64,000 nucleotides of DNA from assembly GCF_032854445.1 (NCBI RefSeq), contig NC_088302.1:39376191-39440190 (forward strand), read 5' to 3'. The position numbers were made by a program, and so were the translations under genes. Positions 1-64,000 of this stretch are shown in pieces. The notes under the pieces are model-generated. The model did no database searches and was not told the DNA's origin. It saw nothing but the letters and a program-made list of their open reading frames with translations. Source of the DNA: Liolophura sinensis (lineage: Eukaryota > Mollusca > Polyplacophora > Chitonida > Chitonidae). Each line of letters opens with the position of its first letter. Positions within the stretch are counted from its first letter, which is position 1.

Positions 1-1225
1 TGAGTTGGTCATGCTCATATATACATCATGTACATGTATACTTATAGCTTTAAACCACATGTGAATACATAACAAACATAACTGTCTGATAAGGACCACA
101 CTAAGAATTTTTATTATACATCATATTTTGTATGTGTAGCTCAAGATGTTAAAAGAAGTTTCTGTAGATTAATATTTATTTAAAAAAAAAACCAAAAAAA
201 AAAAAACCTATGCATCATCCTCTCACTCACCAAGTATTTGTTTTAGCACACACCCTATGCAGGTGGTGGGTTGGCAGAATGAATAAGGGGAGGTTACTTT
301 GATACCATTGGCCAATTTGGTACAACATGAGAGTCACCTCCCCTGACTATTAGCACTCTTTGCATGTTAGGTGTTGGCAGAAGGTGTTGCAACATTATGC
401 AATTCTGACAAATTCATGTTCAGAGGACTATTCTTTATAGACACACCTGATGCAAATCTCCATGCATATCATAAAAGTGCACCAGATTAACCTACCAACA
501 ATGACAGTTTATGTTCCCAACTCAAACACTTGACTACATATTTCACTGGCAAAAATTATGTTCTAAAATAGACGATCACTCTTTGAACAACTGTACTGAT
601 GTCACAATACCAATACACATATTTGTGACTGTTATTTATGTATATTTACATACTGGCAGCTAACCTCTTCATTTAAAATTTCTTTATAATACAGGCATAT
701 CACTGGAATATATCGTATTTTAATTAACAGGAATCAAAATTGGGAGATTCTTTCAGGTTTACTGCTTGTTTCAAAGAAGCTTTAGGGTCATATCACAGCA
801 GGACATAATATTACCCAAAATCCTCAACAAATTCAACCAATGAAGAATAATGTTTGATGCAATTTGAAACAAAATTCAGTAGATTTTGAGGAGTAAAATC
901 TATTGTTCAGGTAAAGACACATATGAACTTTATAGAAGTTATATAACAACCTGTCCAGATCAGGTGACATGCCTGTCATATGCCAAAGCATGCACGTTGT
1001 CTGTGGTTGAATTTGCTGACAATTTAGGGCATATAGATATCAATTTTGTTAACACAGGAAGACAGGTGAATACCAAAACATCACAGCTGATGTGATGTTA
1101 GCTTGGAACAATCTACAAAAAAAAATAAAAAGACACCAATGTTTATTTATATGAACACTATAAACTGAAGTTTCAAACGTGCACTTCAACGTCAGCTGAA
1201 ACAACATACCAGTACCCTACATATG

Positions 1226-1490
1226 ATTTATTTATTTATTTGATTGGTGATTTACTCCGTACTCAAGAAAATTTCACTTATACAACGGCGGCCAGCATTA
1301 CGGGGAGAGGAAACCGGGCACAGCCCGAGGGAAACCCATGACCATCTGCAGATTGCTGCAGACCTTCCCACGTTCAGCCGGACAGGGGCCAGCATGAGCT
1401 GGACTTGAACTCATAGCTACTGCATTGGTGCGGGGCTCCTGGGTCATTACGCTGCGCTAGCATGCTAACCAACTTAGCCATGGAGGCCCA
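1226..1490 (-). mobile_element. tRNA-derived SINE, full length
   Basis: Read on the minus strand, the element starts at 1490 with a tRNA-like head (tggctaagttggttagc as A box, gagttcaagtccagc as B box matching GWTCRANNC). It continues through a conserved body (gtttcctc ... gctggccgccgttgtataag ... ttcttgagtacgg) and ends in a (TAAA)n tail. Copies of this family recur throughout the window. A box and B box placement indicates RNA polymerase III origin; mobility itself would depend on a LINE in trans. Confidence 0.85.
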
Positions 1491-3874
1491 ATATGCACAG
1501 TGTATACTGTACCTAGCACCAATATCTACATGCATATATGAATGCTAGCACTGAATTTCAAAAAAGATATCAAAATACCACTAGCAGCTAATACAGAACA
1601 CATACTGGTGCAAGTATTCCATAATTTTTACATCAATTCTTCAAAAATGTGTCAAAATATCCAAAAAATATTCTTCAGAATATTCTTTCTCTTAACAATG
1701 AAGCTGATAAAATTTATGCTGAACAAAAAACACTAAATATTATCAAAACTAGACGGTAAAAGATGGTAGACATAAAAAGATAAATAAAATGAATAGACAT
1801 TCATGGTAATACCTTAAATTTCAACAAAATAGATGCATCCCTATACAGACATCTGCCTGCCTTACTGTTAGTTCATCCACCTATTTATCTGATACAGTAT
1901 GTAGAATGAATACCAACTGAACACAAATCTCTGATAATAAACTGAAATATTTGGGTTGATATTTTGAACTGGCTGTTGACTGAATGGGTTATAACTGGTA
2001 GCAAATTATGTGAATGAATAGCTGATGATATTTCAGAAATCCTGTGGAGACAAGAAATTATCCCTATGATAGAGGTCAGGATATTTTCATTCAATCTCTC
2101 AATCCGAAAATCACTAGGTACTGGTACCCTATATTTACTGTACATGAACTTCTTAGCTGCCAAAATCTTGTCCATACACCCAAAAAAATTATCCGAATGT
2201 AAAAGAAGACAATCTGAATGGAGTGAAAGGTCATTCATTTATATGTTTTATATGTTTGCAAAATCTGAAATCTGAGAAATATAACGCCAAAAATATGATT
2301 TCTCACTCTATTCAGAGCTTCTAAGCTTTGCCATGACTGCCAACTGTATTGAGAGTTTAAGAATTTAAACAAATCTGTATGAAATCAAACATGCATATGA
2401 TTTTCTACATGTATATGACTTTAAAAAATATCATTCTTACAAACTGTCTCCAAATTATGACTTATAGTATATTAGAATTACATTATATCCATGTTTTAAG
2501 GAATGTATCAGTTTGGTAATAGTAAGGATTATATATGCCATAAAACCTGTGCAAATCATCAGAAAATACATGATTTATGATTTATAGATGTGATTATATT
2601 TTACTTACATGACTCTCAGTAGAAAATGAGTTATTATGAAAATTACATACATAAACATGTATGTACAAAGATACATACATTTGCTCTAGCTAATACACAC
2701 AAATAAAAAAAAAAAAAAAAACACTCATCAAGGTTATGTAAGTTGCAGAACATGTACTATGTACAATAAGTAATATACTCAAATAATTACAGAATTTCTT
2801 TTTGCAATGGATTTCATCATTAGGTCTCATTTAGCATACTTCAGTCATTCAAAGCTATTATCATAAAACTGCACCTGATCAAGGACAGCATGTTTAGGAA
2901 ATGTCCCCGTGTTTAGTTAGCAGCGATCATAGAAAAAGTGGCAAATGAACTAACAGAATCAAAAAAACTTTTACGTTTTTACCTTATATCATTGTTTCTT
3001 AATTCCATACTTAAGAATATTTACTTATATGACAGCAGAGAGTTTTACAGGCTGAGGCAACAGGAGTGTTGAGAGTAAACATGAAAACATTTTGCCATAA
3101 ATGTTTTCATTTGTTAAAAACACAGAAAAAAACTAAACAATGATTTGTGTTAAGAAATTAGCTTAAAATTACATTCCAAGCCAAGTTCTTCCTGTGAATG
3201 CTGAGTACAAATGAGCTGTAAATATTTCACGTGAGAATGCCATTGTTAGAATGAAACTATCCGAGAAATCAATAATAAAATGTTAGAGCCACTAGGCAAA
3301 AGGGATACATCTATATGTATATTCAAACAAAAAAAAAGTACATGTATGACAGTTGACAATAGTAGAGTATTTGAGTGAAAGAGCACTGACTAATGAACTA
3401 ATATGGAAAATAAGACATCATCAATCAACACACATATATATGTATATATGTGCACACATATTTATACACGCACACACATATATGTATATACACATAATAT
3501 ATACAATTGTGTTATACTGGCGCTATATTATACAACACAGATCACTGACCTCATATCCTACATGTTGATGTACACAGCCTATCAGTATGAGTCCGCATGG
3601 TTAATATCACCACGCAAAGCTTCATGGTCTTTACTATACATAGATCAGCGCCCACTTTCACAAAACTTTGTACATGTTCAAAGTAATTACATGTACTTTT
3701 GTGACTTCCTCTCACAAATCCCGTCACCTTATGTATTTTAGAAATCTAGAAGTTGGCCAAATGAAGCTTTGTCAAAGGTGGTTTCTGAAGTGTGGTTGCC
3801 AAGATTTGTAGACATACACTTGTTTAGAATTGATCCTGGAGTTTTTAAGCAGCTGGTCAGATCATATTACTACT

Positions 3875-4095
3875 GTCATTCTTCAACCTCATGTTTTCAA
3901 TGTGTTTATTCAAGCATATTCTGAAGGAATTATTCTGTGCTGACTGATAAAATTATACTTTTGTAAAGCCCTGAAATTGGCCAATCCAACCAATGTAGTA
4001 TTATCTCCAAAATCAAAGTAAAACTCTGCAACTGAACTTTCTCTTTCATATGAAATAATAGGTTGGGGAATAAGGGTACTTGGTTCTAAACTCTG
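3875..4095. repeat. Interspersed repeat family X, copy 1
   Basis: This segment is similar to 46905-47100 in the same orientation, and to 42150-42300 and 63310-63385 in reverse orientation. Shared landmarks are attcttcaacct near one end, gtgtttattcaagcatattc, and aagccctgaaattggccaat. There is no coding potential. The family is unrecognised; it could be an old SINE or MITE. Confidence 0.55.
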
Positions 4096-4294
4096 AATTA
4101 AAAATAACATCTTCCACCTCACAGTCAATCCATTTTGTTATCTGTCTGATTGGTCCAAATAGTATCACTTAATGTAAATCAGCTGTGAGGTTAACAGGTG
4201 AAGGGAACTACTGCACTTCAAAGTATCAGATGTGTCAACCCACCCCTCATCTGTGTACCCACCCACATGGCTCACTAATGGGCTACACCCTTTT

Positions 4295-4300
4295 TTTATT
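4295..4300 (-). terminator. Candidate poly(A) signal of the SH3D19-like gene
   Basis: Plus-strand TTTATT reads AATAAA on the minus strand, about 540 bases after the stop codon at 4843. It is the first AATAAA downstream of the stop that I noticed, but AATAAA is common in A+T-rich DNA, so this is only a candidate. cDNA 3' ends would settle it. Confidence 0.35.
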
Positions 4301-4842
4301 ACCACATGTATAGCGTGAATGCTCGAGGGTCACAAAAGTTGCTGTTCGCACTTTTAAGCTCCTCCGTCCTGCAAGACATTCATATTACAATAACACCTCG
4401 CTGCAATATTTCCTCATGTCAGGATTCACCTGTGTGGAGAATTTTTTTTTAAATTTTTGAAACCAGGTGTCTGAATCTCCTCACAGACCTCAGTATGTAC
4501 AGTGGAGTACTCAGAAAAATTACCCCTTAGTACATGCAGCTCAGAATGGTCAGAACTGAAAAGTTTATAGTGGACATCATTTCATTTAGGGCTGTTAGTG
4601 TCACACTTTAGGCCAGAAATCAAATCTGTTTAAGAGGCTACCCCTCAGTGTGTACGACAAGTGGGTTATGATCTGTACTCAACAGTCAGGGGACATATAT
4701 AGACTTGGTTGCCCAGTCACATATCAAATCTTTCTGAAGATTCTCCCTTAGTGTGTACAATAAGTGAGGTACGGTTAGCGTTCAGCAGTCAGTGGACTTC
4801 ATCAGCCTGGGTCTAGGAGCCTAGGAATGTCACTGTGGTTCC

Positions 4843-4962
4843 TTAATCCATGTGTTCCTCCACAAAGCTGACTGGGAAGAGTCCCACCTGCCCGTCTATT
4901 TCACCTGTCCTCCAGTCATCTGTACCACCCATAGGCCCATGCATCAAAAACACTGTACCTTC
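4843..4962 (-). CDS. SH3D19-like exon 13: second half of SH3-5 and stop
   Basis: The acceptor is tttatttacag/GAAGG and the exon enters in phase 0. It encodes 39 residues and TAA. EGTVFLM, the ligand-binding Trp in DDW, and the terminal GLFPVSFVEEH complete the SH3 domain begun in exon 12. The protein ends just after the domain, as vertebrate SH3D19 does. Confidence 0.88.
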   Translation of the reverse strand, partial: EGTVFLMHGPMGGTDDWRTGEIDGQVGLFPVSFVEEHMD

Positions 4963-7900
4963 CTGTAAATAAAGATCATGTCAAAGGAATAAAAACACAT
5001 GCAATGCACTAAAACACCCCTCAGCCATAAACACAGTTACAAGAGATTCTGTGGTTATAAGGCGAAGGAGGAACCCCTCAGCCATAAACACAGTTACAAG
5101 AGACTGCATGGTTATAAGGTCAAGGAGGAACCCCTCGGCCATATACACAGTTACAAGAGATTGCATGGTTATAAGGTCAAGGAGGAACCCCTCGGCCATA
5201 TACACAGTTACAAGAGATTGTGTGGTTATAAGGTCAAGGAGGAACCCCTCGGCCATAAACACAGTTACAAGAGATTGCGTGGTTATAAGGTCAAGGAGGA
5301 ACCCCTCCGCCATATACACAGTTACAAGAGATTCTGTGGTTATAAGGTGAAGGAGGAACCCCTCGGCCATATACACAGTTACAAGAGATTGCATGGTTAT
5401 AAGGTCAAGGAGGAATGCCTCGGCCATATACACAGTTACAAGAGATTGCGTGGTTATAAGGTGAAGGAGGAACCCCTCGGCCATAAACACAGTTACAAGA
5501 GATTGCGTGGTTATAAGGCGAAGGAGGAACCCCTCAGCCATAAACACAGTTACAAGAGATTGCGTGGTTATAAGGCGAAGGAGGAACAGGCCCGACCTTG
5601 AAAAAAATATGTTAAAGTCAATGAAAAACTGTAGGGTAAATATCTTACATGACCCTAATGACCTTGAAAAATATACCAATGTCACCAAAATAGTGCTCTT
5701 CCAGATACTTAAGTGTTGTTGAGACATAAAACTTGACTACAAGCATTCAAAGGATAGAGTGTTACAGTATCATGGAAACATAGGTTCAAAAATTCTGATA
5801 GGCACATTTCCTGCCAGTATTCTTCAGAACACTGTATTAGGATAGAAGACACTGATTACATGGATAGGATAGGATAGACGACATAGATTAGGATAGGATA
5901 TGACAGAAGACACTGATTAGGATAGGATATGATAGAAGACACTGATTACGTGGATAGGATAGGATAGAAGACACTGATTAGGATAGGATATGATAGAAGA
6001 CACTGATTACGTGGTTAGGATATGATAGAAGACACTGATTACGTGGATAGGATAGGATAGAAGACACTGATTACGTGGATAGGATAGGATAGAAGACACT
6101 GATTACATGGATAGGATATGATAGAAGACACTGATTACGTGGATAGGATAGGATAGAAGACACTGATTACGTGGATAGGATAGGATAGAAGACACTGATT
6201 ACGTGGATAGGATAGGATAGAAGACCTGATTAGGATAGGACATGATAGAAGACACTGATTACATGGATAGGATATGATAGAAGACCTGATTAATGACATA
6301 CAAGCATTGGTGTCATTATGGTCAGTCATTATGAAACAGTAATAGTAGAGACCTTGCAAGTTCCTACCTTGAAGCTTAGCTCCTGTGAATTCTCCCCAGT
6401 AAATTCATACAATGCTTTCACTTTCGTTCTTGTTTCTTCTTCACTCTTGGGTTCTACTCTGGAACCTGCAGTCAAATTTGCACCAATACAGAGCAATTTT
6501 CTTCTTCAGCGGTATAAGGCATACACAAATAAATTATTACTCACCATCGGCCACTTCCACAAATATGATAGTCCTAACTTTAAAATGAAACATTACAATA
6601 GGATGGATGCAAGTTTTAACAACTGTACCAATATTAACGTTAAGTACAAATACTTGCTTCACACAAACTGCTAGTTATTAATTTTCAACTCAACAAAAGC
6701 AAAGACGTGCAACTTAACTGTTTACAAAAATATGCCACAAAAATTTTCTCACGTCACTGTTGTCAGCTGTTGAATCGGTATGATCATGGCAAGAAAAGTT
6801 ACTGATTGATACACTGTCCAATAATATAGGCCACCTTTATGTATAAGTAAAATCTGACCTACAATCACAATCATAACTTCAAAAACTTAGAATCGCCAGG
6901 AATGATCCTATTGTGCAAGCACTGATTAATGAAGCCGTAGCATCCTGTGTTCAGTTCAAAATCCATGACGACATATAATGAAGACATGCAGCATCGTAGT
7001 AAACAGACAAGGCAGAGTTGGCAAAGCTTCATTAAACAGGTCATGGTTTCTCATAGCTCATAACCTTCCTGAGATTGACACAAATAAAATGCACAGATAG
7101 CATCTGGTTTCTATTTAATTAACTACGAGAAAGACCTCATTTTTCTGATTTTAATACATGTATTACGTATATCTCTACCGAACGGGGTTTCAACAATTCT
7201 TCGCCCACATAACAGTAATGATCCAGATTACATACAAACCTTAGCTGTTTCCTTTTATGCTCCATAAATATGTTATCCACAAGTAAATACTCAGCAGAGT
7301 TATCTACCCTTTTTCTTCAGGTTATTAAGATCTGTTCATGAGCTGCTGGAAGACACCCACTCGGATGCAGTACCCCATTACAGCTTCCGTTTTTCGGGAG
7401 GGACGAATGTCATTCTGTGTATTTAAGGGCGTTAAGTGTTTTTTTTTTGCTGCCACCCTGCCGTATTTGGTGTACAGGTGCATACTTGGTATCAAAATGA
7501 TGGAAATTATCTAAGCTTTGGGTAGGTATGAGTTTCAATGATGAAAATTTGAAGGTCTGGATGAGAGGACACACGGAGACAGGGGGTGATGAGGCTGGGT
7601 ATGACGTTCCCTTGGAGTTGCAAGGCACGCGTCCCAGCTGCCGGCATAGAAAGGTTCAGATTCTGATGCTCAACCTGTCAAGATTTTTATGGCTTCTTTC
7701 TCATAGGCTGGGCCAGGTATGCACCAAAGCTTATTGGCCTCGGAATGTTTGGGACTCAGCTACAGTGCTAAATGTTAACGTTGTCACTTATGGAAAATTA
7801 ATGGGGGGTCTGTGGCCTGTACTTAGCCCATCATCTCACACATGTAGCTTCCATACATGGTAAATACAAGCAGATAGGGACATATTCACCCCAAGCCTTT

Positions 7901-10900
7901 CCTTCAAGTCCGTGATGATCTGTACATAGACTGCTGGGATGATGCCCACTTTGACCATCATCTCAGATTTACAGCCTCTATACCTGTTTTATATACTCAA
8001 CAGAGTTACCTACCCTTTTTCTTTAATGATCTGTACGTAGGCTGCCGGAAAGATGCCCACTCTGCCTATCACCAGGGATTTACAGCCTCCATACATGTGT
8101 TATATACGTATTTGTCAGCAGAGTTACCTACCCTTTTTCTTCAGGTCTTTAATGATCTGTACGTAGGCTGCCGGGAAGATGCCCACTCTGCCTGTCATCA
8201 CGGATTTGCAGCCTCCATACATGTGTTATATGTATACGTATTTGTCGGCAGAGTTACCTACCCTTTTTCTTCAGGTCTTTAATGATCTGTACATAGGCTG
8301 CCGGGAAGATGCCCACTTTACCCGTCATCTCAGACTTTCCCTTCAGCCACTCATCATTTACCCACTCCAGCAGGATCACTTTGTCTGCCTCCCGGAAGCT
8401 CAGGTCATCAGCTGTCTCACCTTTAAACTCGTGGATAGCAATAGAGTAAGCCTCATCATCCAAGGATGTGTCACTCTGAAGCAACAATACACTCATTTAT
8501 TTATGTGATTTATCTTTTACACCATACTTAAAACTGTACAACAATGGTTAGGTTTGGAGGATGGAGAAACCAGGTAGATAGAGGAACCACGATAGCCTGA
8601 CACAAGCTGACACAAAGTCCAAACATGAATTCAAAACTGTTATCCACAGCGATGCCAGGGACCACGCTACTGAGCTTTTAACACTTCTACTAGACTGATG
8701 TCTATCAAGTTCATGTTAATGGGGGGAAAAAGTGAAAAAAATTGGCAGGAATTAACTGGATTTGAACTACAGGCAGCTAGATACAATGCCCACTAGACTT
8801 ATGTGAAGACCAGTGGAAAGAAAATAAACATTGCTTTCAGAGAGCAGTGCTGGACTATATGCATTTCCAGGGATTTACTTTGCACACTCTGCACAAAAAC
8901 TGTGTGCTACATAGTGGAAATAAAAATGAAAAAATAAAGAAGAAAAAAAATGGAAAGGAATGTACTGGATTTGAGCATTAGACTGCCAAGTATCATTTAC
9001 AATGGGCCAAGAAATGAAAACCAGCATAGAGATTAAGCGGCTTTGCTCTTCTGTTGATAGCCAAGAGCAAAAGAAAGAAAGAACACATTGTTTTAAAGTT
9101 GGTGCCTTACAACAGAAGACAAATACATTTTTGTAAAGTTGATGCCCGTTCCCATGGTAAACTGCAGTGACAAGCTTCATGCAGTCTTTCATAATGTATC
9201 CAGTTTTGTACAGATCACCTGTTCATTCTGCACAGTTCCTTACTTGTGGAGTCTGTACTCTTGGTTCTTCGGCTGGAGGCTGTTGTTTTTCTTCTCGTTT
9301 CTCTTCGTATTTCTCCTTTTGTTTCTTTTTTTGTTCTTCTGTTTTTTTCTCTTCTCGTTTTTCCTTTCTTACATGTTCAGATGCCTCTTGTGTTCCTGCA
9401 GCAGTCTCCTTCACAGTTTTTTTCACCTTTGGCCCCACATACTGCGGCAAATGGAGAGGCATGTCATCGATGAAAGCTGACGGAAACTTTCCCTGTTTTC
9501 CATTGGCTTCTCCAAACAACCAATCAGCACTGACGTAGCTGATCAGCTGAATTTTATCTCCAGCCTGAAAATATAAGTATTAGAACATCATTAGATATCA
9601 AGGTATAAAATATCAACATAGACCATGAGTACAGACGTTCAAGAACTGAAATTTAAAGGAACCCTTCAGAATATCAATGAAAGAGCATGTTGTTAATTTT
9701 TGACTGATCTTTCAAAATTTTCACACAGGCTACATGTACCTTTCCTTGGCTGTTCAAGATGTTTTCAGAAGAACATGAACACTTACCTTAAAACTTAATT
9801 CTCCTTCTTCTCCATTAAAGGTGTACATAGCTTCTCTAACCAAACTGTTATCTGATTGGCTCCTTGCTGACCAATCATTGTCGCCTGAAATGTCCCCTGG
9901 GGTGGCTGGTAAATCCTCAATTACTTCCACGAATGTTGCAGGGAAAATACCAATCTTGCCATTCAACTCCCCTCTGAGCCAATCCTCACCCACATGTTCT
10001 AACAGCTTAATTATCTCCCCTTCTAAAAATGTCAAATCTTCACTGGTTTCGCCGTCGTAGTCGAATCTGGCTTGGCATCGTGGCCCACTTGCTGTGTCCT
10101 GGTCGATTCCGTCCCCGAAGTCTACTAACATATCAGCAGGAGCACCAGCAGAAGCCTGATCATGTAATTGAACTCCCTGTAAAAAAACAACAAGGGACAC
10201 ATCTGAAGTCACACACAATCTCACACACAATGGTAGCATGCAATTCACTTCTTCTTACAGTTAGCTATTTTTTTTTTCTAATGACCCTCTCGTATATAAT
10301 ATTTGAGACAAAAATAATTAAAGTACATGCAAGTTTGGCATTTAAAAAAGAATTTTCTTCCAATTCACACAAAGTTTGTTTTAAACATAATTAATAATAA
10401 CATTGATCACGCTGAGCATTTCCATTTTCATCCACAACAATATGAAAATGACGGATGATTTAATGACAGCCTTGTATGAAGCACATACTTCCTCCACTGA
10501 AATACCACTACACTTTAAAATGAAATACAAATACAAAGGTGAGAGGAAAGGGGGTTATTAAAGGTTTAAAAAGCTACCATATTTTCACATAAAGTTGAGA
10601 AAGTTTATCATATTTCAAGTGACACATTTTGCTGGATTCTGATTGGTTCAACCACCTTTACATGGCTACTTAGAAGTTTGTGGTAAAGTTTCATTAATTT
10701 CTTATCAAAAAACTTAAATGTTTTTTAAAAGTATGATTTTAAGGCCTTTATGTGCTTCTAAAATTTAATTTTTAAATAATAAACTTTAGATAGAATACAG
10801 AAAAATTAATTTTATGAGAAACAAGCCTTAAAATTCAGAATAACTGAAACTTCCCCCCAAAAGGGCTCATCATTAAATGAATGACTGATAAAAGACAGAA

Positions 10901-13900
10901 CGTCAAAAATCTGACAGACAGACTGAAAAACAAACAGAATAACTCAGCTAAAAATCTTCTTTACAAATGCACAGTATGGCATCACAATCAATACAGATGC
11001 CACATAACCAATCCTCAATACATCAATTACTTCGTTGTTACAAATAAATCAACAAGGAGAGCTCACTGCAAAGTTAACATACCTGTGCTGAAAGAGGTTC
11101 CATCACTTTGACAAAGTTACCAGGAAATATGCCTTCTATTTCCCCATTTTTCCCATAAAACCACGAGTCATCCACTTGTCTGAGTAAAACAATCACATCC
11201 CCTTCCTGGAAAAAGTACACAATTACACACATGTGTGCATATTTACTGAGAAACTATAAATTATCTATAAATGATACAAACATACATGGTCAAAGTTCAT
11301 GTAAGATAAAACCTAGAATTGGCAGCAAGGCTACCAAAAGAGCTTGCCTGTGTGAGACAAATCTTGAACTCAAAACATAAAGACCTGAAATCGTGAATTC
11401 GGTAATTAACATGCTCACAGAGCACCAGCGATGGAACATCCCCCTTGCGTCAATCTGCTTTACATGCATGTAAAGCTTTACGTAAATACATACAACACTT
11501 TTTGAGAGACCAACCCTACGATTTTGTTTGAACGTGATTCTAATACACAGTACACTAAGTCAGGAAATTCAGTAATTTATAGGTATTTAATATGTACACA
11601 CCCAATCAACAATGGAATATCCCCCTCATGCTATTCTGTTACACATGTGTTCAAAACCTGAGCTCAATACATACAGTACTTTTTGAGATACCACCCCTAA
11701 CATTTTGTCTACCATTGATTCCAATACACAAAACACTAAATCAGGAATTCAGTAATTTACAGTACTTCATATGCACACAATCAATCAGTGAAGGAATACT
11801 CCCCTTGTGCTATTCTGTTACACATGTGTGCAAACCCTGAGCTCAATACATACTGTACTTTTTGTGAAACCACCCCTAACATTTTGTCTAACATTGATTC
11901 TAATACACAAAACACAAACTCATGAATTCTGTGATTTACTGTACTTAATATGCACACATCCAATCAACGATGGAATATCCCCCTCGTGCTAATGTGCTCT
12001 ACATGTGTGGCAAACCCTGAGCTCAATACCTGCAGTCCTTTTCAAGATACCACCACCCCCCCCCCCCCCCAACATTTTGTTTAAAATTATTTTCTCTATT
12101 ATTGGATGCCGTCGCCAATGCTCAGGGAACAACACAAGCTACGCTTGTACCATATACAAATGAGCTAAAATCCAAGAGAATTATAGAACATCATCTAAAT
12201 TTGACATTAATGATTTTCAAATAAAATACAAAAAAAGTGTCTGTAATTAATTCCAACCTGAGTCTTAAAGTTATCATACAGATATTTATTACGTACATTA
12301 AATGATAATTCGTCTGTCTGAAGAGACTGATAATCATGCGTTGCCACAGCGATGCCATAGGGACAGTCCATCATGTAATGGAACAAGGGGTGTCCAGGTC
12401 CAGGCCTGGGGGGCAATTTGGGAGCTACAACAGATCGTATGAAATAACTAGAAATGTGAATCACTGGGTTACAAAAATCACAATAAAACCATTAGCAGAA
12501 ATACATGTAATCGTAATTAAGGGACTCATGACTATGTGATACTCAATGTAGAATCTGCAAGCTTTACACGAAGATCTTTAGTCTTTGGTGTACAGTTTCC
12601 TACACTGTCAAGAGATGTCCAACAAATGTCAAGATTCATTTACCACACTGTAAATGTAGATATATAGGTCGTATCATACATGTACATGATTTGTTATTGA
12701 ACATGAGGTATATACATACATGTATGAGAAGCTCTCCTAGTATTAAGCCTGTTGCCAGTTTCATGAAGCACACTTAGTTAAGTAAGATCTTCACTACCAA
12801 GATAATGTGCATTGTAGCACTGCATGAACTGCACTTATCTAAGTGGCTTTTTATTATGAGATATATACATATATTTATGAGAAGCTCTCCTAGTATTAAG
12901 CCTGTTGCCAGTTTCATGAAGCACACTTAGTTAAGTAAGATCTTCACTACCAAGATAATGTGCATTGTAGCACTGCATGAACTGCACTTATCTAAGGGGC
13001 ACTTTAACACTATTTAAGCATGCTTCATGCAACTGGCGCCAGTTCTTCAAATCTGAGGAAAACTTTCTTATGCTTTCACCTACATGTAATCTACAACAGG
13101 TAAAAACATAGGACAGATCATTTCCTCACACTGAATACCTAGACACCCATGACTTCAGGATTATGAGGATACCTTCAGACTGAGGATAGACTTCATGGAT
13201 GATCACCTGTCTGGTGGAGCCTGAGGAAGATACACTGCAAAATAAAACACCAGCAAGGTTACTATGGTAAAATGGATGAAGCTGTGATCACATTGGTACA
13301 ATCTGTGGTACTAGCTTGTAAAACCGAACAAAATAGAATCATGTGAAACAATTTTAGCTGATCAGTACAAGTACATGTGCATCTGGAAATAAGCAGCATA
13401 ATGAGGACATTGTCCAGCACCAAATAGTGCCGGAGGCTGACTGTTTGGTACAGGACAAAACTGCCAGGTAAATAACTTTGGCCATTTAATAAGTTTAGCC
13501 ATTTAGCAAGAAGATTAGCCATTATGTCCCCATGCACTTGTACGTGACACAACTCTAATTGTTTAAGGTAAAGCTTGAGTTCTTATGTTTTCTTTTGAAA
13601 CTAAAGGCAGTTTTTGGTAAATTTGTATTCAATTAGTGGAGTGGCCCATAAAGCTGTACTCAAGAATTTTTTTCACTTAATACAACAAAGATCAGTTTTA
13701 TGGGTGTTGTAAACTGAGGTGCCTGGAGTTAAAAACTATTATCTGGATACCTGACAAACCTCCTGACTTACATGTAGGTCAGAGCTGAAGCGGAGAAACG
13801 CTACGTGTGACCTCACTGCTAAATGGCCTGATAGCTGCAGCTAGCCTATGGTTTAACCACAGAATGGAACCATTTGCAGCTAAAAGTATGCTTTATGTTT

Positions 13901-16900
13901 CTGTTTTGATTTTCTCTAAACAGATTGTCTATAAATCTATGAAAAAGCAGACAAGAAAACAATACAAATATAAAATATGCACCGATTAACACTAATTGAA
14001 AAGAATACTATAACCTTTCCTGAAGAGAGGTTCTGCATATAAACTTAGAAATGTTAACAAGGCTACCAAATAGCTCGTCTGCAGCAGGCATAGGAATGCA
14101 AAACTTCAGCTAAATACATAAAGTACTGAAATCCTGAATTTGGTCATTTATGGTAATTAATATGTGCACAGTGCATCAGCGATGGAACAACCCATGGTCA
14201 TTGTGCTTTATATCATTGTAAAACTTCAGGTCAATACATGCAGTACTTGAGATTTCACCCCTAACATTTTAACTTTGAATATAATACACAATAAACTAAG
14301 ACAATAATTTGGTAATTTATAGTATTTAATATGCAAACACCGCATCAACAATGGAATATCCCCCTTGTGCTACTGTGCTCTACATGTGTGTAAACCCTGA
14401 GCGCAGTACTTTTTGAGATACCACCCCTAACATTTTGTTTAATGTGGATTCTAATACACAATACACTAAGTCAGGAATTTAGTTTATTTATTTATTTATT
14501 TGATTGGTGTTTCACACCGTACTCAAGAATATTTCACTTATACAATGGCGGCCACCATTATGGTGGGAGGAAACCGGGCACAGCCCGGGGGAAACCCACA
14601 ACCATCCACAGGTTGCTGACAGACCTTCCCACTTACGGCCGGAGAGGAAGCCAGCATGAACTGGACTTGAACTCACAGCGCCTGCATTGGTGAGAGGCTC
14701 CTGGGTCATTATGCTGCGCTAGCACGCTAACCAACTGAACCAAGGAGGCCCCAGGAATTCCGTACTTTATGGTATTTAATATGTACTCCCCGCATAAACG
14801 ATGGAATATCCCTCTCATGCTATTGTGCACTACATGTGTGCAAACTCTGATCTCAATACCTGCAGTACTTTTTGAGATATATGTATCACCCCTAACATTT
14901 TATTTAATGTTGATTCTAATACACAATACACTCATAAGTCAGGAATTCAGTAATTTATGGTATTTAATATGTACACACCAAATCGATGATGGAATATCCC
15001 CTTTGGAGAGCTAAAAAATGATTTCAATTTGGCACTTTAAGGTAAAGCCTAGCAACCAGAAAATATCTTAGGATTAGACTCACATGGGTGCGGGTGTAGA
15101 CTTGGTGGGTGGAGCTTTGGCAGGGGCAGTCTGGGGGCGAGATGGCGGGGCCCCACGAGGCCGGCTTGGTTTCGAAGGTTCTTTCTCACAGGCCAAGCTG
15201 GGATTGGAGTCTGCCTTATTACTGAGTGAGGACTGAGAAAGTGAAGACTGAGAAAGTGAAGACTGAGAAAATGACCCTGATAAAGGACCCTGTGAAGGCC
15301 TTGGGGGCCCAGTCTTGTGCTTCCTGGGTGGAGGCGTGAGGGACTTACTGGCGGGGTCCAGCTGGGGAGTGGTTAGCTGAGCAGAGTCCAAGTCCTGAGC
15401 ACTGATAGATTTAGGGGGCCCTGTCGGGGTAGACTTTCGAACAGCAGGTTTAGGTCTAGCAGGGGCAGACTTTTCTGTGTCCTCTGACGGTTTTTTGTCT
15501 TCCTGAAATAGCTGCCTTTGTTGTAGTTTAGGACTCGTTTGAGGGCGCCCCACCGGAGATTTGACTGGGGCCACCGGTTTACTGGCCTCTCCTTCTTCAG
15601 GCTTCTCTGACTTCTCTGCACCATCACCTGTGTTTTGAGCCACCACCCCTGCCCTGATAATCGTGGGTCGTTTTCGCCTTGAAGGCGGCGTCGGTGATGC
15701 ATCGCCTCCAAAGAGTTCACTATTTATACTGGCCATCAGTTTCTCCTCAGCACTTTCACTAGAGTTTACAGGCGTCAACAGATTATCACTCTCTGGTTTG
15801 GCCTGGGCATTTGGTTTCTGGGCAACTTCTGGTTTGGGTTTGGGTTTAGGTTTAGGTGCCATAGCTGGAGCAGGGGCAGGCTGACTCATGCCACTCTTTC
15901 GTTTTTCAAAGGCAGCTTTGAGTTCATTAACACTTGCATCATTAGAAGCCGTCGTATGAATATAAGACGGCAGTTTTGGTCCTGAGCGCTCTTCCGAAGA
16001 AACATCAGGAGCCTGCTCTTCTTTCTGTGTCTCCTGAGCTGGCTCCTCACCACTACGACCTGGCATAGGCCTGATAATAGTTGGCCGCATAGGCTTAATC
16101 GGTGATGGGAGGGTTGGTTCTGAACTGCCATCCTCGGGAGTGGGGACGGTGGATCTCGCCGCCGGTCTTGGGCGGGGTTTAGGGACAGGGGTGTTCACTC
16201 CCGAGTCCTCCTGTGACAGATCAATCAGGTTTGTTGGATCAGGGGGTAAGGCATCTTGTGGTTTCGAAGGATTTGGCCGCCCAGGTCGACAGGGTAATTT
16301 AGGCCGGGCTGGTGGGCCAGAGCTGGTGGTTGAGCCAGTCATAGACTTGGGCCGCGGGGGAGGCACACTGGGCATGTCGCTGGAAGCTGAAACAAGACAT
16401 AGTATGAGATAAATTTTCCTTCAAATTTCCTTTAAATATTCCCAACAAATAAAAAGCATTTCTGAAAAAGTTTTCCTGTTTAGCCTACCAGCAAAAGCAC
16501 AATAGAAATCACGCTCATTATAATTCCTCCATCGCCACATAACCACACTACTGCTTTATGGGTGTGAATAAAGCACAGGCAGCTGACATGTGCTTAAAAT
16601 AAACTTAATTTAGTGATAAATTTAATTATCACCTTGAGGAAATTTATGCTAGATGTGGTTATGTCATTTAAAGGAAGTTCTTTTTTAATTTTTTTAATTT
16701 ATTTATTTCCCTGGCTTTAATACTTAAGAATAATTACTTTTACTACATGTAACACTGGTCAGGTTTACCAGCGGACGAACCTGGCCAGAGCCAACAAAAA
16801 CTCAAATTCATCCCCAGAAAAACCTCCTATCTGATTACTTACTTGTTTGTTTGATCTTTTACATTGTACTCAAGAATATTTCACTTACACAATGGCAGCC

Positions 16901-19900
16901 AGCATTATGCGACGAGGAAACCAAACAGAGCCCAAGGGAACCACAAGACTATCTGCAGGTTGGTCACAGACCTTCCGACATACAACCCCAGAAGAAACAA
17001 GTATGAGCTGGACTCACAGCGGCCAGATTGATGAGAGGCTCCTGAGTCATTGTGCTGGGCTAGCATGTGAACACCTCCGCCATGGGCTCCATCCCTGCCC
17101 ACTCCTGACTTTAAGCTGAAGGTGAACTAGCCAGAGCAGGAGGTGTCTTCATTGGTCAAGGTCTGATATGGTTTAGATTTTCTGAATTATTTGAATACAT
17201 ATGCGTTATACGAATATGCATGTATATAATTACCAGGTTTGGGGCTTTCTGGTGCTTGAGCACATGCAGGGGGAGGTAACCCAGAATCAGAACTTGCTGC
17301 TTCTTGTCTGAACCCCACCTGGCTCATAGGACGGGCACTAACAATGGTTATCTCAGGGCGCCTAGAATAATACAAACAAAGGTTGTGAGAAATACAACAT
17401 TTTACTGCTAAAATGGGCCTCCAGGCATTGAAATTTAACGTGCTGATCTGTGAGCAATACAAAGAAAGTTTCAGGTATATTATTATACCCCTTCACAACA
17501 CCTGAGATTGTCTGACAACATCAGTTTCAACCACTTTCTGAATCTATAGAGAGAAAAAATATCAACACAGTTATGCAAAGCGCATGCATTTGGGCTCTGT
17601 TGTAAGGTGAAGGCCTTACTTAGACTGCAGGGTGGTACAGAAACATGTATGTATTCTACATAAAAAGTGGGTCAATGATCTAACTATATATATGTATATA
17701 TGTTGTGCATTAAGAGGGAATGTTCTGGCTGATGACTCACAAAACCAGCAGACATTAAGTTTTCTGTTAAATTTAAGTTAACCACAATCTACAATGTAGG
17801 GGTCCTGATGTTACACAATGTAGACTTAATATCACACAGACAAATTTCTCTTCAAAGGCCCCGAGGCAGGTATGTATACAAATACAGAACTTTGTATAAT
17901 CTAGCTCCAGTGTACAGTTTTCCCTTCAAATAACATGACTACCTGATGGCTGTCTTTTCATGCTCTTTCAGTAAGAATCACTGCTGATTGTAGCTTCAAA
18001 TCCCCCATATAATATATATACATGAAGGATATCAGAACATTACTGTATATGTAATACATCAATAGATCTAGTCTGGCAGTCTGGATGTCAATAGATTCAA
18101 ATGTCCTAAATCAAAATAAATCTTATCAACTAAGTATGCCTTGTCGATATTAATGTGATTTGGTGACGATAATCTACGATGTTTGTCTGTTCATTCATGT
18201 AGTCTTACATTCCTTACAAACATTGTTTTCCACCAATATGGTGTACAAAATCACGTGTGGTAAAGATTGCCAGAGGTTTGGCAAAAGTTGGCCGAAATTT
18301 CCTACGACAATGTAAACAGCTTGTCTATAACATCAAACAACGATGAATCAAAAAATAACTTTTCCTTTTTCTGTTCGCCCACAGACATGAAGTAAGTTGC
18401 TTCTATGTACCTGAAACAATAAAATGAATACAATACCAGCCTACCTGGACAGTGTAGCCATGAGCTAACAAGTGTGGTATCTGAGGGTACCACCTTGTAA
18501 ATGTTAGCCCCTACCATGAGTTCACTGCTGTATCACAGAGTGAACATATCCATACAGACTGGTGTAACAAAGTGGGGTAGCAAACTCACCCTGTGTCATT
18601 TACAATCGTCTTATCATGAGCCTTATAACACCCCCACACTGCAAACTACTAAATCTGGATTGTAAGATCGGAGATCAATAAATTCCACCGTAACTTACAC
18701 CTGCTATACAGTATACTACATATAAAAGTAGTGTACCACCTAGTAAACCTTGTAACAGGAAACAAAATCTGCATGTACATGTTGGTTGAAACTGATAAGA
18801 CCCGGTTCACACGCACACACACACACATATATATATATATGAGTGTTAAGATGTCATAATACTGTAGCCCACTGCAGTGACAGACACAGCTTATCCCACA
18901 GATGTGGTATTTGCATAATGACACACTGTCACCCTTTGTGTGATATCTGTACTTCCAACATGCTGCAGTAAGAGACCTGAGCAGGATTAATTTCCAAACC
19001 ACATGTATAAAGGTATGTGCCTATATTGTGTATTTATGTACATGTAGCCCACATGTACATCCTCTTACAACAACAACAGCCATGTACATACAAATTGTAT
19101 GTACTTGTAACACTTCAACATCAATGGCTAACTGAAATGAAAGTCTATTTTTCACCTGTCCAGTTATTACCGATGAGTTAAGGTGTACTGTAACTACTTC
19201 AAGTGGCGAACCTCTCTTGTAGACTGATTCTACACCTCCCTGCTGGTTTAACATGTCAGCCAGCCATTTAATATCAAGCTATATCCGTCCCCTCACTACA
19301 TGTATTTTACTCCTGCCTGGGTCACTTTTATACCGGGACTCACTCATGCACATCACAACTTCACATAAGGTCAGAGGTCACTCAGGCAACAATCCACAGG
19401 CTTGTAAAACCAGTCAAGTATACTTTAATGAACAATTTGCATCTTTGGGATTAATTTAAAATGATGAATGTACACTGTAATTCGGCATTCTGTAAAACTC
19501 TCCGCATAGTTTGAATGCTGCATATTTTGCTGTGAGTTGAATGCAATGTACTTTTTAATTGTATGCGAATATGTAGCAATCCAAGGTTCACATCACTGTA
19601 CTCCCTCAACTTAACGATGGGCTGAACCCTCTTGTGTTTCTAAATTTTGCAAACTGTTCGAAAGCCAAATTTTGCTTTTTAGTTATTTAAACTACCCTAT
19701 TTTTTCTAATTTTTGGTACACCTGGTCTACTCTTTTCAGCCATTATACAAGTAAATGTAGCAGTAATGTTTAGTTTCCTTTCTCTCACATGGTTAGTCCA
19801 TCTAATGAACAACATACTTATATCTTCACTTTTCCAAAAAGCTGGGAAAGAAAATATAATATTCTGCTTTCAGTACTACTAATATCTGTCCCAAAACTTA

Positions 19901-22900
19901 TAAGAATTTTTCCTGCACTTAGTACATGTACACTGTAGCCAGTGATTATGGAGCACATGCAAAGAAAGTACAAGTAATCTTCTCTTCTTCATTAATCTTT
20001 AATATACAATCGCTATATTTCAAATCAAACAAAAAAATATTGATTTAAACTTTACTCGAAGGATGGATACCCATAACTTTGTTTCACTTTATAGACAATG
20101 TGTTGCACTTAACTAACTAAATGTCTGTTTTGACATAATATTCAGTACTGTTCAGGCTACTCAACCAACATCAAAATAAATTCTAATCGACTTTTTCAGT
20201 TGAAGTGTGTATCACAAAAAGAATTTTTACAAGAAATGAAGGAAGCTACATAAATTTGTCATTTGAACATATGGTTTAAATAACTTCAGGAACAGAATTA
20301 TTGTTCTTTTGTTTGCAAGTTATACACAGTTTGCAAATAGATACAAGTTAATATTAAACTGTACCAATAATTACAAAAGACAAAACACAACTTTTCGAAC
20401 TTCAGAAATCTACAGAGGTTCACATTATTTGCATTGTTTACTTCTCACACCTCATTTGTTTACTGAGTCACTGTTAATTGGACATCGCTCTCTGAAAGAT
20501 AAGGTTCACTGGACTATGACCTGATGAAGGCAAAGAACAATTAGAAGATGACTCACTTTTTGGCAGGGCCTGATTTGTTGTCAGCAGTTGAAGGGGATCT
20601 AATTGCTCCCTTGTGCCTGGCAGGAGGGGCAGGTAACTTTGGTACGGGCTGATCAGCATTGTGAGCAATTCCATTTGTAGCACCTGCAATAAATGCTTAC
20701 TTCAGGTAAAACTCCTCACAAAATACATTTTGCACCACTGTTTCATGCAACTTACATGTCTTAGCATTATGACATAGATTAGGTAAATTTGGGAGGGGGG
20801 GGGGGGGAATTCAAAGAAACGGATGAACAGATCGAGTTTTGTGAAATTACCCCTAATAGTGAGATTTGCTAAGAGTACAAGTACTTCAGAGCACAGATTA
20901 TCACTGGTATGCCAATTATAATACATTTAAAATACTGAAAACCTAGACTTATAAATGAGACAGGTAACGATGGTATGGTGAAATGAAGGAAAAGCTTGAA
21001 CTCAATGCACAAATACATCAATTATTACATAATTCCTATCCATACATGTAATAAAATTATTATAGATTGCCATCATTCGTTTTCACTTTTGTTCCCGCAC
21101 AATGGTAGATTGCCTGCACTGGGTCCTGCATCCACTTTCAACATGTACATGTACTTTTTGACATCATTCTAAATACATGTACCTGTATTTTAAATACAAT
21201 GGAAAGTTGCCACAAGATTAACGTGACTTACATGTCCATGAAGGTGATTGACCTTCATGTGTGCACATTAAAAGTAAATGACCTAAAATTTTAACCCAAA
21301 AATTCACTTTTAAATGTCATTAAATATTACTTTTGGTGCTGAAACTTAAACTGAACAGCATTAAAATCTCAATCAACAGAACGAATAGATTAACTCTGAA
21401 ACATTTTATTTCCAGAATGTTTAAGTGCATTTTTAAACATTTATACATAAACATTTAAAGTGAAAGACAGCACCTGACTAATGTTTATGTCCACTGAAAG
21501 AATACAAAATATCTTAAAAAAGCATTAGATATTTTTTAAGATTTTTTCAACTCAGTAAAAGTTTAGTGAAATTTTGTCTTGACACAGCTTCAGTAGGTCT
21601 CCATTATCGGGAGCAAGATGACGTCACAATTATTCTAGCTCTCTAATGTCGAATGTATTTTCCTTTAATAGTCTAAGCAGTAGCAAAAATGGCCGACAAA
21701 AGTTGTGAACTTCGCCAATGAAGGTCCAAGTGATAAATATAGTTTTTTTGGAAAATTGGACATACTGGAAGAATAATTGCTTCCACTGCCTGAACTGTTG
21801 ATATAGCAGGCCTACTATAGTCTATCATTTACAAGGAACTCCAGCGGCCCTGTTTACGTAACCAACAGATGCATGGCCGGGGTATTTCTGGTTCAGGTTA
21901 TAGACTCTGGAGGGGTTGTGCTGGTGATTTTGACATCTATTAAATGTTTTCAAAATGACAACTTTCTGTTGTACAGCTAAATTCATGCTTCATTCTGAAA
22001 CAATTGGAAATAAAGCACCACTGAAGCTGATCTAGGTATTCAACTGAATTTTATGCTTCAGTTTTGTAGTGGTGGCTTCTAAGACGAGAGCAGTGCTGAC
22101 CTAGTTATCGTGGACGTCAGAGAAAGCACCTCAACTTGATCATGGCCTTTCAATAATTTTACTGTATTTTATGTAACAAAACAGAAAAAAAACACCCCTT
22201 GTATGCTAGAAAGACGAAGGAGCATAAAATTTAATTCTTCAGTTATAATAAATTCTGAGAAAAAAAATTATAATATAAAATATGATTAATTTTAAGCGTT
22301 GTCCGGTGAGATGCAGTCTTCTCATTTCCATAAAACTTTGTGCATCCCTGATGAATTTTGCACTGCATTTGTTATTTAAAAACTGCTGACAAAACGCTAA
22401 AACGAACGACAAAAAATGTATTTGTATAATTTGAACAGAGTAACTATGTATGTCTAGGGTCTGTTGGGAAGATGACTGCAATTTGGGCCAAGACGGTATG
22501 CTGCTGTATGACATGGGTTGTGATAACATAGTTGAATATCACACGAATTGTAAATCAACTGATTTTATGTCTGTGGTGGTCTGCAAATGATGCAGACCTG
22601 CCCCACAACACAGTGTGAATGGTCCCTTCGCCTACACGTAACTAAATCGCTGTAAATGATCTCAAAATGATGTCTGACGCAGTACTGCTGTGTTATCATA
22701 TGTCACATCATGGAGTGAATGGGTAAAGGCTACGTCACAACTTAGTAGTCGAAATCTGATAGCAATTTATTTGATTGAAAAAAATTCTCACCAGCCATTT
22801 CTGCAGTATTATCATTTGGTTCCACATGTTATTCTGTCAAATGTCATTAAAATAATACTTTTTAGAAAGATTGAGTTTCCTGCTTTTGACTGAATACGTT

Positions 22901-25900
22901 TTATCCAGGTGCTGTCTTGTCCTTGAAGAATGTATCATTGTAATCCTGCTATATAAAGTGCAAGAGTACCGGTATGCCGCAATAGTATCCTACCCTAGAA
23001 TTTGTAGTCAGCTACAGCGTACTGCCATATATGTACATGTAATTACTGACCTGTGGGCATGAGTGAGCTTGGCCTCTGCGGTGGTGCGGGAGGCCTACTG
23101 GATGGGCGTGGTGGGGGTGAGCGTGGATGGGAGGCAGCTGTCTGCTCACCTTCATCTGAAAAAATAAATACACTTTAACTCATGTTAAAACAGCTTAATA
23201 TCTAGAACTACGGTATCCCATAACCTGGTTCAACCTTTAGCATGTTTATGTGGATGCTGACCTTTACTATTAGTTACATGGTCACTCAGTGATAGGATAC
23301 ACAAATATATGGTGTCACCATATATTTGTGTATCCTATCACTGAGTCACCATGTAACAAATTTATCCTGCAGAGACCCATCCATTCAGTGCAGAAGACCC
23401 GTGTATCGCTTCAGCAATGTGACCATCGTTGGACCCTAAGAAAGGGAGATAACCTAGTCAGCAGACACATACATGTATAACGTCGTCTGCAGGATTTGAG
23501 AAAATATCTGTACCCCACATGACCGTTGTTGTCCAATGAAAAGCAGAATATTTTGTCTGATGCGGGATAATGTTTGTTACGGTTACCCAAGCAGCTGCCT
23601 GGCTAAATATGAGGGTTACTGACAATTGCAGTATCCTGTCAATCAGTATCACATTATAGCGAACTGATAGCACAAAAGAAACATCAATCTCCAGTTCAAA
23701 AGACTTGCGTTATATCAACGAATCGCTTCAGCAACATCATGCTTTTGACAGTCAAACAAAAGGACACAGCCTAGTCCACAAACGCATCAGAAACATACAC
23801 ATCATCCCTTACATGACCTGGATAATATCCCATACCTCAACAACATTACCACAGCAATATTAAACATTGTAAACACTACAACAGTGAAGGGTAAACAATG
23901 ACTAATATTTAATAATATCAACATATGCACCTGCTATATATGTCAATACTGACATACAATCCACATGTACATATAGTTGGCACCTTTGTTTCCTCTCTCA
24001 AAAGCAGGTGTACAATAAGATCATTACATTTATTTATTTATTTGATTGGTGTTTTAAGCCGTACTCAAGAATATTTCACTTATACGACTTATATGGCTGG
24101 CAGACCTTCCCACGTAAGGGCGGAGAGGAAGCCAGCATGAGTTGAACTTGAACTCACAGAGACTGCATTGGTCGGAGGCTCCTGGGTCATTGCATTGTGA
24201 TGGTGTGCTAATCCCATTGGCACCGGCAGCCACCTATTTATTTTATTTATTTGATTGGTGTTTCACACTGTACTCAAGAATATTTCACTTATACGATGGT
24301 GGCCAGCATTATGGTGGGAGGAAACCGGGCAGAAAACCCACGACCATCCGCAGGTTGCTGGTAGACCATCCCATGCATGGCCTGAAAGGGACGGGGGCCT
24401 CCTAAGATCATTACATAGATATGTGGCTGTCAAATACTTTACTTTTGATCCACAACTAAACTATGTGCATCATGCAGTGTTCTTCAAACATGTGACATTT
24501 AAAAAGCATGTCATAAAAGATACTTGCCATCACATATATCAGTTAAAGACTTTCTATGCTTCTACAAAATACTGGAAACATTACATTATTCCATGCAATA
24601 AACACTGACCCTGATGATTTCAGTGGTATTTAGGCATACAATTATTATGAAAACGACACCCAAAATGATTTGTTTGTGTCAATAAAGATGCAAGCGTCAT
24701 AAAACTGTGCAGATTTTATCTCTAGACCTCATTGTTCTCTCAGAATGTTTAAAATATTGGTCACAGTGGCATTTGAAAAGGTTGAAGAACTAGGGTATGT
24801 ACTGCATACATGTATATTTCACAAAGTCAATGATACAAGTGTTAGGGGAGTTTGGTCTTATTTGCCAAAACTGAAACTCACGAAGTAAATACTCTGTACG
24901 CCTCCTCATGCTAACATCATAACTCGGGGATGTATGTTAAATACAAAGTCGGTAAAAATTATACACCTCCAAAGACTGACAGTACCTCACATGTACACTC
25001 TGTGTAGTTAGTCTGTTGTACTCACTATGTACTCTTTGCAAAATATCCATCTAAAAACTTCATGCAACTTATGTTTTTGTATAACACATTAACACTCTTA
25101 CCCCTGCCATGTGCCCTGTTGGAAGCACAGGAAAATAATGATATGAGAAATCCACGGTACCGGTTCATACTATATAGTATACACCTCTGCTTGAAAATTT
25201 CAAACTTGGCCTACAGTACTACACACACGTAAACATCAGCATGTTCCATGGCACTGACATTCAACATAGCCAGAGCCCAGCCTTGCATTCCACATCTGAC
25301 AAACATTACAACATTCCCCAAAGAGGACACACAGTCAGTTAAAGCCAATTTTTTTCTAATACAACTGAGGGAACTAATACATCTCCTTCCTCTCTGATAC
25401 ATAACATACCACGATACATGTATGTACACATATACATGTATCTGGCAGCAACAGTGATTAAATGGGTTCCCCCCCCCCCCCCCTTCTTTTCTTCCCTAAG
25501 TTAAATAATGCATGGCTTTGCTTCCTGGAATGATAACATCTGTGAATCTGCATAACACGCCCATATAAGGTAATGTAATGAGTCACCATTCTGTAGCACA
25601 CCATGTACATGTATATGGATCACAACATATCAGCATTCAACTGTAGAAGTATGTATTTCAGAAACCATAACCAAAACAATTGCATCATTACACATATGTG
25701 TACGTCATTTTATTGAAAGTGAATATATAGTGTGCTGCTGTGTATACATTGAAAAAATGATATAGGAAAGTTATCACAGAAAAATACGTAAAAAATTCTA
25801 TAAAGATTTCAAAGTCGTCAAGATGAAGTTCAGTTTGGTGATATGGCACTGACGGACAATTCACTCCTTTGTAGCCATGTTGTTAAAGTCCTTATAAACT

Positions 25901-28900
25901 TGGCCAATCACTACACTGAAAGTACCAAGTCACAATGGGAGACTCGAGGGCTAGCTTAACACAGCCAGTCCAAATGACAGTAGATTGCATCATTTTGCTT
26001 AGCAAAGTCAGATTTATTACAAAAATATCTTCCCAAAATCTGCATGAAAGAGTCTGTTATCTATCAGAATGTCCGGCTATATTCCGTAAATTCCCTGAAG
26101 TCGGTACAGCCAGCTAAGCCAAATGCTTACACACAAAGCTTACAAATTTGTCAATCATTTTATCCCAAATGCTTACACCCATGCAGGATGAGGACGAGCA
26201 GGGCCGCTAAATCACAACATTTGTGTCCATGAATAGCCTTGACCGAGCACTAAACTAAAAGAAACATCGGCCCTTTGAATAAGGAACAGAGCTGATACTC
26301 TTTGCTTGGGTACCAGGCGTTTTTGTTTGTATTTTCTCATTGTCACATTGTTTAATACTGATGGTACGGGACTTCTCCTACATTTTGTGACATCACTCCA
26401 AACAGCTATAACATGGCAAAATAGGGTCACCAAATTAGCGGCTAGGTACTGACTACTATTTGCTATTTATTTCGTTGATAGGCAGTGAAGAATTTTTAAA
26501 ATATTTTTAGGCCATTTCTGGAATACTACTTTATTAATTAATACAGCTTTATTACTACTTTATTAAGAAATTAAAAAATTTCTTTCTTTCATTATTTAAC
26601 TGGTCTCCCCAGACTCTGCTCGGTTTCCTCCCACAATAATGCTGGCTGCCATTGTATAAGCGAAATACTGTTGAATATGGTGTAAAACACCAGTCAAATA
26701 AATTTATTTAATTGGTGCTTCACACCAGACTAAAGAATATTTCACTTTCACAGCAGTCACCAGAATTATGATCCAAAGAAACCCAGCAGAGCCCAGTGGA
26801 ACTCATCACAATCTAGAGATTACCAAAGTAATGATTGGCTCAAATGAAACACAACAGGGAAGTCCATCCAGAAATATTTTAAATTGTTTTTACATTTTTG
26901 TCTTACCAAGAAATTCCACACAAGCAATTACATGTATTTTCTAACATGAGTTTTTGAAATTATATTTTCCAAAGGCTTACATGCATAGAGTTCCTAAAAA
27001 TCCATTAAAACTGACAGTATGAAAGTAATCCTAACCTAGTACAAAAGAGATGATATTAAACAAAATAATTATTTTCAAAAATCCTCTGAAGGAAAGTAGG
27101 GGAATTCTTGTGAAGATAGAACATCACTTAGACCCAGATCCTTGAAAGGCCACTGTGTTTTATCCTATTTTAAATACTTTTTATGCAACAGTAAAAATTC
27201 TAAAAAATGAACGAAAATAGTTTTGTGTACAACTTTGCCCAGCACTTGGAATGAGATCAACTTTATCTCAACATTTATGTTCATTTTAACATAGATGACA
27301 CATAATGTACATAATGTGTGACAGCTTAACTCTCCAGCTTCTTTGCTGATTTGCCTGGCGGACAAGGCTTTTTTTTATCTGTCTGACAGATTGCACTGAC
27401 TGACAGATTGAAATTGAACAGCAAAGTTCATACAAAAAAAAAATTGTCAAACATAACTGCTGAAATTTCTGTAGACTGATTTATCGGAAAATTTATTTGT
27501 TCCCTCTCAATTTTGCATTAAACTCATGTAAAGGAAGATGGACTTCAGTGACCCAAATTGTTTATTTGATATTTTTCATTCTTTTAATGATTTTTATTAT
27601 TTAAGAAATTTTAAACAGTCCGAAGTGAAGCAAAAATCTAGACACTTATTACATATACAGTATATATTGTAGTCCAATTGTGGGGAATGCATGTTGATGA
27701 CCCCTGTTATCTTTCTTTGGTACATTCTAAAAGCACGAAGCTTACAAATTTGTCAATCATTTTATCCCAAAAATTAATAAAACTAATTTATGTCCACATA
27801 TGCATGAATCATTGGGGTTTTATGTCATACTAAACAATTTTTCAGTAATATGACGATGAATCATTAGGTGTGTGTATAAATATACATACTCTTCTTGTGG
27901 CACAGCGAGTCCACATCGCCAAGGTGCTGCCGCCAATGAAGTATCACGTCGAAGACACCAGACATGACACCCCACCCAGTCACATTATACTGACACCGGG
28001 CCAACCAGTCATATTAAACTGCTCTAACCTCACAGTGCTGATTGCCAAGCGAGGGCAGCAACAAGCACCATTTTTAAAGTCTTTAGTATGACCCGACTCA
28101 AGTTTGATCACAAGTCTCCAAACCTCAATGCAGACGGTCTAACCAGTAGGCCACCAAAGCGGTCATAAACTAAATAAATAATTACTTAATAAAATTATGC
28201 TGTGTTACAGTACATGCATCATGCCAATATGTGGGACATATGCATCACCCAGATAATTGGTCACAGGAGGGATGAGCAGAGTAGAGCTGACAGGTTAACC
28301 ACGTGCCATATTGAACTCTCACACATACAGTAGTAAATCAGCATGTACATCTACAATAATATCAGCTAGCAACAAGACTGAAACCATCTGACAATTCAGT
28401 ATACATGATGTTGTTTGATCATCCTCCTACTAACTCTAGTTAAATAACTTGTGCAAGATAACTGCTTCAGAATGTATATATGGAATTGGGTGGCTTTGAG
28501 CTGAAACTAGTACTGATCATTTTCTAATAATTGCATCAATCTCAGTTTGTACAAAACAAACAACTGACAGGGATAAATTCAGGCATTTGCCCCAATGGGT
28601 GCCCAAATTAAACCAAAGGCTTGAAAAAAAAGGAAAACAAAAAAAAAATTGCAAAGAAAGCCACACTTAAAAAATTGGTTTACTTTCATTAATTTGAAAA
28701 GTATAACTTATTAGAAGTTAGAATTTCTTTGTTAGACTTGTTAATATAAGTACTCCAACAATTTCTCAATCCTTGTCCAAACAATTGATCCATATTATTA
28801 AGAATTCGTAAAAATAATCAGTGATCAAAAGCAAAAAAAAAAATCCCTTTCCATATCCCTTTCTTTGGGAGCTTCTTGCATTTGATTTAGCAAGTCACTT

Positions 28901-30644
28901 TATGATGTTACTTTGACAGCACTTTTTCTACTAAAAATGAAAGGTATAAGTATGATCACCATGAAACATAACATATACATGCATGCATAAAAAGTTGCAG
29001 TGTGTAACATAAATACACACTTACTGTATGTGTAAATATTTTACATAAACAGGTTAAACGTTACTGTTACATTAACTCATGGCAAAAGTGCTTATTTGAC
29101 TGATTAAGAGAATCATGACTGCTGGGTAATAGGTCTGCCAAAATAATCAAGATATCTCACATGATCATTCACTAGAATAAGCCTTAGCATTATTCACCCA
29201 GATAAAGTATATGTACGACAAACAATGCCAGAACAATACCTCCCCTTATGGGTGTTAAAATGTTCAGAAAGAATTCCTTTTGTTGTTTATCATGTGTAGA
29301 CAAAGGACGATGTCAAACAAATACCATTGTGCTACCCTATCTAAGTGGTCTTCTCTGTAACAAGCCATTACAATGAAGCTTAAAATAACTTCAATGAGGC
29401 ACACGTCTGACAGCTATGTACACTGTAGGTCTCTTTAAGCACATAAGTTAGTCTCATTTTAACAGTTGAACTAGGGAATGCTGAGAAGTCTGTACACAGC
29501 AGTTACATATAGCTATACCCACATACAATGATGCTTTACTTTGACTACACTGATAAAGCCGTTCTTTTTTGAAGTCCATATATTATAACCAATAGATCTG
29601 ATTATCTCATAAACTGTTCTATTGTAAAAACATAAAATTCTCCATACCATCCCTGGACACTGAAAAATGCTAATTTCCACTCAAGCACCTACATATAACA
29701 AAATATATATAATTACAGCCTTATGAACGACCATGCTTAACCAGGTAAACACTTAAATTACAAGTCTTAAACACTGCCATCTCAAATGTGTCAGTATCTA
29801 TAAGAAAGCAACTAAGAAGAGAAAATAGTGATGTACTGCCCTGACAACACAAGATTAAGGATTACAAAAATTAGAACATAGAGATATATGCATTTCTATT
29901 TTATTACAAAGGTGTAATTTATGGTAAATTTTGAAATCCTTCAATGGAAGGATGACATCATGTAAACATCTAAATTGAAAAGTCACCAGAGTAACAACTG
30001 TCTGTTGTTTACATGTATATGCAATGGTCGATATTAACGAACAACATCTGGCAACCTAGCAAAGAATTCTCCATTTTCAAGGGGATACATAGCCTTAAAT
30101 GCATGCATTTTGTGTTTATTTATTAAGTCAGAAATTGAACTTCCAAGAAACTTGATCCAAATAAGATAAAAATAAATGTTAATGCTTAGAAATTAAAATT
30201 TGAATCACACTGTCTGTGGTTAATAAAAATTCCTTGAAAATGACCATTAAAGAGGTTACCTGATTAAGAAGATAATGACAGCCTGAGTACAACATAACAA
30301 GCTAAACAGCGTTAACAAGGCTTATGATCACAAATGTTTTTACACTTTTTAATTTTTTTAGTCCTGTCTTACATAAATTAATGTGCCCATGCCAGCTGTT
30401 GTTAATGTGAACTTTATACGAAATGAAAACGAATTGAAATGATTCTTAATCATCAACACTTAACTATTACCACAGAAACTGTTATGTGGTGCTATAAGAT
30501 ACAATCTGAATGCACGCTTGCTGATCATCTCGAATGACTAACTTTTAAACTGTCAGTATATCGTCTCTTACCCTGTTTCGGCCTCATCACCACTGATGAT
30601 GGCCGTTTGGGAAGCGGAGGCGCTGTCACTCCGCCTTTATCCAT
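4843..30644 (-). CDS. SH3D19/EVE1-like SH3 adaptor protein, 13 exons
   Basis: Spliced minus-strand CDS: 30644-30572, 23155-23051, 20683-20557, 17361-17234, 16386-15084, 13234-13173, 12424-12297, 11205-11083, 10176-9787, 9564-9244, 8475-8262, 6465-6368, 4962-4843. Every junction is AG/GT and every phase joins, giving 3192 bases and 1063 residues. Residues 1-599 are proline-rich with many PxxP SH3 ligands; five SH3 domains lie near 625-680, 717-773, 796-850, 930-987 and 1007-1061; 876-909 is Lys/Glu-rich and probably helical. The order and the RPGPGHPLF...GIA and GPRCQARFDY signatures match vertebrate SH3D19 (EVE1), a cytoplasmic adaptor known to bind ADAM metalloprotease tails and to act in EGFR-ligand shedding and Ras signalling. 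From memory human SH3D19 is about 790 residues, so this protein has a longer proline-rich half. There are no membrane segments. Other SH3 adaptors (CIN85/CD2AP, intersectin) fit less well. Alternative or cassette exons cannot be excluded. Confidence 0.9.
5013..5588. repeat. 57-bp minisatellite, about 10 units
   Basis: The unit contains ggttataaggtcaaggagg and cacagttacaagagattg and repeats every 57 bases (for example ggttataagg at about 5052, 5109 and 5166). Because 57 is 19 codons, ORFs run through the array in several frames on both strands, giving 19-residue periodic peptides. The array lies wholly inside an intron, so these ORFs are not thought to be translated. Confidence 0.95.
5838..6292. 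repeat. 32-bp minisatellite, about 14 irregular units
   Basis: The unit is gattacgtggataggatagg followed by atagaagacact. Several units lack the acgtgg segment or read tatgatag, so lengths vary. It is intronic and separated from the 57-bp array by about 250 bases of single-copy sequence. Confidence 0.92.
6368..6465 (-). CDS. SH3D19-like exon 12: first half of SH3-5
   Basis: The acceptor is gactgcag/GTTCC, entering in phase 1, and the donor is gtagga, leaving in phase 0. It encodes a charged linker (SRVEPKSEEETRTK) and then KVKALYEFTGENSQELSFK, a canonical ALYDF plus RT-loop start. It closely matches the start of the last SH3 of vertebrate SH3D19. Confidence 0.9.
7308..7390 (-). pseudogene. 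Partial copy D of exon 11 3' end, decayed
   Basis: The segment resembles the last ~80 bases of exon 11 plus its donor (on plus, tatctaccctttttcttcag). On the minus strand it reads roughly RVGVFQQLMNRS before a stop, against KVGIFPAAYVQIIKDL in the real exon. It is the most diverged and most distant copy. Confidence 0.6.
7893..7975 (-). pseudogene. Partial copy C of exon 11 3' end
   Basis: The similarity covers gatgatctgtacatagactg and gatgcccactt, corresponding to the GIFPAAYVQII coding stretch. The donor side is altered, so it would not be expected to splice normally. It lies about 120 bases from copy B. Confidence 0.65.
8014..8090 (-). pseudogene. Partial copy B of exon 11 3' end
   Basis: The copy keeps the gtaggt donor but has an 8-base deletion between the ATTAAA and GAAAAAGG segments, which shifts the frame at the DLKKK coding part. 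It is followed on the plus strand by the same tacatgtgttatatacgtat spacer as copy A, showing a tandem array with a period near 120 bases. Confidence 0.8.
8132..8213 (-). pseudogene. Partial copy A of exon 11 3' end, donor intact
   Basis: On the minus strand this reads MTGRVGIFPAAYVQIIKDLK with the reading frame open and the gtaggt donor preserved, nearly identical to the end of exon 11. I see no convincing AG acceptor directly in front of it that would keep frame, so it is probably a non-exonic duplicate, though an alternative 5' splice site is possible. Confidence 0.8.
8262..8475 (-). CDS. SH3D19-like exon 11: SH3-4
   Basis: The acceptor is ttgcttcag/AGTGAC in phase 0; the donor is gtaggt in phase 1. 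It encodes a complete SH3 domain on one exon: AYSIAIHEFKGETADDLSF, then the binding-site Trp in NDEWLKG, then GKVGIFPAAYVQII. The 3' end of this exon and its donor have been copied several times into the following intron. Confidence 0.93.
8476..9243 (-). other. SH3D19-like intron 10
   Basis: A diverged SINE-like stretch (about 8494-8700: cttttacaccatacttaaaa, then a garbled body) occupies one end. The rest is A-rich single-copy sequence. Nothing coding was found. Confidence 0.6.
9244..9564 (-). CDS. SH3D19-like exon 10: end of SH3-3 and charged linker
   Basis: The acceptor is atattttcag/GCTGG and the donor gtaagg; both are phase 0. AGDKIQLISYVSADWLFGEA and GKQGKFPSAFIDDMP complete SH3-3. After it comes a strongly charged stretch (about residues 876-909, rich in E and K, for example EKREEKKTEEQKKKQKEKYE), likely a single alpha helix or coiled coil spacing SH3-3 from SH3-4. 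Confidence 0.92.
9787..10176 (-). CDS. SH3D19-like exon 9: SH3-2 and start of SH3-3
   Basis: The acceptor is tttttttacag/GGAGTT and the donor gtaagt, both phase 0. It encodes a linker, a full SH3 (GPRCQARFDYDGETSEDLTF, Trp in GEDWLRGE, NGKIGIFPATFVEVIEDLP), a Ser/Asp-rich spacer and the start of SH3-3 (VREAMYTFNGEEGELSFK). The GPRCQARFDY signature matches the third SH3 of vertebrate SH3D19. Confidence 0.94.
10177..11082 (-). other. SH3D19-like intron 8
   Basis: A segment at 10605-10760 is similar to 41253-41425 in HERC2 intron 2 (shared ttcaagtgacacattt, tttcttatcaaaa-type and tatgtgcttctaaaa-type runs), marking an interspersed repeat. No exon-like ORF was found. Confidence 0.6.
10605..10760. 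repeat. Interspersed repeat family Y, copy 1
   Basis: Aligned landmarks with 41253-41425 are caagtgacacattt, ttctgattggttcaaccacc, gtttcattaatttcttatca and tatgtgcttctaaaa. Both copies are intronic, in different genes, and share no coding potential. The family is unrecognised. Confidence 0.5.
11083..11205 (-). CDS. SH3D19-like exon 8: second half of SH3-1
   Basis: The acceptor is tttttccag/GAAGGG and the donor gtatgt, both phase 0. EGDVIVLLRQVDDSWFYGK and EIEGIFPGNFVKVMEPL supply the n-Src loop, ligand-binding Trp and the GIFPxNFV core. The preceding intron interrupts the domain directly after ELSFN. Confidence 0.94.
11206..12296 (-). other. SH3D19-like intron 7
   Basis: Most of this phase-0 intron is the ~179-bp tandem repeat block (11327-12085), ending in a C15 run at 12056-12070. 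No additional SH3 half-domains were seen here although vertebrate SH3D19 has one more SH3 in this part of the protein. Confidence 0.75.
11327..12085. repeat. ~179-bp tandem repeat block 1 (about 4 units)
   Basis: Units recur about every 179-180 bases (tcaggaattcagtaattta at about 11560, 11740 and 11920). Each unit contains ggaatatccccct, tctgttacacatgtg-type, gagctcaatacat and taccacccctaacattttg. The same unit, with the same starting flank (aaggctaccaaa), occurs at 14059-15015 in intron 5. Confidence 0.9.
12297..12424 (-). CDS. SH3D19-like exon 7: first half of SH3-1
   Basis: The acceptor is ctgttgtag/CTCCC (phase 1) and the donor gtacgt (phase 0). APKLPPRPGPGHPLF and CPYGIAVATHDY...ELSFN match the vertebrate SH3D19 segment leading into its first SH3 (RPKPGHPLY...GIA). 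An upstream AG at ttctag would run into an in-frame stop, which supports the acceptor chosen. Confidence 0.92.
12425..13172 (-). other. SH3D19-like intron 6
   Basis: This intron holds two identical 121-bp direct repeats (12723-12843 and 12876-12996) inside a ~153-bp duplicated unit. The rest is single-copy with no coding potential. Confidence 0.75.
12723..12996. repeat. 121-bp identical direct duplication
   Basis: The segment from tatgagaagctctcctag to gcacttatctaag occurs at 12723-12843 and again at 12876-12996 with no differences that I can see. The similarity extends weakly into the 32-base spacer (atatatacat). The identity suggests a recent duplication. Confidence 0.93.
13173..13234 (-). 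CDS. SH3D19-like exon 6: small linker exon
   Basis: The acceptor is attttgcag/TGTATC (enters phase 2) and the donor gtatcc (leaves phase 1). It encodes IVSSSGSTRQVIIHEVYPQSE, about 21 residues. The call rests on good splice sites and the fact that it joins exons 5 and 7 in frame; RQVIIHEVYP may be a degenerate relative of the RPTIIR motif seen in exon 5. Confidence 0.78.
14059..15015. repeat. ~179-bp tandem repeat block 2, split by a SINE
   Basis: The same unit as 11327-12085 in about four copies, starting with the same flank (aaggctaccaaa). One unit is interrupted by the SINE at 14481-14751. Two blocks with a common flank in one gene point to segmental duplication rather than independent amplification. 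Confidence 0.88.
14481..14751 (-). mobile_element. tRNA-derived SINE with 8-bp target duplication
   Basis: A full-length copy in minus orientation: head near 14751 (cttggttcagttggttagc), B box gagttcaagtccag, tail (TAAA)n near 14481. It is flanked by caggaatt at 14472-14479 and 14752-14759, an exact 8-bp duplication. It sits inside a repeat unit, so it is younger than that array. Confidence 0.92.
15084..16386 (-). CDS. SH3D19-like exon 5: large proline-rich exon
   Basis: The acceptor is cttgtttcag/CTTCC (phase 1) and the donor gtgagt (phase 2). It encodes 434 residues rich in P, S, K and R with many PxxP motifs (SVPPPRPKS, ARPKLPCRPGRP, PVPKPRPRP, PKPKPKPKPE, RPRGAPPSRP). Other segments: NLIDLSQEDSG, which resembles the hydrophobic core of a clathrin-box peptide; two RPTIIR motifs; SVNELKAAFEKRKSGM, a probable short helix; and a QSSLS repeat. 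The region is expected to be largely disordered and to bind SH3 proteins. No conserved enzyme domain is present. Confidence 0.92.
16387..17233 (-). other. SH3D19-like intron 4
   Basis: The intron carries a diverged SINE (16838-17090) and an older SINE-like fragment near 16700-16790. No coding sequence was found. Confidence 0.7.
16838..17090 (-). mobile_element. Diverged tRNA-derived SINE
   Basis: It keeps the order of the family (gtactcaagaatatttcact, cagccagcattatg, ggaaacc, tgagaggctcctgagtcatt), but the head is altered (catgtgaacacctccgccat). Its divergence from the other copies indicates an older insertion. Confidence 0.75.
17234..17361 (-). CDS. SH3D19-like exon 4
   Basis: The acceptor is attattctag/GCGCC (phase 2) and the donor gtaatt (phase 1). 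It encodes RPEITIVSARPMSQVGFRQE and then a Pro/Ser-rich tail. The RPEITIVSARP stretch looks related to the RPTIIR repeats of exon 5. Part of the proline-rich half. Confidence 0.85.
17362..20556 (-). other. SH3D19-like intron 3
   Basis: The intron has a CA/TA microsatellite near 18809-18840 and several TACATGTA-type octamers. No exon-like ORF and no recognisable repeat copy longer than about 100 bases was found. Confidence 0.55.
20557..20683 (-). CDS. SH3D19-like exon 3
   Basis: The acceptor is atttattgcag/GTGCT (phase 1) and the donor gtgagt (phase 2). It encodes about 42 residues including PVPKLPAPPARHKG, a PxxP-rich segment. It is placed by splice sites, phase and proline-rich composition shared with exons 2 and 5. 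Confidence 0.83.
20684..23050 (-). other. SH3D19-like intron 2
   Basis: A G13 run lies at about 20795-20807. The rest is A+T-rich single-copy sequence without exon-like ORFs. Confidence 0.55.
23051..23155 (-). CDS. SH3D19-like exon 2
   Basis: The acceptor is tttttcag/ATGAAG (phase 1) and the donor gtcagt (phase 1). It encodes DEGEQTAASHPRSPPPRPSS and RPPAPPQRPSSLMPT, that is, several overlapping PxxP ligands. The first codon is completed across the junction. Confidence 0.85.
23273..23357. repeat. 85-bp near-perfect palindrome
   Basis: Two 42-base arms (23273-23314 and 23316-23357) are reverse complements with one mismatch (23283 against 23347) around a single central base. The arms contain cactcagtgataggatac and its complement. 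It could extrude a cruciform or form an RNA hairpin in the intron. Confidence 0.95.
24030..24402 (-). mobile_element. Tandem SINE dimer within one target duplication
   Basis: Two SINE copies in the same minus orientation lie end to end: 24030-24234 (body internally deleted, most of the GGTTTCCTCC region missing) and 24236-24402 (lacks the tRNA head). The pair, not each copy, is bracketed by the exact 14-base repeat taagatcattacat at 24016-24029 and 24403-24416. Confidence 0.88.
25469..25483. repeat. C15 homopolymer
   Basis: A run of 15 cytosines in A+T-rich intron. Similar runs occur at 12056-12070 (C) and about 20795-20807 (G). Confidence 0.9.
26136..27771. repeat. 34-bp direct repeat pair in intron 1
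   Basis: The sequence aagcttacaaatttgtcaat followed by cattttatcccaaa occurs at 26136-26169 and 27738-27771 without change, 1.6 kb apart. It may be a fragment of an unrecognised interspersed repeat. The span given covers both copies; the sequence between is not repeated. Confidence 0.7.
26608..26822. mobile_element. Inverted (tail-to-tail) SINE pair
   Basis: A plus-oriented 3' SINE fragment (26608-26702: cggtttcctcccacaataat ... aacaccagtcaaataaat) abuts a minus-oriented fragment (26703-26822: ttatttaattggtgcttcac ... gaaacccagcagagcccag). The A+T tails meet at the centre, giving a fold-back structure. The second arm is more diverged. Confidence 0.82.
27848..28165 (-). mobile_element. Probable second tRNA-derived SINE family
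   Basis: On the minus strand it starts near 28165 with a tRNA-like stretch (tggcctactggttagaccgt) and a weak B box (gtgatcaaacttgag). A body follows with gtgactgggtggggtgtcat and gtggactcgctgtgccac. It differs from the common SINE of this window. The family assignment rests on the tRNA-like head only. Confidence 0.5.
30572..30644 (-). CDS. SH3D19-like exon 1 with start codon
   Basis: ATG at 30644-30642, then DKGGVTAPPLPKRPSSVVMR and a gtaaga donor in phase 1. An in-frame TGA lies upstream of the ATG, supporting this start. APPLPKRPSS is already a PxxP ligand, consistent with the rest of the N-terminal half. A different first exon further upstream cannot be excluded. Confidence 0.8.
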
Positions 30645-30977
30645 CGCAACACTCAACAATTTGTCGCCTGACGTACACGTTCAAGAAATATCATTTACCA
30701 AAAGGCTTATGCAAGCCCTTTCTACCCTGCTTTCGTTTAAATATCCAGTTTTTTCCTGTCAATAAACATTCCCATTAAATCTTCACTTCATCGTTATCAC
30801 TTCTTCAAGACACACTGGCGTTGTTGTTGAAGTTTGCGACACAACCAGATGCCCATAGGCTAAGTAGTGTTTGTGTTGTTGAGACACATACAGATAAAAA
30901 CCGTTGGCGACGAACTAATGAGTGTCGATGGGATTAAGGTAAAGTGGGACAAGAGTTACCGAACGTTGTTTTGACAG

Positions 30978-30985
30978 ACGGAAGT
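30978..30985 (+). promoter_or_regulatory. ETS-type binding motif
   Basis: ACGGAAGT matches the GGAA core of ETS/GABP sites. It lies 43 bases before the candidate HERC2 5' UTR donor and next to a GC-rich gacggcgcc. Such motifs are characteristic of TATA-less bidirectional promoters in animals; occupancy here is an inference. Confidence 0.4.
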
Positions 30986-31027
30986 AGACGGCGCCAGTGT
31001 AGCATAAATTTGTGTCGGCGAAACATG
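30986..31027 (+). other. Candidate HERC2 5' UTR exon (donor end)
   Basis: The sequence ...cggcgaaacATG/gtgaga looks like a splice donor. A matching acceptor (tttgtattgtacag) ends at 33033, just before the HERC2 start exon. If used, the ATG at 31025 begins a 12-codon upstream ORF ending at TAA 33067-33069. The 5' boundary is unknown and the start given is arbitrary. Confidence 0.35.
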
Positions 31028-31030
31028 GTG

Positions 31031-33033
31031 AGAATGGTTGACTTCGTCAAACTGATTTATCAGATCTTAATTACGTAATTCTTTGGCGTAGCACCATCAG
31101 GTGTGCAAAACATATGTAAGATTTAAGAAAATCGCAAATTAGTTTAGAAGTTAAGGAGGCATGATACGAAACATGTACGTAATTATGTTTCGACCATTCG
31201 CAACGAATGACCAATTTTCCGGATCAGGAACATGTTCTCAAGCCGGTCTCCCCCAAAAAACAGTTGGAAAATCGGTTATGTCCTTTCACCTGTTTGTATG
31301 CCGTTGAGTCATCCCAGAGGCCTCAATGTGCCATTGCAATATCTTGGATTTTAGTTGTTACTAATAGACCAACAGGCGCTTTTCAATCAGTGTAACATCC
31401 TGGTATATCTAGATGAACTGAGTGTGCTATTTCAGTATTCTCACAGTTATTCTGTAAGACGACCCAGAAGCTAAGTAACGACCACGTTACCACATGATCA
31501 GCGGAAAAAAAAAGTGCCTGCCTAATGTTAATAATGACAAAGGAAAATGCTCATTTTTGAATTACTGTCATTGATGATGTGTTCATTGAATTTGTATAAT
31601 GTTTAGCTGTCAAGATTGTCTGAGTATTTCTTTAGAGTTTACGTGATGCATTTTTGTACAACCAGGGATTACTGGTCACTGAGCGAGTAGTAATCGTGGG
31701 CCTTTTTGCCTATGCTTCAGGATGGGATGGCCATTTAGTTTTGCACATGCTACGGCAACATGTGATCTCCAACTTCCGGACTGTCTTACAGAGTCGAAAC
31801 ACTGTGGTCCACCCAAGAAACAGAGCTACAGCTCTTCTTTTTTATAGATGGAGAGCTACCATGAGAAAGCTTAGACATTAGGTGGCTCTAGCCCAATCTA
31901 AATCTAATTTGTATAACAATATGGCGTCTGGTTTGATTTGGAGAGGGGGTACCTCAATTGGAGGAGAAGCATTAGCAGTCTATGGAAGTTGTGATCAGTA
32001 ACTACACATTCAAAGGCGGCCCAAGACATGAGGTCGCATTAGGTGCGAGAACTTTTGGTATCAAACGACATGCCATTTTGTCGACAGCCATTTTGAAAAG
32101 CCAAGTGACTTACTGTTCTGACTATGAAATTACCCTGATAACAGCGATATTTTCATGTCCCTCTTAGTGCACAATTTCATTCGTTATAATTAAATTAGGA
32201 AGGGCATAAAAACAAACTTCTGTTTTGAGTGCGGATAATTTTGGATGACATAAGCATGAACCTTCTTGAAACTGGTTCCATTGCATTGGCATGTGGCAAT
32301 CAAATGTGAGGCTAGTTTTTTTTAACAGACAGGGATGGATTCCGTGTTACTGTGCTTGGCATCCATCTGTGTGGTCCTAGTATCGCATTGTCATGCCATA
32401 ATAATTGTACTGTTCATATCCTATAACCCTGTAGCATAGTACATGTATAGGCTAAGTTCCTTCCCAGTACTATATCCAATATGTCTGATGGCAATGCTGC
32501 TTAGATCAGTGAACTGCAAAGTTGCAGAAGAACCATTAGTCATGTTTTATTTTCTTTACATGATAACTGCTCTGAATTACTGACAAGGAATTTGGTTTTC
32601 TCTGCAGAAGGTTAATCAAATTAATTTGACCGATCGCCGCTGTCAATCAAAATAATACAACTGAGTATAACTGCCTGTCAAAATACTACATCAGCAAAGA
32701 CAGCAAATAAAAAAGTGACACTGCCATAGCATTGAACATAACTGTATCTGCCAAGGGTTTTTTTACATTAATATTTCATAGCCTATGTTAAAACACTCAC
32801 ATATGTTTTTCACTAGTATCCATGATTCATTTGCATGATCTAGATAGTATGTCATGTCAGCTAAACCATGCCCTTACGTTGAATGATATGTGACCTACAT
32901 ATGACCTACATACTTTATTTCAGACAACTGAAAGTCACTCTACTGTCAAAGATATTAATCTGGAGTGTCGTAGGGTAACACCATTTTTAGCTCATACAGT
33001 ACTTGATTCAGATTGTCTGTTTGTATTGTACAG
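31031..33033 (+). other. Probable HERC2 5' UTR intron; no gene seen
   Basis: Short ORFs at 31654-31881 and 31982-32167 have no similarity I recognise and no supporting splice or start context. No SINE copies were found. The interval is consistent with an intron between a non-coding first exon and the start exon. Confidence 0.45.
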
Positions 33034-33078
33034 ATTTCACACTATGTACTAGAGGGGCTGCCACAGTAACAGCACAGA

Positions 33079-33153
33079 ATGACGTGGTCAGCAGAATCCA
33101 GACTGAGGCCACAGGTACGCCTGGACGCCAAATGGCTAAAGACTGACCTTCAG
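33079..33153 (+). CDS. HERC2 coding exon 1, start codon
   Basis: ATG at 33079 is preceded in frame by TAA at 33067-33069, has A at -3, and encodes [20 protein letters not shown] then KTDLQ before a gtgagc donor in phase 0. [12 protein letters not shown] matches the N-terminus of human HERC2 closely. The exon probably begins at 33034 after a tacag acceptor. Confidence 0.92.
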
Positions 33154-36100
33154 GTGAGCAACAGCCTAGATAATAAATATTGTACTGTGCATATTAGCTG
33201 ATTTTTGTTTACAGATTGAGACTGATTAATAAATTTATTAATACCACATACATATATATGAACATGTGTATGTCAGTATGTACATGTGCTGGGTAGGTCT
33301 TTGAAGAAAAGTCAGACAGTTTATTTATTTGATCGTGGTTAACGGCAGACTCAAGAATTTTTCTTGTACGCATTGCAGTGGTGGTCAGTTTTATAAGGTT
33401 GAGGAAACCTGAAGTTGAAGCCATAAACCATTGACCTTCAGCAAATTAGTGACAATCTTTTCCACATGTGTGAAGGATTTTTTTTTTTTTTTTTTTTTTT
33501 GATTGGTGTTTTACGCCGTACTCAAGAATATTTCACTTATACGACGACGACCAGCATTATGGTGGGTGGAAACCGGGCACAGCCCGGGGGAAACCCATGA
33601 CCATCCGCAGGTTGCTGGCAGACCTTCCCACTTACGGCCGGAGAGGAAGCCAGCATGAGCTGGACTTGAACTCACAGCGACTGCATTGGTGAGAGGCTCC
33701 TGGCTCATTATGCTGCGCTTAAAGTTTACAAGAACATTAATAGAATGCTACCCCCAAAAATTAAATGGGGTAAAGTAGGAAATTTGCAGTTGTAAGCACA
33801 GTTTTAAAGAGGGAAGTAGTGGAAAATTCTCTGTCTTGCAACCTATAGTGAAATAATGAAATCTGTAATTATGAAGCCCATATTTCATTTGAAACCGATT
33901 TTTGTTAAGCTCCAGAGTTGTCCAAAGTTGTTGAGGTGTCCTTTCTTCTTTTCATCAGAAGAAAAAAAAACAGGTTCTTCTGCACCCAAGGAAACTTGGC
34001 TGTACAGTACCTTAGTTTTAAGAATTATGATATAAATCTATATCTGAAACTTTATATGCAACTGTTTCATGGTACACATTTATTGATAAGGTGTTGTCAA
34101 GATAATACTTTAAACCATCGTTCTACATGAAGATGTCGGATGACCCCATTTGGTGTCTTACTGTTCTCTCCAAATTTGAGAGATTTTGGAGATACATGTA
34201 TGACATTGTTAGAACACCTGATCGCATTCAGTTTATACTAAGCCCATTTAAATCTTTGCTAAATATACATGTATTTATACCTTGTAAATTAAACCCTTGT
34301 AATACCTGATACTTCAAATTTGTTCAAACAGAGGGTATAAATCTTGATAGTTGACCCGATGTTAATCTTCTGTGACTGGCAGCCACATGATGGCATTGTT
34401 TTGAAATACATTTGTACATTTGGTAATATGACTAAGAAGTAATTCCAAATCAACATGCAGTTCCAAGAAAGCAAATACTCTTGTTTGCATTTGTAATACA
34501 TGTTGTTTGAAGGATGCATAAAATGTTTTATTTATGTTCCTTAATATCTGGTTTTTATTTCTTAATATGGAGTTAAGAAGTTGTAACATAAAGTACAAAA
34601 AAAGTTCTTGGGGCGATAAAATAGCCAATAAATCACAGTTTTTCTAAGGCCCCAGCACTCTGGCAACTGAGTATCCTGCAGTCATGATATCTATGATGAC
34701 ATAACTTCTAGTGGGAACACATGTACTTCTGTTGTCAACACTTAACAGTACATGTACATTGCATACACTCAGTACTGAACTTCTGTCCATCTGGTACATG
34801 TACTTCAGAAAAATCGAGCATGAAGTTACTACTTGAAATCCACTGTCCAATCTAAGATATGGTTTTGTGTTAACCAATTGGGAGTGCACATGTTTTAGGT
34901 ACTGTATCTTGCAGAATTTATTAGGTTTCCAAACCCCACCTGGACATTGATTTATTTATTTATTTGATTGGTGTTTTACGCCATACTCAAGAACATTTCA
35001 CTTATGCAGTGACAACCAGCAAAATAGTGGGAGGAAGCCGGGCAGAGCTTGGGAAAACCCACAACCATCCGCACATCGCTGGCAGACCACGTGGATATTG
35101 ATGTCATGTCACTGACTACCATAGCATAGAGTAACCTAGAATACCTTATCAGTGGAATCAGCAGAAAAAGACTTGTTTTGATATTCCCTGTTTGGTTATA
35201 CACACAAAGGATGCAGGGTGCACCTGTAGCCCAGAAGAGAAGCTGATACGTGTGTAAACTTGCGTCATCAGCCTCACAGAAAACAGCCCCCTGAGCTCCA
35301 GGCTTCATTACTGGCATTTGGAGAAGTGGTTTGGAAGTTTGCCAATTTCTATCACATTCTGACATTATTCTCACAGACTTAGGTGTCTGTACCAGGTAGA
35401 AAGGAAACTCGATATATATTTATACCAGATATACGTTCATTTTGTTCATATTTGTGCCAAGTGGTTTTCAACATCTTCGGTATATTTAGAGAGATAGTTG
35501 TTAAAGGGGAATAACTCCTTATAGCATGTTTGTGATGGGATTTTTGTTGTGCTCAGCAATTTCACCAAATGGTAAAAACTGCCATTTCTTGTACAGAAAG
35601 TTGCTAAATTGTCTAAAATGTTGCCTTCACAAGTACTACATCCATAGCTCACATATAAGTTTACAGCAAAGGACTATTTATCCATTTGTATTCTGGTTTA
35701 AGTTCTGGAACTTGCCTTTGTTTAGTCTGAGAAAAGAGTATCTGGATATGTAAACACTGAAATATGTTTTCATTCATTTTTATGTCTTTATTTATGTTTT
35801 TCCTTCATCCTAAAAAATGTCATTACCCGTAGCTACCATTGCATTTTCAATTAGATAAAAATAGAGAAAACAAGCAGGTGTAGTATTCCAGGTCCTAACT
35901 GTGAAAAAAAAATGTGTTAGTGCTTTTGGCAATATTTCAGTTATACCTTTGGCCTCACCCTAACTTATGGATGGAGCACCAGGGCTCTTGATTAGCTGGC
36001 CTCAAACCTCACACCAAGAACACACCTCCCTCAAACCCTTTCTTAGTGTAGCCTGGGAACTTGTTGGTAGATAGCACTTGTATGAGGCCTGACGCTGGGC

Positions 36101-39100
36101 TGGCAGGCTGGGTGAGGAACTGACTAGGGCAGCAGTGAGGCAAGAGGGCAGAGTGTGGACGGTACAACCCCAAACCAACCTCCTAGCTTAGCACAGGTAA
36201 CAGCACAGGTGTGTTATGTTGTTGGCTACATTCTTTGACCTGATATCCATCAGAACATGTTGTCAGTCAGGTTTACATGCCCTTTACAGCCTGATGATGC
36301 CACAGGGCAGAGTGCACAGATCTGTGTCTTAGTAACATATGCGTGTATATAGTCTGTTGATGGTGGGCTAGTAGTAGCTCAGTGTTATAAGCCACGGTGT
36401 TATTTTGGAAAATAAGGTTAACTACAGGTGAACTTTATGTTAGGGTTTCGGAAGTTTATAGAGTACTAATAATGCATGGATTGTCTGAAGGAGCTATGGT
36501 TATGTCATCATCTGAGAGAGATAGACATGTCTGGGCTGGGGAAACCATTGCCCCCCAGCGTGGGGGATCTGAGAGTTTAGATATGACACTGATGATAAAG
36601 CGGAGATGACTATTGCCAGTTTCCTGAAGAATGCACCGATTGTCTTAACAGCTCGAATGACTGAAGCTCTGGAAGTAGTGGATATCATGGGATGGGGTGA
36701 TAACCATGGGTGGTAGATGTGACTCAAAAGTGGCTGGAGAAAGCTGTGGTATGGACAGTGGCAGTGCTGAGACTGGACACAAGTCATGTTCATGTACATG
36801 TTCACATGTTGACTTTGCAATATATCGGTTGGGTTGGTACCCTTTTCTAAAGTACCGAAGAGATCAGACATTATGAACAGTTTTTATGAAGTGTACGGTC
36901 AGTTTAGTGTTGATGCCCAAAACACTCCATCTTCTTTGTTCAGAATTGTATATTCTGACCCGTGTATTTCTCAGTGCAATGCAGTCTATTCCAAGACCTA
37001 TTTTTTTCTCTGCACAGCAGACTTTGAGCTGTACCTTATCAAAGCAAAAAGTTTTGATTTACTGCAAGAAACAACGAATGTTTGCCGGTGGTAGAACACA
37101 TTCATTACTTTAGGAGTTTCAAGTGACATGTGGCTGACCATGCGTTTGTATCTTTGTGCAGCAAGAACATTGGATTTATGATGACTTTCTGAAGGTTTCC
37201 TTGTGGCCATGCCATTGATAATGCTTTCCAGTATAAAATTGTAGATAGCAGAGGATGATAAGGCTTGTTGTACCGTGAGTAATGTCTACTAGAAACTAAC
37301 TCTACATCCATGTACACATGCCTATATTGTTAGCAGGAGCAAAATACCTGTAGTAGAGAAAAGTGTTCACATATGGATGCAGTGATGTACCAACATCATA
37401 TCTCTGATGCTCTCTTCAAGGTCTTAACAGATGGCCTGTATTTGTCCAGCTGACCCTAATAAGACCTGACTATTGAGTGAAAAAAAGGAAGACGAGAATA
37501 GGTCTTCCAGGTCACTCTGGACCAGGTAGGCCACATGGTTAAGTATCTGCTCTACCCACATGGCTGCTGTGCCATACTGAATCTATCTGACAGGTGCTTC
37601 CTGCTCTGTTGTGTGCTTACCATAAAGTAAGGTTTATACTTGTTTTTCATGCAACATTGGTGCCCATGTGCCGGGGACACCAAAGTTCAGTGTAGCAAGC
37701 CAGTGCTTCTTACTTTTTTGTTTGCCCATTAATTTGATGTTGATACTGAGAGAACAGTTGAGCCATCAGCATTAAACTTAGAAGGAAGCCCATAGCAGAT
37801 ACCAAACCATATCTGAAAGAACAAGCTACTGTGGTTTTATGAGGAACTGGGCCTTTAGTATACGTGAAGGAAACCCTAACAAAAAGAGTGAAATCTTTTG
37901 TTCAGAAGGCGTTACAGTGAATATCACTATTAACTGAAAAATCTTCAAGAAACAAAATCTTGCCTGATCATTGATGAGACATGTTAACATTCCTTTATCT
38001 ATATAATATGTAATCATGCAGGTGTGACATCAAAAAGGCAATTTTCCTGCAAGATCTAAAACAATTGAGAGTATTGGCTCTCTTGTCACTGTATATCAGA
38101 TAATTGGTAAGGATATTCATGATATAACTTTGGTTATAAAGCAAGTGGAAGTGGCAAAAATTTTATTTCCATTTGATGCTGTTTCACCTTGCAACTCCTT
38201 ACCATTTAGCCCTTCTTTTCAAATGCAAAAGCTCTTAAAGTGACATTCAAACACATGTACATGTATGGCTGTGCTACCAACTGGCCCCTGAAAAGTGATG
38301 TCTGATATATAATTGTATTGTATATTCAGTCAGGTCAGTCCAGGGTGCTTTCTAGAAAGCAGGTTTACAAAGATTTTTATAGCTATCAGATTAACAGCCT
38401 ACAGTGTGAATGAATTTCTGCTCGAGTTTGTTGACTTTGTTTCCACATTGTTTTGCTGCCCTCAGCTGTACTCATTTGTCTTATCCATTCAGCATTAATG
38501 GAGCGTCTGTGTCAATTCATGCTGCAGAATACTGACACATCACAGCCATCCTCTCAGTCGTGTGCCAATGTGAATGTGTGCCAATAACCTGTTAAAGTGG
38601 AGTGGATGTCGCCACACAAGTTATTTCTGCTGTATCCACAAACCCTACATTATAACACTTCCGAACTGCTTTTTGTACACTTCACTGTGCGCAGAAAGAC
38701 AAACTAATCTTCACTACAGCAGATGAACCAGCCATGCTATTGCTCCATCACAACTTTTGAAATTTTTGGAAACATTTCATTCACGTGAACTCAGGTATGA
38801 TCTCTTTAGTACAAAGCTGCAAACTGTGACACTTTTTGTGCACATGTATCTACCGTAATGTGATACTGTAGGGTTTCATCTGTTAATGTATCTTGTGTTT
38901 GTATTTCAGTTGGCATTTACACGAGAGGGGCTGAGTTCCTTGTGGAATGAGCTGGTCAAGGATGTGGAGATTGCAGCCAACACCAACGATGGACTTGTAA
39001 ATAGTGCGGGGGTTCTTGCCAAGAAAGGTAGGTCTCGTACAACGGCCAAACTTATACATGTAGTAGACAGATACAGCCTTAAATCGTTAGCAGGTGGTGA

Positions 39101-42100
39101 TGTTTGAGACTAATGATGAGGAATTTTTCTCTTGGGATAAGTGAAAAATACCCAGAAGCAAACGTTTTTAGTACACAATGCTTATTATGAACAGTTTTGA
39201 TTAAAAGTAGTCAAATTTTAGATTCCGTATCATTTTCCTGCACATATATCTATGAATTGATACAAATAGCGAAAAAAGAATTCTACATTGCACACCATAT
39301 ATTTACTCAAAGTAGTCTTATTTTTTATATATACATGTACATGTAATCAAACGTTGGTATAGATTGTGCAGTGTATGTGTTAATGTCAGTATAGTAACAA
39401 ACCTGATTGCCGCCCAGTACTGTTTTAGAAGCTACATGTGTGCTATTGCTAGAAGCCAAAAGCCTGGTTAATTGCAGAGCCTGGTTAATTTCTCAGCCAG
39501 TTTTCTACTTTAGATTTATTGGTTTCTTGTTACTGTAAAAACATATGATGAGTTGCACAAGTGTAAATTGCCTATTACAGCTGAGGTTATTAGTGTACAG
39601 GGTGTTTGGTCAGTATCAGACAGAAGTCATTATTTCACTGATTGTTTAAACTACGTGTGTATGTCGTCTTTGGTTTCTCCATTTTAGTGGCTGTTTTTCA
39701 GTTCTTTGCTTGAGTTCATTCTTACAGGTAGTTATAATTTATCCATGCTATTCACATGGAAGTCATGCGCAAGAGGCATTATAGTTTCCAAATACAAACA
39801 GATGATCCGGCTGTATGTGGGAAGGTCTGTCACCAACCTGCGGATGGTCGTGGGTTTCCCCCGGGCTCTGTCCATTGTCCACCGACCATAATGCTGGCCA
39901 CCGTCATATAAGTGAAATATTCCTGAGTACGGCGTAAAACAACAATCAAATAAATAAATAAACAAACAGATGAAGACTACAGAGGTCACTTTCACAAAAC
40001 CTTGTAAATCATTTTTTCATAACTTTTCTCCTAAATGACATTGCCTTATGGTAGTATAACACAGATAATGTCTTTTATGAAAAAACTCACAAGAAATGTG
40101 GCTTACAAAGTCTGGTGAAAGTGGCCAAAGAGTAACAAGGTGACTAGTGACATAGTACTTTAAAATAATAACCAAAAGCGTGTGTAAATTTGTTAAAGAT
40201 TTGTGGATTAATACTTGCACTTCGTTTATTGGTTGGGTGCTTTTTTCATTTTGCTTAAACATTTTACATTTAGCATTTTACATTTAGCATTTTACATTTA
40301 ACGGTGAACGTTTCATTACATTTATTTTAAGAAATCTTGTAAATGTCCTTGGTAATCACATGATCTGGATGTGATTTAGAAGGATAGTCTGTAAGAGCTC
40401 TGGGATATTTGACCTCAAATTCTTCCATGACTAAGTTATTTGTGCCTAATATTGAAATTCTAGTGATCTCAGAATCATGTTTTGGGGTTAATTTGTTGGG
40501 GGCATTAGTGCAAAATGACATTCATTGGAAACCCTCAAAAGCTTCAGCTCCAATAAATGTTTTCAAAAATTTAGATCAGTTTTGAGAGCATTTACAGTTG
40601 TGACCAAAATATGTTTTTTTTTTTTTGCCTTCTTTTAAAAAAAGTTTAGAAATGTCCTTTTTATCACGTGCTCTGGATGTGCTTTAGATGGATTTTATAA
40701 AAGTTATGTTTAAATGTACATGTTTGGCCTGTACTCTGAGCTGTATTTTATCAGAGAAATACTTGAACACCAGTCAATAATGTTTCGCATATATATATAT
40801 ATATTAAATATGTAGAAAAGCTGTGATATAAGGTACGAAAATCAATAAAAGGAGAACAGAACAGGGTTTAAATTGTTGAATAGTTAGACAATTTGATTCT
40901 GAGGTAGAATGTAAAATTGATGTAATACATTCAGTGAGAATGCTGAATGCTTTAATGTAATTATGTTTGTCCTTTAGCCAGCATACGCTTTCAGGTTCTG
41001 TTTTTAAAATAGGAGTGTTTGACACATGTACATGTTGGAGAGATCTGAAACATTTGGCAGTCCCATGAGAATGTGGTATATATTAAAGGGTTTTACAATA
41101 TGGGATTGGCTATTAGTGCGTCAGTAAAACTTTTTATGTGCATATGAACGAATTGGGAAACTTTGTATAGTGCAATGTTGGGCCATGGGCAAGATAACAA
41201 ACCTAAGAAATGAACTGGAGATACTGTTATTTTACCTCAAGTTTAGCATTTTTCAAGTGACACATTTAGCTTGATTTTGATTGATTCATCTACCTTATAG
41301 TGTTCTGTTTTGTTTTTGTTTTTTTGTTTTTTTGGTTTTTTTTGTGAAGTTTGATTCATTTCTTATCAGAAGAACTTGGCATCAGAGTTATCATTTAAAT
41401 TCCTCTATGTGCTTCTGAAAGTGCACTTTACATACGAAAACTGTACATGTTCGTGAAATACAGTAAGTGTTTGAGATTGTGGCCATTTTGGTTGAAAATA
41501 TGAGTGCATAGAGACTCCCATTTAAAACGTCAGAGGTTTCGTATGATTAATTATTGTCATTTCATTGTGCCTTTTATGGCATATTATCCTGTACAGACAA
41601 GGTACACTTTCATGAAACATTGTACAAAGATTTTTCTCTGCGATAATAGGCTGTCATCTTTGCTATAGCCCATAAAGTGGCTTCAGTAACTTACACATAT
41701 GTAAATTTTTTTTATAAAGGATGCATCTCTGCAACAATGTTTGTGTGTTTATGGCCCCAGATCCATGATTTTATCACATGCACTGGTTTTTAATGTTTTT
41801 ATGCACTGAGTCTGTGATAATGTTGAGACTTACATGTTGGCCATAGATCAAGAAAACCTGTGATAAAGAATGCACAAATAGATGTAAGTGGACACAATAT
41901 GTGTTTAATAACTGTGGCAAGAGCATGAGGACAGAAATCTCGCCACTGGGGATTCAGTCAGTTTGGAACATGGAGAAGATGGATGGGAATGTGTTGAGAG
42001 CATTTGTTATTTAACTGAGGCCTGTTTTTTCTGCGGATGGCCTATGATGTCAGAGACGGCGTTAAGTTTCCAGAAAACAAGTGTGTGAGAAGACTGCCTG

Positions 42101-45100
42101 GAAATATTTGTTCTGCAGATTACACCTACACTATTTCCTCAAACTTTTTATGTTTTTAGATTGATATTATAGACCAAATTGCATTGATTGGATTGGCCTA
42201 TTTCAGAGCTTTGCAAAAAGTGTAACTTTACTACTATACACAGAAAGAGCATGAATAAACACCTTGCAAAAATGCAAAAAGGTTGAAGAACTACAGTACA
42301 TGTAGGCTCAACCAGTTGTGCGTAAACTGCAGGGATTCTGCTTAAAATGTGGTGGCCTGTTGTGACCTGTTGTGACCTTGGGATAAAATATACAAAAACG
42401 GAAAACAGGAAAAGATCCAGAAAGTTTATGGTTTAAGTTCATCTAGGTGCAGAAGATTTTCTTATTGCTTTATCAAAGGAAGGTGGCTGAATGCATCTGT
42501 ACAGCTCACCTTGTTCTCGTGATATTATGTAGCTCAATCTTTAGCTCTAAGGCCAAGTTCCTCATCTGGAAATTAAGCTTGCTCAGAGTTTTGTCAGTGT
42601 TTACAAATAATACAGACAACCATTAGAGGCCATCCAGCGGTAATAAGGCTGGTCTTTCATGGTCTCAGTTTACCCAGTTACCTCCATCTCTGTGGGGAGG
42701 TGTGTGTAGAGTAGGCCCGTTATCTTCACTGTGTCACTGTCGGATATTAACCAACCAGAGGAAGTTTACAAGTAACAGTTAAACCCAAAGTAACAGTTGG
42801 CTCTTTGTCATTATTTTAGAGGGTGTCAGATTACCAAAGATCATGGCATTAGTTTATTACAGAAGAAACATTCAAATTGAATCAACATTACACATATATT
42901 GTTAAAATGTGTGTAAGTAAGACGCCTAGTGTTTTAGCCCAAAAGCCTTCAGTAACATGTTGTGTTGATGGATGTGTTTTTGTTTTCTGAGCAAATCCAT
43001 GGCAATTCTATCAGCAGTGACTGCATTTGCACCTGACACTATTCAGGGTGTAAAGCATTTATTCTGTTTCAGATTTTCACTTAGATTTGGTGACTACAAT
43101 TACACCTATGCTACACATGTGTCAAAGGTATTAAATCTTTCCTGTTCTTAGGAAATGCGCACATTAACTTATAATCACATGTGGTAAATGACCTAGAGCT
43201 TCAGTTGCCCAAAAAGAGTATTTTAAGAGGCAAATAAATGTCATAACGTAGTACTTTGAATGGTTAAACTTTCATGTACTTTTTTTTCTATTAGGATATC
43301 ATCCTGCCTTCCAAACAAACCACAGAATGCTTTTCTTAGCTTAATAGAGCTCTTACAGTTGGACAAAATGAGCAACTTAGTCTTAGGAAGTATGAAAAAA
43401 AAAAATCATTTGCAAAATATAAACAAAAATGTGTATATCCCCCTAAAATTTAGATCATTTACTCACTTTTTTGGTTTAGAGAACAAATAAATGTATATTC
43501 GAATTCAGTTGAGTTAGAACATGATAATCATGACTAATAGTGGTGATTGCTAGATTGACACTAGATACACATGTCTAAGGATTCTCTGCAGCCAGTCCAC
43601 CTCTGGTTCATGAACTGATAGTGAATGGTGTCTAAAAAGTTAGTAGCTCGTACATAAAAGCTGACCTTTGGTGACTGGATCTGCCAGGTCTTGTTACAAT
43701 TAACTGCTTTGTCTGTATGCGTGTCAGGGTGTGGCTGATCATGTGGACTGTAGATCATTTGTCATTTCCTCATGGTTCAGGGACAGAAGGGATCCTGAAG
43801 ATAGCCTATCGGAAGCTCTGCCAGTCAAGATAACCCATAGACTACAATAAACCTAGTGTTGTACAGAAGCTGTCTCTCCTGGCTTCTCACTGTAGCCAGA
43901 CTCCACCCTTTATGAGTTGTGTTATTCTGGTCCCTCCAAGAGGTACTTTAAGAGGATGTTTTATGTCTAGGGTTACATGAGCCAGTACTTATTCTGAGCT
44001 TTCCTTCATGACTTCCCTCCAGTTTTCCACCCCGAGTGCTTCCTGATGTCCAGGACCATGTACTTCATCTCCGCCTATAGATCATTGTTACTGGTAGTGA
44101 TTACAGTGTGAACTTCTTGTAACTCATGTGTTCGCCCTGGCAAGCAGATTGGTGGATAGGATATAGCAATGTGAGATGCTCTATAATAGAATCCTGTTAT
44201 TTTTGACATTAATCTGCTAGAATTATACAGGGTGTCCCAGAAGTCGTGCACCATCCTGATTTTCATTTTTTTTTTCTGTGTTTCAGATTTAATACTGATT
44301 TAAATTTTTTTTTTCTCTCTTTCAGAGGTAATAAACTACCCTGTATAAATGACACATGTGTGACGCTTATATTGCATCCCTTAAAAATTACTTTAAAATG
44401 TATTAAACAGTTGAAGGTGCACGTACACTGTAGCATGCTTTAATTAAATTCAGTTAGTGTCATGGAAATACCAAAATACATGTAGCAAGAAAAGTAAACA
44501 TTTTACCTATGTGAGATTTGATGATTGAAGGAAATTTTGTGGCCGAGTGGTTAACATGCTGGCGCCGCAGTGTGTCTGGGGAGCCTCTCACCAATGCAAG
44601 CACTGTGACATCATCAGATGTACGTGTGGATGGTTGCCGCTTTTCCTTAGGTTTTCCGCTTTTTCCTTAGATCTTCCGCTTTTTCCACCCACTATAATTC
44701 TATATAATGAACATTATAACTACAACAACCCTCATTATGCCAACAACCGTAATTTGTTGGCTTTTAATTTAGTTCAGACTACTAACATCGTCAAGAAACC
44801 TAAAATTACTCTGATCCTATACAGTTTATTCATTCATGAATGTTTAATGCTCTTCTCAGAAATAATTAGTACATGTACTTGTATAAGCTATCTGGCCAAG
44901 GTGGTTAGCATGCAGGCGTGGCACAATGACCCAAGATCACCGTTGCGATTGCTGTGAGTTCAAGTCCAGCTCATGCTGGCTTCCTACAGCTGGTTGTGGG
45001 TTTTCACTGAGCTCGGCCCGGTTTCCTCCCACCATGATGCTGGCCGTCGCCGTACAAGTGAAATGTTCTTGAGTATGGTATAAAACACCAATCAAACTTA

Positions 45101-48100
45101 TTTATTTGGTGTTTTATGCCGTACTCAAGAATATTTCACTTATATGATGGTGGCCAGCATTATGGTGGGAAGAAACCAATCAAATAAATAAATAAATAAA
45201 CATAAGATGTCATTCAGTTTTCTGGACAAATCCAGAGTGCCTTGACTAAACCACCAGCTTTTGCCAAATGACTGACATATTTTCCCACCTGTGATGCACC
45301 AGGGCCTAATCCAGCCCTTCTCAGCATATGATTAACGGATGCTGCCGTTCCCTCGAAGTGCCCTTTATGCTGAAAGAAAAAAAAAATTACAAAAAAGAAA
45401 GAAACAGCCCGAATTCATTATAAGACTCGTATTATCTACTTAGTCGCTAGGCTGCGGCTAACGATTCGCCACATTAGTTTTGGCGAAAGCAATGGATGCC
45501 TTTGAACTTCAGTTGTTTAGGTTTAAAGTTTGTAAATTTACGCAAATTTAATGTTGGATCCAGAATCAAGAAGGAATATTTGACTTCAGTGTGAAAGAAC
45601 TTGGTTATGAAAACAAGTTTTTAAAGAGCATTTAAAATCAGAAATGTATGCCCTGAAGCAGGTGACGAAATATGGAACAGCGATAATTCAATTAACATTC
45701 AGATTATGTGGTCTGGAAATTACTTTCTGAAAAAAAAAAAAAAAACATGTTGACCGACCAACCCGACTTCAAAAAACAGGGTTTGTTAGCCACAACGAAC
45801 AACTTTTTAAGTTGGGGTAGCTATGATACAAACGTGATGATCAGATGCACATGTCATCCTGGATGACAGAGTTCTCCACATATCGGTAAATATTATCCAT
45901 CCTTAGACTGAATTTTCGGGCTAGATACATGTTGTGGTGTGCATGTGGGGTGGAGGTCATCCGTAGGAACGGAGGCCCTTAAAAAATGTATGAGAATCGA
46001 AATATTCAACATTGAGGTGCCCTTCACGGGTTGTTCTACCCTACTGCCCTTCCGAGGCCAGATTAGGCCCTGTGCACAGAATTTCACCTGCAGATAAAGC
46101 TCAGAGTGTATGCTGTGTTGATGGTTTAAATGATCTCAAACAAACTTCATGTTTATAGACAAAGTTATCAACCACTTGTTGTACCCAGGACTCCCTAGAT
46201 CAGTTGAGACAGGGGAATCTCAAGTGGATAATTTGGATTGGACCAGCACCTTGTGTGTCTAAGCAATTGAGAGACAAGCATATGCAACATGAGGCCATGC
46301 CCTGCTCCCCTGATCCTGTTGGAAGAGCACTGCCTGTAGTTTGCCTTGTAGTCATGGTCATGAACAGCCTATAAAATCGTGTTGTGTTTGTTTGTTGTTG
46401 ATTAATCCTGGGAGGTTTGATAGAGATTTTATTAGACTCTCTGTCTCTAGTTGCCTAATTAATTTGGCACACATGTGTGCACGTATGTATGTACCACTGT
46501 ATATATTTATATAGATGGGGTGGGTACCAGACTTTGATGTGGTCTTGGGTTTCCCTAGGCCAGACTGGATGGAAGCCTGCCAGTTCCCAGCCCAGGCCAT
46601 CACTGCTTTATGCTCTGACACTGCCAACTGTCAGCCCACATCTCAGCAGACTAACTTACAGCTATTGACATAACCAGTCACGCCTTCTCTCAAGGTGCTG
46701 ATAATGTTATATAGGTGCTGAGAGATGTGCTAAAATATTTCATTGCACCTAATAACACAAGAAGATTTAGCCTACCTTTGCCTTGAGGCCTGAAGACAAC
46801 CATAAATTCATTGTCATCATAACAATTTTAACACTTCATTGCTTGTCAGGGTATTAAGGGCATAAGCCAAGATGTGGTGGTCATGGTGTCTGTTAATTCT
46901 TCAACCTTTTTGCAAGTGTGCAAAGTGTTTTTTCAAGCATATTCTTTGTAGACTGTTAAGATTATACTTCTCGTGAAGCCCTGAAATTGGAATATCCAAC
47001 CTATGTAAGTTTTTGCTAGAAATCAATAAAAAATATGCATAAGTTGCACTGAAAGTTGGTCTTTCATCTGCGAAAAGGTTGAGGAAAGGGTAAAATGAAG
47101 TGGTTTTTGTGTCTGAAGTCTTTAGTATTGTGATCCAGATACACAGTTAAGGTAGTAACTCAAACCCAGCCTTTGTCAGCCTGGACAGGAAATCCTGGAA
47201 ATTCCTCCATGTCCATCATTCAGTCGTGACGGCACGAAATGGTTGACAGTGTTAGTAAAGCAGATATTATGTGGTCTTACATAAAGTCCAATGGAGGTGA
47301 CTATCCATCCTCCAGTATGCACTTGTACACCTTAAGCTTAAGCTCACTGTAAAGGTGAAGATTTGTGTCACATACAGGAAAGGTTATCAGTTACTTGCCA
47401 CAGGTTAATGGTTTACTCCAGACACTAGGGTTTCAGCTACCAATAAAACTGTTTTACCGCCATGGCAGAAGTGCTTCTTGAGTGTAGTGGTGAGCAACTA
47501 TCAAGTATATAACTATAGGTACATGGATATACATGTACATCCGCACTGTGTTTTTATTACCTGTTAAGCTGTTTGTTCTTGGTAAGCCGTCGTATAAGTG
47601 AAATATTCTTGAGTACCGCAAAAGTGAAAATATTCATTAGTACGGTGTAAAACTCCAATCAGATAAAGAGATATTCACAAGAACTGTCAGGTCAGAACTA
47701 GATTGTAACTTCATCCAGGTCAAACTGTCCCAGAGATCTGATGACACCTGTATATGCAGACATGATCATGTGAACATGTGTTTTATTTATAACCACATAG
47801 GGGAGGGGATTATTGTGACCCTCTGTGATATCATGTAATACATCATACAGACTGCATGTATTAGTCATTACGTAGACAATCAGATCATTAGGTCAAACTC
47901 AGGACCATCCTGTCCTGGAGCAGTAAACTTAAGCACTTAGAACGTGCGCAGTGTGTAAAATTTCTGACGTACTCCAGGAAATTAAATGGCTTCGTATGTT
48001 CAGATGAGCTGATAATTGCAGTTGACTTATCTCCCTGATGGTTTGACCTGAGAAAGGTGTGTTAGTCAAAGGTTGTCGGGTATGGAAATTTACTCTCACA

Positions 48101-48722
48101 TTCGGCCTAATTACAGTATAGTGTATTTGATAAGAAAGTGTGTCAGACAGGTACATGTGTTTTTGGTAGACATAGATGTAGCAGTTGACATATGACTGCT
48201 CTGAGTGCATCAGTCGCAATGTATCATTGCATATCAAATATAGTAGTAATAAGAAATACCATGATACATTTAAGATTTACATAATGTATGTACTGGTGGA
48301 TTTATGTTGATTGCAATGTTACGTAAGTACATGTAGATGTCCATATACATGTATATGCGTAATTTTACTGACATTGTATTCAAGGTAATTACTTTCTGCT
48401 CCTAAATCTGTATGACATGTACCTGTACATGGATAAGCTACACAGGTAATCCATCTAGCTATTGGCTCATTCAGCTGAACAATCTGGTGGCTGTTACTGA
48501 ATGGCTCCTCACCAGTGATGTCACAGGCTCAAGTCCAGCTCTTACTGGTTACCTATGTGTATGGTCATATATATCCCTGTACTGCTTTTCTTACCTGATC
48601 TTTACTGGTATAATGTCTCCTCTCCAAAGGGATTGATGGATTCTTTGTTTGTGCTGTCTGATTCTGTCATTTTTTGAGCGTGGTTTCTCTTAAACCCAAT
48701 TGTACAATATGACCGTTTTATA

Positions 48723-48758
<36 letters not shown>

Positions 48759-51700
48759 CTGGATGTTCCTTGGACTGAATTGGGTTTATATTGAAAACAA
48801 AGAGAAACTTTCCAAATCTGATAAGCTCATTCCTATTTGTGGACGTACTCCCTTTCTGTATTAGCTGGGGTTAGGAAATGGGAGGTTAATTATTATTTGG
48901 GTTTTTTTTTCTTTGGACAGAATTTTTCAATTTTGAAATAACTGTTCATATAAATTGATTTGGAAAATAAAGTTTAAAAATGTACATTAGCTGACCATTG
49001 TCAGTGGTTAGAGCAAATATTACAACATGTCAGAATCGTTGTTGAGGTCCGGCTGTAAGTTTTTTCTGTGTCCAGGTGAGACAGGGAAGTACTACTGTGG
49101 GATGAAGGTGCTGACCTGTAGCTGTTGTGATGGCCAGTGTGGACCTGACAAGGGCTGTAACTGTCCATCATGTCAGCTGCTGGACCAGGAGGACCAGGAA
49201 CGAAAAGAGGAGGAGACTGTCAGGCCCCACCCATCTGCCCCACTGATTGACTCCTGGACATGGGGACAACAGCCAGGTAAATGTGTAAAACATTCTCATC
49301 GTGTGATACAAGTACATCCACGCATTCTTTTGCCAGAATAGACAGTGGTATGTGATGTACGTTGTTCTTGTTATGGTGGTGGTTGTTGCAACCAGAGAAA
49401 TGACCTTAATACCTGAGGAAAAGGGTTTTCATTGTTCAGCGGGACACTTTTAGAAGCTAACAGTTTTCAGGTAGATTCAACGTTGAACTTTTTATGTAAA
49501 AGTACCTATGTCTTGACATGTTGCAGATAAAATTTACAGGTCTGGGATGAAACTTTCACAAGTGAATTTTCTTCTGTGTAGATAAAAAGGAAATTGTATT
49601 AATTGTATCAATTGTGTTACGAGAAGAGTCACGATACTAATTTTGCAGTAGGTAACTTGTGATATTTTGTAATATTTGTTGGTACCGATGTACCCATTCT
49701 TGTAGTTGGGAAAAATCACCTTCCATACACAGCGTATTATTATTGGTAAGCAACAACATGCGTGCAGTTTTAGTTTTCCAGTGTTGTGTTTCCATGGTAA
49801 CAAGGACAACAGGCAGTATATTCTCTGACAAGAGAGAACAAGTGTTATTGTGACTGTCATCATTTATGAGGCTAGTGACAGATTGGGCCGTGAGTTAACA
49901 AACTCCTAAACAGTCCAGGAGAGATAGTAAATCAGCCATACTGTATGCGCTTCAGTTGGACATTTTGGATTACACAAGTGTTGAACACCTATCGTTACAT
50001 GCACATATGCTGCAGAATCACAGGTGGTCCACTAAACAGGTCTGTCAATTTATCAGCATATACCACAGTTTAAGGGAAAGGTTATGTTGATTGAGGCAGA
50101 TTGCTTTATTTCAGAAAATCAATATGACTTGAAAGCATTGCACCGATGTATTTAAGGATTCTTGGAAAATAATCTCTAAAACACAGTGTGGTTTTACAGG
50201 AAGAGAAGAAAGCTATTCCAAAATTTTTTTGTTAAAATTGCATTTTTGAGGCATATTTTATGCTTATTTTCTTCCATGGTCAGCAATTTTCAGACGTGAA
50301 GTCAAGGATGAGCTGAGCGAGTTAATGAGATCTCACTGTTCACTGCAGGGTATTTAATTTGCAGACTGACCACTGGGATCCTAATAAAACTTAAGTTTAA
50401 AGACATTTCTATGCCCCATGAACCTTTATTTAGGGCACATCCTAAACCGCATATTAAGAAAAAAAAATTAAATGTTTCATTTATCCTTCAAATTTTCATG
50501 ATGATTATTATTACGATGAGCACTACACATTACTCAGTCACGTATTACGATGTGCACTACACATTACTCAGTCACGTATTACGATGTGCACTAAACATTA
50601 CTCAGCCACATATTACGATATGCACTACACATTACTCAGCCACGTATTACGATATGCACTACACATTACTCAGTCCCTTATTACAATGTGCACTACACAT
50701 TACTCAGCCACGTATTATGATGTGCACTACACATTATTCAGCCACATATTACAATGTACACTACACATTACTCAGTGACAGTCCCGTATTGCGATGTACA
50801 CTACACATTACTCAGTCACGTATTACGACGTACACTACACATTACTCAGTCACGTATTGTGATGTACACTACACATTACTCAGTCACGTATTACGATGTA
50901 CACTACACATTACTCAGTCACGTATTACGATGTACATTACACATTACTCTGTCACATATTACGATGTACACTACACATTACTCAGTCACGTATTACGATG
51001 TACACTACACATTGCTGTCACGTATTACGACGTACACTACACATTACTCAGTCACGTATTACGATGTACACTACACATTACTCAGCCACGTATTATGATG
51101 TACACTACACATTACTCAGTCACGTGTTACGATGTACATTACACATTACTCTGTCACATATTACGATGTACACTACACATTACTCAGTCACGTATTACGA
51201 TGTACACTACACATTGCTGTCACGTATTACGACGTACACTACACATTACTCAGTCACGTATTACGATGTACACTACACATTACTCAGCCACGTATTATGA
51301 TGTACACTACACATTACTCAGTCACGTATTACGATGTACATTACACATTACTCTGTCACATATTACGATGTACACTACACATTACTCAGTCACGTATTAC
51401 GATGTACACTACACATTGCTGTCACGTATTACGACGTACACTACACATTACTCAGTCACGTATTACGATGTACACTACACATTACTCAGCCACGTATTAC
51501 GATGTACACTACACATTACTCTGTCACATATTACGATGTACACTACACATTACTCAGTCACGTATTACGATGTACACTACACATTACTCAGTCACGTATT
51601 GTGATGTACACTACACATTACTCAGTCACGTATTACGATGTACACTACACATTACTCAGTCACGTATTACGATGTACATTACACATAACTCTGTCACATA

Positions 51701-54700
51701 TTACGACGTACACTACACATTACTCAGTCACGTATTACGATGTGCACTACACATTACTCAGCCACGTATTGCGAGGTACACTACACATTACTTAGTCACG
51801 TATTACGATGTACACTACACATTACTCAGTCACGTATTACGATGTACACTACACATTACTCAGCCACGTATTGCGAGGTACACTACACATTACTCTGTCA
51901 CATATTACGATGTACACTACACATTATTGTCACGTATTACGATGTACACTACACATTATTGTCACGTATTACGATGTACACTACACATTACTCTTACATA
52001 TTACGATGAGTTTTCATTGTTAAAACTTATACAGTTGCTAATGAAGAGATGGAGTTTGGTGATTTAAGACTTTGTTGTGATGTTTTAGACACTGTGTCTT
52101 GTGTGTCTGCTAGTGGTATGTGAAGTCAAACTCTACATAACAAACACAGGTCTCGAGCCAGAGTTGAGGTGAAAAGAAGTCACTGAGCCAAGTTAAGTTA
52201 ACAGTCCACACTCTTTACCTCCACTGTTGCTCAACAGTATGAGCACAGTCTGTGTGCTAATTACCTGGGCTGATATTTAGACCAGACTCCCCACTTGGAT
52301 GTCAAGTGCTGAAGATAGCAGATCTGTGAGGGCACTCTTCTGCCTTTCCACAACCATTTGAGTACCTGGTATCTTCTGTGGTATATTTGGCAATTAGCTC
52401 TTAGGTTATTGCCAGCATGTGTATAGAAAGTACTTGGATCACTTGATTTTGGTCACAAGCTAATACTATAAAGATCTTGGTCGTCTTAAGATAGTTTTTT
52501 TTTTCTTTTAACCTGACCTATATTACCATTCCACCTGTTGTACAAAACTCACAGCTGTACATGGAGTTGAAGATTGAGCATCAAATGGGAGACTCGAAGG
52601 CAGCTTTTTCTGATTTTGATTGAGGCTGAATTATCGAACTGTATTTATTTATCTTGTTTAATTGTTTTTTGATCAAATAAATCACTGATGAATCATGCAA
52701 TTTGGATGGATGTATTTTACAGTTGAAACTGCTGAAGTTGACGAATTTGTGTTAATAGCAGATTTCTTTCTTTTTTTCTTTCTTGTGTTTGTGAAGTATC
52801 AGATACCAAAATCTGAACCAAATTGCCCGAAGCCGGGATGTTTTTATAAACAAATCAGTAGCAAAACTCATATGGCTGAATGGAATTATTATTTTTTCTC
52901 TGTTTGAGAGATAATACCATCTGTTCTGCTGTTAACTTTAAGAACAGTGGGTATTAGGGGTGCAACTTGACCTACTCTGCATTTGAACACAATTTGTATT
53001 TTCTGTGGGTTATTTGTTTTGGCTGTGTGCCAGTTACTGCCAAACCACCGCTTACATTTTCTAGGTACCTCTGCAGGTGTCTTACAGCACAGTTTTATCT
53101 CTCGTTAAAATGTCTATTTTGACAGACAGGTAGATTGATTATTTGTCTGTTCCTGCTTCAAGATTGTCAGAGTTTTGAATTTCTGTCACCTCAGAACTAA
53201 GCCAGCTTAAGGAGTGCTTAAGGTCCCTTATCTACGAACAACAACAACTCTCCCTGGAAACGGCCAGCTCAACCCTCTCATCAACACGCTTACAACAACG
53301 ACTCGCCGTTCTCCAGAGATATTTCGTGGCGTTGTCAAGGCAACCCAGCGCAGAAGGCAAAACTCCGACCAGGAAGAAACAATCAAATCAAGCTAACCTC
53401 AACAAACAGAAAAGGTTAGATCTGTCTCCTTGTTACTAATCATAATAAATTTATGGTAATATTTGTTTTTTCTCATACGAAGTGAAACAGTTTTGAGTAC
53501 ATGTACATGTGTGTACTGTGCTGTCTCTGTAGCCAGTTAATAAAACTTCTGGTAAGTTCACATTCAGATTATACCTAGAGTGTAGGAAAAAGCTGATGAT
53601 ATTTACTTTTGTACATTTTACTTTTTGTATTTTGGAAACCATTTTTGTGGTAAGAAAAATTATGACTCAGTTATGATTTCTACATGTAATTTGTATTTGT
53701 TGACAGTAAATCTAAGCCTGCAGAGCGAGCCACTACAGGACTGGCCCGTGTGGGGTCACGAGCTGCCCTCAGTTTTGCCTTTGCCTTTCTGCGCCGTGCG
53801 TGGCGCTCTGGAGAAGATGCCGACCTGTGCTCGGAGCTATTACAGGAGTCGTTGGACGCGCTGCGCTCTCTTCCCGAGGCCACGCTGTTTGATGAGGGGT
53901 CTGTGTCAAATGTTTGGCTGGAGGTTGTGGAAAGGGCCTCCAAATTCCTCCGCTCAGTTGTCGCAGGGTAAGTAAGAAATGTGTATTTGTTCTTATTATA
54001 TGTCTTTTAGATTTAATATGAGAAAAATGTTTAAAATAGTCTTCATTGCTTTCTAGTGTATTATTATATTATCAATCAATCATTCTTCTAGGGACCTGAA
54101 TGGAGGAGGGGCGAGCGCTAAGGGCAGTAGTAAGGTGCCTGTTCAGGACCAGCAGACTGCCTTGGCCTTGCTCCTGGAGCTGGCTGTACAGAGAGGCTCC
54201 CTCAGTCACATCCTCAATGTGGTTCTGCTACTCCTGAACCTGTGGAATAACAGTCGTCATGAGTTTGACAACCGCATCAGTTCTAACCTGCTCTGTGCAC
54301 CACTAGTCCCCTTTATTAGACACTTCTGTGAAATCCAGAGCCCTAAGGGCAAGCTATCGGAGATGTCTCGCTGGGATGAGGTGAGTTAAATATGGAGACA
54401 AATTACAAACATTTTTATTTAATTGAGGTTTTACATCGTACTCAAGAATATTTCATTTATACGACGGTGGCCCAAATTTGTTTGATCTGAATTTGAAAGT
54501 AGTTAGAGTAAGTACATGGGGATGATGGTGTTACATTTTTCTATTATTTTGTGTATGTTTAGGTTTGCAAATACGTTTGGTAAAATGCAACCACGTAAAT
54601 CTGGACAGTTTCTAATTTGTCTGTAAACACCTTCACTCATTCTCCATAGATTTGGAAATGTCGCAAAAGTCAGGGAGACCCTAGTTACATTTATGTCTGT

Positions 54701-56377
54701 CAACTCCGTCACAGAAGTGCTACAGTGTACATTTTTGAAAAACATTCACGATGGACCCCACCTGCGATGCTACCATGTTTAAAGACAAAGAGAGACAAGC
54801 TATGGAGCTATTCTGTACAATGTTATGTTAGACAATTATAAGTGAGTGAGTGAGGGCTTAGGGCTTAACGTAATACTTAACGATTGTTCAGTCATAGGAC
54901 AATGATAGACAGTTATAAAGATTTATGTTTAAAATACATTTACACATGGAAAACTTCCACACTCTAAATAAATACACAAAAAGTTTTTATGAAACTTGAA
55001 AGCATTGTAATTCACCGCTGTAATCAAGTGTTTTCCTCAGAGCTGTGCAACTGGAACTTCATGAAAGGCAACTGACAACAAATGACCTCATCTTCTTGCC
55101 CACCACTAAAAATCATAAATCAGAACAATTCCGTTTAGCTTTCTAACCTTTCTTTGATATAATTAAATGCATTAAAATACTTTAATTTGATGCAAAACTA
55201 GTGAACTTAAATTTTGTTATGTTTGATGATGACATATTTTGATATTTTTCCCCAGTCTGGTAACTACATTGTCAGCCCCACAGAGTGTTTTCTCCGCTAC
55301 CTGACCATTCCAGATGATGATGACATGACAGTGGATCTACGCCAGTGTGCTGTTGTTGTCATGTCACACCTAGATAGGTTAAGTGCGCCCTATCTTCCTC
55401 CTACAGATACTCAAAAGGTATGTGAACATAGCAGTGTCTAGCCATGGATAACTGACAACTAGGATTTATGTCTCACCTGTTCATTTTGCTCATTTTTCAC
55501 AAAATATGACCTTAGGCAGTGACATTGATGAAAGGTTCTTTACTAAGAGTGAAAAAAGCCTGGTGATTTACATTGTCTTGAAAGCTGTATGTATTTTAAA
55601 GAGAACAGAAACTTGTGGTTCCAGGACCAGAATGATTTTGTTTATGAAAACAAGATATATGAACTGTAATCAGTCTCAGTCAGTAACCTAGCTTCAGTTC
55701 TGTGTGCTCCCTTTCATTTGTGTTTGTTTTGTTTATTTACTATATTTTGTCTGGGTAAATTCTAAAGTATACACATATACATGTATGTAGAGCTCCTCTG
55801 ACAATTTGACAATTAAAAACACAATGACTACTTTGTCATTCACTTGAAATAATCGGATAGAAAATTTCGTTTCTATCCAAATTAATCCATATTAGATAAG
55901 AGTGCATTTGGCTCAAAATCTGTGACATGTCAACCTCTTACTGTATAATGCTTTGATTATGCCAAGTCTGCATGTAGTAAAATCTACTGTTTGTCCTGTA
56001 ACAGCGTGCCAGCTCTTCTCAGGAGGTGTTGGGCTGGGGTTGGCTGGCCTGGCTGGGCAGTACTAACAACAACTCCCCACAAACTGTGGAGAGCCTGGGG
56101 GACCTAGGCAGCATACAACAGGTGGTCTGCTCAGAGAGGTGTCTTTTGGCCCTGACTAGAGCAGGCAAGCTCTACAACATGTTCTATGGGGCAGAGTGCC
56201 AGGTAACCGCTCTAATGACATGACTTCAAGACATGATGTATGCGTAAAGGGAGACAGAATTTTCAGTAACTGATATCAACTGACCATTACTTTGGCTGAG
56301 ACAAGCTTTGTAATGTGATGATATCCTGGAAAATTTAGTGTAAGATACATCTAATCGAGAACTTGAACGTATTCTAT

Positions 56378-56420
<43 letters not shown>

Positions 56421-59400
56421 TTTGATTGATCACACCGTACTAAAGAATATTTCACTCATGTGATGGTGGGAGGAAAGCAGAGCCCAGAGGAAACCCACAG
56501 CCATCCACAGGTTGTTGGCTGATTTTCCTACGTACGGCCAGATTGAGCGGAATGTCAACTCAGAGTGACCGCATTGGTGAGAGGCACCTGGGTCATCGTG
56601 CCGCACTGGCACGCTAGCCACCTCAGCCACAAACATATTCTAAGTCTTTGTTCAGTGTCATAACAAAGAGACAGGGGATCAATACTGAGTTGCCTCATGC
56701 CCTCAACAAGATCCGTTTACCCAGTGCCTAGTGTACTGTGTCTGGATGGGGTGACCTGTGAATGGGTGGCAGACCAGGATGTATTAAAATAAATATCATC
56801 CATATATCTTTAAACAGCAGCACCGTGACTTAAACGGAACATGATGCTGGATATTCTTGAAATTCCTTGTAAATAGTAGCTCTGTTCTCCAGGCCAGCAA
56901 GCAAGCAAACCAGGATTAAAGGACAGGTACATCTGAACATGTCTTGGTATATGTGCTAAAAAGTATACTGACTTCATATTGCCTGTGATGCTTGTATTGC
57001 TCTGTGATGCTTATCTGTGTGTTTTATGTTCTAGTGCCCCCAGCTAGTGGATGGGTTTGGGGAAAAAGAAGTGATGAAGATCGCGGCTCACCCTGACGGC
57101 AAGCATTACATGGCACTCACCACAGAGGGGGACGTCTTCACCTGGGGGAATGGAGATGGAGGGCGTCTCGGGCATGGAGACAACATGTAAGTTCTGCCTG
57201 TGATTTTCTCATGTAAAAACTTGCAGCACAGTGAGTAAAACCAGAGCAGCGACGATAGTGTTATAGTTTTGCAAATGATCACAGGTAACCAATGAAAGAC
57301 GGTCTCTGGTCAGTTTAACATAGGGAAGGTTTTATTCAAACTTTTTGTATAAATCAGTTTCTTTTAATATTTGGGTGAATTTGTCATGTGTCTCAATTTC
57401 CTGAATGTTAGGGGAGATCCAGGGTGTGACTGAATCCAGCTCTTCCTGTTTCTTGTATGGCTGTAACCTGAGGGTTTTTAGACACCTGTTAAAGGTTTAC
57501 TTCTGCTCTCTCCATCCATTAAACCTGACCACCGTCATAAAAGTGATTTAGTATGTTACTCACCAATCTATCAGTTAGTGCTAGGATTTATCAACCATAT
57601 TGAGGACTGGTGAAATTCACCGCAATTTTACGCTGATAGAATCAAAGCTTGATATGATGAGTAAGTTCACTTTGCTCTGCAAAAAGATATGATCTATTCA
57701 GGTATTTAACAGATAACATCTTGAGTTCATATTGAGCAGGACATAAAACATCATGCAAATAAATCATGAAAATTCATGTATATTACAGTTCGAGGGAAGC
57801 TCCCACACTAGTCACAGCCTTACAGGGTAAACAAGTAGTGCAGATTTCATGTGGAAGTACTTACAGTGCTGCCGTGACATCTGCGGGAGAGTTATTCACA
57901 TGGGGACGGGGTAACTACGGGCGTCTGGGTCATGGGACCGGGGAGGATCAGGCCACGCCCACCCTGGTCTCTGCCCTCAAGGGTCACAAGGTCGTGGATG
58001 TGGCCTGTGGATTTGGGGATGCTCAGACCCTGGCAGTCACTGATACAGGTAAGGTGCTCTATGAGCTGTGTATTAAGAAGAATCAAACGATTTTAGTTGT
58101 GACATGACCCATAAATGGTCAGAATACCTGTATATCCATAGAACCATGAAATAAATAAAAAAGTCTTTTTTTTTTATTCCAAGATTTATTTGCACCCTCT
58201 AAATGTGTTAAGAACACAGTTTAATATTGTGATGTCCATAGCTGTTCTGTGACATGTTTGAATATTTGTGCAATTGAATGTTTTGTTCAGTCTTCTTCAT
58301 CTTCAAAATCTTCGATTTCTTTTAGTTCACAAAAATAACCATTTGTGAGAAATGGGAGTTTCATCTTTTTCATGCAGGTTTTTTGACAGGGATGAGCCTG
58401 CGACACATATAATACACATCAATGTATCTATCTTTATACTTGTGACAGGTGCTGTGTACTCCTGGGGGGATGGGGACTACGGCAAACTAGGCCGAGGTGG
58501 CAGCGACGGCTGTAAGAGCCCTAAAGTTGTGGAGAAACTGGTTGGACAGGACGTACATAGGGTGTTCTGTGGGGCACATTTTAGTCTGGCTCTGACCAAG
58601 TCAGGTGCAGTATTCTCATGGTGAGTTGTCTTCGTGGGAGATAGTGAAAATCTTCAACCTTGTCAACCTCTAATGCTCTAAATTCAGTGGGATTCATGCA
58701 TACACTTAGTATGAAAATGATTGATTTTTGTCACTGAAGATGCAATCATAAAGCAGCGCATATTACTTATGTATACCCCATAGTTTTATCAGGATGCAGA
58801 GGCGGTCAAAAAGGTTGAAAAATAGAATTGTAGATATTCATGGCTTCTTTGGCCTAGTGGTTAGGGTGCTAATGCAGCACAATGCCTCAAAAATCTCTCA
58901 CCAAAGCAGTAGATGTGAGTTCAAATCCACTTCATGCTGGCTTTCTCTCTGTACTTTGTATGAGGGAAATTCTGCCAGCAACCTGTAGACGGTCATGGGA
59001 TTGGCGCGGTTTCCTCTCACCTTAATGCTGGTCGCAGTTGTATAAATCCAATCAAGTAAATAATAAATTTGTGGATTATTCTGAAAAATGAAAATTTAAG
59101 AGTATTTGAGAAGCTAATGTGAAAAATATACGTAATGACCTGTCTTTACATATCATTGTCACTGTCCTGTGACAGGTATGTATATCGACACCTGAATTTA
59201 GCTAAAATGAGGGAAAAGGGTTTGGAGTCCCAGTTGATAAAATTGTCACATTTTCGTGTTGTTTGTGTATGCGGAATTGGTAAAGTCAATAGCCTTGTGA
59301 ATCAAAGGGGTACCCAAACTATTCGGCTAGACCAAGTCCTGTTACTTGAAACACTACTGAGCATGGGGTAAAATGCCAAATAAGGTAATGAATGAAATTG

Positions 59401-62400
59401 TATTTCAGGGGGAAGGGGGATAATTTCAGACTAGGCCATGGTACAGAGGAACATATACGACATCCCAAACAGATAGAGGGGTTGTCTGGGAAGAAGATAG
59501 TCGACATAGCCGTGGGATCAATGCACACCTTAGCGGTCACTGACGAGGGCGAGGTGTTCAGCTGGGGCCGGAATGACCAGGGTCAGTTAGCAGATGGGGC
59601 CGTGGCCAGTAAGGCTGACCCCACTCTCATGACCTGTTTGGAAGGAAAGCACATCATCGGTGTAGCTTGTGGCCCTGCACAGGTAGGCTGGACTGATAAC
59701 TGTAGGCACACCTGTGTGGTTTTACCTGACTGATATCAGGAAGATTGAATGAGCCCAATAGGCTTCAACCAGTGAAGTCGTTGATTCAAATTCAGGGGGT
59801 GTACCAGATATTTGGAGAGGTTGGAAGGTTTCCTCTGAGCTCTACTCAGTTTCCTCAACCCAAAATCCTGGCCACTGTCACATGAGTGAAATATTATTGT
59901 GCGCGACATAAAACATCAGTCAATTACATACCTAAGTGAAATATGTGACGATAAGTAGATATAAACCTGTGTGACTGAATATTACCTGGCTGTTTTAGTT
60001 ACTGACAGTTCAATTTTAAAGTTAGTGTTGAAAGAAACAACAGATCTGTACATGCTTTACACCTATGTGTATGGTTGTTCACCTTCTATGGTAATGCATA
60101 TCTTGCTGATTTCATGAGTTGTTTAGACATGCAGACTTTTTTGTCATTCGAGGAAGTGAATCCACCCTAATTCCTCAACCATTTCTTATACCATTATTTC
60201 TTCCTCTCCCTGCCTTCCTCTCACCATCAGAGTTTTGCCTGGTCATCCAGTGGACAGTGGAGTGTAGGACTAAGGATCCCGTTTGTAGTTGATGTGTCCA
60301 AGTCAACGTTTGAGCAGCTGGACGAACTTCTAGCTGAGGTGTGTGAGGGGATGGATGGGAGAAATGACTGGCCCCCACCCCAGGAGAAAGAGTGCATGGC
60401 TGTGGCTGGGTTGAACCTCCTCAACTTACAGGTAACCACGATAAGCACTTATATAAGTGGAACACTCACCTGGTGTTATTGGAATGTGTTAAGTAGTGTT
60501 CATTAGGAAGGCTCTGGGATGAAGCAAATTGTCTAGTCTAAGCCTTTATTACTGCTAATTAACAGAGTATTTTTTATGTGTATGTCCTCAGAAAATAAAG
60601 CTTTGCATATGTTGACTTGTACTTTATGTATTCAATGATGAAATAACTAATTGATTACTGTTGTTAAGTATTTCTCAGTACTGTGAATGCACCAGTATTC
60701 TTCACATGTGCGTATAACTCACAGGGTAAACTTGGCCATAAGTATTCTGGAAAAACATCTGTACCTGTGTATATGATGCACCCCAATCATTCCCTTGGGG
60801 TTTGTCCTCATAATAGCCTGCTAATAGTGTGCGATCAGCTGTGATCAGCTAAAACAACGTGCTGTGCGCCAGTGGGTTTTGACACCTGCTAACATATGGT
60901 CAGGTAGCGGTGGTAGACCTACCAGGTTGCATTATAAAGCCATACCTGTGTATATATCATGTAAATACATGTATTGTCTGAGTTTTGTTCTATTTAGAGA
61001 TAACTCAGTTAACTTGTTAGAGCTCCTGTACCAGTGTGCAAGTGACTTGTAAATTGGCTGCACAACTTAAGATAGCGGCTGCATCGATATGCTTAGAGCT
61101 TGCTGTATCCTTACAAAATCTTCCTAGTTAGTGGCTCCTGTATTAAAAATAATTTGTCTCAACCAAAACTTGAAAATGTTTGATGACAAGGACTCGAGAC
61201 TTGAAGGATTTGGAATGGATGATTTGCCGCTGAGCGATCTTAAGAACCATTAATGGGAGTGCAGTTCAAAACCATGTGCTTGTGCAAATTAATAGTTGAC
61301 CTTCATGGAAATGTGGCTCTGTTTTGATTGTAATGGTTTTTCTCCAGATTCCATCTTAAAAAACTTCACCTTTGCTTTCTTAAAAACGTCACTAACATAT
61401 TATGGATTAATTTCTTTTGTTGTTTGTTTTGAACATTTTTATTGATGACATGCTGGCAAGTACCGAGTAGCCATGTTTACTTCTGGTTTCCCAACACATT
61501 GTTTGAGCACTCATGGGAGTTATCAGCAGCCAGTTTTGATGGAAATAAATCACCCAACTTCTATTCTACTGTGTAATACACACACCCTTGATAAAAAGCT
61601 TAATTCTTGGAAAAAAACATGTGGAGTATAATGGTGTATTTACAGTAGTTGGAAATCAAATTTGTTTACAATTACTGTACGATATTTGCATAGTTTGTTC
61701 GTTCAGTGTGGACAAAGAAGCACACTAATACAGCTTTTTGTGTTATTTTGGAATCACGTCTTCAGAAGAAAAAAAACAAATTTAGAAGAGAGAAGAATTT
61801 CTTTTAGAACATAGTTACAAAGTATGATTATGATGAGTGTGTTTACTGGCTATATGCGATTGTCCAAACTGTAACCAAAACAGTGTGTTTGGGTCAACCA
61901 TTGTTGTTTGTCATTTCAGCTGTATGCTGCGGTTTCACAAAATGAAAGTACAGACTCTCTTGGCCTTGGTACTGGGAGCCCTCTGGTGGCTAGCCTTAAG
62001 CACAGAGTTGTCTCCCTTGCAAGTAACACTGGTGTGATCAACACAGTACAGCGGGCTGCACAGGCAGCTCTACAGAGTGGCTGGTCCATCCTGCTGCCCA
62101 CAGCAGAGGAAAGGGCCCGGGCACTCTCTTCACTTCTCACCTCAGGGGGTGTGTATACTATCGTCTTGTAGCTTTGCAAACATATTTTGAGAAAATAAAT
62201 GACTTTAATGAATGATTTCAATGTATCTATAAATATCTAAAGGAATATGAAAAACATCAAATTGTTTTAATGCAAGTAAGTGTTTAAACTTTTCATATCA
62301 CAAATAAGTGAAGGCTAATTTGTGGTTGTCTTCGCAAATTAGGGTTTGTATCTCATGTGTAGGTATTAAGATTTAGTGTAACATATTCATGTTATGTCAG

Positions 62401-63884
62401 CAGTATCTGGAGGATGTGTCACATATCAATAATACCTGAGCAGTATCTGGAGGTTGTGTCACATATTGATAATATTTAAGCAGTATCTTGGAAGGTTGTG
62501 TCACATTGATGTTATCTCAGCAGTATCTTTGGCAGTTGTGTCACATTGATGTTATCTCAGCAGTATCTCTGGAGGTTGTGTCACATTGATGTTATCTCAG
62601 CAGTATCTGGCGGTTGTGTCACATTGATGTTATCTCAGCAGTATCTCTGGAGGTTGTGTCACATTGATGTTATCTCAGCAGTATGGAGGTTGTCACATTG
62701 ATGTTATATCAGCAGCATCTCTGGAGGTTGTCACATTGATGTTATCATAGCAGTATCTCTGGGGGTTGTATCACATTGATGTTATCTTAGCAGTATCTCT
62801 GGAGGTTGTGTCACATTGATGTTATCTCAGCAGTATCTCTGGAGGTTGTGTCACATTGATGTTATCTCAGCAGTTTCTCGTGAGGCTGGTGTAATGAGCC
62901 CAGGTCAGAGATTCATGACAGATCTACTGGTAAGTAGTCTGATGGCTGACGGAGGGTTGGAGACGGCTCTACAGGCTGCCATACAGAAGGAGGTGCGTGA
63001 ACTTGAGGATAGAAAGGTAAGCACCCAAACATATTTCTGTGTAAGGATTATTGCATCTAAGTCAGTTATCTATTTTTTTTTTAAATGACTGAGAAATGTG
63101 AACTGTGCGAAATCAGTTTTTGCACAAATACACTCAATCTGAATATCTGATATCTGACCAAGTGAATTTCATTTACACTAATTCCTCAAGATTTTCTTCA
63201 CATATTTTAGAGCAATTTCTGCAAGCTGTTTATTTGATTTTAGAGACAAAACATGACAAGTTAGATTGGCAAGTTTCAGGACTTCACATGAAGTATAAAT
63301 TTATCAGTTAACATGTAATAATGCCTTCAGAATATGCTTGCATAAACACCTTGCAAACAGATAAAAAGGTTGAAGAATGACAATATAACAAGAATTGTTT
63401 TGCCGGCAATAAGTGGATGACAGTGTTTGTAGAGCTGTCACTTCTTCCGTGAAGTTTACAGGAGATTGCTTGACTTCTATTAATACACAATGCATGCACA
63501 ATGAGCTCACTCCAAAGGTGAAACTAAGTGAGCGCTATTAAACAAAAGTGGGAAATTAATTACCAAAGACTGGTGATTTACTCATGACATTAAAGTGAGA
63601 AATGTTGTTGCATATAGTATCAGAAATCACCTATGCTCTCCATATGTAAGGCAGCAGGGTGTGTGACAAATGTATTGTGATTTTGTGGGATGTCTGTTTA
63701 CATTTTATGTACTGAAGGAGAAAGAGCGCAAAACCAGCGAAGAAGGTGATGAAGATGATAGTAAATCAGAAGGGGCGACCATTTCCTCCAAGAAAGAGCA
63801 GACTGCTCTGAATCGTAGCCGAGCCAATTCCGACGATTCTGGCACCACCATTCCATTACTGCAGCTGATACAGCAGCTACTTAG
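33079..63884 (+). CDS. HERC2 E3 ubiquitin ligase, N-terminal part (16 exons)
   Basis: Exons: 33079-33153, 38910-39027, 49076-49276, 53195-53414, 53707-53967, 54092-54380, 55256-55417, 56005-56202, 57035-57186, 57789-58048, 58449-58620, 59409-59682, 60231-60431, 61920-62148, 62871-63016, 63718-63884. All phases join: 3125 bases, 1041 codons plus two bases, continuing past the window. The order is N-terminal [20 protein letters not shown], Cys-rich exon (residues 66-93), a helical region ([20 protein letters not shown]), the first RCC1-like propeller (about 443-810) and the post-propeller segment ending in [11 protein letters not shown]. Similarity to human HERC2 is strong throughout. HERC2 is a ~4800-residue cytoplasmic/nuclear HECT ligase known for DNA-damage ubiquitin signalling and partnership with NEURL4 and UBE3A. 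HECT, CPH, DOC, ZZ, Cyt-b5 and the other two propellers lie outside. I see no frameshift or broken site. Confidence 0.96.
33479..33719 (-). mobile_element. tRNA-derived SINE lacking its tRNA head
   Basis: The body is close to the family consensus (gccgtactcaagaatatttc, accgggcacagcccggggga, gacttgaactcacagcgact), but the element stops at gctgcgctt, before the A box. The tail is a run of T (A on the minus strand), not (TAAA)n. Confidence 0.88.
34951..35093 (-). mobile_element. 5'-truncated SINE copy
   Basis: Only the 3' body and tail are present (gattggtgttttacgccata ... catccgcacatcgctggcag). It is flanked by tggacattgat and tggatattgat, an 11-base target duplication with one mismatch, as expected for target-primed insertion of an incomplete copy. 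Confidence 0.82.
38910..39027 (+). CDS. HERC2 coding exon 2
   Basis: The acceptor is tttgtatttcag/TTGGC (phase 0) and the donor gtaggt (phase 1). [20 protein letters not shown] matches human HERC2 nearly residue for residue. The last third ([19 protein letters not shown]) is variable. Confidence 0.94.
39806..39961 (+). mobile_element. 5'-truncated SINE with 12-bp target duplication
   Basis: A plus-oriented copy starting inside the body (ccggctgtatgtgggaaggt) and running to caatcaaataaataaataaa. The sequence acaaacagatga occurs at 39794-39805 and 39962-39973, an exact target duplication. The copy lacks the tRNA head. Confidence 0.9.
41253..41425. repeat. Interspersed repeat family Y, copy 2
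   Basis: Similar to 10605-10760 in the same orientation. A T-rich expansion (tgtttttgtttttttgtttt) interrupts this copy in the middle. Confidence 0.5.
42150..42300. repeat. Interspersed repeat family X, reverse copy
   Basis: The reverse complement matches 3875-4095: gttcttcaacctttttgca, ggtgtttattcatgc, and ctgaaataggccaatccaat. Divergence is moderate. Confidence 0.55.
44539..44640 (+). mobile_element. Diverged SINE head fragment
   Basis: ggccgagtggttaacatgct resembles a tRNA A-box region, and gagcctctcaccaatgcaag matches the SINE head that follows. The B box is not clearly preserved and the body is absent. Confidence 0.5.
44893..45201. mobile_element. SINE with an inverted 3' half (fold-back)
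   Basis: A full plus-strand SINE (44893-45098, B box gagttcaagtccagctcatg) is followed directly by a minus-oriented copy of its 3' body (45099-45175) and then a short caatcaaataaataaataaa tail. The inverted arms are about 75 bases and meet at caaacttatttatt. The structure is the same as the pair at 26608-26822. Confidence 0.85.
46905..47100. repeat. Interspersed repeat family X, copy 3
   Basis: Same orientation as 3875-4095. Landmarks are attcttcaacctttttgca, tttcaagcatattctttg and aagccctgaaattgg. The far end carries cgaaaaggttgaggaaaggg where the 3875 copy has aataggttggggaataaggg. Confidence 0.55.
47584..47668 (+). mobile_element. SINE 3' end fragment
   Basis: ccgtcgtataagtgaaatat ... 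gtaaaactccaatcagataa is the SINE 3' body with a short internal duplication of the aagtgaaatattc segment. Confidence 0.75.
48726..48760. repeat. (GT)n(AT)n microsatellite
   Basis: Runs of tg then ta dinucleotides in HERC2 intron 2. A similar compound CA/TA run lies at 18809-18840. Confidence 0.92.
49076..49276 (+). CDS. HERC2 coding exon 3: cysteine-rich exon
   Basis: The acceptor is tttttctgtgtccag/GTGAG (phase 1) and the donor gtaaat (phase 1). It encodes 67 residues. The first part has eight Cys spaced C-x6-C-x-C-C-x3-C-x5-C-x-C-x2-C ([20 protein letters not shown] and following), likely zinc-binding. The end, [12 protein letters not shown], matches the human HERC2 SILDSWVWGKQP segment, which fixes the assignment. 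From memory the human protein has a charged low-complexity stretch in place of the Cys-rich part. Confidence 0.9.
49277..53194 (+). other. HERC2 intron 3 with a 1.5-kb minisatellite
   Basis: Apart from the array at 50513-52005 the intron is single-copy and A+T-rich. The ORF pair near 49534-49863 lies on both strands and has no recognisable similarity. Confidence 0.75.
50513..52005. repeat. 34-bp minisatellite, about 44 units
   Basis: The unit is actcagtcacgtattacgat followed by gtacactacacatt. Variants include ctcagccacgt, ctctgtcacat and shortened attgctgtcacgt units. Within it a higher-order block of about 202 bases repeats (attgctgtcacg at about 51011, 51213 and 51415). Because no stop falls in any forward frame of the unit, long ORFs (up to 397 codons) run through it; they are artefacts of the repeat inside an intron. 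Confidence 0.96.
53195..53414 (+). CDS. HERC2 coding exon 4
   Basis: The acceptor is tgtcacctcag/AACTA (phase 1) and the donor gttaga (phase 2). [20 protein letters not shown] and [20 protein letters not shown] match the human helical region after WGKQP. The C-terminal part ([18 protein letters not shown]) is basic and variable. Confidence 0.93.
53707..53967 (+). CDS. HERC2 coding exon 5
   Basis: The acceptor is atttgttgacag/TAAAT (phase 2) and the donor gtaagt (phase 2). [20 protein letters not shown] and [20 protein letters not shown] are almost identical to human HERC2, the most conserved stretch in the window. This is an alpha-helical part of the N-terminal region. Confidence 0.97.
54092..54380 (+). 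CDS. HERC2 coding exon 6
   Basis: The acceptor is attcttctag/GGACC (phase 2) and the donor gtgagt (phase 0). [34 protein letters not shown] matches human HERC2 ([19 protein letters not shown]). The end ([18 protein letters not shown]) is more variable. Confidence 0.95.
54381..55255 (+). other. HERC2 intron 6
   Basis: A small SINE 3' fragment in minus orientation lies at 54417-54473 (catcgtactcaagaatattt). Nothing else was recognised. Confidence 0.65.
54417..54473 (-). mobile_element. SINE 3' end fragment
   Basis: It matches about 57 bases of the SINE 3' body (gaggttttacatcgtactca ... tatacgacggtggcc) and nothing of the head. Confidence 0.75.
55256..55417 (+). CDS. HERC2 coding exon 7
   Basis: The acceptor is tatttttccccag/TCTGG and the donor gtatgt, both phase 0. 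[16 protein letters not shown] and [20 protein letters not shown] match human HERC2 (NESFLRYLTLPQDNE, IDLRQTAVVVMAHLDRLATP). Confidence 0.96.
55418..56004 (+). other. HERC2 intron 7
   Basis: Single-copy A+T-rich sequence; no repeat or coding signal was seen. Confidence 0.6.
56005..56202 (+). CDS. HERC2 coding exon 8: entry to RCC1-like propeller
   Basis: The acceptor is tcctgtaacag/CGTGC and the donor gtaacc, both phase 0. [13 protein letters not shown] and [20 protein letters not shown] begin RLD1 (human EVIGWGLIGWKYY ... CAEKRFLILSRNGRVY). Confidence 0.94.
56203..57034 (+). other. HERC2 intron 8
   Basis: A SINE (56375-56630) with a long TTTA tract (56375-56420) fills a third of this intron. 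The rest is single-copy. Confidence 0.65.
56375..56630 (-). mobile_element. tRNA-derived SINE with long TTTA tail
   Basis: Minus orientation. About eleven tttattta-type units form the tail; the body is partly deleted (the ccagcattatg part is missing); the head ends at gtggctgaggtggctagcgt. Flanks gtattct and atattct could be a degenerate target duplication. Confidence 0.82.
57035..57186 (+). CDS. HERC2 coding exon 9: RLD1 blade
   Basis: The acceptor is atgttctag/TGCCC (phase 0) and the donor gtaagt (phase 2). It encodes [20 protein letters not shown] and [15 protein letters not shown], a classic RCC1 repeat signature. Confidence 0.96.
57187..57788 (+). other. HERC2 intron 9
   Basis: Single-copy sequence without recognisable elements. 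Confidence 0.55.
57789..58048 (+). CDS. HERC2 coding exon 10: RLD1 blades
   Basis: The acceptor is atgtatattacag/TTCGA (phase 2) and the donor gtaagg (phase 1). Two RCC1 repeats: [20 protein letters not shown] with [20 protein letters not shown], and [20 protein letters not shown]. It is almost identical to human RLD1. Confidence 0.97.
58049..58448 (+). other. HERC2 intron 10
   Basis: Single-copy A+T-rich sequence; no element was recognised. Confidence 0.55.
58449..58620 (+). CDS. HERC2 coding exon 11: RLD1 blade
   Basis: The acceptor is cttgtgacag/GTGCT (phase 1) and the donor gtgagt (phase 2, splitting the TGG codon). It encodes [20 protein letters not shown] and [20 protein letters not shown], matching human RLD1 ([20 protein letters not shown]). 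Confidence 0.97.
58621..59408 (+). other. HERC2 intron 11
   Basis: The intron holds a plus-strand SINE (58849-59068) and otherwise single-copy sequence. Confidence 0.65.
58849..59068 (+). mobile_element. tRNA-derived SINE, full length but diverged
   Basis: Head cttggcctagtggttagggt-type A box, B box tgagttcaaatccacttcat, body gcggtttcctctcaccttaa, and tail caatcaagtaaataataaat. It is among the older copies. The head sequence tggcctagtggttaggg shows the tRNA relationship especially well. Confidence 0.82.
59409..59682 (+). CDS. HERC2 coding exon 12: RLD1 blades
   Basis: The acceptor is gtatttcag/GGGGA (phase 2, completing Trp) and the donor gtaggc (phase 0). It encodes [54 protein letters not shown] and [10 protein letters not shown], two further RCC1 repeats. 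Confidence 0.97.
59683..60230 (+). other. HERC2 intron 12
   Basis: A decayed plus-strand SINE occupies about 59745-59930 (gttgattcaaattcagg B box, cagtttcctcaacccaaaat body, ataaaacatcagtcaattac end). The rest is single-copy. Confidence 0.6.
59745..59930 (+). mobile_element. Decayed tRNA-derived SINE
   Basis: The order B box, ggtttcctctgagctctact, ctggccactgtcacatgagt, aaatattattgtgcgcgaca, aaaacatcagtcaa follows the family, but with many differences. The A box is unclear. Confidence 0.65.
60231..60431 (+). CDS. HERC2 coding exon 13: end of RLD1
   Basis: The acceptor is ctctcaccatcag/AGTTT and the donor gtaacc, both phase 0. [20 protein letters not shown] closes the propeller, and [18 protein letters not shown] with [20 protein letters not shown] matches the human region directly after RLD1. 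Confidence 0.97.
60432..61919 (+). other. HERC2 intron 13
   Basis: 1.5 kb of single-copy A+T-rich sequence. No exon, SINE or tandem array was seen. Confidence 0.6.
61920..62148 (+). CDS. HERC2 coding exon 14
   Basis: The acceptor is gtttgtcatttcag/CTGTA (phase 0) and the donor gtgtgt (phase 1). [40 protein letters not shown] and [13 protein letters not shown] match human HERC2. A donor three bases later (gtgtat) would also keep an open frame but not the phase of exon 15. Confidence 0.94.
62149..62870 (+). other. HERC2 intron 14, mostly a splice-site minisatellite
   Basis: About 245 bases of single-copy sequence, then the 40-bp array at 62394-62870, which runs straight into exon 15. Confidence 0.85.
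62394..62870 (+). repeat. 40-bp minisatellite containing the 3' splice site, ~12 units
   Basis: The unit is gttatctcagcagtatctct followed by ggaggttgtgtcacattgat. The last copy of its first ten bases is the functional acceptor of exon 15 (gttatctcag/CAGTTTCTCG). The first ~28 bases of the exon align with the repeat (cagtttctcgtgaggctggt against cagtatctctggaggttgtg), so the unit spans the intron-exon boundary. The 5' units are more diverged. Confidence 0.95.
62871..63016 (+). CDS. HERC2 coding exon 15
   Basis: The acceptor is gttatctcag/CAGTT (phase 1) and the donor gtaagc (phase 0). [20 protein letters not shown] and [20 protein letters not shown] match human HERC2 (SPGRRFMIDLLVGSLMADGG). 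Any upstream copy of the acceptor in the preceding array would bring an in-frame TGA within ten codons. Confidence 0.93.
63017..63717 (+). other. HERC2 intron 15
   Basis: The intron contains a reverse copy of family X (63310-63385). The rest is single-copy. Confidence 0.6.
63310..63385. repeat. Interspersed repeat family X, reverse fragment
   Basis: Matches the reverse complement of the 3875 copy end: gaatatgcttgcataaacac, ccttgcaaacagataaaaag, and aaaaaggttgaagaatgaca. Confidence 0.55.
63718..63884 (+). CDS. HERC2 coding exon 16, last in the window
   Basis: The acceptor is atgtactgaag/GAGAA (phase 0; the tract before it is only moderately pyrimidine-rich) and the donor gtgagc (phase 2). 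It encodes a charged, Ser-rich linker ([20 protein letters not shown]) and [14 protein letters not shown], matching human [16 protein letters not shown]. The gene continues beyond the right edge. Confidence 0.88.
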
Positions 63885-64000
63885 GTGAGCATATAAACTC
63901 GTTGGTACCTGGGATTGAAATCGACTTATTCAAGGAGAAACATAGGTTAACTGTTACTCATAAACATACACATATGAGAAACCAGGCAAAGTTGCAGGAG

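Follow-up and report, generated by a model that had tools for sequence, protein, structure and literature searches.

The window analysed here, a stretch of 64,000 nucleotides (G000:C8:39376191-39440190), carries exons of a chiton HERC2 gene. This identity, already proposed in the initial annotation, is borne out by the alignment of a human HERC2 protein sequence in 68 collinear pieces, which run through the window and on into 54 kb of the 80 kb beyond it, as well as by RCC1 repeats upstream of the array described below and HECT exons downstream of it. A search for a HERC2 paralogue or spliced retrocopy found none (three candidates were scored, and both matches were the window's own exons), and the solved structures gave a single, chance-level match for this part of the protein (E 0.44). 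Exon numbers follow those of the initial annotation, the first HERC2 exons being putative. The assembly was published as that of Liolophura japonica; a correction renames the species L. sinensis (PMC12441733). Amphioxus, which the literature on such arrays had suggested as host, was rejected on account of the mitochondrial gene order given below.

Intron 14 separates two exons that join in frame, and the start of exon 15 that had been placed at 62871 is fixed by the reading frame. Donors modelled for HERC2 have a median score of 9.2 bits; the GT donor of exon 14 at 62149 scores 6.6 bits, and the donor directly 3' of exon 15 (GTAAGC at 63017) scores 11.6 bits. About two-thirds of intron 14 is filled by a minisatellite that spans the boundary between intron 14 and exon 15, terminating at that exon's 3' splice site (Table 1).

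Table 1. Coordinates of the HERC2 exons, of the array at exon 15 and of other arrays lying on exon boundaries. Plain positions are those of the window; the prefix L denotes other loci.
Feature	Coordinates	Strand	Description and basis
Exon 14	61920-62148	+	ends TCAGGGG, phase 1; reading frame and protein alignment
Intron 14	62149-62870	+	722 bp
Minisatellite	62385-62878	+	40 bp x 12.6 (TRF); a second call gives 80 bp x 6.3, ending at 62879
Units 1-3, distal end	62401-62520	+	acceptor scores, unit alignment
Units 4-12	62521-62870	+	acceptor scores, upstream identity runs
Real acceptor TCTCAG/CAG	62865-62873	+	exon start 62871, alternative 62874; reading frame
Exon 15	62871-63016	+	146 bp; reading frame
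HECT exons of HERC2	C8:39491203-39493667		downstream of the array
Donor-side mirage, same HERC2 gene	L009:1885-2440, on to ~2462		114 bp x 5, copies end (A/G)G/GTAAGT
Acceptor-side array, last HECT exon	L030:1075-1533		acceptor and codons of the LPTSHTCF loop repeated at ~52-bp spacing
Donor array, RhoGEF gene	L041:976-1515		19 bp, 28 copies; boundary by eye
Donor array, RhoGEF gene, paralogue of L041	L042:1147-1515		19 bp, 19 copies; judged from TRF and likeness to L041
Donor array, RhoGEF gene	L053:1605-3147		boundary by eye
Acceptor array, RhoGEF gene	L054:1024-1553		boundary by eye
Donor array, RhoGEF gene	L062:1013-1544		boundary by eye

Counted from acceptor to acceptor in the unit alignment, 12 units (40, 40, 40, 40, 40, 38, 40, 34, 38, 40, 40 and 40 bp in order) lie between 62401 and 62870 and precede the real acceptor, which agrees with the earlier estimate of about twelve 40-bp units lying directly against exon 15. 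The distal units are the most diverged, units 1 and 2 being 60% and 65% identical to unit 5, while units 5, 7, 11 and 12 are identical to one another. The array returned one match when searched against the whole assembly with a method that skips very common words.

Splice sites were scored with acceptor and donor tables built from 56 of 65 HERC2 introns, which come from automatic models taken as they stood. The acceptor table covers 23 positions. Nine introns were excluded, eight of them for falling below thresholds and the ninth being intron 14 itself; one of the 56 retained introns, in the second HERC2 array, had a wrong donor (96283 for 95951), its acceptor being unaffected. The leave-one-out median for true HERC2 acceptors is 7.7 bits. 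With 6.3 bits, the real acceptor of exon 15 stands at roughly the lower third of these sites; its tandem alternative at 62874 scores 2.7 bits and would yield a protein with one alanine fewer. The site is thus a NAGNAG acceptor (CAGCAG) with two tandem NAG registers, both of which are in frame and open.

The initial annotation held that a typical unit contains the same sequence as the real acceptor and that the last of about a dozen near-identical acceptors has to be chosen. Near-identical acceptors do exist, and the identity is exact at six of the 12 upstream sites (62521, 62561, 62601, 62639, 62679 and 62831), which score exactly 6.3 bits and share 26-67 upstream bases with the real site; that stretch therefore cannot discriminate them from 62871. 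Exact identity does not extend to the remaining six, where the acceptor is changed to GAG (62441), AAG (62481) or TAG (62751 and 62791) or where upstream bases vary (62401 and 62713); these score 5.7 (62401), 4.9 (62713), 4.0 (62791), 3.5 (62751), -3.6 (62481) and -6.7 bits (62441). Downstream of the acceptors, exact identity between exon and unit ends after four bases (three for 62713), and a looser likeness fades after about 28. By a crude count, GAR-like purine motifs occur at 0.103 per base in exon 15 versus 0.039 in the array.

Splicing to any of the 12 upstream acceptors, in either NAG register, places a stop 6-33 codons past the junction, and only 62871 and 62874 stay open. Alternative sites with premature stops, as in poison exons subject to nonsense-mediated decay, are thus present throughout the array. 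The premature stops foreseen from the sequence were found at all 12 sites, although the more specific expectation of a TGA within ten codons needs amending: a stop falls within ten codons for 10 of the 12, but after 12 codons for 62713 and after 33 for 62601, and translation first meets TAA when 62401 is used and TAG when 62713 is used. Extended exons starting at the nearest upstream sites would measure 186, 226 and 266 nt. The 47 modelled internal HERC2 exons range from 106 to 334 nt, and exon size alone therefore cannot exclude such extended exons.

The first 28 bases of exon 15 (62871-62898) resemble the unit, as had been noticed before, when the two are compared in register from the acceptor. 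Their match score of 10 exceeds the highest value among 56 other exon starts in HERC2 (7) and was reached by 2 of 2000 base shuffles. These bases probably represent the coding portion of the segment that was originally duplicated. The human HERC2 exon has AVS at the corresponding position, an indication that the exon preceded the array; the similarity together with this human sequence would give the direction from exon to array. Growth of the array out of the intron-exon boundary, the origin put forward initially, is supported by the similarity between exon and unit and by the contrast of diverged distal with identical inner units, a pattern that fits an array grown from the boundary and turning over inside, with its edge left behind.

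Boundary-spanning arrays recur elsewhere in the genome (Table 1). Within the same HERC2 gene, the end of another exon and its GTAAGT donor are present in five copies, and reading on past any of the four extra donors leads to one common stop. Beyond HERC2, such arrays were found in 6 of 61 sampled loci (HECT 1 of 25, RhoGEF 5 of 25, RasGEF 0 of 11), or in five if the paralogues L041 and L042 are counted once. The loci were the best-scoring 25 of 62 HECT, 25 of 43 RhoGEF and 11 of 21 RasGEF matches; some overlap (L014/L019/L026, L016/L018/L029, L017/L022 and L030/L034 among others), and L037 is HERC2 itself. By a criterion written down beforehand, no boundary-spanning array was found in the best 11 of the 21 RasGEF matches. 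The gene at L030 is UBE3A-like. An array past the end of a HECT gene (L038:1623-2299, 98 bp x 6.8) repeats its last codons and the stop, which was placed by eye, and was excluded from the count.

On the assumption of two boundaries per locus, random placement of segment starts predicts 0.67 (HECT), 0.43 (RhoGEF) and 0.17 (RasGEF) boundary arrays, or 1.27 in all against the 6 of 61 observed, while random placement of whole arrays, on the same assumption, predicts 5.27, 3.81 and 0.62, or about 9.7. The excess over the first of these nulls across the sampled loci is suggestive only. Among the 14 arrays of HERC2, enrichment on exon boundaries was not found, 2 lying on a boundary versus 4.0 expected under random placement. 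The data do not need a special attraction of arrays to boundaries, and a preference is unproven.

As far as the literature search shows, the HERC2 array is a known kind of structure, the mirage, in a new phylum; Canestro 2002 is said to be the founding paper on mirages. The name, given for Adh3, denotes a minisatellite-like duplication of the intron-exon boundary, as in amphioxus globin genes (PMC3087553), and lancelet PGBD5 and troponin C (TnC) show mirages too (PMC3902484). For amphioxus mirages, RT-PCR that suggests regular splicing is reported, as are unstable copy numbers (PMC3087553, PMC3902484). In chiton HERC2, the units are tandem and minisatellite-like and the boundary lies inside the unit, AG occupying the boundary position in 12 of 12 units and the exon holding 28 bp that resemble the unit; the genuine boundary and the coding frame are intact, a feature that we ourselves added to the definition. 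The amphioxus cases (Adh3, the globins BflGb6 and BflGb9, PGBD5 and TnC) likewise have minisatellite-like units across an exon-intron boundary, on the donor or the acceptor side, keep the AG or GT signal in many copies and, as reported for BflGb6, leave edge units out of homogenisation. The 40-bp chiton unit falls inside the range given for Adh3 (10-72 bp). In contrast, their hosts are cephalochordates and the host of the HERC2 array is a mollusc, a difference that is not mechanistic; BflGb6 is described with 6 and 3 repeat units in two haplotypes, compared with 12 extra acceptors in HERC2; and the acceptor multiplied in the chiton is a NAGNAG.

Other known systems share part of this picture. 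Human genes in segmental duplications contain internal tandem repeats, and variable tandem repeats at their boundaries may form new introns (PMC2812944); a minisatellite expansion can sit at an exon-intron boundary in these genes as in HERC2, but they are recently duplicated paralogues with half of the repeats in coding sequence, whereas the HERC2 array is intronic and no paralogue was found. NAGNAG tandem acceptors (PMC3250501) share with HERC2 the CAGCAG at the real acceptor with both registers in frame; HERC2 differs in carrying the NAGNAG 13 times, in 12 units and the real site, at a spacing of about 40 bp. Intron gain by tandem genomic duplication (PMC4974935) likewise involves local tandem duplication that copies splice signals, but no new intron is seen in chiton HERC2. 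A literature search covering mostly papers that are free of subscription found no mirage outside cephalochordates; within that coverage, mirages outside cephalochordates, and in several genes of one mollusc, are new.

The reading that we favour, with a probability of about 0.85, is that the array is a mirage, local tandem duplication here copying exon edges into introns, where the copies are tolerated. A segment of about 40 bp, consisting of the end of intron 14 (a possible branch point and the TTATCTCAG acceptor) and the start of exon 15, would have been duplicated in tandem; slippage or unequal exchange would then have added further copies towards the intron, with the exon-side copy left intact. 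From the coding frame we infer that 62871, the last acceptor, is most likely the one that is mainly used: it alone has the real exon body directly after it, and of all the acceptors it lies nearest to the strong donor at 63017. Use of an upstream acceptor would probably be low-level noise cleared by nonsense-mediated decay, since every upstream choice gives an early stop. Tandem duplication of this kind would be blind to exon edges and could catch a donor, an acceptor or a stop-codon region without distinction; arrays would persist where the coding-side copy survives and the surplus copies are spliced out. Tolerance of the array would follow from its intact copy on the coding side and from the early stops in mRNAs that are mis-spliced. 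A tolerated expansion was among the options raised in the initial annotation, and it gains support from the similar arrays on exons of other genes and from amphioxus mirages reported not to disturb splicing (PMC3087553, PMC3902484).

A sub-case that is compatible with tolerated duplication, and that we consider possible though doubtful, is a passive cost: without regulation, a measurable fraction of HERC2 transcripts would be mis-spliced and lost, and copy number would vary under weak purifying selection. In mammals, the upstream of two near-equal competing 3' sites is strongly favoured when introns are short; under exon definition, with both flanking introns long, this preference is significantly weaker, and no reversal is stated (PMC9225289). 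Intron 14 is 722 bp long, and by analogy some use of upstream acceptors is plausible, even appreciable use being possible; such use would carry a cost, which mRNA decay probably conceals. The identical upstream contexts of six sites argue in the same direction, whereas the exon body and the strong donor that follow the real site favour 62871. A regulated arrangement, raised in the initial annotation as a tunable splicing or nonsense-decay switch, in which the acceptor ladder sets HERC2 dosage and copy number or splicing factors tune the share of poison-extended transcripts, could build on the equal scores of six upstream acceptors, on the stops that follow every upstream choice and on the unexceptional size of the extended exons. 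Such a switch is nevertheless very unlikely and has no specific support: comparable arrays lie on donors and acceptors of unrelated genes and on another HERC2 exon, nothing measured singles out this array, two of the upstream acceptors score below zero, and the regular splicing reported for the amphioxus mirages speaks against it.

Chance offers another account, namely that a minisatellite of unrelated origin in the intron stops at a splice site, and resembles the exon, by accident. Minisatellites are dense here, and random placement of the HERC2 arrays would put more of them on boundaries than are observed; however, exon start and unit, aligned at the acceptor, agree in register to a degree seldom equalled by shuffled sequence, and the real acceptor sits in the last unit of the array, which makes coincidence highly improbable. 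Scarcely credible at present is a role of the array as raw material for intron gain, a unit becoming a new small exon or the array shifting the boundary of the intron, along the lines of a model published for amphioxus globins (PMC3087553). Many units do hold an AG acceptor together with a weak donor-like GAG/GTTGTG, but no upstream acceptor has an open frame through to exon 15 and there is no sign of a used mini-exon.

Mirages are discussed in the literature found as a cephalochordate feature, and the donor and acceptor cases in several conserved genes of one mollusc suggest that vigorous minisatellite formation gives rise to them more generally in animals. Each is a natural experiment in how the spliceosome chooses among equal acceptors, or among equal donors, and introns may possibly change through such arrays. 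A broader proposition, which we regard as unlikely, is that boundary-spanning minisatellites are recurrent and lineage-wide in chitons, form with a preference for the edges of exons, DNA structures linked to transcription or splicing being one conceivable route, and differ in length between individuals. If it were true, many conserved genes would carry ladders of equivalent splice sites and, with them, heritable variation in splicing fidelity. Mirages are also a warning for gene-prediction pipelines, near-identical copies inviting wrong exon ends, as with the wrong donor chosen by the automatic model in the second HERC2 array.

Several other arrays and elements were noticed. A 130-bp repeat present in 3.4 copies on the minus strand of the window (7915-8329) contains, in each unit, the terminal part of a coding exon that is SH3-like together with AAGG/GTAGGTAA, so that either a donor or a stop codon is multiplied. 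Upstream of a HERC2 exon, 44 copies of a 34-bp unit (window 50509-52008) contain a stop-free frame of 430 codons that runs into the exon. At L010:784-1311, 18 copies of a 29-bp unit, most of them with an AG (catacacag), form decoy acceptors without exon sequence, and the array ends 37 bp before the modelled HERC2 acceptor L010:1349. A GT-rich array (L007:2656-3108) begins inside the donor sequence of a modelled HERC2 intron (GTGAGTGGGGTCTCTGTTAGTA...). The segment 44256-44333 was considered as a second duplicated acceptor but dismissed: on either side of it lie the CAGGGTGTCCC and ACCCTG ends of what looks like a short transposon-like element.

Seven copies of COX1, one of them a partial match, lie about 15.5 kb apart on contig C99 of G000, and one more lies on C632. 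They are probably copies of the mitochondrial genome assembled in tandem. Read with genetic code 5, the mitochondrial stretch has the order nad3-nad2-cox1-cox2-atp8-atp6 (gene names assigned by eye), which is mollusc-like.
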